In this document: piece after piece, positions 1 to 36,606 of the stretch
Numbering within the stretch: position 1 is the first letter of the stretch
Layout: each line of letters opens with the position of its first letter
Assembly: GCA_003567205.1 (NCBI GenBank)
Contig: PXAA01000107.1
Coordinates: forward strand, 1 to 36,606
DNA from: Bacteroidales bacterium
GTDB taxonomy: Bacteria; Bacteroidota; Bacteroidia; Bacteroidales; UBA7960
Direction of reading: 5' to 3'
DNA: 36,606 nucleotides
Program-made: the position numbers and the translations under genes
Notes under the pieces: generated by a model
Seen by the model: the letters and a program-made list of their open reading frames with translations, nothing else
Told to the model about the DNA's origin: nothing
The model's database searches: none

Positions 1-218
1 AGCGCGGTATTCCACGAAAAGGGTACAATATCATGAATGCAGAAGGCGAAACCATTGGGCAGGTAACTTCAGGCACCATGTCGCCCACCCTGAAAAAACC
101 CATTGGCATGGGTTATGTGCAAAAAGCTTTTGCCAAAGCCGATTCTGAAATCTACATAGAAGTACGCGGAAAATCATACAGGGCCAGAGTGGTAAAATTG
201 CCATTCTATAAGAAGTAA
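1..218 (+). CDS. gcvT: Aminomethyltransferase GcvT (glycine cleavage T protein), C-terminal fragment
   Basis: Partial gene: the 5' part lies outside the window and the reading frame is already open at base 3. The roughly 70 visible residues are the C-terminal barrel of GcvT, with the family pattern of a G-x-T-S-G-T-x-S-P motif followed by I-G-M-G-Y-V, then V-R-G-K and a basic tail. GcvT transfers the aminomethyl carbon of glycine from the H protein to tetrahydrofolate in the cytoplasm. The ComB-like gene begins 12 bases after the stop, so the two are probably cotranscribed. The catalytic part cannot be judged from this fragment. Confidence 0.9.
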
Positions 219-230
219 ACAGATCGTATT

Positions 231-977
231 ATGTATAACGAGCAAGGCGACTATACAGTTCAGGTATGTTTTTCGCCATTGTCATGGCCGCTCTTTGATA
301 TGGGCAATGCCATCGTGATCGTTGCCGACATCTTCAGGGCCAGTACGGCCATTTGCACAGCCATTCACTATGGGGTGGCGGCCATCATTCCTGTTGAAAC
401 CATTGAGGAAAGTGAACAATGGAAGGCCAGGGGATATATTTCGGCGGGTGAGCGCGATGGGAAAACACTGGCCTGTGCAGATTTTGGCAATTCGCCCTTC
501 AATTTTATGGCAGAGCATTTGCGGGGCAAGACCATCGTGATGAATACCACCAATGGTACCCGTGCCATCAATATGGCGGCCCGGAATAATCCCCGGGTGC
601 TTGTCGGATCATTCATCAACCTTTCGGCAGTGTGTGCATATGCCCGGCAGCACAAAAAAAATATCAGCATTTTGTGCGCAGGATGGAAAGACCGCTTTAG
701 CATGGAGGATGCACTGTTTGCAGGCGCCGCCACAGAGGAGATCATAAAAACCGGCAAGGGCGCTTACCATACGGTATGTGATTCAGCCATTGCCAGTGTT
801 GATCTCTGGCAAATGGCCAAACATGACCCGGCCCTGTATATCGAAAAAGCAGCCCACCGCCACCGCCTCAAACGTCTTGGCCTTGATGATGTGATCGCTT
901 ACAGCCTGACCTTAAACCAGGTTGCTTCTGTTCCGGTTTGGAATGATGACCGCCTGGTGGACTACAAGACCCTTTAG
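231..977 (+). CDS. comB: ComB family 2-phosphosulfolactate phosphatase-like protein
   Basis: 248 aa, the usual length for the ComB family. The N-terminal half has the characteristic V-A-D-I-F-R-A-S-T (residues 31-39), then A-G-E-R-D-G-K, a D-F-G-N-S-P motif and N-T-T-N-G-T-R, followed by C-A-G-W in the middle; these are the family's acidic and phosphate-binding motifs. In methanogens ComB makes sulfolactate during coenzyme M synthesis; it is a Mg-dependent acid phosphatase. No other coenzyme M gene is visible, so the substrate here is unknown. It follows gcvT by 12 bases. Family assignment is firm; the reaction in this organism is inference. Confidence 0.85.
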   Translation: MYNEQGDYTVQVCFSPLSWPLFDMGNAIVIVADIFRASTAICTAIHYGVAAIIPVETIEESEQWKARGYISAGERDGKTLACADFGNSPFNFMAEHLRGKTIVMNTTNGTRAINMAARNNPRVLVGSFINLSAVCAYARQHKKNISILCAGWKDRFSMEDALFAGAATEEIIKTGKGAYHTVCDSAIASVDLWQMAKHDPALYIEKAAHRHRLKRLGLDDVIAYSLTLNQVASVPVWNDDRLVDYKTL

Positions 978-988
978 GCTTTTTTTTA
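947..988 (+). terminator. Possible rho-independent terminator of gcvT-comB
   Basis: An uninterrupted run of eight T (980-987) follows the comB stop. It is preceded by a weak stem, GCCT at 952-955 with AGGC at 976-979, which overlaps the end of the gene. The T tract is clear but the stem is short with a long loop, so termination here is only plausible. Confidence 0.3.
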
Positions 989-1013
989 TTTTCAGCACCG
1001 AAACAATATCTTA

Positions 1014-1050
1014 TATTTATCGATTATTTAAATAATATAATCGATAAATA
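1014..1050. promoter_or_regulatory. 14-bp perfect inverted repeat abutting the start of the phospholipase-like gene
   Basis: Arms 1014-1027 (TATTTATCGATTAT) and 1037-1050 (ATAATCGATAAATA) are exact reverse complements around a 9-base AT-only loop. The right arm ends two bases before the likely TTG start at 1053. It could be an operator for a dimeric regulator or, if transcribed, an AU-rich hairpin covering the start. No T tract follows, so it is not a typical terminator. Confidence 0.6.
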
Positions 1051-1052
1051 AT

Positions 1053-2048
1053 TTGATTGTGTTAAAAAAATGTTTATTTATTTGGGTGCTTTTATTTCTT
1101 GTTTTTTCACTGCCAGGCGCCTCACCAGCTTACCCATTTGGTTTTTTTGCCCATCGCAAGATCAATCGCATGGCGGTATTTACCCTGCCGCCGGAAATGA
1201 TAGGATTGTATAAGGAACACATCGAATTTCTGGCCGAAAGATCGGTTGATCCTGACCGCCGGGCACATGCCATTGAGGGGGAAGCGCCCAGGCATTATAT
1301 CGATATTGATCATTATGGTGCAGAACCCTTTGTGGTGATGCCAAAGAAATGGACAGATGCTGTGTCTGTTTTTTCTGAAGACACCCTGATGCTTTACGGG
1401 GTATTGCCATGGCATATTGATGTAATGATGCACAGGTTAACCCGCGCATTTGAAGATATGGATATGGACAGGATACTGCTATTGTCCGCGCACCTTGGCC
1501 ATTATATTGCAGATGCCTGTACCCCCCTGCACACCACCGTTTATTACAATGGGCGCAGCGCTTCACAGAGGGGCATTCATGCCTTATGGGAGAGCCGTTT
1601 GCCTGAACTGTATGCTGCAGACTATGATTTTTTCACCGGAAAGGCCAAATACGTAAAAAAACCTTTATACCGGGCCTGGGAATTAATTAAAACAAGCCAT
1701 TATAAAGTAGATAGCATTTACTATATTTATGACAGTCTGCTATTCCATATTCCCGGCGACCTGGTATATGCCCATGAAATGCGTGGTCAATCGTCCGGAC
1801 GGGTTTATTCACAGTTTTTTTCCGGTGCCTTTCATATGGGTTTGTGCGGCATGGTAGAGCGCCAGATGCGTCTGGCTGTAAAAACAGTGGGTGATTTTTG
1901 GTTTACAGCCTGGGTAAATGCCGGTCAGCCTGATTTGCAGGCTTTGGAAACCAGGCAGATCAGCCAGCGCCTGCTCCGTTTCTTGCGCCAACAGGAAAAC
2001 GAATGGGATCAGGTTACCAAGGCGTCCGGCAGACTCAATCCACCCTGA
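1053..2048 (+). CDS. Secreted zinc-dependent phospholipase C / S1-P1 nuclease-like protein
   Basis: 331 aa. No ATG is available at the 5' end; TTG at 1053 or GTG at 1059 must be used. A hydrophobic signal peptide runs to about residue 26 (A-S-P-A), so the mature protein is periplasmic or exported. Candidate zinc ligands follow the all-helical PLC/S1-P1 pattern: H34 in F-F-A-H-R-K, H81 with D84/D86 in H-Y-I-D-I-D-H, H121, H147 with D154 in A-H-L-G-H-Y-I-A-D, H160, and H176/E180 in G-I-H-A-L-W-E. This fold hydrolyses phosphodiesters of phospholipids or single-stranded nucleic acids; which of the two cannot be read here. It is monocistronic and preceded by a striking inverted repeat. Confidence 0.75.
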   Translation: MIVLKKCLFIWVLLFLVFSLPGASPAYPFGFFAHRKINRMAVFTLPPEMIGLYKEHIEFLAERSVDPDRRAHAIEGEAPRHYIDIDHYGAEPFVVMPKKWTDAVSVFSEDTLMLYGVLPWHIDVMMHRLTRAFEDMDMDRILLLSAHLGHYIADACTPLHTTVYYNGRSASQRGIHALWESRLPELYAADYDFFTGKAKYVKKPLYRAWELIKTSHYKVDSIYYIYDSLLFHIPGDLVYAHEMRGQSSGRVYSQFFSGAFHMGLCGMVERQMRLAVKTVGDFWFTAWVNAGQPDLQALETRQISQRLLRFLRQQENEWDQVTKASGRLNPP

Positions 2049-2067
2049 TACACGCGGGGTCCCCCTT

Positions 2068-2706
2068 TTATTTATGCGTGTAGGTTAACATCGGAATGGA
2101 TTTATCCCGTGGCCAACCTGCCGACTCAAGCAATTCGTCTGCAATGATGTTTCTGATAACATCGCGTAGCTCAGGCTGGTTATAATAAATCCTGGCCCTG
2201 GCTTGGTAGCGGTTTCGCCTCTCCCGGAACATAACCAGCTGCGGTGCTGTTTCCAACTCCAGAATGGCATGTCTGATTTGTTCTTCTGCATCATTGATGG
2301 CTGTCCGGATGATGCTTGCTTCTTCCTCAGTGATCTGACCCTGGTAGCGCTTGTCGGCATTCCACGACTGAAAATACAAGGTAATGGGTCCGCAAACAAA
2401 TTCCCTGGCATTCATGATGGCTTCTTCAACTGCTTCTTGTGGTGTTGAACCGGATCCGCTTCCATAAGAGCGCACATGAATAAATTCGTTATTTTTATCC
2501 TTTATGTAATGGCATGTCCATGCTTCAAGGAGCATTTCTTTCAAATCGCCCTGATATGCCTCCCACCCTCGTCTGTTAAGGGTGTTGAATTCTGTTTCGG
2601 CCTGATTGCGTGCGTCAGATTCAAAAACGGTTTGTGCAATTAAAAACAGGGGAATACTCCATAGCAACGAGATAAAGAATACGGTCAGGATTTGGTAATT
2701 TTTCAT
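2068..2706 (-). CDS. Secreted protein of unknown function
   Basis: 212 aa, not recognised. It has an N-terminal signal peptide (hydrophobic stretch about residues 6-23, likely cleavage after I-A at 24). The mature part is charged and mostly helical, with a G-S-G-S-G-S stretch followed by an Ala-rich helix (P-Q-E-A-V-E-E-A-I-M-N-A-R-E), a pattern loosely like LPP20-type secreted proteins, then a long Glu/Arg-rich helical segment. Two cysteines flank that middle helix. It is convergent with the phospholipase-like gene (19-base gap) and divergent from the glycogen cluster, sharing a 103-base promoter region with it. Confidence 0.7.
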   Translation of the reverse strand: MKNYQILTVFFISLLWSIPLFLIAQTVFESDARNQAETEFNTLNRRGWEAYQGDLKEMLLEAWTCHYIKDKNNEFIHVRSYGSGSGSTPQEAVEEAIMNAREFVCGPITLYFQSWNADKRYQGQITEEEASIIRTAINDAEEQIRHAILELETAPQLVMFRERRNRYQARARIYYNQPELRDVIRNIIADELLESAGWPRDKSIPMLTYTHK

Positions 2707-2748
2707 GATCTAAAAATTTAACAATGAATGGATTTTTGTTGATGTAAA

Positions 2749-2764
2749 TATAAAATGTTTTATA
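2749..2764. promoter_or_regulatory. 16-bp palindrome in the divergent promoter region of the glycogen cluster
   Basis: TATAAAATGTTTTATA: 7-bp arms 2749-2755 and 2758-2764 around a TG centre. It lies between the unknown secreted protein (-) and the debranching enzyme (+), about 14 bases before a -7-like element at 2778. A candidate operator, but AT-rich palindromes of this size can arise by chance. Confidence 0.35.
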
Positions 2765-2777
2765 GACAAAATTTCCT

Positions 2778-2785
2778 TAATTTAG
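2778..2785 (+). promoter_or_regulatory. Possible -7 element of the glycogen operon
   Basis: TAATTTAG matches the Bacteroidetes -7 consensus TAnnTTTG with one mismatch and lies 25 bases before the debranching enzyme start. No clear TTTG is found at the -33 position, only a T-rich stretch, so the call is weak. Confidence 0.3.
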
Positions 2786-2809
2786 TCGTTAGTAAAAATA
2801 TATTTTCAC

Positions 2810-4747
2810 ATGGAACTGATTACATTTGATAAAACCCAATTGATCAACCTGGAATATTCCTTAGATAAGGAAATGGTTCGATCCAACCGTTCCGGCTCAT
2901 ATTCCTGTGCCACCATTCTGGGGTGCAATACGCGTAAATATCATGGTTTGTTGATTTGTCCGCAAGAGCAGCTCGACGGTGAACACCACGTTTTGCTATC
3001 AAAGGTGGATGAAACCATCATACAGCGGGATGCCGAATTCAATTTGGGTGTCAATAAATATCCCGGACGGTTTCATCCGAAGGGTCACAAATATGTGCGT
3101 GATTTTTCCGCAGAGATCATTCCGGTGGTTACTTACCGCGTCGGGGGCCTTGTGTTGACAAAGGAAACCATGTTTGTTACCGAAAAAGAGATGGTGATGA
3201 TCCGCTACACCCTGCAACAGGCACACTCCCCAACCCGCATCCGGCTGAACCCATTTCTTGCTTTCCGCAACATCCACCGGTTAAGCAAACGCAACATTGA
3301 CCTGGATACCAAGTATACATCCGTGCCGAATGGAATCCGGGTGCGCATGTACCATGGCTATCCTTACCTGTACCTGCAATTATCCAAAAAGAACGGCCAA
3401 TACGTACACGCTCCTGATTGGTACAACGACCTGGAATATATTCAAGAAGCGGCCAGGGGCTATGAATCACACGAAGACCTGTATGTGCCCGGCTTCTTTG
3501 AAATACCGATCCGTAAAGGGGAAAGCATTTTTTTATCGGCATCTACAGAGGAGGTTAACCCCTTGTCTCTTACCAGGTTATTTAGTGGAGAGATAAAGAA
3601 GCGTACGCCAAGGGATTCCTTTATCAACAGCTTAAGGAATTCCGCCGTTCAGTTTTTTGCAATCAGGGACAAACAGGCATCCATTACCGCAGGATTTCCC
3701 TGGATGGACTATTCGGGCCGCTATTCTTTTATTGCATTGCCCGGGCTTGCAAAGGTTGCACCCAAAAAAGACATCTGCCGGCTGGTCCTCGACCAGATGA
3801 TTGCCCGGATGGAAGGGCCATTTTTTCCTGAATCCGTTGTAAATCAAAAGATGGTATTTAATGCCGCAGATACTTCTCTGTGGTTCTTTCATGCACTCCA
3901 GCATTGTTTATCTGGCCTGGACAAAGCGGAAATATGGCAGCAATACGGCCCCTGTATTGAACGGATATTGGAAGGATATGCGCAGGGAAACCCGGTTGGT
4001 ATCAATATGCATGAAAACGGACTGATTCATATAGATGCAGCCAGCCCCGCGCTTACCTGGATGAATGCCGTAACTGATGGTCAATGCGTTACCCCCAGGT
4101 ACGGATACGTGGTAGAGATCAATGCCCTGTGGTATAATGCCATCCGGTTTGCAACAGAACTGGCGAAGGCAGCCGGAGAGAGCACCTTCCCTGCTAAATG
4201 GCTCCCTGTTGCCAAACAAATTGAGGATTCTTTCAGTGAAGTGTTTTGGAACGAAAAAGAAGGGTATCTCGCTGATTTTGTGCATGATGGAAATCAAAAC
4301 ATGCGTGTGAGGCCAAACCAGCTATTGGCTGCTGGTTTAAAATACACACCCATTTCCAAATATCAGATCAAACAAATTCTGGATATAATTGTACAACAAT
4401 TATTGACGTCGCGCGGTTTGCGAACATTGTCACCACAGGAACCCGACTACAAAGGACGCTATTACGGTGATGCCTATTCGCGCGATTCAGCTTACCACCA
4501 GGGCACGGTATGGGTATGGCCCCTGGCTTTTTTTGCAGAGGCTTGGATAAAAGTGTACGGAAAGCAAGGCAGGGAATACATTCATAAACTATTTGAAGGG
4601 TTTGAAGAAACCCTGACAGAGGCTGGAATAGGGACGGTTTCGGAAATTTTTGAAGGCGACCCGCCCCACCGGGCCTGTGGCGCCATTTCTTTTGCAGCCA
4701 GCATTGGTGAATTGTTGCGTATGGCAACCATTTGTAATATAGAATAA
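2810..4747 (+). CDS. Glycogen debranching enzyme (amylo-alpha-1,6-glucosidase family)
   Basis: 645 aa, typical of the prokaryotic/archaeal-type debranching enzyme. The N-terminal domain (about 1-250) has the family signature R-S-N-R-S-G-S-Y followed by C-N-T-R-K-Y-H-G-L-L. The C-terminal (alpha/alpha)6 barrel (about 280-640) contains P-W-M-D-Y-S-G-R near 310, N-A-A-D-T-S-L-W-F, E-I-N-A-L-W-Y-N-A, and G-T-V-W-V-W-P-L near the end. It hydrolyses alpha-1,6 branch glucose in cytoplasmic glycogen. There is no signal peptide. It is first in a run with the GT4 gene five bases downstream. ATG at 2810 has no Shine-Dalgarno, which is normal for this phylum. Confidence 0.93.
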   Translation: MELITFDKTQLINLEYSLDKEMVRSNRSGSYSCATILGCNTRKYHGLLICPQEQLDGEHHVLLSKVDETIIQRDAEFNLGVNKYPGRFHPKGHKYVRDFSAEIIPVVTYRVGGLVLTKETMFVTEKEMVMIRYTLQQAHSPTRIRLNPFLAFRNIHRLSKRNIDLDTKYTSVPNGIRVRMYHGYPYLYLQLSKKNGQYVHAPDWYNDLEYIQEAARGYESHEDLYVPGFFEIPIRKGESIFLSASTEEVNPLSLTRLFSGEIKKRTPRDSFINSLRNSAVQFFAIRDKQASITAGFPWMDYSGRYSFIALPGLAKVAPKKDICRLVLDQMIARMEGPFFPESVVNQKMVFNAADTSLWFFHALQHCLSGLDKAEIWQQYGPCIERILEGYAQGNPVGINMHENGLIHIDAASPALTWMNAVTDGQCVTPRYGYVVEINALWYNAIRFATELAKAAGESTFPAKWLPVAKQIEDSFSEVFWNEKEGYLADFVHDGNQNMRVRPNQLLAAGLKYTPISKYQIKQILDIIVQQLLTSRGLRTLSPQEPDYKGRYYGDAYSRDSAYHQGTVWVWPLAFFAEAWIKVYGKQGREYIHKLFEGFEETLTEAGIGTVSEIFEGDPPHRACGAISFAASIGELLRMATICNIE

Positions 4748-4752
4748 AAGAT

Positions 4753-6039
4753 ATGAAAGTATTGATGTTTGGATGGGAATTTCCGCCCCATATCTCCGGA
4801 GGACTGGGCACGGCATGTTATGGCCTTACAAAGGCGCTGATAAAGGCTGATGTGGAGATACTTTTTGTGGTACCCAGAATGTTTGGCGACGAAGAACCCG
4901 GAAGTATTCGCCTGATCAATGCCTCGGATGTTACTGTGGATGTCAGGGATGAAGTGTATAAAACCCATGAAAATAAGATTTCCTATATGGAGATTGATTC
5001 CACATTGCTTCCTTATGCCACAGAAGAGGAGTACTATCACCTGGTGGAACAACTCGAAAGCGGGGTGAGCCTGGAACAGCTGAACCTGCATACCCAGAAA
5101 TTCAAATTCATGGGCGGTTATGGAAAGAACCTGATGGAGGAAGTGCGCAGGTATGCCATTGTGGCCTCAAATATTGCCCGTGATAATGAATTTGACATCA
5201 TTCATGCCCATGACTGGCTTACCTACCTGGCAGGGATAGAAGCCAGAAAGATCAGTGGAAAACCCCTGGTGGTGCATATGCACGCTACCGAATTTGACCG
5301 TTCCGGAGACAATATCAACAATACTGTATATTCCATCGAGAAGGCAGGTATGGAAGCTGCCGACATGGTCATTGCCGTCAGCCACCTGACAAGAAATGTT
5401 GTAATCAACCGCTATGGCATTGACCCTGAAAAGGTGATCACCGTGCACAATGGAGTGGAGCCATCAAGGGATAATACTTCCGTTAGTATTAAGAGGCATG
5501 TGGATGAAAAAATTGTCACCTTCCTTGGCCGGATTACCTACCAGAAGGGTCCCGAGTATTTTATCGAAGCGGCATACAAGGTATTGCAAAAGGACCCCAA
5601 TGTCCGGTTTGTTATGGCCGGAAGCGGCGATCTTCTTCCCGTAATGATCCGGCGGGTTGCAAAGCTGGGAATGGCCACAAAATTTCATTTTACCGGCTTT
5701 TTGAAAGGAGATGACGTTGACCGTATGTTTGGATTGAGTGATGTGTATGTAATGCCATCCGTATCAGAACCATTTGGTATTTCACCCCTGGAGGCCATGC
5801 GTTCCAGCGTTCCTGTGATTATTTCCAAACAATCCGGTGTGGCTGAAGTTCTAAATCATGCGCTTAAAGTGGATTACTGGGATGTGGATGCCATGGCAGA
5901 TGCCATTTACGGCGTTTTATGCTATCCGTCGATGCATAAGATGTTCAGGAAGTACGGAAAAGCCGAAGTGGAAAACATCAAATGGGACCAGGCAGGGATG
6001 AAGGTCAAAAATATTTATAAACGAATAATGCACACATAG
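4753..6039 (+). CDS. GT4-family glycogen synthase-like glycosyltransferase
   Basis: 428 aa, GT-B fold. The N-terminal Rossmann domain opens with the synthase-type loop H-I-S-G-G-L-G-T (13-20) and has H-A-H-D-W at 151-155 and H-M-H-A-T at 175-179; the C-terminal domain has F-L-G-R (257-260), a Gly-rich M-A-G-S-G-D motif and the E-x7-E pair E339/E347 that binds and positions the nucleotide-sugar. Family knowledge and context (debranching enzyme before, GH57 after) point to extension of an alpha-1,4-glucan from ADP- or UDP-glucose. It lies five bases after the debranching gene and 31 before the GH57 gene, so an operon is likely. The donor specificity cannot be read from sequence. Confidence 0.88.
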   Translation: MKVLMFGWEFPPHISGGLGTACYGLTKALIKADVEILFVVPRMFGDEEPGSIRLINASDVTVDVRDEVYKTHENKISYMEIDSTLLPYATEEEYYHLVEQLESGVSLEQLNLHTQKFKFMGGYGKNLMEEVRRYAIVASNIARDNEFDIIHAHDWLTYLAGIEARKISGKPLVVHMHATEFDRSGDNINNTVYSIEKAGMEAADMVIAVSHLTRNVVINRYGIDPEKVITVHNGVEPSRDNTSVSIKRHVDEKIVTFLGRITYQKGPEYFIEAAYKVLQKDPNVRFVMAGSGDLLPVMIRRVAKLGMATKFHFTGFLKGDDVDRMFGLSDVYVMPSVSEPFGISPLEAMRSSVPVIISKQSGVAEVLNHALKVDYWDVDAMADAIYGVLCYPSMHKMFRKYGKAEVENIKWDQAGMKVKNIYKRIMHT

Positions 6040-6070
6040 CCCTTGGGTTTCGCACATTAAATGAAACATT

Positions 6071-7309
6071 ATGAAGTCAATTTGTTTTTATTTTCAGGTT
6101 CACCAGCCTTACCGGCTTTCTTCTTATCGTTTCTTTGATATTGGCGCACACGATAATTATTTTGATGAATATGCCAACAGGTATATTATGCAGCAAGTGG
6201 CCGAAAAATGTTATCTGCCTGCCAACGAGGTGCTTCTCGGGCTGATTAAAAAATACGGGAAAGATTTTAAGGTCAGTTTCAGTATTTCCGGGCTTGCCCT
6301 GGAGCAATTTGAACAATACGCCCCGAAAGTATTGAAAAGCTTTCAGAAACTGGCCGACACAGGAAACGTTGAATTTCTTGCCGAAACCTGGGCGCATTCG
6401 CTGGTATCACTAAAAAGTAAAAAGGAGTTCAGTGAACAGGTAAAAATGCATGTGCGCAAGATCAAATCGCTTTTTGGTCAAGAACCCCTTACTTTCCGAA
6501 ACACCGAACTGGTGTATTCCAATGACATAGGCAACGTGGTTTACAACTTGGGTTTCGATACCATGCTGACTGAGGGTGCCAAACATGTGTTGGGCTGGAA
6601 AAGCCCGAACCTGTTGTATTGTAGTGCCGCCAATCCCAAGCTGAAGTTGTTGCTGAAAAATTTTCAGCTTTCCGACGACATTGCATTCCGATTCTCTGAG
6701 CGGGCATGGAAAGAGTGGCCCCTCACGGCGGAAAAATTTGTTTCCTGGATTGAAAATATCAATCCGCGGGATGAGGTAATCAATTTGTTTATGGATTATG
6801 AAACTTTTGGGGAACATCAATGGGCGGAAACGGGAATTTTTGATTTCCTGAATAGTTTTCCTTCGCTGGCCATTGAAAAATCGGGGATGCAGTTTAAGAC
6901 CCCTTCTGAACTATCTAAGGTATTGCAGCCGGTGGCACAGCTTAATGTCCCATACCCCATTTCCTGGGCAGATGAGGAAAGAGACTTGACTGCCTGGCTT
7001 GGAAATGAAATGCAGGACGAAGCATTTAACAGCCTATATGATATTGAAAGCAAGATCAGGAAAATCAAAGATGATAAGATGATGCGTCAATGGCGCTATT
7101 TGCAAGCCAGTGACCATTTTTATTATATGTGCACCAAATGGTTTTCCGACGGGGATGTACATAAATATTTTAACCCCTACAGCTCGCCTTATGATGCTTT
7201 TATAAACTATATGAATGTATTATCCGACCTGGTGATCCGGGTCAATAAGCAAGCTGTCAGGAAACCAAAAAGGAAAGCCGCAGGCAAGAAAACTAATGCG
7301 CCGGCCTGA
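6071..7309 (+). CDS. Glycoside hydrolase family 57 alpha-glucan-acting enzyme (alpha-amylase-like)
   Basis: 412 aa. GH57 motif 1 is F-Q-V-H-Q-P-Y at 8-14; the catalytic nucleophile is likely E146 in F-R-N-T-E-L-V, and the acid/base D242 in L-F-M-D-Y-E-T-F-G. Length and motifs fit the cytoplasmic GH57 subgroup encoded beside glycogen genes in Bacteroidetes. It has no signal peptide, so it acts on internal glycogen or oligosaccharides. The last 20 or so residues are a Lys-rich tail. GH57 covers amylase, 4-alpha-glucanotransferase and branching activities, so the exact reaction is open; a branching or transferase role is possible because no glgB is seen nearby. Confidence 0.9.
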   Translation: MKSICFYFQVHQPYRLSSYRFFDIGAHDNYFDEYANRYIMQQVAEKCYLPANEVLLGLIKKYGKDFKVSFSISGLALEQFEQYAPKVLKSFQKLADTGNVEFLAETWAHSLVSLKSKKEFSEQVKMHVRKIKSLFGQEPLTFRNTELVYSNDIGNVVYNLGFDTMLTEGAKHVLGWKSPNLLYCSAANPKLKLLLKNFQLSDDIAFRFSERAWKEWPLTAEKFVSWIENINPRDEVINLFMDYETFGEHQWAETGIFDFLNSFPSLAIEKSGMQFKTPSELSKVLQPVAQLNVPYPISWADEERDLTAWLGNEMQDEAFNSLYDIESKIRKIKDDKMMRQWRYLQASDHFYYMCTKWFSDGDVHKYFNPYSSPYDAFINYMNVLSDLVIRVNKQAVRKPKRKAAGKKTNAPA

Positions 7310-7339
7310 TCCTGAACCGTGTACCATTTTGTGAGATTT

Positions 7340-7366
7340 ACCGGCTTTCCGGTTGTTTATTTTTTT
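7340..7366 (+). terminator. Weak terminator-like hairpin after the GH57 gene
   Basis: ACCGG (7340-7344) pairs with CCGGT (7349-7353) around a four-base loop, followed closely by a T-rich tract (7354-7366). The stem is only five pairs, so it may attenuate rather than end transcription into the phosphorylase gene. Confidence 0.35.
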
Positions 7367-7415
7367 GTAATTTCACCTCCTTTTTTGGTAAGATGAAGTA
7401 TTTAATTGAATCATT

Positions 7416-10400
7416 ATGAGTAAACAGAAATTAACCCCCGATTATATTTTTGAAGTAAGCTGGGAGGTGTGCAATCAGATGGGGAAACTCCACGGTTTGA
7501 TCCGTTCCAAAGCCCCTGTGCTATCCGGCAAGTATAAGGACAATTACATATGCATTGGCCCGGATGTGTGGAAAGAGACCCACAAACATCCTGAATTTGC
7601 TGAAGACACAAACCTGTTTAGCGCATGGCGCGAACACGCGACAGAACAAAAGATCCATGTCCGGATTGGCCGTTGGCAAATCAAAGGGGAGCCCATTGCC
7701 ATACTGGTTGATTTTACCCCCTTATTTGCTCAAAAGGATAAAATTTTCACTGACTACTGGCTGAAATACGGGCTGAACTCCCTGAGTGGCAAGTGGGATT
7801 ATACTGAGCCAGCCATGTTTGGCTATGTAGTTGGCCAGGCTATTGAAAGTTTTTATGACTTCTATCTGTCGGCACACGACCGCCTGGTTGTGCATTTCCA
7901 TGAATGGACAACAGGTACCGGTGTATTGTATCATCATGACAAAGTTCCCCAGGCAGGAACAATATTTTCAAACCAGGGAACCCTCCTGGGCAAGACTATG
8001 GCAAAACGTGGAGAAAGTATATCTGAAAAGCTTGACCGTATTAATGTCGAGTCGAAAGCACAAGAACTGGACATTGTTTCAAAACATAGCCTGGAGCAGG
8101 TAGCTTCACGGAATGCGGATGTGTTTATCACCATATCTGAAGAAAGAGCAAGGGAATGTGCACATGTGCTGGGAACCGAACCGGATCTGGTTATTCCGGA
8201 CGAAAAAAGCAAGGAAATCATTGACCTGTATCATAAAGCCTATGACATGGTCCTGCAAATGGCAGGAGACCGCTACAATCTGTACAAAGATAAGAAACAG
8301 CCTGTCCGGGCCGTTTCCATGCCCCCTGTAGAAAGCATGCGGCCAAAGTGGAAAAAAGTAAGCATCGGTGTCAATGTTCCGGATGCCTTACGGTTTTTAC
8401 CCGAGCTGGCGAGGAATATCTGGTGGACCTGGAATGTGGATGCCCTGGAGCTTTTTAAGGGCATCGACACGCAACTATGGGATAAATGTGACAAGAACCC
8501 CATCATACTTGTAGAGCATCTATCCATGGAGCATTATGAACGATTGCAGAAAGACAAACTGTTCATGAGGCAATACAGGAAGGTGGTCAGTGAGTTTTCG
8601 GCTTACATGGAGCATGGAAAAAAGAAACAATCGAAAAAGATCGCTTACTTTTCTATGGAATATGGCCTGAATGAGCATATCAAAATCTATTCAGGAGGCC
8701 TGGGTGTACTGGCCGGGGATTTCCTTAAGCAAGCCAGTGATGACAATGTGGATATGGTGGGAATTGGTTTGATGTACCGATATGGGTATTTTATCCAGAG
8801 CCTTTCTATTCACGGGGAGCAACTGGACACCTATCACCCGCACGATTTTGCCAGGATGTTTGCCATCCCTGTCCGGGATGAAAATGGGGAGCGTCTGAAA
8901 ATTCAGATTGCTTTTCCGGGACGTACACTCCATGCCCGGGTATGGCGCATCGATGTGGGCAGGATCACACTCTACCTGCTTGATACGGATATGTCTGAAA
9001 ACCAGCCTGTAGATCGTTTTATTACCCACCAACTATATGGGGGCGACTGGGAAAACAGGTTCAAGCAGGAATTTCTTCTGGGTATCGGTGGCATTCGCAT
9101 TCTGGATGCCCTGGGTATTCATCCTGATGTTTATCATTGTAATGAAGGGCATGCTGCATTTACCGGACTGGAAAGATTGCGAAAACATGTACAGGATGAT
9201 AAACTCAGTTTCTATGAGGCCCTTGAGGTGGTGCGCGCCAGCAGCCTGTTCACCACCCACACCCCTGTGCCTGCAGGACATGATTTTTTCAGTGAAGATA
9301 TGCTCCGCACCTATATGCCACACTATGCCGACCGGCTTGGTATCAGCTGGGAAACCTTTATGGGGCTTGGTAAAATGAACCCCCAGGACCCCAAAGAAGA
9401 CTATTCCATGAGCGTATTGGCTGCCAAGCTCGCAAAGCATGTCAATGGAGTGAGTAAGATCCATGGAAAGGTATCGAGAAATATGTTCAAAGACCTCTAT
9501 CCAGGATATTACCCGGAAGAGATACATATCGGACATGTTACCAATGGCGTTCACTATGGCAGCTGGACAGCCGGGGAATGGCAGGATCTTTACCGGAGAA
9601 CCTTTGGAGATGATTTTCTAAAGGATATTTCCGATCCCGTGGTGTGGGAAAAAATTCACAGTGTAGCGGATAAAGAAATTTGGGACCTGCGCAACAAGTC
9701 AAGGAAACGCTTGCTTGAATATATTGAACAACGTCTTTTGAACAACCTTGAACGCCGACAGGAAACGCCACGAAAGATTTACCAGCTTATGGAAGCCGTT
9801 GATGACACTACCCTGACCATCGGTTTTGCCAGGCGATTTGCTACCTACAAGAGGGCCCATCTGCTCTTTAATGACCTGGAACGCTTATCCAGGATCGTGA
9901 ATAACCCCGACATGCCAGTACAGTTTATATATGCGGGGAAAGCCCATCCGGCAGACAAAGCCGGGCAGGATCTGATCAAACGTATCCTGGAAATAAGCCG
10001 TAAAAAAGAATTTCGTGGCAAGATCCTGTTCCTGGAAGATTATGACATGGAACTTGGAAGGGAACTTGTTAAGGGCGTGGATGTATGGCTCAATACACCT
10101 ACCAGGCCTCAGGAAGCCTCAGGTACCAGTGGACAGAAAGCGGTTCTGAATGGTGTGATGAATCTCAGCGTACTTGACGGATGGTGGGCTGAAGGATATG
10201 TGGAAGAAACCGGTTGGAAACTCAAAGAAGAAAAAACGTTTGAAAACCAGGAATTCCAGAATGAGTTGGATGCCGAGACAGTTTATAACTTGCTGGAAAC
10301 AGAGGTGACCCCGATGTTTTATGAACGCGACGATGAAGACGTTCCAAAACAGTGGGTGCAGTGGATAAAAAATTGTATTGCCGGAATTGCCCCGCATTAC

Positions 10401-10877
10401 ACCAACAAGCGCATGATGGATGATTACTTTGGGTTCTATTACAATCGCTTGTTTGAATCATCCGAAAAATTTTCACGCGACGATTATAAGTTGGCCAGGG
10501 CTATGGTTCACTGGAAAAATAAAGTGGTGCGTACCTGGGATAATATAAAGCTTGTGGAAAAAAAGCTGTTGAGTAATTCCGGGAAAAACCTCCTGCTTGG
10601 CGATCTATTTATGGCCGAGTTGACGCTTGAGGTGAGTGACCTGAAAGATTCTGATTTCGGGGTTGAGGTGGTATTTGTCCAGAAATCACCTGGCGGCAGC
10701 CGCGAAATTGTTTCTGTTTATGAAATGGAGCATATGCAGTCGGAGAATAAGCGGGTTACTTTCAAGTGTGAAATACCGGCAAAAAGTACAGGTGTGTTTA
10801 ACTATGCCTTTCGTGTATTTCCGAAACATTCCGAGCTGGCACACCGTCAGGATTTTAACCTGATTAAATGGATATAA
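7416..10877 (+). CDS. glgP: Alpha-glucan phosphorylase with N-terminal partial glycogen synthase (GT3-like) domain
   Basis: 1153 aa. Residues about 10-255 resemble the first half of GT3 glycogen synthase (F-E-V-S-W-E-V, R-S-K-A-P-V, H-F-H-E-W-T-T-G, then A-D-V-F-I-T-I-S-E). A DUF3417 region follows from about 320 (L-A-R-N-I-W-W-T-W-N). The phosphorylase proper starts near 409 (I-A-Y-F-S-M-E-Y-G) and carries the pyridoxal-phosphate site A-S-G-T-S-G-Q-K with K908 as the Schiff-base lysine. It should release glucose-1-phosphate from cytoplasmic glycogen. The second Rossmann half of GT3, with its E-x7-E site, is not visible, so the N-terminal part cannot be a complete synthase. It lies 106 bases after the GH57 gene, in the same direction. 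Confidence 0.9.
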   Translation: MSKQKLTPDYIFEVSWEVCNQMGKLHGLIRSKAPVLSGKYKDNYICIGPDVWKETHKHPEFAEDTNLFSAWREHATEQKIHVRIGRWQIKGEPIAILVDFTPLFAQKDKIFTDYWLKYGLNSLSGKWDYTEPAMFGYVVGQAIESFYDFYLSAHDRLVVHFHEWTTGTGVLYHHDKVPQAGTIFSNQGTLLGKTMAKRGESISEKLDRINVESKAQELDIVSKHSLEQVASRNADVFITISEERARECAHVLGTEPDLVIPDEKSKEIIDLYHKAYDMVLQMAGDRYNLYKDKKQPVRAVSMPPVESMRPKWKKVSIGVNVPDALRFLPELARNIWWTWNVDALELFKGIDTQLWDKCDKNPIILVEHLSMEHYERLQKDKLFMRQYRKVVSEFSAYMEHGKKKQSKKIAYFSMEYGLNEHIKIYSGGLGVLAGDFLKQASDDNVDMVGIGLMYRYGYFIQSLSIHGEQLDTYHPHDFARMFAIPVRDENGERLKIQIAFPGRTLHARVWRIDVGRITLYLLDTDMSENQPVDRFITHQLYGGDWENRFKQEFLLGIGGIRILDALGIHPDVYHCNEGHAAFTGLERLRKHVQDDKLSFYEALEVVRASSLFTTHTPVPAGHDFFSEDMLRTYMPHYADRLGISWETFMGLGKMNPQDPKEDYSMSVLAAKLAKHVNGVSKIHGKVSRNMFKDLYPGYYPEEIHIGHVTNGVHYGSWTAGEWQDLYRRTFGDDFLKDISDPVVWEKIHSVADKEIWDLRNKSRKRLLEYIEQRLLNNLERRQETPRKIYQLMEAVDDTTLTIGFARRFATYKRAHLLFNDLERLSRIVNNPDMPVQFIYAGKAHPADKAGQDLIKRILEISRKKEFRGKILFLEDYDMELGRELVKGVDVWLNTPTRPQEASGTSGQKAVLNGVMNLSVLDGWWAEGYVEETGWKLKEEKTFENQEFQNELDAETVYNLLETEVTPMFYERDDEDVPKQWVQWIKNCIAGIAPHYTNKRMMDDYFGFYYNRLFESSEKFSRDDYKLARAMVHWKNKVVRTWDNIKLVEKKLLSNSGKNLLLGDLFMAELTLEVSDLKDSDFGVEVVFVQKSPGGSREIVSVYEMEHMQSENKRVTFKCEIPAKSTGVFNYAFRVFPKHSELAHRQDFNLIKWI

Positions 10878-10931
10878 TTGGGATTTTGCAAGGAATTTTG
10901 TAATTTCAACTGCTTTAAAAACCCAAAACAT

Positions 10932-11678
10932 ATGAAATTATTAGAAGGAAAAACCGCACTGATTACAGGTGGTTCCAGGGGAATTGGCAAAGCCATTGCC
11001 ATTGCATTTGCGCAGGTTGGAGCCAATGTGGCATTCTCCGACCTGGCGTATGACGACCTGGCCAAATCCCTGGAAACAGAACTAAAAAAAACGGGCGTGA
11101 AAGCCAAAGGCTATGCATCCGATGCAAGCAAGTATATGGACAGCGAGAACCTTGTTAATGAGGTTGTTGCTGAATTTGGCAGCATTGACATTCTTGTAAA
11201 TAATGCTGGTATAACACGGGATACCCTGATGATGCGCATGACAGAAGAGATGTGGGATGATGTAATCCGTATCAACCTGAAATCTGTCTTCAACCTTACC
11301 AAAGCAGCGCAGAAATATATGTTGAAGCAACGGAAGGGAAGCATCATTAATATGGCATCTGTTGTGGGCATTGGCGGCAATGCCGGACAAGCCAACTATG
11401 CTGCCTCAAAAGGAGGCTTGATTGCTTTTACTAAGTCCGTTGCTCAGGAGATTGGTGCAAGAAATATCCGTGTAAATGCCATTGCCCCGGGCTTTATTGA
11501 AACCGAAATGACGGCCAAACTCCCCGAAGATGTGAAAAAAGGGTGGACGGAAAGGATTCCGCTGAAAAGGGCCGGACAACCGGAAGATGTTGCCAACCTT
11601 GCCATATTTCTTGCTTCGGAAATGTCCTCGTATATTACCGGACAAGTTATTACTGTTTGCGGAGGAATGAATAAGTAA
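10932..11678 (+). CDS. fabG: 3-oxoacyl-[ACP] reductase FabG
   Basis: 248 aa when started at ATG 10932; an upstream in-frame extension from 10878 is rejected because M-K-L-L-E-G-K-T-A-L is the normal FabG N-terminus. It has the NADPH loop G-G-S-R-G-I-G (13-19), N-N-A-G (90-93), catalytic S143, Y156 and K160, and P-G-F-I-E-T after the active site. FabG reduces 3-oxoacyl-ACP in type II fatty acid synthesis; classical SDR paralogues with other substrates look similar, but sequence and length fit FabG well. It lies 54 bases after the phosphorylase and 11 bases before recF. Confidence 0.88.
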   Translation: MKLLEGKTALITGGSRGIGKAIAIAFAQVGANVAFSDLAYDDLAKSLETELKKTGVKAKGYASDASKYMDSENLVNEVVAEFGSIDILVNNAGITRDTLMMRMTEEMWDDVIRINLKSVFNLTKAAQKYMLKQRKGSIINMASVVGIGGNAGQANYAASKGGLIAFTKSVAQEIGARNIRVNAIAPGFIETEMTAKLPEDVKKGWTERIPLKRAGQPEDVANLAIFLASEMSSYITGQVITVCGGMNK

Positions 11679-11689
11679 ACGCACCCAAC

Positions 11690-12832
11690 ATGCATTGTCG
11701 GCAAATCAGTATGGTCCAGTTTAAAAACCTGGAAGAACTGCAGGTGGAACTGTCTGCCAAGTTTAACTGTTTTGCCGGACACAATGGAGCCGGCAAAACC
11801 AATTTGCTGGATGCAATCTATTACCTTTCTTTTTGTAAAAGCTTTACAAATCCCATTGACACGCAAAATATCCGTTTCGGAAAAGATATCTTTGTTATAC
11901 AAGGCATTTACCAGTTAAATGGCCAGAAAGATACACTCTACTGCGGATTGCAGCGCGGACAGAGAAAGGTATTCAAAAAAAACAAGAAAGAGTATGGGCG
12001 CCTGTCAGACCACATTGGCCATTATCCCCTGGTATTGCTAAGCCCGGCCGATGCCCGGCTCATACTTGGCGGCAGTGAAGACCGGCGTAAATTTGTGGAT
12101 GGGGTCATTGCCCAGTACAATAAGGAGTATCTGCATAAACTCATTAATTACAATAAGGCTTTACAGCAACGCAATGCCTTGCTGAAGATCTTTGCCGAAA
12201 AAAGACGCTTTGATAAAGATTCACTGGATATATGGGATGATCAACTGGTCACCAACGGGGAATATATTTATAAGGAACGGATTGTATTCTTTCAGGCGTT
12301 TTTGCCTGTGTTTCGGAAGTATTATGCTTTTTTGTCGGGCGAAAAAGAGCTTACGGATATTATCTATGAATCTACCCTGCATGATACCGATTATTATGCC
12401 CAGTTGCAGGCAGCCACAGATAAGGACCGAATTGCCCAACATACAACCACAGGCATTCACAAAGATGACCTGTCTTTTCTTATTCACAATGAACCCATCA
12501 AGAGATTTGGCAGCCAGGGGCAACAAAAATCCTTCATTATAGCACTGAAACTTGCCCAGTTTGTTTTTACCAAAGAAATCAAAGGTTACAACCCGATTTT
12601 GTTGTTTGATGACATTTTTGACAAACTGGATGCTTCGCGGGTCAGGCAGCTTATGCAACTGGTAAGCCAGGAGGATTTCGGGCAGGTTTTTGTTACCGAC
12701 ACCCATCCGGAAAGGCTGGAAGAATTGTTTATGTCGATTCCATCTGAATGTAAGATCTTTTTGATGGAGCAGGGTGGTATAAAACAAAGCAAGATTCTTA
12801 ACAACCAGGCTGGTAAAAACAAGCAGGCATGA
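11690..12832 (+). CDS. recF: DNA replication and repair protein RecF
   Basis: 380 aa, SMC-like ABC ATPase. Walker A is G-H-N-G-A-G-K-T at 30-37, followed by the RecF pattern N-L-L-D-A-I-Y-Y-L-S-F-C-K-S. The ABC signature is F-G-S-Q-G-Q-Q-K-S-F and Walker B is I-L-L-F-D-D-I-F-D-K-L-D near the C-terminus. RecF loads RecA at single-strand gaps with RecO and RecR. The gene overlaps the next one by four bases (ATGA), so the two are translationally coupled. The start ATG fits the family N-terminus. Confidence 0.95.
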   Translation: MHCRQISMVQFKNLEELQVELSAKFNCFAGHNGAGKTNLLDAIYYLSFCKSFTNPIDTQNIRFGKDIFVIQGIYQLNGQKDTLYCGLQRGQRKVFKKNKKEYGRLSDHIGHYPLVLLSPADARLILGGSEDRRKFVDGVIAQYNKEYLHKLINYNKALQQRNALLKIFAEKRRFDKDSLDIWDDQLVTNGEYIYKERIVFFQAFLPVFRKYYAFLSGEKELTDIIYESTLHDTDYYAQLQAATDKDRIAQHTTTGIHKDDLSFLIHNEPIKRFGSQGQQKSFIIALKLAQFVFTKEIKGYNPILLFDDIFDKLDASRVRQLMQLVSQEDFGQVFVTDTHPERLEELFMSIPSECKIFLMEQGGIKQSKILNNQAGKNKQA

Positions 12833-13119
12833 CAAAGTCAAACGAAAGGCCTTTGGGTGAAATCATCAGGGAGGTACTGAAACATCACCGCCTCGAAGAC
12901 AAAGTGACCGAAACCAGGCTTATGTCATCGTGGGAAAAGCTAATGGGAAACCATATCGCCAGATACACCGTCCGCATGGTGTTGCGGGGTTCCCATCTGA
13001 CAGTTTACCTCCGTTCGTCAGTATTGCGAGATGAATTGGGCTTTGCCAAAACAAAAATCATTGATATGATCAACCAGGAACTAGGAGAGACTGTTGTCAG
13101 TGAGGTCAACTTCAGGTAG
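12829..13119 (+). CDS. DUF721 (DciA-like) protein
   Basis: 96 aa. The N-terminal L-G-E-I-I-R-E-V-L-K-H-H-x-L pattern, W-E-K-L-M-G-N-H-I-A-R-Y-T, and V-Y-L-R-S-S-V-L-R-D-E-L are hallmarks of the short DUF721 proteins next to recF. DUF721/DciA proteins are linked in other phyla to loading of the replicative helicase; the short Bacteroidetes form is assumed, not shown, to do the same. ATG overlaps the recF stop. The gene ends convergently, four bases before the OB-like protein gene on the other strand. Confidence 0.85.
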   Translation: MTKSNERPLGEIIREVLKHHRLEDKVTETRLMSSWEKLMGNHIARYTVRMVLRGSHLTVYLRSSVLRDELGFAKTKIIDMINQELGETVVSEVNFR

Positions 13120-13123
13120 GTTG

Positions 13124-14074
13124 TTAGTCATGGATATCTAATTCCAGTTTGCTTTTTCGTATGCCCTTCACCCTGGCCTGGATCAACGATTGTTGTCCAT
13201 ATTTCCTGATGGCTTCTTCATCTATGTGGATTTTAACTTCTTGTCCAAAACAATCATTCAGTACCAGTACTTTTTGTTTGTAGCCATCTGTAAACACCAT
13301 CTCTTCCATCCTGTCCACTGGAAATTCATAGGTTTTACCCAAGCGGTAGCAAGGATGCACTGGTTCAAGAAAAAAATATCCTTCCGATGCGAATTTGTCA
13401 ACGCGGCATAAAATTTCCTGTCCCTTTTTCAGGCCATATTGCAGGTAATATTTCTTTTTCAGCATATGTTTATTCCCTTTGCTGTCTTCCATTACAAAAT
13501 AAACGTTCCCATTGTCGGGATGTATACGTTCGTCAATGATAACAAATGGATATGTTTTACCTGTTTCCAGGTCAGGGTGTTCGATCTCTTCGCCATGTAT
13601 AACCAGAAACAATTTGCCCTTTTTTATTCTTTTCAGCTTACATTCGATGCTTTCCGGTGGATTCTCCCATAATTTTCCCGAAAAGGTCCGCACTTTCCAC
13701 TTTTTGTCAAACATATCCCTGACCATGAAATACCACTCATCCTGGTCAAGTATATTCTTTTTTTGTCCTTTACACGCCAGGGAAAATAAATACACCTCCC
13801 CTTCTTTATAAAATGGATGCATGGGTTCCAAGTACATACGGCCGTTGCAGTTGATCTTATCTACCCTACAACGGATCTCTTGCCCCTGTTTAAATCCGTA
13901 ATCTATGTAATATTTTTCAGGCAAAAGTATTTTATAGCCATTGGGATCCAGTAAAACAAACCAATTATCGCCGGGTTCCAGTGAAATGAGCTTCAGGATA
14001 AGAAAGGAATACACCTGGCCTTCTTTCAGGCGGGCATTGGGAATATGTAATTGCCGGACATCCATAGGAAGCAT
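13124..14074 (-). CDS. Duplicated OB/S1-like protein of unknown function
   Basis: 316 aa, no recognised family name. It is an internal tandem duplication with a 154-residue offset: residues about 17-161 and 169-316. Matching landmarks are K-Y-Y-I-D-Y-G-F-K-Q-G-Q-E-I at 54-67 versus K-Y-Y-L-Q-Y-G-L-K-K-G-Q-E-I at 208-221, each followed by C-R-V-D-K, and Y-L-E-P-M-H-P-F-Y at 81-89 versus F-L-E-P-V-H-P-C-Y at 235-243. The short beta-rich pattern suggests four OB- or S1-like barrels, so nucleic acid binding is a guess. There is no signal peptide or membrane segment. Its ATG overlaps the pncA stop (TAATG); a second ATG three codons in is possible. Confidence 0.75.
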   Translation of the reverse strand: MLPMDVRQLHIPNARLKEGQVYSFLILKLISLEPGDNWFVLLDPNGYKILLPEKYYIDYGFKQGQEIRCRVDKINCNGRMYLEPMHPFYKEGEVYLFSLACKGQKKNILDQDEWYFMVRDMFDKKWKVRTFSGKLWENPPESIECKLKRIKKGKLFLVIHGEEIEHPDLETGKTYPFVIIDERIHPDNGNVYFVMEDSKGNKHMLKKKYYLQYGLKKGQEILCRVDKFASEGYFFLEPVHPCYRLGKTYEFPVDRMEEMVFTDGYKQKVLVLNDCFGQEVKIHIDEEAIRKYGQQSLIQARVKGIRKSKLELDIHD

Positions 14075-14679
14075 TAAATGTCGTCTGACCGGATAATCTT
14101 TCCGCCTTTTTTCAGGATACTGTCTTTCATTCTTTCAAAACCATCTTTGTCAATAGGCCTGGTGGCATCTTCAATAAGATATGTGTCAAAGCCTTCGCCC
14201 AGGGCATCCAGTGCAGAATAGGAAGCGCAAAAATCACCGGCCAGTCCACCAATGTAGACCTGTTTAACGTCCTTGCCTCTTAAATAGTCTGCCAGTCCTG
14301 TACTCTTGATATGACCGTTATCATAGAAACTGCTATAACTGTCGATTTCTTTGTCAAGTCCTTTTCGGAAGATGGCTTCCACAACATTCAAGGAAAGTTC
14401 ATCGGCAATGGCGGCGCCCTTGCTTCCCTGCACGCAATGGTCAGGCCAGAGGATTTGCTCCAGGCCGCCAAGTGTAATGGTATCCATAACATTTTTATCG
14501 GGATATAAGGAAGCAAAGCTGCCGTGATCGGCCGGATGCCAATCCTGGGTGGCTACCACCAGGGGAAAACGCTCCTGTAGTTTATTGATAACCGGAATTA
14601 CTTTGTCGCCCTGTGGTACACTCAATGCACCGCCAGGGAGAAAATCATTTTGAACATCTACAATAACCAAAGCCTTCAT
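14074..14679 (-). CDS. pncA: Nicotinamidase PncA
   Basis: 201 aa isochorismatase-fold amidohydrolase. Catalytic triad candidates are D8 (in V-D-V-Q-N-D-F), K106 (in F-R-K-G) and C151 (in G-D-F-C-A-S-Y); metal ligands D46, H48 and H52 are in D-W-H-P-A-D-H. It converts nicotinamide to nicotinate in the cytoplasm, feeding PncB, whose gene ends four bases upstream in the same operon. The S-x-F-Y-D-N segment near 117 is typical of nicotinamidases. Stop and next start overlap as TAATG. Confidence 0.93.
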   Translation of the reverse strand: MKALVIVDVQNDFLPGGALSVPQGDKVIPVINKLQERFPLVVATQDWHPADHGSFASLYPDKNVMDTITLGGLEQILWPDHCVQGSKGAAIADELSLNVVEAIFRKGLDKEIDSYSSFYDNGHIKSTGLADYLRGKDVKQVYIGGLAGDFCASYSALDALGEGFDTYLIEDATRPIDKDGFERMKDSILKKGGKIIRSDDI

Positions 14680-14682
14680 AAA

Positions 14683-16098
14683 TTAAATATATTGTTGATA
14701 CCGTTCGACAATATCATCTCTGAGTTTAAGCAAATTGTCAGAGATGCCTACTTTATAAATATGTGGGAAATCAAATCGTTTGTGTTCATCCGGCAGATGG
14801 TCCAACCTGTTTTTTACCATTTCTTTCAGTTCGAAAGGCCCGGATAATTCCCCTGTAATTTTTCCATTTTTCATATGGCAGTGGAAAAGCGCCTCATGTT
14901 TCCTGCCTTTTAATGCCAGGTTCTTTTCTTTATAAAAAGGATGGGTCATTTGTTTCGGATCCGATTCATCCTCCAGGACAATGCAATCGGCATAAAAGAA
15001 ATCATCCTCATCCAGATAACGAAAAACTTTCTTTAATCCGGGAAGGGTTGTTTTTTGAAGGTTCTCTGATATTTTTAAACGTGGCGAACCATGCGAGGAC
15101 GACAATTTATATACGCCGTCAATTGCCCCGTCAGGACGACCGGTAATCATATTTGTACCCACACCAAATATATCTATGGGTGCCTGCTGATCAAGAAGGC
15201 TCTTAACAACATGCTCATCCAGCTGGTTCGAAACCACGATTCTGACATAAGTCAATCCGGCCTTGTCGAGCATGGCACGCGCTTTTTTAGACAGATACGC
15301 CAGGTCACCACTGTCTAATCGTATTCCTTGTAAACGGTGACCCGGTTTTTCCAGTTCTTTGGCAACCTTTATCGCGTTGGGCAAGCCGCTTTGCATCGTA
15401 TTGTATGTATCTACCAGCAGCACGCAATTATCGGGAAAAACATCGGCATATGCCCTGAACGCCTCCAGTTCATCGTTATAGCTTTCGATAAAAGAATGCG
15501 CCATGGTGCCGGCAGGGGGAATGTCGTTCTGCTGTGCCGCCAAAAGATTCGAAGTGCTGTCGAACCCACCGATAATTGCAGCCCTGGAGGCCTGTATACC
15601 ACCCATCCCCTGTGCCCGGCGCAAACCAAAATCGCTTAAGATCTTATTTCCTGCCGACTGGCGTATCCGGTTGGCTTTTGTGGCAATCAGCGACTGGAAG
15701 TTGAGTATGTTGAGCAACAGGGTTTCGATAAGCTGTAATTCGAGCAATCCACCCTCTGTACGCAAAATGGGCGCTACCGGAAATACAATCTCCCCCTCCC
15801 TCATACCGGTAATTTTTCCAGCAAATCGAAACCCCTTTAAAAATTCAAGATAATCTGGATGAAAGCCCTTTTTATGCAGGAAATCAATATCTTTTTGCTG
15901 AAAACGAAGTGTCTCTATAACTGAAAGAAGGTCAGCCAATCCGGCAAAAATAGTGTACCCGCCTTCAAAGGGGTTTTTTCGGAAAAAATAATCGAAACAC
16001 GCTTTTTGACCATGGCGCCCCTTCAAAAAATAAGCCTGTCCCATGGTTAACTGGTACATATCTGTATACAGCGGAGATATTCCTTTTTCTAAGTTCAT
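14683..16098 (-). CDS. pncB: Nicotinate phosphoribosyltransferase PncB
   Basis: 471 aa from ATG 16098, chosen over a TTG at 16119 that would overlap the NfeD gene; an A/G-rich stretch (AAGGGG) precedes this ATG at a suitable distance. It starts I-S-P-L-Y-T-D-M-Y-Q-L-T-M, the NAPRTase signature, with F-R-K-N-P-F-E-G-G-Y-T-I-F-A-G after it, R-L-D-S-G-D-L mid-protein, and G-V-G-T-N-M-I-T-G in the phosphate-binding region. It makes nicotinate mononucleotide from nicotinate and PRPP, using ATP. It is second in the NfeD-pncB-pncA-OB operon, with gaps of four and three bases. Confidence 0.93.
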   Translation of the reverse strand: MNLEKGISPLYTDMYQLTMGQAYFLKGRHGQKACFDYFFRKNPFEGGYTIFAGLADLLSVIETLRFQQKDIDFLHKKGFHPDYLEFLKGFRFAGKITGMREGEIVFPVAPILRTEGGLLELQLIETLLLNILNFQSLIATKANRIRQSAGNKILSDFGLRRAQGMGGIQASRAAIIGGFDSTSNLLAAQQNDIPPAGTMAHSFIESYNDELEAFRAYADVFPDNCVLLVDTYNTMQSGLPNAIKVAKELEKPGHRLQGIRLDSGDLAYLSKKARAMLDKAGLTYVRIVVSNQLDEHVVKSLLDQQAPIDIFGVGTNMITGRPDGAIDGVYKLSSSHGSPRLKISENLQKTTLPGLKKVFRYLDEDDFFYADCIVLEDESDPKQMTHPFYKEKNLALKGRKHEALFHCHMKNGKITGELSGPFELKEMVKNRLDHLPDEHKRFDFPHIYKVGISDNLLKLRDDIVERYQQYI

Positions 16099-16102
16099 AG
16101 CA

Positions 16103-17485
16103 TTACCCCTTAACCACAAATACCTGTGACGTTTCGTATTTTACCACCCTAATGGCTTGGCCTTTATCTACAAAGCCTGTCAGCGCAGCGGCATCATAGA
16201 TTTCGTCATCAATCTCCACTTTGCCACTGGGGCGCAACATGGTAAATGCCGCCCCTGTTTTACCCACGAGGGTCTTCATGGTGGCATCGGCTGATGTATA
16301 TCCCGAAGAGGTTTCCTGAACAGTATTCAAGGCCAGTTCACCAAAGCGACTGGTAGTAAAAAGTTTCTGGCCAGTATAAAATGAAAGGGACAAAGACAAA
16401 AATAAAGCAATGATGACAATTAAAAAGGCCATCAACACATCTGTAAATGGCACCCCGGTAAAATCAAATCCTTCATTGCCCACCATAGCAAGGGCAAGAC
16501 CGGAAATCATAAAAAGAACTCCCAATACCCCTGTAACTCCAAAACCGGGGATGGCAAACAACTCGACAGCAATCAGCACCAAACCAAGAAGAAATAGTGC
16601 GATTTCGTAATGTGTGGCCAATCCCTCCAGGTACAGAGGGGCAAAATACAGGAGTGCTGCCGATATGGCTGCCAGTAAAGGAAAGCCAATACCTGGTGTT
16701 TGCAGTTCAAAATATATGCCCCCAAGAATTAGCATGATGAGAATGCCACTTACGATGGGGTTTATTAAAAACTGTATGATGCGGTCTGTAAACGATAAAC
16801 GTTGTTCAACGATCTCATAGCGTTCAATTCCGGCAACTTCCATCAGTTGTTCAATATTCTCTGCCATTCCTTCTGAAAAACCCCAGCGCATGGCTTCGGA
16901 GGCGGTAAAGGTCAATACCTTTCCTGCTTCTATTACGCCTTCCACTTCAATGGATGGATCCACCATGGCCTGTGCGATTTGTGGGTCACGCCCTTTGGCT
17001 TCAGCCGTTGATCGCATCATGGAACGCATATAAGACTGGTATTTATCCGGTACCACTTCACCTGTGGCATCAACTACTGTTGCTGCGCCAATGTTCCCTC
17101 CGGGGCGCATATAAATGCGATCGGCGGCAATGGAGATCAAGGCCCCGGCAGAAGCCGCATTGTTGTCTATGAATACGATTACGGGAATCCGGCTTTGCAT
17201 GATGCGGGTCCTGATTGAATCCGCGTCATTGACGGTGCCTCCGTACGTGTTCAGGTGAAGCAGAACAACGTCGGCATTCAGACTATCGGCTTCCTCAAAT
17301 GCGCGCTGGGTACGATGACGGGCTGGCGGGGCAATGTTCTCCTTAATATCATATTTGTATATCAGAAAGGTTTTTTCCGGATCGGCTGTAAGCGCCTCAG
17401 ATACCCTGTCGGTACGACCACCTGTTGCATGGACCGGAAAAAGTGGCGCAGCCATGAACAGAATCAAAATAATGATGGCTTTCAT
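16103..17485 (-). CDS. NfeD-family membrane-bound serine protease
   Basis: 460 aa from ATG 17485; a TTG at 17506 would add seven residues, but the signal peptide begins naturally at this ATG (M-K-A-I-I-I-L-I-L). The N-terminal half is a ClpP/SppA-like periplasmic protease: L-N-T-Y-G-G (78-83), nucleophile S112 in N-A-A-S-A-G-A, and a probable general-base Lys near 148. Several membrane helices follow (about 225-370), and the C-terminus is the NfeD OB-like domain (G-K-T-G-A-A, then G-x-V-x-V). The family cleaves stomatin-type membrane proteins; no stomatin gene is seen next to it here. It leads the pnc operon. Confidence 0.88.
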   Translation of the reverse strand: MKAIIILILFMAAPLFPVHATGGRTDRVSEALTADPEKTFLIYKYDIKENIAPPARHRTQRAFEEADSLNADVVLLHLNTYGGTVNDADSIRTRIMQSRIPVIVFIDNNAASAGALISIAADRIYMRPGGNIGAATVVDATGEVVPDKYQSYMRSMMRSTAEAKGRDPQIAQAMVDPSIEVEGVIEAGKVLTFTASEAMRWGFSEGMAENIEQLMEVAGIERYEIVEQRLSFTDRIIQFLINPIVSGILIMLILGGIYFELQTPGIGFPLLAAISAALLYFAPLYLEGLATHYEIALFLLGLVLIAVELFAIPGFGVTGVLGVLFMISGLALAMVGNEGFDFTGVPFTDVLMAFLIVIIALFLSLSLSFYTGQKLFTTSRFGELALNTVQETSSGYTSADATMKTLVGKTGAAFTMLRPSGKVEIDDEIYDAAALTGFVDKGQAIRVVKYETSQVFVVKG

Positions 17486-17562
17486 TGCGTATAAATTGTT
17501 AATCAATCTACAACGAAGTTAACATAAAAAACCCAGAATTGCATGCTTTTAATTGGTATGCG

Positions 17563-18213
17563 CTACTGTTTGTTGTGGTCGGTTAGAAACTTTTCCAGCC
17601 CGATGTCGGTCAGGGGGTGCCTGAGCAGTCCGAGGATGGGATCCAGCGGACAAGTCACCACATCGGCACCCACCTCCGCACATTGAATGATGTGCATGGT
17701 GTGACGAATGCTGGCGGCAAGAACCTGGGTATCAATATCATAATACCGGTATATGTCGACGATTTGTGCAACCAGTTCAATACCATCGGTGGAGATGTCG
17801 TCAAGGCGTCCGATAAAAGGAGACACATATGTGGCGCCTGCTTTGGCAGCCAATATCGCCTGTCCGGCAGAAAAGACCAGGGTGCAATTGGTTTTGATCC
17901 CTTTTGCCGACAGATATTTTATGGCCTTTACACCTTCTTTAATGATCGGGATTTTCACCACGATTTGAGGGTGCAGTGCTGCGAGCGCCTGCCCCTCCCG
18001 AATCATGCCCTCAAAGTCTGTGGCAATAACTTCAGCGCTTACATCGCCATCCACGATATTGCAGATGTCGACATAATGTTTCCGGATATTATCATCCCCG
18101 CGGATACCCTCTTTTGCCATCAATGAAGGATTGGTGGTTACGCCATCCAGTATTCCAAGGTCCATTGCCTCCCGGATCTGATCCAGGTTGGCTGTGTCAA
18201 TAAAAAATTTCAT
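17563..18213 (-). CDS. tal: Transaldolase (small, fructose-6-phosphate aldolase type)
   Basis: 216 aa, the length of the short transaldolase/FSA subfamily. It opens M-K-F-F-I-D-T-A-N-L, then G-V-T-T-N-P-S-L (24-31), with Schiff-base lysine K87 in V-V-K-I-P, N-C-T-L-V-F-S near 110 and S-P-F-I-G-R-L-D-D. It interconverts pentose-phosphate pathway sugars. The start lies 22 bases downstream of the 3' end of the SRP RNA on the same strand, and I see no separate promoter in that gap, so it may depend on read-through. Transaldolase and F6P aldolase activities cannot be separated by sight. Confidence 0.92.
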   Translation of the reverse strand: MKFFIDTANLDQIREAMDLGILDGVTTNPSLMAKEGIRGDDNIRKHYVDICNIVDGDVSAEVIATDFEGMIREGQALAALHPQIVVKIPIIKEGVKAIKYLSAKGIKTNCTLVFSAGQAILAAKAGATYVSPFIGRLDDISTDGIELVAQIVDIYRYYDIDTQVLAASIRHTMHIIQCAEVGADVVTCPLDPILGLLRHPLTDIGLEKFLTDHNKQ

Positions 18214-18235
18214 GCAATGATTTTTTAGTAAAAAC

Positions 18236-18331
18236 GGGTAAGATCTGGTATCGCACCGCTACGACCGCCTACCCTTGCTACCTTCCGGTCCTGGGGGAAT
18301 TCAGCGGGAGCTGGTCGTACCAGACTTACCC
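18236..18331 (-). ncRNA. ffs: 4.5S RNA, small bacterial signal recognition particle RNA
   Basis: On the minus strand the conserved SRP hairpin tip is clear: GGACCGGAAGGTAGCAAGGG, with the GGAA tetraloop (in CCGGAAGG at 18281-18288) and the AGCA internal-loop strand. The ends pair: GGGTAAG-x-CTGGTA at the 5' end with TACCAGA-x-CTTACCC at the 3' end, giving one long rod of about 96 nt. A TTTTT run follows the 3' end. A near-consensus promoter sits directly upstream, with the -7 box ending five bases before the predicted 5' end. It binds Ffh to target membrane proteins. Confidence 0.95.
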
Positions 18332-18335
18332 AGGG

Positions 18336-18366
18336 CAAAATTAAGAAATTTATCGTTGTTGTCAAA
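18336..18366 (-). promoter_or_regulatory. Promoter of the SRP RNA
   Basis: On the minus strand, TTTG (18363-18366), a 19-base spacer, then TAATTTTG (18336-18343). This is a full match to the Bacteroidetes sigma-ABfr consensus (TTTG, about 19-21 bases, TAnnTTTG). The spacing to the predicted RNA 5' end at 18331 is what the consensus expects. Confidence 0.85.
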
Positions 18367-18416
18367 GCAATAATAAAAATTTACCAGAACACGGACTGAT
18401 TCCTGCAGTAAATTAT

Positions 18417-18424
18417 TATTTTTG
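18417..18424 (+). promoter_or_regulatory. Probable -7 element for the DUF4199 gene
   Basis: TATTTTTG fits TAnnTTTG exactly and lies 34 bases before the ATG at 18459. The -33 region has no good TTTG, so the promoter may be weak or need an activator. It diverges from the SRP RNA promoter. Confidence 0.5.
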
Positions 18425-18458
18425 TTTGTATAACTATTTTTATCTAATCAGACACATC

Positions 18459-18986
18459 ATGGAAAACGTACAGGAAAACAAAAAAGATGGAATGTTCAAT
18501 CCGGCACTCCAGTACGGGGTAATTACTGCCGTTGGACTTATTTTGCTTGGCCTTATTATGTACCTGGCTGACCTTCATTCAGTTAGCTGGATCTCTTACA
18601 TTGGCTATGTTATTTTACTTGCAGGGATTGTTCTGGGGACGATCCGGTTTCGGGACGAATATTGCGGTGGCTTCATAAACTATGGACGCGCTTTGGGATT
18701 TGGCACGTTGACAGCGTTTTTTGCAGCACTGATCAGTGGTGTGTTTTTCTATATTTTCTACAAATTTCTTGCCCCGGATGCTTTGGAGCGATTAAGAGAC
18801 CTTGCAGAGGTTCAAGTGTTGGAATTAGATCCAAACGCCTCCGACCAACAGATTGATCTGGTCAGAAAGTTAGTGAACCCATTGCTGATGTTATTCAGCA
18901 ACTTGTTGTCGTATACCTTTTTTGGCTTTATCTTTTCATTGATCACTGCTGCTTTTTTGAAGAAACAGGATCCGATGGAGGTTTGA
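18459..18986 (+). CDS. DUF4199 family membrane protein
   Basis: 175 aa from ATG 18459; eleven upstream codons were dropped because M-E-N-V-Q-E-N-K-K is the natural polar N-terminus. Four hydrophobic helices are visible (about 17-37, 43-60, 78-101 and 145-167) separated by a charged segment between helices 3 and 4. The pattern after helix 2 (R-F-R-D-E-Y-C-G-G-F-I-N-Y-G-R-A) is typical of DUF4199, a Bacteroidetes inner-membrane family with no known function. It is followed after 18 bases by a GT2 glycosyltransferase, as is often seen in this phylum, suggesting an envelope role. Confidence 0.8.
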   Translation: MENVQENKKDGMFNPALQYGVITAVGLILLGLIMYLADLHSVSWISYIGYVILLAGIVLGTIRFRDEYCGGFINYGRALGFGTLTAFFAALISGVFFYIFYKFLAPDALERLRDLAEVQVLELDPNASDQQIDLVRKLVNPLLMLFSNLLSYTFFGFIFSLITAAFLKKQDPMEV

Positions 18987-19004
18987 TGAAAGCCCTGCCG
19001 GGGA

Positions 19005-20261
19005 ATGAAATCATTAGCGATTCATGTGGCTATACCTTCTATGAATGAGGCAGAGTGGCTCCCTCATACCATAGACAGGTTGCTATCAGAACCGGCTTCA
19101 GGTGTTGAGTTATGGATTTGTGTAAACCAACCTGATGCATGGTGGACGGATCCCCAAAATCAGCATGTTTGCCGGAATAACCAACAAACCCTGTCCTATC
19201 TTCAGGCTTTACCGGTACCGAATCTGCATATTCTCGATTACAGCAGTCCGGGCAAAGGATGGACAAAGAAAAACACAGGTGTCGGGCAGGCCAGAAAGGT
19301 TTTGATGGAAGCGATCAACCATATCGCCAGACCGGACGACATCATAATTAGTTTGGATGCGGATACTCTTTTCGATGAGGGCTACCTGGATTCGGTGTAT
19401 CGTTTTTTTGCATGTCACCCGCATGCGCTGGCTTTGTCAAACCCTTATTTCCATTGTTTGACCGGCAATGAGACCCTTGACCGGGCTATGCTCCGCTATG
19501 AGATTTATATGCGTTACTATGTCATCAATATGTGGCGCATTGCCTCCCCATACAGTTTTACTGCCCTGGGTTCTGCCATTGCCCTGACAGTTAAAAGCTA
19601 CCGTAAGATCGGGGGCATTACGGCAAAAAAAAGCGGCGAAGATTTTTATTTTTTACAAAAACTAAGAAAAGCCGGATGGATAGGCAATTTCAATACCCAC
19701 CTGGTGTACCCGGGAACCCGGTTTTCCGATCGCGTATTTTTTGGTACCGGTCCTGCCTTAATCAAGGGCAGCAAGGGTTATTGGGATTCGTACCCGGTTT
19801 ACAGCCATATTCTGTTTGACCAGGTAAAAGCCACGTATGATATGTTTCCTGTGCTGTATAACGATCATGTAAATACATCCATTTCAGCATTCCTGAAAGC
19901 GCAGTCCGGTGAAGAAGACCCTTTTGAATCCCTGCGGCGCAATGCGGCTTCGGTATCACGGTTTATCAAAGCATGCCATCAAAAATTTGACGGACTGCGC
20001 ATTCTGCAATTTCTGAAATCTAAACACAACCCGTTGGATGGATCCGATGAAGAACGCTTAATGGATTTTTTGAAACATTTTTATCCGGATACATTGTCCG
20101 ATAATAAACAAAATCCATATCTTGAGGGTGGTTTTTCTGCTCGCGGGGTCCGGCAATTGCAGGCATTGGATTTTAGCGCCACTCCTGTTGGATTGCTCGA
20201 TAAATTGCGCCGTCTGTTGCAAGGCATTGAAACGGCATATCAAAAAAATGACCTGTCATGA
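19005..20261 (+). CDS. Family 2-like glycosyltransferase
   Basis: 418 aa. A GT-A nucleotide-binding start (V-A-I-P-S-M-N-E-A-E-W-L) is followed by the metal-binding D-x-D motif in I-S-L-D-A-D-T near 117, and a later G-E-D-F-Y-F-L-Q-K-L acidic motif, both typical of GT2. No long membrane helices are seen, so it is a soluble or peripheral enzyme. The last 150 residues are helical and not recognised. The acceptor is unknown. Its stop overlaps the miaA start (ATGA), so translation is coupled to tRNA modification by position only. Confidence 0.78.
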   Translation: MKSLAIHVAIPSMNEAEWLPHTIDRLLSEPASGVELWICVNQPDAWWTDPQNQHVCRNNQQTLSYLQALPVPNLHILDYSSPGKGWTKKNTGVGQARKVLMEAINHIARPDDIIISLDADTLFDEGYLDSVYRFFACHPHALALSNPYFHCLTGNETLDRAMLRYEIYMRYYVINMWRIASPYSFTALGSAIALTVKSYRKIGGITAKKSGEDFYFLQKLRKAGWIGNFNTHLVYPGTRFSDRVFFGTGPALIKGSKGYWDSYPVYSHILFDQVKATYDMFPVLYNDHVNTSISAFLKAQSGEEDPFESLRRNAASVSRFIKACHQKFDGLRILQFLKSKHNPLDGSDEERLMDFLKHFYPDTLSDNKQNPYLEGGFSARGVRQLQALDFSATPVGLLDKLRRLLQGIETAYQKNDLS

Positions 20262-21193
20262 GTGCTTCAGACCAAAAAACTTTGCTGGTCATCACCGGCC
20301 CCACTGCCACCGGGAAAACGTCTCTGGCTGCCGGGCTGGCTACTGTCCTTGACGGGGAGGTCATCAGTGCTGATTCGCGGCAGGTATACAGGGGAATGAA
20401 CCTGGGTACCGGAAAAGACCTGGGCGACTTTCTGGTGGATGGTAACATGGTGCCTTACCACCTGATTGATATCGCAGATCCGGGGTATGAATACAATCTG
20501 TATGAATTCCAGCATGATTTTCTGGACGCTTACAGGCAAATCATATCACGCAACAAACAGCCAATACTCTGTGGAGGCTCCGGTCTGTATTTAGAAGCTG
20601 CCATCGGGGGCTACAGGCTTCAAAAAGTACCGGAAAACCCGGAATTGCGGAAGCAACTTGAACCCATATCAATGAAAGATCTGATAACTATGCTTGTCCG
20701 GCTGAAAACCTTACACAATATTACTGATATAACTGACAGGGAACGCCTGATACGGGCCATTGAAATTGCCAGTTTTGAGATAGAACAGAAGGATAAATCA
20801 TATAACTACCCCACAGTAAACCCGCAAATCTTTGGCATTTGGTTTGAACGGTCAGCACTTCGCCAGCGTATTACCCGCCGGCTTGAACAAAGGTTGGCCG
20901 ATGGCATGGTTGGTGAGGTGAAAAGCTTGCTGGATCGTGGCATCAAACCGGAACAACTGATGTTTTATGGCCTTGAATACCGTTATTTGACCCGTTATAT
21001 ACTGGGTGATATTTCCTATGAAGAGATGTTCCGGAAGCTCAATACCGCCATCCATCAGTTTGCAAAGCGGCAAGTAACATGGTTCAGGCGAATGGAAAAG
21101 AAAGGATACAGCATCCTGTGGATTGACGGAGAATCTTCGCTGGAATTAAAAATTAACACAGTCATTGAATCATTAAGAAGCAGAGCCAAATGA
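20258..21193 (+). CDS. miaA: tRNA dimethylallyltransferase MiaA
   Basis: 311 aa. The P-loop is G-P-T-A-T-G-K-T (14-21), followed by I-S-A-D-S-R-Q-V-Y-R-G-M and the D-L-G-T-G-K-D region; C-G-G-S-G-L-Y, D-R-E-R-L-I-R-A-I-E and Q-F-A-K-R-Q-V-T-W-F-R are further family motifs. It adds the isopentenyl group to A37 of tRNAs that read UNN codons. It overlaps the previous gene by four bases and the next (M14 peptidase) by four bases. Full length, with no missing motif. Confidence 0.94.
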   Translation: MSASDQKTLLVITGPTATGKTSLAAGLATVLDGEVISADSRQVYRGMNLGTGKDLGDFLVDGNMVPYHLIDIADPGYEYNLYEFQHDFLDAYRQIISRNKQPILCGGSGLYLEAAIGGYRLQKVPENPELRKQLEPISMKDLITMLVRLKTLHNITDITDRERLIRAIEIASFEIEQKDKSYNYPTVNPQIFGIWFERSALRQRITRRLEQRLADGMVGEVKSLLDRGIKPEQLMFYGLEYRYLTRYILGDISYEEMFRKLNTAIHQFAKRQVTWFRRMEKKGYSILWIDGESSLELKINTVIESLRSRAK

Positions 21194-22683
21194 AAAATAA
21201 TACAATAAACACTTGCGTCCGCATACTGGTTTTGTTATTCCTGGCGGAATTTTTCACCGCATGCGCAAGCCAAACTATGCAGACACCTGCAGAATCGACG
21301 GGTTTTTCGATGCCGTCGATGCATGAAGAGATTATGAATTTTTGTTTCGCAGCAGCCAGGCAAAGTAAAATCCTGGAAACTGACATATTTGGCCAATCGG
21401 TGGAGGGCAGGGATTTGATTGTTGTAAAAGCTGCAAAAATTGATGAAACACCGGGAGCAGAAAAACTCAGGGTTTTGTTGTTTGCCCAGCAGCATGGCAA
21501 TGAGCAGGCAGGCAAAGAAGGGGCTTTGTTGTTGATCCGGGATCTTGCCAATGGCTTATTGGATTATTTGCTTGATAATATGGAAATATGGATCGTACCA
21601 CAGGTTAACCCCGATGGCGGCGAGTTGAACCAGCGTCGCAATGCCATAAACCTTGATCTGAATCGCGACCATCTTGTACAGGAAGCTCCGGAAACAAGAG
21701 CCCTGCATGGTTTATTCAGGGGATGGTTGCCCCATGTAACCATTGATGTTCACGAATACCAGCCCTACAGGGAATCATGGGCTGAATTTGGCGGCTATAA
21801 AAACTTTGATATGCAGGTCGGAGTCAATACAAACATAAATATTGAAAAAGATATCCGTATTTTCAGCCTGGAAAAGGTCCTGGCGGCCATAAAAGTACAT
21901 CTGTCTGACCATGGATACAGTTTTCATAATTATATTGTTGGACCACCTCCAACCGAAGGCATTACCAGGTACTCCTCTACGCATTTTGACGATGGCAGGC
22001 AGGGGTTTGGTATTCTGAATACCATGTCATTTATATTTGAAGGGATCAACGGACGCGATGGGTTTAAAGAAGCACTGGAGCGCAGGAGTCAAGTACAACT
22101 GGAAACCATGAAGGGTTTGCTGCATTTTTTGTATTTGCAAACCGATATAGTAACGGATATGGTTAATACCGCCAGAAATGACCTCAATAAAGGGCTTGCA
22201 GAAGATTGGGTGGCCATTCAAACAGAATATGTTTCCAGCGGCGAAGTACTGATGCTGCCGTTAAAATCATCTGTTACAGGAGAAGATACGCTGGTTGTAG
22301 TTGAACGCTATAAGCCACTGGTGGAACCTGTTTTACAAGTAGAACGGCCACGTGGCTATCTGATCCCGCGCATGGATGAACGATTGATGAAATGGGTGGA
22401 ATTGCACGATCTGTTGAGCCTGAATAACATGCCCGCCGGTGCAGAAGTTTTCGGATGGAATTTCAGGCCCATGCAATTTGATTGGCCGGAAAAACCTTTG
22501 AAAACCCCTGTTGATATTTCGGTACGTCATGAACAATATATATATATACCGACACAACAATTGCACAGCAACTTCCTGGTCCTGGCCCTGGAACCATTAT
22601 CTGATATTGGCCTGGTACAGGAGCCCGGCTTTGATTATCTGTTGAAAGAACAAGATTGGTTTCCTGTTTACCGCGTAGAATAA
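21190..22683 (+). CDS. M14-family zinc carboxypeptidase-like lipoprotein
   Basis: 497 aa. The N-terminus is a signal peptide ending in a lipobox-like F-T-A-C with C25 as the candidate lipidated residue. The M14 zinc site is H102-x-x-E105 (Q-H-G-N-E) with the third ligand H188 in I-D-V-H-E-Y; N158/R159 (L-N-R-D) fit the substrate carboxylate site and E284 (F-I-F-E-G-I-N-G-R-D) the catalytic glutamate. The C-terminal third (about 330-497) is beta-rich and unrecognised. It is probably an envelope peptidase acting on peptides or cell-wall fragments. The gene overlaps miaA by four bases. Confidence 0.85.
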   Translation: MKNNTINTCVRILVLLFLAEFFTACASQTMQTPAESTGFSMPSMHEEIMNFCFAAARQSKILETDIFGQSVEGRDLIVVKAAKIDETPGAEKLRVLLFAQQHGNEQAGKEGALLLIRDLANGLLDYLLDNMEIWIVPQVNPDGGELNQRRNAINLDLNRDHLVQEAPETRALHGLFRGWLPHVTIDVHEYQPYRESWAEFGGYKNFDMQVGVNTNINIEKDIRIFSLEKVLAAIKVHLSDHGYSFHNYIVGPPPTEGITRYSSTHFDDGRQGFGILNTMSFIFEGINGRDGFKEALERRSQVQLETMKGLLHFLYLQTDIVTDMVNTARNDLNKGLAEDWVAIQTEYVSSGEVLMLPLKSSVTGEDTLVVVERYKPLVEPVLQVERPRGYLIPRMDERLMKWVELHDLLSLNNMPAGAEVFGWNFRPMQFDWPEKPLKTPVDISVRHEQYIYIPTQQLHSNFLVLALEPLSDIGLVQEPGFDYLLKEQDWFPVYRVE

Positions 22684-22694
22684 AATATCTGTCG

Positions 22695-23687
22695 TTATTG
22701 CAGGCGGAACGAAAGGCCCAGGCCAAATATCTGTTTGATCTGCATTTTCCGGGTGTACTCCTCTGCATCGCTGCCATCAGCAGCCTCAACCGGAATGGGT
22801 GTATCATGATCGTAAAGCATGCGGACCAGGAAACTGGCTGTTATATACCGGTTAATTTTCATATTGACGGATGTTTCCCAGTCGATGTCAGTGTTCTTTC
22901 GGTTGCTTCTGTCGCTGTCTATCAGGTTATTAAACAGGTTTAGCCTCGAATCAATCTCTATATTTTCGAATACTTCCTTACTGAACATGATGCTGATCAA
23001 AGCCCCGAATTCTGCATTCAGCTTGCTGCCTTCTCTGACCAGGTTGCCATCATCATCATATTCGGCAGGCCTTACACCATAAGCCCCTTTATTGGCCAAT
23101 TGCTGGTCCCTTACAAAAGTGAATTTTCCTGATGCAGGAGAAAGGAAGATGGATAAAAATTCCCATGGTTTGTAGTCTATTCCAAGAGACAGGGAAAGAT
23201 TGCCAGGGGCCATAAACCGGGATACCACCACACTGTCGTTGGGGTAATTGTATCCTTTGTAAAACTGGCTCCTGAATTCGCCCAGCCATGAGGTGCTCAG
23301 GTGGGGGGATACTTCCCGTCCTGCTTTTGATATCAGGTGGATGTAGTCTTCAGACTTTCTCAAAGGTTTATCTTCGGTTTTAATCAGGCCAAAGGCCATG
23401 TTCAGCCGGTTTTCCCACGAAAAATTCTTTTGCTTCAGGTTGGCACTGAGTCGAACCACTGATGTAGAAGCCACGCTGTTTTCACCCCCCTGCACCCAGT
23501 TGCTGAACGATGCCTGGTTGAGTTGCTGGCTCAAAAAAGCTGAATATGTCCATGGGCCCTGTTCTTCATTTTCTGTTTCTCCGGGGCTTACTGTTTCATC
23601 AGAGGCGGTTAATATTTCCGGAACCGTTATAAGGAATAACAAATACAGCCATGAAGCGAGCAAGGTTCTGAGTATAACATAATTCAT
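22695..23687 (-). CDS. DUF3078 family exported protein
   Basis: 330 aa. The signal peptide is followed by an acidic linker (E-T-E-N-E-E-Q-G) and then a long beta-rich region: F-S-N-W-V-Q-G-G-E-N-S-V, W-E-N-R-L-N-M-A-F-G-L and K-S-E-D-Y-I-H-L are the DUF3078 landmarks. Alternating hydrophobic strands and the closing L-G-L-S-F-R-L-Q (aromatic near the end) suggest an outer-membrane barrel. Function unknown. It is convergent with the M14 gene (11-base gap) and has its own promoter region upstream. Confidence 0.82.
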   Translation of the reverse strand: MNYVILRTLLASWLYLLFLITVPEILTASDETVSPGETENEEQGPWTYSAFLSQQLNQASFSNWVQGGENSVASTSVVRLSANLKQKNFSWENRLNMAFGLIKTEDKPLRKSEDYIHLISKAGREVSPHLSTSWLGEFRSQFYKGYNYPNDSVVVSRFMAPGNLSLSLGIDYKPWEFLSIFLSPASGKFTFVRDQQLANKGAYGVRPAEYDDDGNLVREGSKLNAEFGALISIMFSKEVFENIEIDSRLNLFNNLIDSDRSNRKNTDIDWETSVNMKINRYITASFLVRMLYDHDTPIPVEAADGSDAEEYTRKMQIKQIFGLGLSFRLQ

Positions 23688-23721
23688 AGCCCTTGTATTT
23701 TGAAGCGGTTATTAAATAGCA

Positions 23722-23729
23722 CAAAAATA
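23722..23729 (-). promoter_or_regulatory. Possible -7 element for the DUF3078 gene
   Basis: On the minus strand TATTTTTG (23722-23729) matches TAnnTTTG, 34 bases before the ATG. No TTTG at the -33 position, so the match is suggestive only. Confidence 0.4.
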
Positions 23730-23785
23730 GGTTTTTTCAACCGTTTATACCTGGGAACGACATCAATTACACATAATTGTTTATA

Positions 23786-23802
23786 TTGGCAAATGTTGCC
23801 AA
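23786..23802. promoter_or_regulatory. 17-bp palindrome TTGGCAA-ATG-TTGCCAA
   Basis: Perfect 7-bp arms (23786-23792 and 23796-23802) around a 3-base centre, 30 bases before the SDR gene and in the shared region with the divergent DUF3078 gene. The size and GC content of the arms fit an operator for a dimeric HTH regulator. No regulator gene is adjacent. Confidence 0.5.
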
Positions 23803-23832
23803 GGGGCTGTTGTTTCTATAAAAATCTTTATT

Positions 23833-24612
23833 ATGAGGAAAAAATTTTTTTTGATCAGTGGTGGCAGTTCCGGTATCGGATTGGCCATTGTAAATGACCT
23901 GAATAAACAAGGGCACCAGGTGGTGTCAATCAGCCGCAGCCAAGGCAAAATAGACAGGGCCCTGAATGAAATGCCGCACCTTGCCGGAAAGGTCGATTTT
24001 TATAAGGCTGACATTTCCAGTCAGGCCGAAGTGCAAACCATTTACGACCAGCTCAATAATAAGTATGGGGTCTTGCACGGTCTGGTAAATAATGCGGGGG
24101 TTCTCACCAAAGGTACGCTGGAGACAATCAGCGTGGATGACTGGCGTTTTACCCTGGATGTTAACCTTACCGGGCCATATATGCTTACAAAGGCTCTCTT
24201 GCCCTTGTTGCGCAATGCGTCAGGGGCTTCTGTTATAAACATATCATCTGTGGCAGGGCTAAAGCCGGGAACCAGTGTTGCCTATTCGGTGTCAAAAGCC
24301 GGGTTGGATATGCTGACCCGCTTTCTGGCCGGGGATCTTGGACCGTATAATATCCGTGTAAACTCTGTAAACCCTGGCCTTGTTAGAACAAATATACATC
24401 TGGATAACAAAGTGGTGGAAGATAATGATGCATATGAAGCCATGCTTGAAAAAGCACGCCCACGCTACCCGCTGGGCCGCATTGGCTCACCCGGTGATAT
24501 TTCCGGAATGGTTCAGTATCTGCTGTCGGAGGAGGCGTCGTGGATTACTGGCAGTATCATAACTGTGGATGGCGGTGTGATGGTCGAAAATGATCTGATC
24601 CCCCCAAAGTAA
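23833..24612 (+). CDS. SDR family oxidoreductase
   Basis: 259 aa classical short-chain dehydrogenase. The cofactor loop is G-G-S-S-G-I-G at 10-16, N-N-A-G at 86-89, and the catalytic residues are S138, Y151 and K155. P-G-L-V-R-T follows the active site, and the C-terminus has W-I-T-G-S-I-I-T-V-D-G-G. The substrate cannot be told; similarity to FabG is general. Its stop codon abuts the stop of cysH on the opposite strand. A well-formed palindrome lies just upstream, hinting at specific regulation. Confidence 0.85.
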   Translation: MRKKFFLISGGSSGIGLAIVNDLNKQGHQVVSISRSQGKIDRALNEMPHLAGKVDFYKADISSQAEVQTIYDQLNNKYGVLHGLVNNAGVLTKGTLETISVDDWRFTLDVNLTGPYMLTKALLPLLRNASGASVINISSVAGLKPGTSVAYSVSKAGLDMLTRFLAGDLGPYNIRVNSVNPGLVRTNIHLDNKVVEDNDAYEAMLEKARPRYPLGRIGSPGDISGMVQYLLSEEASWITGSIITVDGGVMVENDLIPPK

Positions 24613-25326
24613 CTATTCTTTTTTTTCAGACAGATGCAGACCACACTCTTTGCTTTGTGGTTGCTCCCACCACCACCGGCCGGCACGGATGTCTTCGCCT
24701 GGCATTATGGCTCTGGTGCAGGGTTGGCAACCCAGGCTTGGATAGCCTTTGTTGTGTAGCGTATTATAGGGTACATTGTGGGTATTGATGTAATTCCATA
24801 CCTGTTCTTCTGTCCATTCCAGCAGCGGATTGACCTTAATGATCCGGTTGGTTGCATCCCATTGGGCCAATTGAAGATCCTTTCTGGTAGGCGACTGTTC
24901 GCGTCGCAATCCGGTAATCCATATATCACGGCCTTTTAGCGCCCGTTGCAACGGTTCTATTTTCCTTACGTGACAACATTGCTTTCTGGCCTCAATACTG
25001 TGATAAAACAGGTTAAGCCCTTTGCTGTTGACCATTTCTTCGACCAGTTTTGTATCCGGAAACATTACCCGGATGCTGATTCCGTAACGCTTATTGGTTT
25101 TATCAATCAAATCATAAGTTTCATAAAACAGCCGGCCTGTATCCAATGTGAATATAGGGGGCTTCCCGGTGATTTCTGTCAACATATGAGTGATCACCTG
25201 ATCTTCGGTGCCCATACTTGAGGAAAAAACGAATTTCCCAGGGTGGGACTCCATAATTAGCTGCAACACAGACTCCGGTGTCATGGTTTTGAATTGTTCC
25301 TGATATTTGATCGCTATGTCTATCAT
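24613..25326 (-). CDS. cysH: Assimilatory adenylyl-sulfate reductase (4Fe-4S type), CysH family
   Basis: 237 aa. The adenosine-phosphosulfate pocket S-S-S-M-G-T-E-D is at 35-42 and L-D-T-G-R-L near 61. The catalytic cysteine is C228 (E-C-G-L-H). C117-C118 and C200-x-x-C203 form the iron-sulfur site that marks APS-type reductases; PAPS reductases lack it. It reduces activated sulfate to sulfite in assimilation. No sulfate adenylyltransferase, sulfite reductase or thioredoxin gene is in the window. It ends convergently against the SDR gene and lies 20 bases downstream of the MBL hydrolase gene. Confidence 0.92.
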   Translation of the reverse strand: MIDIAIKYQEQFKTMTPESVLQLIMESHPGKFVFSSSMGTEDQVITHMLTEITGKPPIFTLDTGRLFYETYDLIDKTNKRYGISIRVMFPDTKLVEEMVNSKGLNLFYHSIEARKQCCHVRKIEPLQRALKGRDIWITGLRREQSPTRKDLQLAQWDATNRIIKVNPLLEWTEEQVWNYINTHNVPYNTLHNKGYPSLGCQPCTRAIMPGEDIRAGRWWWEQPQSKECGLHLSEKKE

Positions 25327-25346
25327 AAGTGGAAGCGGATAAATGT

Positions 25347-26201
25347 TTAAAACCGGCCTGCTTTAAAGGCTTCAAGGGTGAAAGTGTCTTTGGCCCTGAT
25401 GCCTTTTGGTGTTTTGGTGAGGGTGCAGCATTCATTGTCGTAATCATGTTCAAAAAACAACACATATTGTTCCTCCACCGCCCTGTTCAGAAATTCCTCC
25501 TTTTCTTTCATGGACAGCACCGGATCGATGTCGAAACTGGGAATATAGGCCAGGGGAATGTTTCCAACAGAGGCGATAAAGTCGGCCATAAACACGAGTT
25601 TTCGACCATTATGGTCAAATACAGGAACCAGCTGCCCTTCTGTATGCCCGTTTTTGATCTCTAAATATATCCCTTCGCAAAAAGAACCTTCCTCATGAAT
25701 AAATTCAAGGTGTCCGCTATTGTAAAGGGGCAAAAGGTTTTCTTCAAAGTAAGATGCTTTTTCCCTTGGATTTGGCTGCATGGCCGTATCCCACTGTTTT
25801 TTGGAACAATAATACGTGGCATTGGGAAATACAAGAACCGGTGTCTTGCCATCTTCAGCCCATTTAACTGCGCCACCTACATGATCAAAATGAAGATGTG
25901 TAATAATCACATCGGTAATTTGTTCAGGCCTGTAGCCATGTATGGCCAGGGATTTTTCCAGGCTGTCATTGCCAAACAAGTGATAATAACTGAAAAATTT
26001 TTCGCTTTGCTTGTCGCCCATGCCCACATCCACAAGGATTCGCCTTTTGCCGGTGTCTGCCAGCAAACAACGTGAAGCCAGTGGAATCATATTCTTTTCG
26101 TCCGCTTGCACGAATTTTTCCCAGATTGTTTTTGGAACCACCCCAAAACAAGCCCCGCCATCCATTTTGAAATTCTCAGCGATAACAGAAAATAACTTCA
26201 T
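25347..26201 (-). CDS. MBL-fold metallo-hydrolase
   Basis: 284 aa from the ATG at 26201; a second ATG five codons upstream is equally possible. The metal-binding motif is T-H-L-H-F-D-H-V-G-G (H102, H104, D106, H107), preceded by L-V-D-V-G-M-G-D and followed by a G-H-T-E-G-Q motif and a late F-E-H-D-Y. The pattern resembles lactonase/hydroxyacylglutathione-type MBL proteins. Cytoplasmic, substrate unknown. Probably cotranscribed with cysH, 20 bases downstream. Confidence 0.82.
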   Translation of the reverse strand: MKLFSVIAENFKMDGGACFGVVPKTIWEKFVQADEKNMIPLASRCLLADTGKRRILVDVGMGDKQSEKFFSYYHLFGNDSLEKSLAIHGYRPEQITDVIITHLHFDHVGGAVKWAEDGKTPVLVFPNATYYCSKKQWDTAMQPNPREKASYFEENLLPLYNSGHLEFIHEEGSFCEGIYLEIKNGHTEGQLVPVFDHNGRKLVFMADFIASVGNIPLAYIPSFDIDPVLSMKEKEEFLNRAVEEQYVLFFEHDYDNECCTLTKTPKGIRAKDTFTLEAFKAGRF

Positions 26202-26245
26202 TTTATGTTGTTGCATTCATTCAAATAAAAGTATACGAATATATG

Positions 26246-26253
26246 CAAATATA
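26246..26253 (-). promoter_or_regulatory. Possible -7 element for the MBL hydrolase/cysH pair
   Basis: On the minus strand TATATTTG (26246-26253) matches TAnnTTTG, about 45 bases before the chosen ATG. The -33 region has no TTTG. Position and orientation fit a promoter for MBL-cysH. Confidence 0.4.
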
Positions 26254-26364
26254 CAAAAACAATACCGCTACACTATTTCAGTAAGCCATGGTGTGAAGGC
26301 TGTATGCAAAAAGCCTTATCTTTACGCCTGGATTTTGCCCCAGCAAAGCAATTCGATAGGTTTT

Positions 26365-27732
26365 ATGCAGACTCACTTTATAGCGATTGGTGGCAGTGCC
26401 ATGCATAATCTGGCAATTGCCCTGAGTATAAAAGGCTGCCAGGTGACGGGCTCGGATGATGAGATCTTTGATCCTGCCCGGACACGTTTGTCGCAGCATG
26501 CTTTGCTTCCTGACGAAACAGGCTGGTTCCCCGAAAAGATACACAAAGGCCTCGATGCCGTGATCGTCGGCATGCATGCGAAGGCCAAAAATCCTGAGCT
26601 TTTGAAAGCGCAGTCATTGGGCTTGCCCATATTTTCCTACCCCGAATTTCTTTACGAACATGCAAAGAATAAAACACGCATTGTAATTGGTGGCAGCCAT
26701 GGAAAAACCACCATCACTTCAATGATCCTGCATGTTTTACAAAGAAACCGGATTGCAACAGATTATATGGTAGGTGCCCAGCTGGAGGGTTTTGACGTGA
26801 TGGTAAAATTGTCTGATGATAGCCCTTTTATGGTCATGGAAGGGGATGAATATCCCAGTGCTCCGACAGACCTGCGTCCGAAATTCCATATATACAAACC
26901 ACATATTGCTGTGATAAGTGGCATTGCATGGGATCATATTAATGTGTATAAAACCTTTGATGATTACCTGGAGCAATTCAGAAAGTTCATTCATTGTATT
27001 GAAGATAACGGAAAGCTGATTTATTATGAATCGGATCAGGAGCTAAAAAAACTATGTGCCGAAGAAGCTTCCGGAAGTATATGCCTGTACCCCTACGGTT
27101 TGCCTGGATACGAAATACGGGATGGCCGGACCTGTATTATTGCCGGAGAACAAGCTGTTCCCTTGCGATTGTTTGGCAAACATAACCTGCTTAATATAAA
27201 TGCAGCCAGGATGGTTACACAACAGTTGGGTGTAGCAGATCAAATGTTTTATGAGGCCATTCAGTCCTTCAAAGGGGCCAGTAAACGGATGGAAATGATG
27301 TTTGACCGCAATGGCACAACTGTTATCCGCGACTTTGCCCATGCCCCTTCCAAACTGAAAGCAACCATCGAAGCGGTCAGGGAACAGTATCCCCGCAAAC
27401 AGATTGTCGCGTGTATGGAATTGCATACCTACAGCAGTCTAAGCAAAGAGTTTCTGTCAGAATACCGTGGAAGTATGGATCTTGCCGATAAGGCCATTGT
27501 GTTTTACAGTCCCCATGCACTGTCATTAAAAAAGTTGCCGCAGCTGAAACCGGGTGACGTGACCAGGGGTTTTAACAAAGACGGCATGAAGGTATATACC
27601 AGCAAAGATGAATTGCAACAGGCCCTTTATCAAATGCCGGTAAAGAACCGTTGCTTTTTATTTATGAGCTCGGCTTTTTTCGGCGGATTGGATATCAATG
27701 AGTTTGTCCGGTGGATTGACCGTCATTATTGA
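26365..27732 (+). CDS. mpl: UDP-N-acetylmuramate:L-alanyl-gamma-D-glutamyl-meso-diaminopimelate ligase (Mpl-like)
   Basis: 455 aa from ATG 26365. The open frame runs 118 codons further up, but that stretch lies antisense to the MBL gene and lacks Mur features, whereas H-F-I-A-I-G-G-S-A-M-H-N-L-A is the usual Mpl N-terminus. The ATP loop is G-G-S-H-G-K-T-T (109-116), followed by E-G-D-E-Y-P and A-W-D-H-I-N-V-Y; D-F-A-H-A-P is the late Mur-ligase motif. Mpl reattaches recycled cell-wall tripeptide to UDP-MurNAc in the cytoplasm. Full length. The ung start is 43 bases downstream. Confidence 0.88.
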   Translation: MQTHFIAIGGSAMHNLAIALSIKGCQVTGSDDEIFDPARTRLSQHALLPDETGWFPEKIHKGLDAVIVGMHAKAKNPELLKAQSLGLPIFSYPEFLYEHAKNKTRIVIGGSHGKTTITSMILHVLQRNRIATDYMVGAQLEGFDVMVKLSDDSPFMVMEGDEYPSAPTDLRPKFHIYKPHIAVISGIAWDHINVYKTFDDYLEQFRKFIHCIEDNGKLIYYESDQELKKLCAEEASGSICLYPYGLPGYEIRDGRTCIIAGEQAVPLRLFGKHNLLNINAARMVTQQLGVADQMFYEAIQSFKGASKRMEMMFDRNGTTVIRDFAHAPSKLKATIEAVREQYPRKQIVACMELHTYSSLSKEFLSEYRGSMDLADKAIVFYSPHALSLKKLPQLKPGDVTRGFNKDGMKVYTSKDELQQALYQMPVKNRCFLFMSSAFFGGLDINEFVRWIDRHY

Positions 27733-27775
27733 TGCCATCCGGATTTTTTCAATCATTTTAAAGGCTCTGTGTCCT

Positions 27776-28462
27776 ATGAGTGAAACAAAGGTGAAACCGG
27801 AAATAGATGAAAGTTGGTTAAAAGTGTTGCAGGATGAATTTGCCGCACCCTATTTTTTGGAATTAAAAAAATTCCTGCTTGAAGAGAAAAAGAAATACCG
27901 GATATATCCGACGGGCTCCCGGATTTTTTCGGCCTTTAACCACACCCCCTTTGAAAAGGTAAAAGTGGTTATTTTGGGCCAGGATCCCTATCATGGGCCG
28001 GGACAGGCGCATGGCCTTTGCTTTTCCGTCAATAAAGGTATCACCAAGCCCCCATCGCTGGTCAATATTTTTAAGGAGTTGCATGACGATTTGGAAGTGC
28101 CGGTTCCTCCGCACGGGAACCTGGAATCGTGGGCCAGACAGGGTGTATTATTACTCAATGCGACATTGACGGTACGGGCAAGGCAGCCCGGATCGCACCA
28201 GAATAAAGGATGGGAACAGTTTACCGATGCCGCAATACGGGTGTTATCAGAAAAACGCTCAAGGCTGGTTTTTTTATTATGGGGCAGTTATGCGCAAGCA
28301 AAAGCGTCGATGATTGACAATGGCAAACACCATATCCTGCAAGCACCCCACCCCTCTCCTTTCTCGGCAGCCCGCGGGTTCTTCGGATGCCGTCATTTTT
28401 CAGCCACCAATAATTTATTGAAGACACGTGGGGAGGAGGCGATCAACTGGTCTTTGGAATGA
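27776..28462 (+). CDS. ung: Uracil-DNA glycosylase
   Basis: 228 aa from ATG 27776; an upstream in-frame extension overlapping mpl is rejected because M-S-E-T-K-V-K-P is followed directly by the family's W-L-K-V-L helix. The water-activating loop is G-Q-D-P-Y-H-G (68-74) with D70 catalytic; A-P-H-P-S-P-F-S carries H192; L-L-L-N-A-T-L-T-V is the family's middle motif. It removes uracil from DNA. The RlmB gene follows after 39 bases. Confidence 0.95.
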   Translation: MSETKVKPEIDESWLKVLQDEFAAPYFLELKKFLLEEKKKYRIYPTGSRIFSAFNHTPFEKVKVVILGQDPYHGPGQAHGLCFSVNKGITKPPSLVNIFKELHDDLEVPVPPHGNLESWARQGVLLLNATLTVRARQPGSHQNKGWEQFTDAAIRVLSEKRSRLVFLLWGSYAQAKASMIDNGKHHILQAPHPSPFSAARGFFGCRHFSATNNLLKTRGEEAINWSLE

Positions 28463-28501
28463 AATATTTTTACGACCTTTGATTTATTAACGTACATAAT
28501 T

Positions 28502-29245
28502 TTGGAAGAATATATTTTTGGCATACGGCCGTTGCTTGAAAGCCTGGAAAGTGGCAAAAGGCCTGAAAAGGTGCTTATTCAGAGGGGCCTTCAGGGGGAT
28601 AATTTTCAACGTTTGTTTTCTCTTATACGGAAAATGAAACTTCCTTTTCAGCATGTGCCCGCCGAACGGCTCAACAGGATAACGCGCAAGAACCACCAGG
28701 GCGTTATTGCCTATTTACCTGTTATTGATTATCATTCACTGGAAGATTTGCTGCCGGGTATTTTTGAAGACGGGAACACACCTTTGCTAATCATTCTGGA
28801 CGGCATTACGGATGTAAGGAACCTGGGTGCAGTGGCCAGATCGGCAGAGTGTGCCGGGGCTCATGCCCTGATTTTGCCGGAAAAGGGAAGCGCTACAGTA
28901 ACTGCGGATGCCATCAAGGCATCGGCAGGCGCTTTGTCGAGGATTCCAGTTTGCAGGGAAGCAAATATATTGCAATGCATTACTTTTTTAAAAGAATGCG
29001 GGATTATGGTCCTGGCATTGGATGATAAAGGGCGCCAAAGCCTGTATGCTCAGGATTTGACAAAACCGTTGGCGGTGGTAATGGGGGCTGAAGACAGAGG
29101 AGTTTCAGCAGCGGCCAGAAAGTTGGCTGATCAGACAGCTGTCATCCCGATGAGAGGAAAGATTTCCTCCCTGAATGTTTCTGTGGCCACAGGAGTAATA
29201 CTTTTTGAGGCTTTGCGGCAACGAAGCAGCCAGGATTTAAAATAG
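28502..29245 (+). CDS. rlmB: 23S rRNA (guanosine-2'-O-)-methyltransferase RlmB family
   Basis: 247 aa SPOUT methyltransferase. The N-terminal substrate domain begins E-E-Y-I-F-G-I-R-P-L-L-E, which fits a TTG start at 28502; no ATG is available until codon 42 (1-based). SPOUT motifs: L-D-G-I-T-D-V-R-N-L-G-A-V-A-R-S-A (motif 1), V-M-G-A-E-D-R-G-V (motif 2) and S-S-L-N-V-S-V-A-T-G (motif 3), forming the AdoMet knot. It methylates a guanosine in the ribosome, or possibly a tRNA in paralogues. A TAATTTTG string overlaps the start codon but would place the transcript start inside the gene. Confidence 0.88.
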   Translation: MEEYIFGIRPLLESLESGKRPEKVLIQRGLQGDNFQRLFSLIRKMKLPFQHVPAERLNRITRKNHQGVIAYLPVIDYHSLEDLLPGIFEDGNTPLLIILDGITDVRNLGAVARSAECAGAHALILPEKGSATVTADAIKASAGALSRIPVCREANILQCITFLKECGIMVLALDDKGRQSLYAQDLTKPLAVVMGAEDRGVSAAARKLADQTAVIPMRGKISSLNVSVATGVILFEALRQRSSQDLK

Positions 29246-29252
29246 CCGGACT

Positions 29253-29999
29253 ATGACTACAGGTCTTTTTATTCCGTGTTTTATTGACCAGCTTTACCCA
29301 GGCACCGGTTTTAATATGATTAAGGTGTTGAAAAAAGCAGACGAGTTAGGCAAAGCCCATATGCAATTTGAGTACAATCCGGCACAAACATGTTGCGGCC
29401 AAGTGGCCTTTAACGGCGGTTTCTGGGAAGAAGCCAAACATCTGGGGATTAAGTTTATTAAAGATTTTTTGGCGTATGATTATGTGGTAGGGCCCTCTGC
29501 CTCCTGTGTCGGGATGGTAAGGAATTACTATCCGCAAATGTTTTACAATTCGTCTTTGCACAATGAGAACAACCAACTGACAAAAAAAATATATGAATTC
29601 ACTGATTTCATGATACATATCATGCAGGTGGAAGACCTGGGTGCTCGTTTTGATGCCAGGATAACTTACCACGATGCCTGCGCTGCACTTCGTGAGTATG
29701 GTTTAACCGATCAGCCCCGCCGTCTGCTTGCAAGAGTAGGTGGCCTGGAAATCGTTGAGATGAAAGACAGTGATGTGTGTTGTGGATTTGGCGGCACTTT
29801 TTCAGTAAAACACGAAGCCATCTCCACTGCCATGGCTGAGCAAAAGGTACAGCATGCCCTGGATACAAAAGCTGAGTATATTGTTTCTACAGAATCATCT
29901 TGTTTGATGCATCTGCAGGGCTATATCGACAAACACGAATTACCAATGAAAACCCTGCATATCGCAGACCTGCTGGCCATGGGCCTGTCAGTTGATTAA
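29253..29999 (+). CDS. (Fe-S)-binding CCG-domain protein, LutA/LldE-like
   Basis: 248 aa with two cysteine-rich CCG modules: C9 with C47-C48-G, and C143 with C176-C177-G (C-C-G-F-G-G-T-F-S-V-K). This is the LutA/GlpC/heterodisulfide reductase-like fold, which binds iron-sulfur or acts as an electron-transfer subunit. LutA works with LutB and LutC in L-lactate oxidation; neither is next to it. The usual H after the third-motif Cys (S-C-H) is Ala here. It is 7 bases after rlmB and 13 bases before the pantothenate kinase gene. The family is certain; a lactate role is inference. Confidence 0.82.
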   Translation: MTTGLFIPCFIDQLYPGTGFNMIKVLKKADELGKAHMQFEYNPAQTCCGQVAFNGGFWEEAKHLGIKFIKDFLAYDYVVGPSASCVGMVRNYYPQMFYNSSLHNENNQLTKKIYEFTDFMIHIMQVEDLGARFDARITYHDACAALREYGLTDQPRRLLARVGGLEIVEMKDSDVCCGFGGTFSVKHEAISTAMAEQKVQHALDTKAEYIVSTESSCLMHLQGYIDKHELPMKTLHIADLLAMGLSVD

Positions 30000-30012
30000 A
30001 CAGTATATTGCC

Positions 30013-30846
30013 ATGATGACCATCGGAATTGATCTTGGGGGCAGTACCACCAAGATTGTAGGTACACACAACGGGAAAATCATCAAACCACTTACAGTGG
30101 AAGCCAATGACCCTGTGGCTTCTGCTTCAGGAGCCCTGGGAAAATTTTTAAATACCAATAAACTGGTTTTCGGAGATATCCAAAAAGTAATGGTCACTGG
30201 CGTAGGTGCTTCGTTCCTGGAAGACAGCCTGTTGGGCCTGCCTATTAAAAAGGTGGATGAATTCAGGGCATTGGGCTATGGCGGGCTCTTCCTTTCGGGC
30301 CTGAAGAAGGCAATCATTGTCAGTATGGGTACGGGCACTGCTTATGTAAAAGCCCATGGCAAATGCATTAAACATTTGGGTGGCACGGGTGTGGGTGGTG
30401 GCACCATTTCTGGCTTATCGAAAATTATGGCCAACCTCACACATGTCGACAACATTATTGAAGCGGCTTCAAAAGGACGGCTCGAAAATGTAGACCTCAG
30501 TGTTGGCGATATTTCGCATATCGATATCGAAAACCTCCCCAGCACAATCACCGCATCCAATTTTGGCAAAATGAGTGATCAGGCCAGCAAGGAAGATTTG
30601 TGCAGGGGAATACTCAATATGGTTTACCAGGTTGTGGGCATGATGGCCATTTTTGCCGCCCGTACAGAAATGGATAAGGACATTGTTTTATCGGGTAAAC
30701 TTGTGGATATCCCACAAGCCCGAAAAACATTCAGGGAGTTGGAAAAAATATATGATGTGCATTTTCATGTGCCCGATCATGCAGCTTATTGCACAGCAAT
30801 TGGAGCTGGCATTGCCGCCGACATCGCCTCAATTTTAATGGAATAA
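30013..30846 (+). CDS. coaW: Type II pantothenate kinase
   Basis: 277 aa from ATG 30013 (an alternative ATG is at 30016; a TTG at 29992 would overlap the previous gene). Actin-like kinase: phosphate-1 loop G-I-D-L-G-G-S-T-T-K, then V-T-G-V-G-A-S, V-S-M-G-T-G-T-A, and the L-G-G-T-G-V-G-G-G-T motif typical of type II (eukaryote-like, CoA-insensitive in staphylococci) pantothenate kinases. It phosphorylates pantothenate in CoA synthesis. The adjacent LutA-like gene has no known functional link. Confidence 0.9.
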   Translation: MMTIGIDLGGSTTKIVGTHNGKIIKPLTVEANDPVASASGALGKFLNTNKLVFGDIQKVMVTGVGASFLEDSLLGLPIKKVDEFRALGYGGLFLSGLKKAIIVSMGTGTAYVKAHGKCIKHLGGTGVGGGTISGLSKIMANLTHVDNIIEAASKGRLENVDLSVGDISHIDIENLPSTITASNFGKMSDQASKEDLCRGILNMVYQVVGMMAIFAARTEMDKDIVLSGKLVDIPQARKTFRELEKIYDVHFHVPDHAAYCTAIGAGIAADIASILME

Positions 30847-30867
30847 AAAAACAGATAATAAAGTTTT

Positions 30868-30900
30868 TTTGTAAAGTCGTTCTTTTTTATGTTACCTTTG
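30868..30900 (+). promoter_or_regulatory. Promoter of the cold-shock gene
   Basis: TTTG (30868-30871), a 21-base spacer, then TACCTTTG (30893-30900): an excellent match to the Bacteroidetes consensus. The predicted transcript starts about 6 bases later, leaving an untranslated leader of about 125 nt before the ATG at 31031, as is typical of cold-shock mRNAs. Confidence 0.85.
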
Positions 30901-31030
30901 TGGCGCATTAATTAAAGTAACCCGAATTGATCTCCGCCCCATTTGATTTCTGATAAACCTTCCCGGCTAATCGTTTTATTTCAAAGCAAGCGTATTTCAA
31001 TTCATTTATTCAATCAAATCATTAATTTTT

Positions 31031-31222
31031 ATGAAAACTGGAACAGTAAAGTTCTTTAATGAACTTAAAGGATTTGGATTTATCAAGGATCACGAAACAG
31101 AAGAAGAATTTTTCGTACACGCCACCGGTCTGATCGATCAGGTCCGTGAAGGCGACGAAGTAACCTTTGAGCTGAAAGAAGGCAGAAAAGGTATGAATGC
31201 GGCCGATGTGAAACTGTCATAG
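31031..31222 (+). CDS. Cold-shock domain protein, CspA family
   Basis: 63 aa single OB-fold protein. RNP1 is K-G-F-G-F-I (13-18) and RNP2 F-F-V-H (27-30). It is the size of CspA-type RNA chaperones, which bind single-stranded RNA and melt structures at low temperature. It has its own strong promoter, a long leader and a dedicated terminator, so it is expressed alone. The 183-base gap before it holds only that promoter and leader. Whether it responds to cold cannot be seen. Confidence 0.94.
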   Translation: MKTGTVKFFNELKGFGFIKDHETEEEFFVHATGLIDQVREGDEVTFELKEGRKGMNAADVKLS

Positions 31223-31243
31223 ATCATCCTTTTGACATCTTGA

Positions 31244-31278
31244 AAGCCCCTCCACAAAACATGTGGGGGGCTTTTTTT
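31244..31278 (+). terminator. Rho-independent terminator of the cold-shock gene
   Basis: A 12-pair stem with a single bulged T (AAGCCCC-t-CCACA with TGTGGGGGGCTT), a five-base loop (AAACA), then seven T (31272-31278). It ends about 22 bases past the stop codon start region. On the opposite strand only three T follow, so it does not obviously serve the ars operon. Confidence 0.88.
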
Positions 31279-31336
31279 GTGTGCCGTGCATGACAAACGG
31301 ATTATTTTCCCCCTACTCTATTCTGCTGTCAGGAGT

Positions 31337-32398
31337 TCAATATTTGTTCCTGTTGGCAAATGCCACCAGCGACAGCATTACAGGCACTTCCACCAATACA
31401 CCCACCACGGTAACCAGGGCTGCAGGCGATTGCAATCCAAAGAGTGCGATGGCCACGGCAACTGCCAGCTCAAAGAAGTTGCTGGCACCGATCATTGCGG
31501 CCGGGGCACATACTGCATGCTTTAGTTTTAGCTTCTTTCCGCCGAACCAGGCGAGGAAAAAAATAAAATAGGTTTGTATCACCAAAGGTACGGCCGCCAA
31601 CAGGATAATCAGTGGATTGTTGAGGATGTTTTGCCCCTGAAATGCAAAAAGCAGTACAAGCGTAATTAGAAGTGCCAAAATACTAACAGGCTTAAGCCTG
31701 GGCAGAAACTCTTTCTTGAACCACTCCACCCCTTTTGATCGCAACAAAATACGCTGTGTGATGACTCCCGCAACCAATGGCACCACAACGAATATGACCA
31801 CACTGGCCACCAGCGTATCATAAGGAATGATAACGTCTGTAATACCCAATAGTAAGCCCACGATGGGAATAAATGCCACCAGGATTATCAAATCGTTTAT
31901 TGAAACCTGTACCAGGGTGTAATTCGGATCACCATCGGTGAGATATGACCATACAAACACCATGGCAGTGCAGGGGGCTGCCCCCAAAATAATGGCCCCG
32001 GCAATGTATTCACCGGTCAATGCAGGATCTATCCAGGCTGAATACAGTTTATCAAAAAATATCCATGCAAAAAATGCCATGGTAAAGGGTTTGATGGCCC
32101 AGTTGATAATCAGGGTCCAGACTACTCCCCTGGGTTTTTTCCTAATTTTCTTGATGCTGGAGAAATCCACCTGCAGCATCATGGGATAGATCATCAGCCA
32201 TATCAGGATGGCCACCGGTATGTTTACCCGGGCGATTTCCATGCTGCTGATAATAGTAATACCATCTCCTATAAAATGTCCTAATCCGATACCCACAAGG
32301 ATACCTAAGGCCACCCAAATAGTGAGGTATTTTTCAAAAAAACCGATGGTCTTTTTAGGCTTATCAGGAATTACAACTTTTTTGATTGGATCTGTCAT
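31337..32398 (-). CDS. acr3: Arsenite efflux transporter ACR3
   Basis: 353 aa inner-membrane protein with about ten hydrophobic helices. C143 in G-A-A-P-C-T-A-M-V-F-V-W is the conserved cysteine of the arsenite site; D-G-D-P-N-Y-T-L-V-Q-V and N-D-L-I further on are ACR3 hallmarks. It expels arsenite made by ArsC, using the membrane potential or proton exchange. It is the last gene of the arsR-arsC-acr3 operon, 9 bases after arsC. The C-terminus converges on the cold-shock gene. Confidence 0.95.
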   Translation of the reverse strand: MTDPIKKVVIPDKPKKTIGFFEKYLTIWVALGILVGIGLGHFIGDGITIISSMEIARVNIPVAILIWLMIYPMMLQVDFSSIKKIRKKPRGVVWTLIINWAIKPFTMAFFAWIFFDKLYSAWIDPALTGEYIAGAIILGAAPCTAMVFVWSYLTDGDPNYTLVQVSINDLIILVAFIPIVGLLLGITDVIIPYDTLVASVVIFVVVPLVAGVITQRILLRSKGVEWFKKEFLPRLKPVSILALLITLVLLFAFQGQNILNNPLIILLAAVPLVIQTYFIFFLAWFGGKKLKLKHAVCAPAAMIGASNFFELAVAVAIALFGLQSPAALVTVVGVLVEVPVMLSLVAFANRNKY

Positions 32399-32407
32399 TG
32401 GATAATT

Positions 32408-32839
32408 TTATTGGTTAATCCGGGGTTTAATTTCTTCTTTATACAGTTTTAAAAAACCTGTCTTGATTTCGTCGCGTATGCGGATAAATTCGCTCCGGAT
32501 ATGCTCCCCGGTACCGGTAACATGCGACGGATCGTCAAAGCCAATATGCAGGCGGTGTTTTACCTTGCCCATAAAAGCAGGACAGTTTTCATTGGCGCCC
32601 CCGCATACGGTAATCACATAGTCCCACTCTTCGTTAAGATATTTATCAACCGGGTCGGAGGTATGGTGACTGATGTCGATGCCAATTTCTTTCATGGTGG
32701 CAACAGCCTTCTTGTTGAGTTTTCCGGAAGCTTCGGTTCCGGCAGAACGGACTGTCAATCTTTTGTCGAAAGATTCCATAAAACCATGGGCCATTTGGCT
32801 TCGGCATGAATTCCCGGTGCAAAGAATCAATATATTCAT
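32408..32839 (-). CDS. arsC: Arsenate reductase ArsC, thioredoxin-coupled (LMW-phosphatase fold)
   Basis: 143 aa. The phosphatase-like loop C7-T-G-N-S-C-R13 (C-x5-R) holds the nucleophile, and C79 and C86 (V-C-G-G-A-N-E-N-C-P) match the redox pair of the three-cysteine thioredoxin-linked class, seven residues apart as expected. It reduces arsenate to arsenite in the cytoplasm. It sits 11 bases after arsR and 9 bases before acr3. Confidence 0.94.
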   Translation of the reverse strand: MNILILCTGNSCRSQMAHGFMESFDKRLTVRSAGTEASGKLNKKAVATMKEIGIDISHHTSDPVDKYLNEEWDYVITVCGGANENCPAFMGKVKHRLHIGFDDPSHVTGTGEHIRSEFIRIRDEIKTGFLKLYKEEIKPRINQ

Positions 32840-32850
32840 TTTGAAATATT

Positions 32851-33171
32851 TTAGCAGTTAGATTCCCCTGTATCTATATCAATCATCAATTCATCAAACA
32901 TTGCCCGCAATTGCTTGATCCGCTCAGGATTAAGACAATATTTCCGCTTTGCACCTTCTGTTGTGCCTTTTATCAGTGATGCGTCCCTGAGTTCCTTTAA
33001 ATGTTGGCTCACAGTGGTCCGGCTAAGCGGGATTTCCATGTCAATGTCGCCGGTAATACAGGTCTTAATACTTGCAAGATATTTTAAAATAGCCAACCTG
33101 GCCGGATGGGCCAATGCCTTGAACATGGTTGATTTTTCTTGCAAATTCTTGTCAAATGATTCTATCTTCAT
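32851..33171 (-). CDS. arsR: ArsR-family metalloregulator
   Basis: 106 aa winged-helix repressor. The recognition helix region is L-S-R-T-T-V-S-Q-H-L-K-E-L (49-61), followed by a wing (G-T-T-E-G-A-K-R-K-Y-C-L). The classical E-L-C-V-C-D-L arsenite motif is absent; cysteines are C38 (I-K-T-C-I-T-G), C79 and C106 at the very end. It should repress its own operon (arsC, acr3) until arsenite binds. A clean promoter flanked by inverted repeats is immediately upstream. Confidence 0.9.
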   Translation of the reverse strand: MKIESFDKNLQEKSTMFKALAHPARLAILKYLASIKTCITGDIDMEIPLSRTTVSQHLKELRDASLIKGTTEGAKRKYCLNPERIKQLRAMFDELMIDIDTGESNC

Positions 33172-33185
33172 AGATCAATGAATTT

Positions 33186-33205
33186 ATGACGCAAATATAC
33201 GTCAT
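33186..33205. promoter_or_regulatory. Proximal ArsR operator candidate enclosing the -7 box
   Basis: ATGACG (33186-33191) and CGTCAT (33200-33205) form a perfect inverted repeat whose 8-base centre is exactly the -7 element. Binding here would block RNA polymerase. A related second site lies 30 bp away (three helical turns, centre to centre). Confidence 0.65.
33192..33199 (-). promoter_or_regulatory. -7 element of the ars operon promoter
   Basis: On the minus strand TATATTTG (33192-33199) fully matches TAnnTTTG, about 21 bases before the arsR ATG. The -33 position reads TTACG instead of TTTG, lying inside the distal inverted repeat. Confidence 0.7.
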
Positions 33206-33218
33206 ATTTTTTTAAATA

Positions 33219-33232
33219 ACGTAATTTTACGT
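33219..33232. promoter_or_regulatory. Distal ArsR operator candidate at the -33 region
   Basis: ACGTAA (33219-33224), TT, TTACGT (33227-33232): a perfect inverted repeat that shares the ACGT core with the proximal site. It covers the -33 region of the ars promoter and the last codons of the upstream rhodanese-like gene. Confidence 0.6.
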
Positions 33233-33669
33233 CATTTTTTCAGCCGGTCGCGGGGTTTGAGCTGGCAGGCACATGCTCCGGTAAGACGTTCATCGATATC
33301 TTCCCTGACAGGTAACCCATCCCGCTCCCACTCAAGAAAACCGCCGGCCATTTGGGCCACTTTTTTATAGTCATTTTCTTTCAGAAAGTTGACAGATTGC
33401 CTGCTTTTCAGGCCTGATGAATCGGCCAGGATAAGATATCTGTCTTTGGGTAGCTTGCGCCATGCTTTTTTAAACATAGACAAGGGAAGGAGAAAAATAT
33501 CCGGAACATCCGGGATTTTATAGTCTGAGAAGTCGGTTTCCCTCAGATCTACATAAAGCGCACCTTTCTGGACGGCCTCAGCGGTTTCGCGGGGCGTAAG
33601 GGTGAGAATATTGTTTTTAATACTTCCTGCATTTTTAAAGGGATTTCTCATGTGGTGGTTTTTTTTCAT
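33232..33669 (-). CDS. Rhodanese-like domain protein lacking the catalytic cysteine
   Basis: 145 aa. One rhodanese module: L-T-P-R-E-T-A-E-A-V, Y-V-D-L-R-E near 40, a strand-helix pattern and the late M-A-G-G-F-L-E-W-E-R-D-G-L-P-V signature. Where active rhodaneses have C-R-S-G-x-R, this has A-D-S-S-G-L-K-S, so it cannot carry a persulfide there. A C-A-C near the C-terminus (T-G-A-C-A-C-Q-L) is the only cysteine site. It overlaps the upstream P-loop gene by 35 bases; an internal ATG at 33651 would cut the overlap to 17. Role unknown. Confidence 0.78.
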   Translation of the reverse strand: MKKNHHMRNPFKNAGSIKNNILTLTPRETAEAVQKGALYVDLRETDFSDYKIPDVPDIFLLPLSMFKKAWRKLPKDRYLILADSSGLKSRQSVNFLKENDYKKVAQMAGGFLEWERDGLPVREDIDERLTGACACQLKPRDRLKK

Positions 33670-34207
33670 GTGTATCTAGAACCCATGCATTGTTTTCCCA
33701 GCGGATCCTGTTCAGATCAAAATCAAATGCTTCCCCGTCGAAGGAAATGAGATGATCTACCGGAATTGAAGTGTTCTGAAGTTTGTGGGTTGTTGCAAAC
33801 AGGCGGGTGATGTGAAAATGGACTGCCGGCCGGATGAATTGCCCCAGGGCGGCTGATTCTATGATCATAGGCTGATCGGATCCGAGTTCTTTCATAATGC
33901 TGGGAAACGCCCTTAAAAGGCCTTTGTCGTGGATGTTTTGGACATAATAGACACGTTTTGCCCCGCTACGTAACATTCGCGAACTGTCTTTTCTGCTGTT
34001 GAGGTTCTTTTCGCGTATGATCAACAAATTGTCTTCTCTGAGCAAAACCGAAATGTTGTCGGGCTGCGGGTGCCAGTGTGGTGTAATTTTTACGGCAACA
34101 ATGCCCAAATGGACAAATTTCTCTATAATGCGGCAACTCAGTGTCGTTTTTCCGACATTGCTGCCTGTTCCACTGATCAGGATAATATTCGGGTACTGTT
34201 TTTTCAT
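33635..34207 (-). CDS. P-loop NTPase, MobB/dethiobiotin synthetase-like
   Basis: 190 aa. Walker A is G-T-G-S-N-V-G-K-T-T in the first 25 residues, in the deviant style of MobB, BioD and cobyrinate-type enzymes; A-V-K-I-T-P-H-W-H-P and a late I-I-E-S-A-A switch-like motif also fit. Substrate unknown. It is translationally coupled at its start to the lipoprotein gene (TAATG) and overlaps the rhodanese-like gene at its end, so the three form one unit. Neither molybdenum cofactor nor biotin genes are near. Confidence 0.7.
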   Translation of the reverse strand: MKKQYPNIILISGTGSNVGKTTLSCRIIEKFVHLGIVAVKITPHWHPQPDNISVLLREDNLLIIREKNLNSRKDSSRMLRSGAKRVYYVQNIHDKGLLRAFPSIMKELGSDQPMIIESAALGQFIRPAVHFHITRLFATTHKLQNTSIPVDHLISFDGEAFDFDLNRIRWENNAWVLDTHEKKPPHEKSL

Positions 34208-34929
34208 TAATTCAAGTTAATGCCAATGGCAATGCCCAGCCAGGGCTTTTTTTGATATATCCAATGGCTTTTGTTTGTATCAGTCAAATAATCCCAGCCA
34301 ATGCCCAAACCCACTGTAAACTGGTTAACCGCTATAATGCCGGCCAATCCATTGCTCCAAACCACTCCATCGTATTCTTTCTCTGTATGATGATCGGTTA
34401 CAAATGGCGTAATATAGGTTGCACCAATCCCTGTAAATACACCAATGGAATATCCGAAATGGCCTGTTTGCATCACATGTTTGTCAGCCAATGTCGTGGA
34501 ATAATTCAGCTTGTACAGATCCCGCCTGTATCCAACATAAAGGGCTCCATTTATGCCGGAATTCAATTGCTCGGGAAATAAAGAAGTACCTGGCCTGAAT
34601 TTTACCGGGAAGGTCATCAGGTCCAGGTCAAAACTGGGTTGAACAAGCCGGATATTACCATATTCGGGAGTTTGCCCTGTTTTGGCCGTTAGACTCAGTG
34701 GGGCAATTTCTTCGTGTATTGACAATTTCTGACCGGTTTTCACCAGGGGGTAGATGATGATGTCATTGTGTTCGGATTCAACATATATTTCCTGTGTGAT
34801 CCCCTCAAACACATCGCTTCTATATATGCCATCGGGGGGCCGGGAGGCCGGTTGTTCAAAAAGTACAGCGCAACTGCTATGCAGAAAAAACATAAAGAAC
34901 ATTGCAATGATCATCAATTTGTTACTCAT
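34207..34929 (-). CDS. Putative lipoprotein with beta-rich C-terminal region
   Basis: 240 aa, not recognised. The signal peptide ends in a plausible lipobox (H-S-S-C, C20). The remainder alternates polar and hydrophobic residues with many Gly and aromatic residues (A-L-Y-V-G-Y-R-R-D, then repeated G-x-G-x pairs near the end), like a small outer-membrane beta barrel or beta sandwich. First gene of the set leading to the P-loop and rhodanese-like genes, with a TAATG overlap. Confidence 0.65.
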   Translation of the reverse strand: MSNKLMIIAMFFMFFLHSSCAVLFEQPASRPPDGIYRSDVFEGITQEIYVESEHNDIIIYPLVKTGQKLSIHEEIAPLSLTAKTGQTPEYGNIRLVQPSFDLDLMTFPVKFRPGTSLFPEQLNSGINGALYVGYRRDLYKLNYSTTLADKHVMQTGHFGYSIGVFTGIGATYITPFVTDHHTEKEYDGVVWSNGLAGIIAVNQFTVGLGIGWDYLTDTNKSHWIYQKKPWLGIAIGINLN

Positions 34930-34954
34930 CGTTTTGGATTTTAAACATCGGTTG

Positions 34955-35854
34955 TTACCACAATTTTTCCGGATATATGTTTTCTGTGACCATTTTACGA
35001 ATGAAAGCAGCAGCAGTCGCCTTGTCCTGTTTATATGTCACACCAAACCACCTGGCTTTGCTTTGAAGCACCCTTACGTTCGCCTTGTTCTCCCTGATGA
35101 GTTCATCAACTACAAAAGGAATATAAATTTCAACCGATGGGTCATCGAGGTTTTTGGTGAGAAAAGCTATAAGCTTTTCATCCAGATGCAGAAATACATC
35201 TGGAGTAAAGCCCCAGAAATTCATGGAAACAATATCGTCGGGGTGCAGGGCAATGGCTTCTTTTTGGCTGATGATTTGCCCGTTTGCGTTTTTTTGTATG
35301 GCGGTGTATTCCTGCACATTTTGAAGCTTCCCGGATGTATTTACCTTGCATACGCCTCTCGACACGTGCCCATGATCAGAAAGCGTATTTTCCAGGCGGT
35401 AACCGCACATAGCATATTGCCCTGTTGCACCTGCACCAATCGATTGGAAATACTCTGCCATTGCCCGGAAAGCCTCCCTCCCGTAAAAATCATCGGCGTT
35501 GATAACGGCAAAATGTTCATCGATAATATCGCGAGCTATCCAAATGGCATGTCCGGTCCCCCATGGTTTTTTGCGATCCGGCGGACAAGTAAAACCTGCC
35601 GGCAGATTCTCCAATTCCTGGAAAGCAAGATCTGTCCGGATCTTGTCGTTAATTTTATCCAATACTTTTTCGCGAAAGGCTCTTTCAAAACTGCGTCTGA
35701 TCACAAAAACCACCCTGTCAAAACCGGACGCAATGGCATCATACACTGAATAATCCATGATGCATTCTCCGGAGGGACCAATCTGGTCGATCTGTTTGAT
35801 CCCGCCATACCTGGTGCCCATACCAGCGGCTAATACCAATAACGTTTTTCCCAT
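34955..35854 (-). CDS. Sugar-phosphate nucleotidyltransferase-like protein
   Basis: 299 aa GT-A-type NTP transferase. The nucleotide loop is L-A-A-G-M-G-T-R-Y-G-G-I-K-Q (8-21), with G-T-G-H-A near 98 and the metal-binding N-A-D-D-F-Y-G near 118. It resembles glucose-1-phosphate uridylyl/thymidylyltransferases and the shorter Bacteroidetes homologues annotated only as nucleotidyltransferase. The nucleotide and sugar cannot be read. It lies 25 bases before the lipoprotein gene on the same strand and could be the first gene of that transcript. Confidence 0.83.
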   Translation of the reverse strand: MGKTLLVLAAGMGTRYGGIKQIDQIGPSGECIMDYSVYDAIASGFDRVVFVIRRSFERAFREKVLDKINDKIRTDLAFQELENLPAGFTCPPDRKKPWGTGHAIWIARDIIDEHFAVINADDFYGREAFRAMAEYFQSIGAGATGQYAMCGYRLENTLSDHGHVSRGVCKVNTSGKLQNVQEYTAIQKNANGQIISQKEAIALHPDDIVSMNFWGFTPDVFLHLDEKLIAFLTKNLDDPSVEIYIPFVVDELIRENKANVRVLQSKARWFGVTYKQDKATAAAFIRKMVTENIYPEKLW

Positions 35855-36245
35855 AGAATAAACCCTGATGAATCCTTGTCAAAAGTATGAAAATATGACA
35901 AACTCAGGAAAAGGACAACCGGTTTACTGTATCAATTACGGTAAAGAATATTTTTTTTGTGCATTATACATAACTTTCCAGGTGCTCCTGTGCGTCTTTA
36001 TAAGGTGCTTTGAAACGCTTCAGCCGGTTTCCCCAGAAACCTATGGATTGTAAAGGAAACGAAAAAGTGGTCGTATTTACCTGTCCGGCTCCGCCAGGGG
36101 TGCTCCGGATGTGTCGCCATGAATTTGATATATAAAAATCAATCAGAAAGAAATAAATGTGAATAAATATTTTCTGTATGAAAATTAATATCTTTATCTC
36201 CTCCACCGAATTAGCGTTTAATTACATAATTTAAAAAGTTCAATT
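35855..36245. other. 391-base intergenic region with no supported gene
   Basis: Between the nucleotidyltransferase (-) and the DUF4438-like gene (+). It is AT-rich at both ends with a GC-richer core at about 36000-36120. An 80-codon minus-strand open frame (35964-36206) crosses the core; its first third is a low-complexity Ile/Phe-rich translation and its last 45 residues look more protein-like (ending F-K-A-P-Y-K-D-A-Q-E-H-L), so the core may be a gene relic. I see no clear promoter pair, riboswitch or repeat. Confidence 0.45.
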
Positions 36246-36606
36246 ATGCGTAATTACTTTTTTTTTCAATCCCTTTTAATGGCCCTGGTTTTTGCCAGCG
36301 GCCATTTGTTTGCCCAACAAGAGCCACTCACTGCTGTTGAATATAACGAAGAATACCTCGTAAAAATGGCTGTGGTGGGCCGCATAGCGGAAGCCCGGTT
36401 AGGAAACCCTCCATATCGTCTGGGTGCAGATGGAAGCGTGAGGGTGCTACCGGCTACCGGAAGCATTACCTATAATTTTCGCACTGGTGATTCAGCCGTA
36501 AATCTTGCAGGCGACCATGTGGAACCAGCTGTCACCCTCTATAATCCCGGGAGCAGCAATGATCGTACCAGTGGTGAAAGCCGCGGATTCAATATTTTAT
36601 CCTGTA
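36246..36606 (+). CDS. Secreted DUF4438-like protein, N-terminal fragment
   Basis: The frame stays open to the end of the window, giving 120 residues. ATG 36246 begins a signal peptide (M-R-N-Y-F-F-F then L-L-M-A-L-V-F-A, cleavage after L-F-A near 23). The mature part has G-N-P-P-Y-R-L-G-A-D-G, then V-L-P-A-T-G-S-I-T-Y-N and G-D-H-V-E-P-A-V-T, a run I associate with DUF4438 proteins, which have no known function. A secreted version is unusual to me but I cannot check. Only the first part is visible. Confidence 0.6.
   Translation, partial: MRNYFFFQSLLMALVFASGHLFAQQEPLTAVEYNEEYLVKMAVVGRIAEARLGNPPYRLGADGSVRVLPATGSITYNFRTGDSAVNLAGDHVEPAVTLYNPGSSNDRTSGESRGFNILSC

Follow-up and report, generated by a model that had tools for sequence, protein, structure and literature searches.

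The window analyzed here, a 36,606-nucleotide stretch of the Bacteroidales contig PXAA01000107.1, contains an ORF (7416..10877, + strand) that raises the question of why a phosphorylase should carry what looks like half of a glycogen synthase, and of what this half still does. The ORF is a single unbroken frame of 1153 aa encoding, in order, a GT3 N-terminal domain, the GT3 C-terminal helix, a linker, DUF3417, and an α-glucan phosphorylase. The original prediction had seen the N-terminal Rossmann half of a GT3 glycogen synthase in residues 10-255, and Pfam agrees: PF05693 (Glycogen_syn) matches residues 13-262, but only with the first 250 of its 639 profile positions (E 4.4e-36; 125 bits, cut-off 27). 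Positions 251-639, corresponding to the C-terminal Rossmann domain with the E-x7-E site, are unmatched in the protein, and no complete GT3 domain was found within its first 400 residues. Based on Pfam, an AF2 model, and a VIA alignment to yeast Gsy2 and human GYS1, the N-terminal Rossmann domain spans residues 5-262 (7428..8201, +). In a sequence search, residues 8-266 matched yeast glycogen synthase (best 6.5e-30) and residues 10-273 the human enzyme; the only other row that this search gave for the GT3 half was at chance level (E 2.6).

As had also been proposed, the chain continues into DUF3417 (residues 321-421; 8376..8678, +; Pfam, 112 bits), the N-terminal part of DUF3417-type α-glucan phosphorylases, and then into the phosphorylase core (8640..10445, +), recognized by profile (Pfam Phosphorylase and TIGR02094) and by identity to the Segatella copri enzyme. 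TIGR02094 matches residues 409-1010 with 847 bits (cut-off 191.7) over profile positions 1-599 of 600. A GTSGQK motif, present in all 8 complete proteins of the same short type, ends at K908; we take GTSGxK to be the PLP lysine motif, making K908 the candidate PLP lysine. The β-rich C-terminal part of the AF2 model (residues 1045-1136; 10548..10823, +) is covered by the alignment to the S. copri phosphorylase. The phosphorylase of the window protein is presumably a working glycogen or maltodextrin phosphorylase.

In order to define what is missing, we aligned 8 short forms with 9 long forms from the same genus and 13 further long forms. Approximately 255-275 residues of the long forms are absent, in frame, from the short forms, with the junction at about residues 262-264 (8199..8207, +). 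The missing block is the Rossmann domain carrying E-x7-E, the very half that had been reported as not visible, and the first Rossmann domain and the GT3 C-terminal helix are spared; the homologues also show that the retained region belongs to GT3 and is not unrelated to it. This cross-over helix (residues 265-288; 8208..8279, +) aligns with the long-form helix 541-560 and falls inside the VIA alignment to Gsy2 (3naz), in which model residues 5-288 superpose on residues 4-622 (Z 34.0, rmsd 2.5, 279 aligned), the first Rossmann domain being modelled and the second missing. The "charged linker" formerly assigned to residues 256-315 is therefore a linker only in part, at residues 289-319 (8280..8372, +; based on pLDDT), since residues 265-288 are the kept last GT3 helix. 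Near the linker, pLDDT falls below 50 only at residues 298-304 and 306-317, and the pTM of 0.64 leaves the relative placement of the domains uncertain. Beyond residue 255, the extent of erosion varies among short-form lineages. Both the retained helix and the loss of most substrate-contact residues in the kept half, described below, had escaped the original prediction.

Among 21 genomes of the genus, 9 encode the short form (8 complete, plus G012 counted by its first 551 residues) and 11 the full-length fusion (~1430 aa), with G017 assigned to neither. Each of the 9 short-form genomes has a single PF05693 match, covering the N-half only. Of the 11 long-form genomes, 10 also match the GT3 C-half, at 5.9e-30 or lower, the frame of the other (G019) being cut by a contig end. 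The short forms of the 8 further genomes are 68-88% identical to the window protein and all in frame; for the complete ones, the frame is intact in 8/8 and the other seven share 72-88% identity with the window protein. Long-form relatives from 9 genomes of the genus are 73-79% identical to it over residues ~269-1153. The 9 short forms make up one clade in the N-half tree (support 100/98); in the phosphorylase tree they are not joined, three long forms sharing a polytomy with them, and the AU test does not reject their grouping together (p 0.378). The best reading of these alignments is that the short form arose by one in-frame deletion of ~255-275 aa in an ancestor of part of the genus; support is good both for the deletion and for loss of the synthase site. 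The hosts of the short form are sediment bacteria.

The GT3-GT35 fusion is common in the order, where fused frames mostly measure ~1400-1450 aa and PF05693 covers ~1-346 and ~414-548 of the long forms, in line with the original prediction, which described related Bacteroidetes proteins as longer, with a fuller synthase part. In a sample of 295 genomes of the order, 168 match residues 182-332; among the matches listed, the whole junction query was matched only by three genomes (G000, G014, and G016), none of them outside the genus. Five frames of 1137-1196 aa were considered as further short forms and rejected, two (G186 and G143) because the contig ends where the frame is cut and three (G293, G291, and G211) judged cut from coordinates only. 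Another frame of the sample (G219) has 466 aa. The main alignment contained 27 of 46 loci (5 short, 9 long from the genus, 13 others) plus L001, L003, and L008, leaving out partial, near-duplicate, distant, or frame-broken (L073) loci; L002, L005, L006, and L008, minus-strand loci read in wrong frames, were replaced by L033, L032, L034, and reverse-complemented L008. The 22 long forms used for conservation are the 9 from the genus and the 13 others, G010 and G019 (partial) being left out, and the structure alignment A1 had 28 rows (8 short, 20 long). The start codon of G018 is uncertain, and 20 residues were added.

PMC9287172 gives Gly41, His205, Ala206, and Arg211 as the UDP-glucose contacts of the GYS1 N-domain, Gly41 and His205 acting through the backbone. 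We transferred these positions with a constant offset of 18 (query residues 10-273 to GYS1 28-291). The glycine-rich loop at residues 21-33 (7476..7514, +), GGIHT in most long forms, reads GKLHG in the window protein, with the Gly41 equivalent kept as Gly23 and the following glycine replaced by Lys24. The substrate loop at residues 185-196 (7968..8003, +) is TTHAT..GR in nearly all long forms and SNQGTLLGK in the window protein, in which Gln187, Gly188, and Lys193 stand for His205, Ala206, and Arg211, so that one contact of four is kept. Every one of the 9 short forms has both loops degraded, with the equivalents of Ala206 and Arg211 retained in 0/9, His205 in 4/9, and Gly41 in 2/9.

Much of the remaining half is conserved. 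Of 69 N-half columns invariant in the 22 long forms, 45 are still invariant in 9/9 short forms, and with a looser rule (at least 21/22 long forms, 8 short forms) 51 of 88 are kept. All 13 invariant columns within the loops are altered in at least one short form, vs 11/56 elsewhere (Fisher p 6e-8, for loops that were delimited after the data had been seen, though they hold the reported GYS1 contacts). Conserved blocks lie outside the degraded loops, at residues 48-61 and 85-137. Eight columns are specific to fused proteins, 3 of them incompletely kept among short forms; E60, W127, and G136 are invariant among the fused forms (9 short, 22 long) and absent from 8/8 standalone GT3 proteins of the order, which were picked by frame length out of a larger number.

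We compared the divergence of the N-half relative to the phosphorylase and obtained a ratio of 1.98 in short forms vs 1.18 in long forms, i.e. ~2 times faster evolution in the former. Short vs long, the relative dN is raised 3.6-fold at residues 21-40 and 3.8-fold at 181-200, 1.5-2.0-fold at 41-60, 161-180, and over 201-260, and 1.0-1.3-fold over 61-160. The median ω of the N-half in short forms is 0.079, a rough value because most synonymous distances are saturated (phosphorylase dS below 1.3 in only 2/28 short pairs and 0/36 long pairs). The GT3 remnant thus resembles a pseudoenzyme, having lost active-site residues while its fold, as far as the rough ω indicates, is under purifying selection. 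We consider it probable that the short form is a working phosphorylase joined to a non-catalytic, synthase-derived module, most plausibly serving glycogen binding, scaffolding, or oligomerization.

The main competitor is a decaying remnant, a functionless half kept since in-frame loss is rare or since phosphorylase folding needs something N-terminal. The ~2-fold acceleration, the uneven erosion after residue 255 among lineages, and the occurrence in the order of GT3-free phosphorylases with frames of 855-864 aa (G036, G038, G053, and G057) all fit such a process, and because the rise of 1.5-2.0-fold extends beyond the two loops, slow decay keeps a minor share of the probability. Nevertheless, an intact frame in 8/8 complete short forms as divergent as 72% identity, the low median ω, and 45 of 69 invariant columns unchanged in 9/9 speak against decay, and the module is favored over plain decay because the changes concentrate in the substrate loops and much of the rest is conserved. 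The remnant might instead sense a metabolite or partner and control the phosphorylase rather than bind glycogen. The conserved blocks outside the degraded loops are compatible with such allosteric regulation, and the fused-only E60, W127, and G136 would fit contact with the phosphorylase; however, no ligand site was identified, the domain placement is uncertain (pTM 0.64), and the fused-only residues may just mark a separate GT3 lineage, 3 of the 8 columns being incompletely kept. We regard this as unlikely, to about the same degree as decay.

Two other explanations are far less probable. The N-half could still act as a synthase by pairing with a C-terminal half from another protein, and the genomes do encode other GT-B proteins, e.g. 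the GT4/GT5-like neighbor discussed below; but no second GT3 match or GT3 C-half was found elsewhere in the 9 short-form genomes (these are incomplete, so the absence is not final), the N-half has itself lost most of its substrate residues, and the other half synthase that we found is an N-half as well, making this pairing highly improbable. An assembly or binning artefact might be suspected since the named genus records are metagenome assemblies and the genome containing the window has a completeness of 75%. It is rejected because 9 genomes carry the in-frame short form, the 8 others at 68-88% identity, and the junction match is confined to the genus among the rows listed for the order.

The non-catalytic module would have originated from a fused GT3 glycogen synthase-GT35 phosphorylase that probably was able both to build and to degrade storage sugar. 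The in-frame loss, best read as a single deletion, removed the second Rossmann domain with E-x7-E and left the C-terminal helix, which packs back on the first domain. This first domain has lost most of the residues corresponding to the UDP-glucose contacts of GYS1, while much of its remainder and the phosphorylase stay constrained. The protein could presumably no longer make glycogen, and the GT3 remnant would be an accessory domain, most likely tethering the phosphorylase to glycogen or organizing its quaternary structure.

The genes upstream of the fusion encode a glycogen debranching enzyme (GDE_N and GDE_C by profile match; 2810..4747, +), a 428-aa GT4/GT5-like glycosyltransferase (4753..6039, +; best NCBIfam match glgA_Coryne, below its cut-off), and a GH57 glycoside hydrolase (6071..7309, +; family-level match only). 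If these organisms still make glycogen, the GT4/GT5-like protein is the best candidate for an alternative α-glucan synthase. Of the 9 short-form genomes, 2 gave no match to its gene, which adjoins the fusion in only some of the rest; it also lies upstream of the long fusion, on the same contig, in four genomes (G002, G006, G007, and G009). GlgA and GlgC were not found above cut-offs in any of the 21 genus genomes (weaker matches occur in 21/21 and 17/21, respectively), and GlgE was not found in any of them at any level. According to PMC10395257, Bacteroidetes as a rule have no GlgC. Long- and short-form genomes are both without GlgA and GlgC, therefore the GT3 loss alone distinguishes the short forms. 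A more specific proposal, which we advance tentatively, is that one deletion inside the synthase left a non-catalytic subunit that anchors the phosphorylase, its opposing enzyme, to glycogen or regulates it, giving a one-way, glycogen-tethered phosphorylase in place of a make-and-break fusion, and that synthesis was taken over by this neighbor.

In the open-access literature searched, we found no description of the short form and nothing on a role of the GT3 half for the phosphorylase, beyond catalysis, in the fusion. Because the complete and the shortened fusion occur within one genus, they offer a natural before/after pair that can reveal the non-catalytic contribution of the GT3 half to the phosphorylase, and they show that a GT-B enzyme is reducible to one Rossmann domain with the cross-over helix kept. 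They also warn that a GT3 match in these genomes does not equal a glycogen synthase.

The window protein has the domain order of the long GT3-GT35 fusion of the order, but is without its second Rossmann domain and E-x7-E and most of its intact UDP-glucose contacts. Likewise, it has in common with yeast Gsy2 and human GYS1 the first Rossmann domain and the returning C-terminal helix, and lacks their second Rossmann domain, E-x7-E, and most N-domain UDP-glucose contacts. The DUF3417-type glycogen phosphorylase of S. copri (PDB 9l6i, 20yr) is 46-49% identical to the phosphorylase part of the window protein, whose residues 295-1153 superpose on it (20yr; 46% identity, Z 44.8, rmsd 3.5, 818 aligned), but the solved chain of ~852 aa has no GT3 remnant. 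Two further parallels come from PMC11046441. A conserved GlgA (GT5) fragment in Bacteroidetes is described there as the N-terminal half of glycogen synthase; in the same genomes as the short form it is a 275-aa ORF that, on visual inspection, seems to have lost its glycine loop, so that the GT3 remnant is a second half glycogen synthase kept alongside it, although the GT5 fragment is standalone, from another GT family, and without a phosphorylase. The glgA-glgB fusion of Waddliaceae and Criblamydiaceae, reported to have an inactive branching-enzyme domain, is, like the window protein, a fused glycogen protein with one inactive part, in this case involving different enzymes and a different phylum.

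Positions 7416-10877 (+) of the window form a single open frame of 1153 residues, of which residues 13-262 match the Glycogen_syn (GT3) profile of Pfam over profile positions 1-250 of 639 only (E 4.4e-36). The same protein carries DUF3417 at residues 321-421 and a Phosphorylase match (Pfam), and TIGR02094 (alpha-glucan family phosphorylase) spans residues 409-1010 (847 bits, cut-off 191.7). In the PDB, yeast glycogen synthase is matched by residues 8-266 (best 6.5e-30) and human GYS1 by residues 10-273. The truncated PF05693 match and the TIGR02094 score confirm the original prediction of a GT3 N-terminal half (N-half) fused to DUF3417 and phosphorylase, with the GT3 C-terminal half missing. 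Upstream on the same strand lie genes for a debranching enzyme, a GT4/GT5-like glycosyltransferase (4753..6039 (+), 428 aa) and a GH57 enzyme, an operon-like arrangement. An SDR reductase gene (10878-11678) directly follows the phosphorylase gene, and downstream of it lies a 380-aa protein with RecF/SMC-like AAA matches (11690-12832 (+)); ORFs of 212 and 316 aa at 2068-2706 (-) and 13124-14074 (-) have no Pfam match at 0.001.

Matches were found in 56 of 59 genomes searched as relatives. Within the window's genus (21 genomes), this short form is complete in 8 (1153-1186 aa as extracted) and is cut off by a contig end after residue 551 in G012, while 11 genomes have the full-length fusion (long form); G017 was counted as neither, having only the C-terminal 307 residues, a fragment that groups with long forms G015 and G019 (100/100). 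Long forms give two PF05693 matches, to profile positions about 1-346 and about 414-548. Each of the 9 short-form genomes gives a single match, ending at position 249-262, and no second GT3 match was found in them with PF05693. In an order-wide sample, 168 of 295 genomes had a match; among the matches listed, the whole junction query was matched by three genomes only, all of the window's genus. Metagenome assemblies of Bacteroidales make up most of the named records behind these loci, and many belong to the CSSed series, which we take to be soda-lake sediments. One genome of the order has two GT3-containing genes (G143:C155 and G143:C166). At G055:C5:178431-182636, GT3 (555-aa frame) and phosphorylase share a reading frame with a single TAA in the read-through frame, which may illustrate interconversion between the fused and unfused states.

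When 8 short forms were aligned with 9 long forms of the same genus and 13 other long forms, the short and long proteins agreed as far as the end of the 'TPNG' strand (residue 262) and once more starting with the helix 'KEIIDLYHKAYDMVLQMAGDRYNLYKDKKQP'. Around this junction G014 has about 20 residues more than the window protein, which would fit a single loss of about 255 residues and further erosion thereafter. AlphaFold2 modelling of the GT3 part of the long form (pLDDT 85) and of the short protein (pLDDT 76, pTM 0.64) gave almost identical sets of secondary-structure elements as far as residue 251, after which helix 266-285 of the short model takes the place of helix 541-560 of the long one. 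With VIA-align, short-model residues 5..288 superpose on yeast Gsy2 4..622 (3naz_C; Z 34.0, rmsd 2.5, 279 aligned) and residues 4..287 on human GYS1 22..620 (8cvy_A; Z 34.4, 281 aligned). Since 279 of 284 residues align and the range ends at Gsy2 622, the short-form helix must match the last helix of glycogen synthase. Only the second Rossmann domain has gone.

The first-domain UDP-glucose contacts of human GYS1 include, according to PMC9287172, Gly41 and His205 (both backbone), Ala206 and Arg211, which a constant offset of 18 (query 10-273 = GYS1 28-291) places at residues 23, 187, 188 and 193. Among the 22 long forms, residue 23 is G in 20 and S in 2, and the other three positions are H, A and R without exception; at the four positions, in that order, the 9 short forms read GDGSSSDND, QRQEHRHHH, GGEEEENNK and KKNKKQLAL. 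Gly24, invariant in long forms, is retained in 4 of 9 short forms and the double glycine 23-24 in none; Glu163 (Gsy2 Glu169 by alignment) is retained in 4 and His162 in all 9. The N-half has 69 columns that show no variation across the 22 long forms; all 13 of these that lie in the two substrate loops (residues 21-33 and 185-196) are altered in at least one short form, against 11 of the 56 elsewhere. The p of 6e-8 for this contrast is descriptive, because the loop limits were set after the alignment had been seen. Judged from these alignments, the kept N-half is without most of its substrate site.

Relative to the phosphorylase, the N-half diverges (as minus log identity) by a mean factor of 1.98 among short forms, compared with 1.18 among long forms. 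Median omega is 0.079 for the N-half and 0.049 for the phosphorylase in short forms (28 pairs), and 0.046 and 0.047 in long forms (36 pairs), most pairs in both sets being saturated at synonymous sites. The dN relative to phosphorylase, short over long forms, is 0.5 (residues 1-20), 3.6 (21-40), 1.8 (41-60), 1.0-1.3 (61-160), 2.0 (161-180), 3.8 (181-200), 2.0 (201-220), 1.5 (221-240) and 1.7 (241-260); relaxation is thus greatest at the substrate loops, moderate in the last third and little in 61-160. This pattern fits a domain released from catalysis and still constrained in its fold or surface; slow decay is a less likely reading. E60, W127, G136 and H162 do not vary among the fused proteins (22 long, 9 short) and are missing from every one of 8 standalone GT3 proteins from this order (G125 occurs in 2 of 8). 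Contact with the phosphorylase would fit these residues, as a lead rather than a result; yet H26, R72 and K117 are also fused-only and incompletely kept in short forms, and the standalone proteins may simply be a separate lineage. In the N-half tree the 9 short forms make one clade (100/98), a grouping to which their common loop decay may contribute. The phosphorylase tree places short forms with long forms G005, G006 and G008 in one clade (100/99) with its inner order open, and an AU test does not reject placing the 8 complete short forms in a single clade (p 0.378). A single deletion behind all short forms would be the simplest reading.

The phosphorylase part looks intact: the TIGR02094 match is full, the GTSGQK motif is present, and it superposes on S. 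copri glycogen phosphorylase (20yr; Z 44.8, 818 aligned, 46% identity). No GlgA, GlgC or GlgE match exceeded the cut-off in any of the 21 genus genomes, long or short, and the absence of GlgE argues against the maltose-1-phosphate route. A GH77 match is over cut-off in the window's genome. A branching-enzyme-like frame (665-695 aa; 202-237 bits to TIGR01515, under its cut-off of 464) occurs in 5 of 9 short-form genomes (G011, G013, G016, G018, G020) and was not seen at that level in G000, G004, G012, G014 or 6 of 11 long-form genomes. The GT4/GT5-like gene, whose best matches are glgA_Coryne in NCBIfam (138 bits, cut-off 302) and GlgM in the PDB, is present in 7 of 9 short-form genomes and was not found in G012 and G014. 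In G000, G004 and G013 this gene sits about 1.4 kb upstream of the fusion, and in G011, G018 and G020 it is found on a different contig; the G016 copy is in two contig pieces, one on the fusion contig about 15 kb away. From the apparently intact phosphorylase, the lack of a second GT3 match and of above-cut-off GlgA, GlgC and GlgE matches, and this GT4/GT5-like gene, we infer that the short form would be a one-way phosphorylase carrying a GT3-derived accessory domain, in organisms that possibly have an alternative synthase. There is precedent for non-catalytic glycan sites and N-domain roles in glycogen synthases.

Public genomes commonly contain the long fusion; in the open-access literature searched, no paper was found that describes either this fusion or its short form. 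The window's genome also has a separate 275-aa ORF (L092 1354-2181 (-), G000:C64) that corresponds to the N-terminal half of GT5 glycogen synthase; its glycine loop looks lost on inspection by eye, and equivalents exist in other genus genomes. TIGR02095 N-half matches lie in 276-297-aa frames in 19 of 21. A divergently oriented 281-aa ORF adjoins it, presumably a pantothenate synthetase. The nearest printed remark to the short form is that Bacteroidetes retain a conserved fragment of GlgA-GT5 (PMC11046441).
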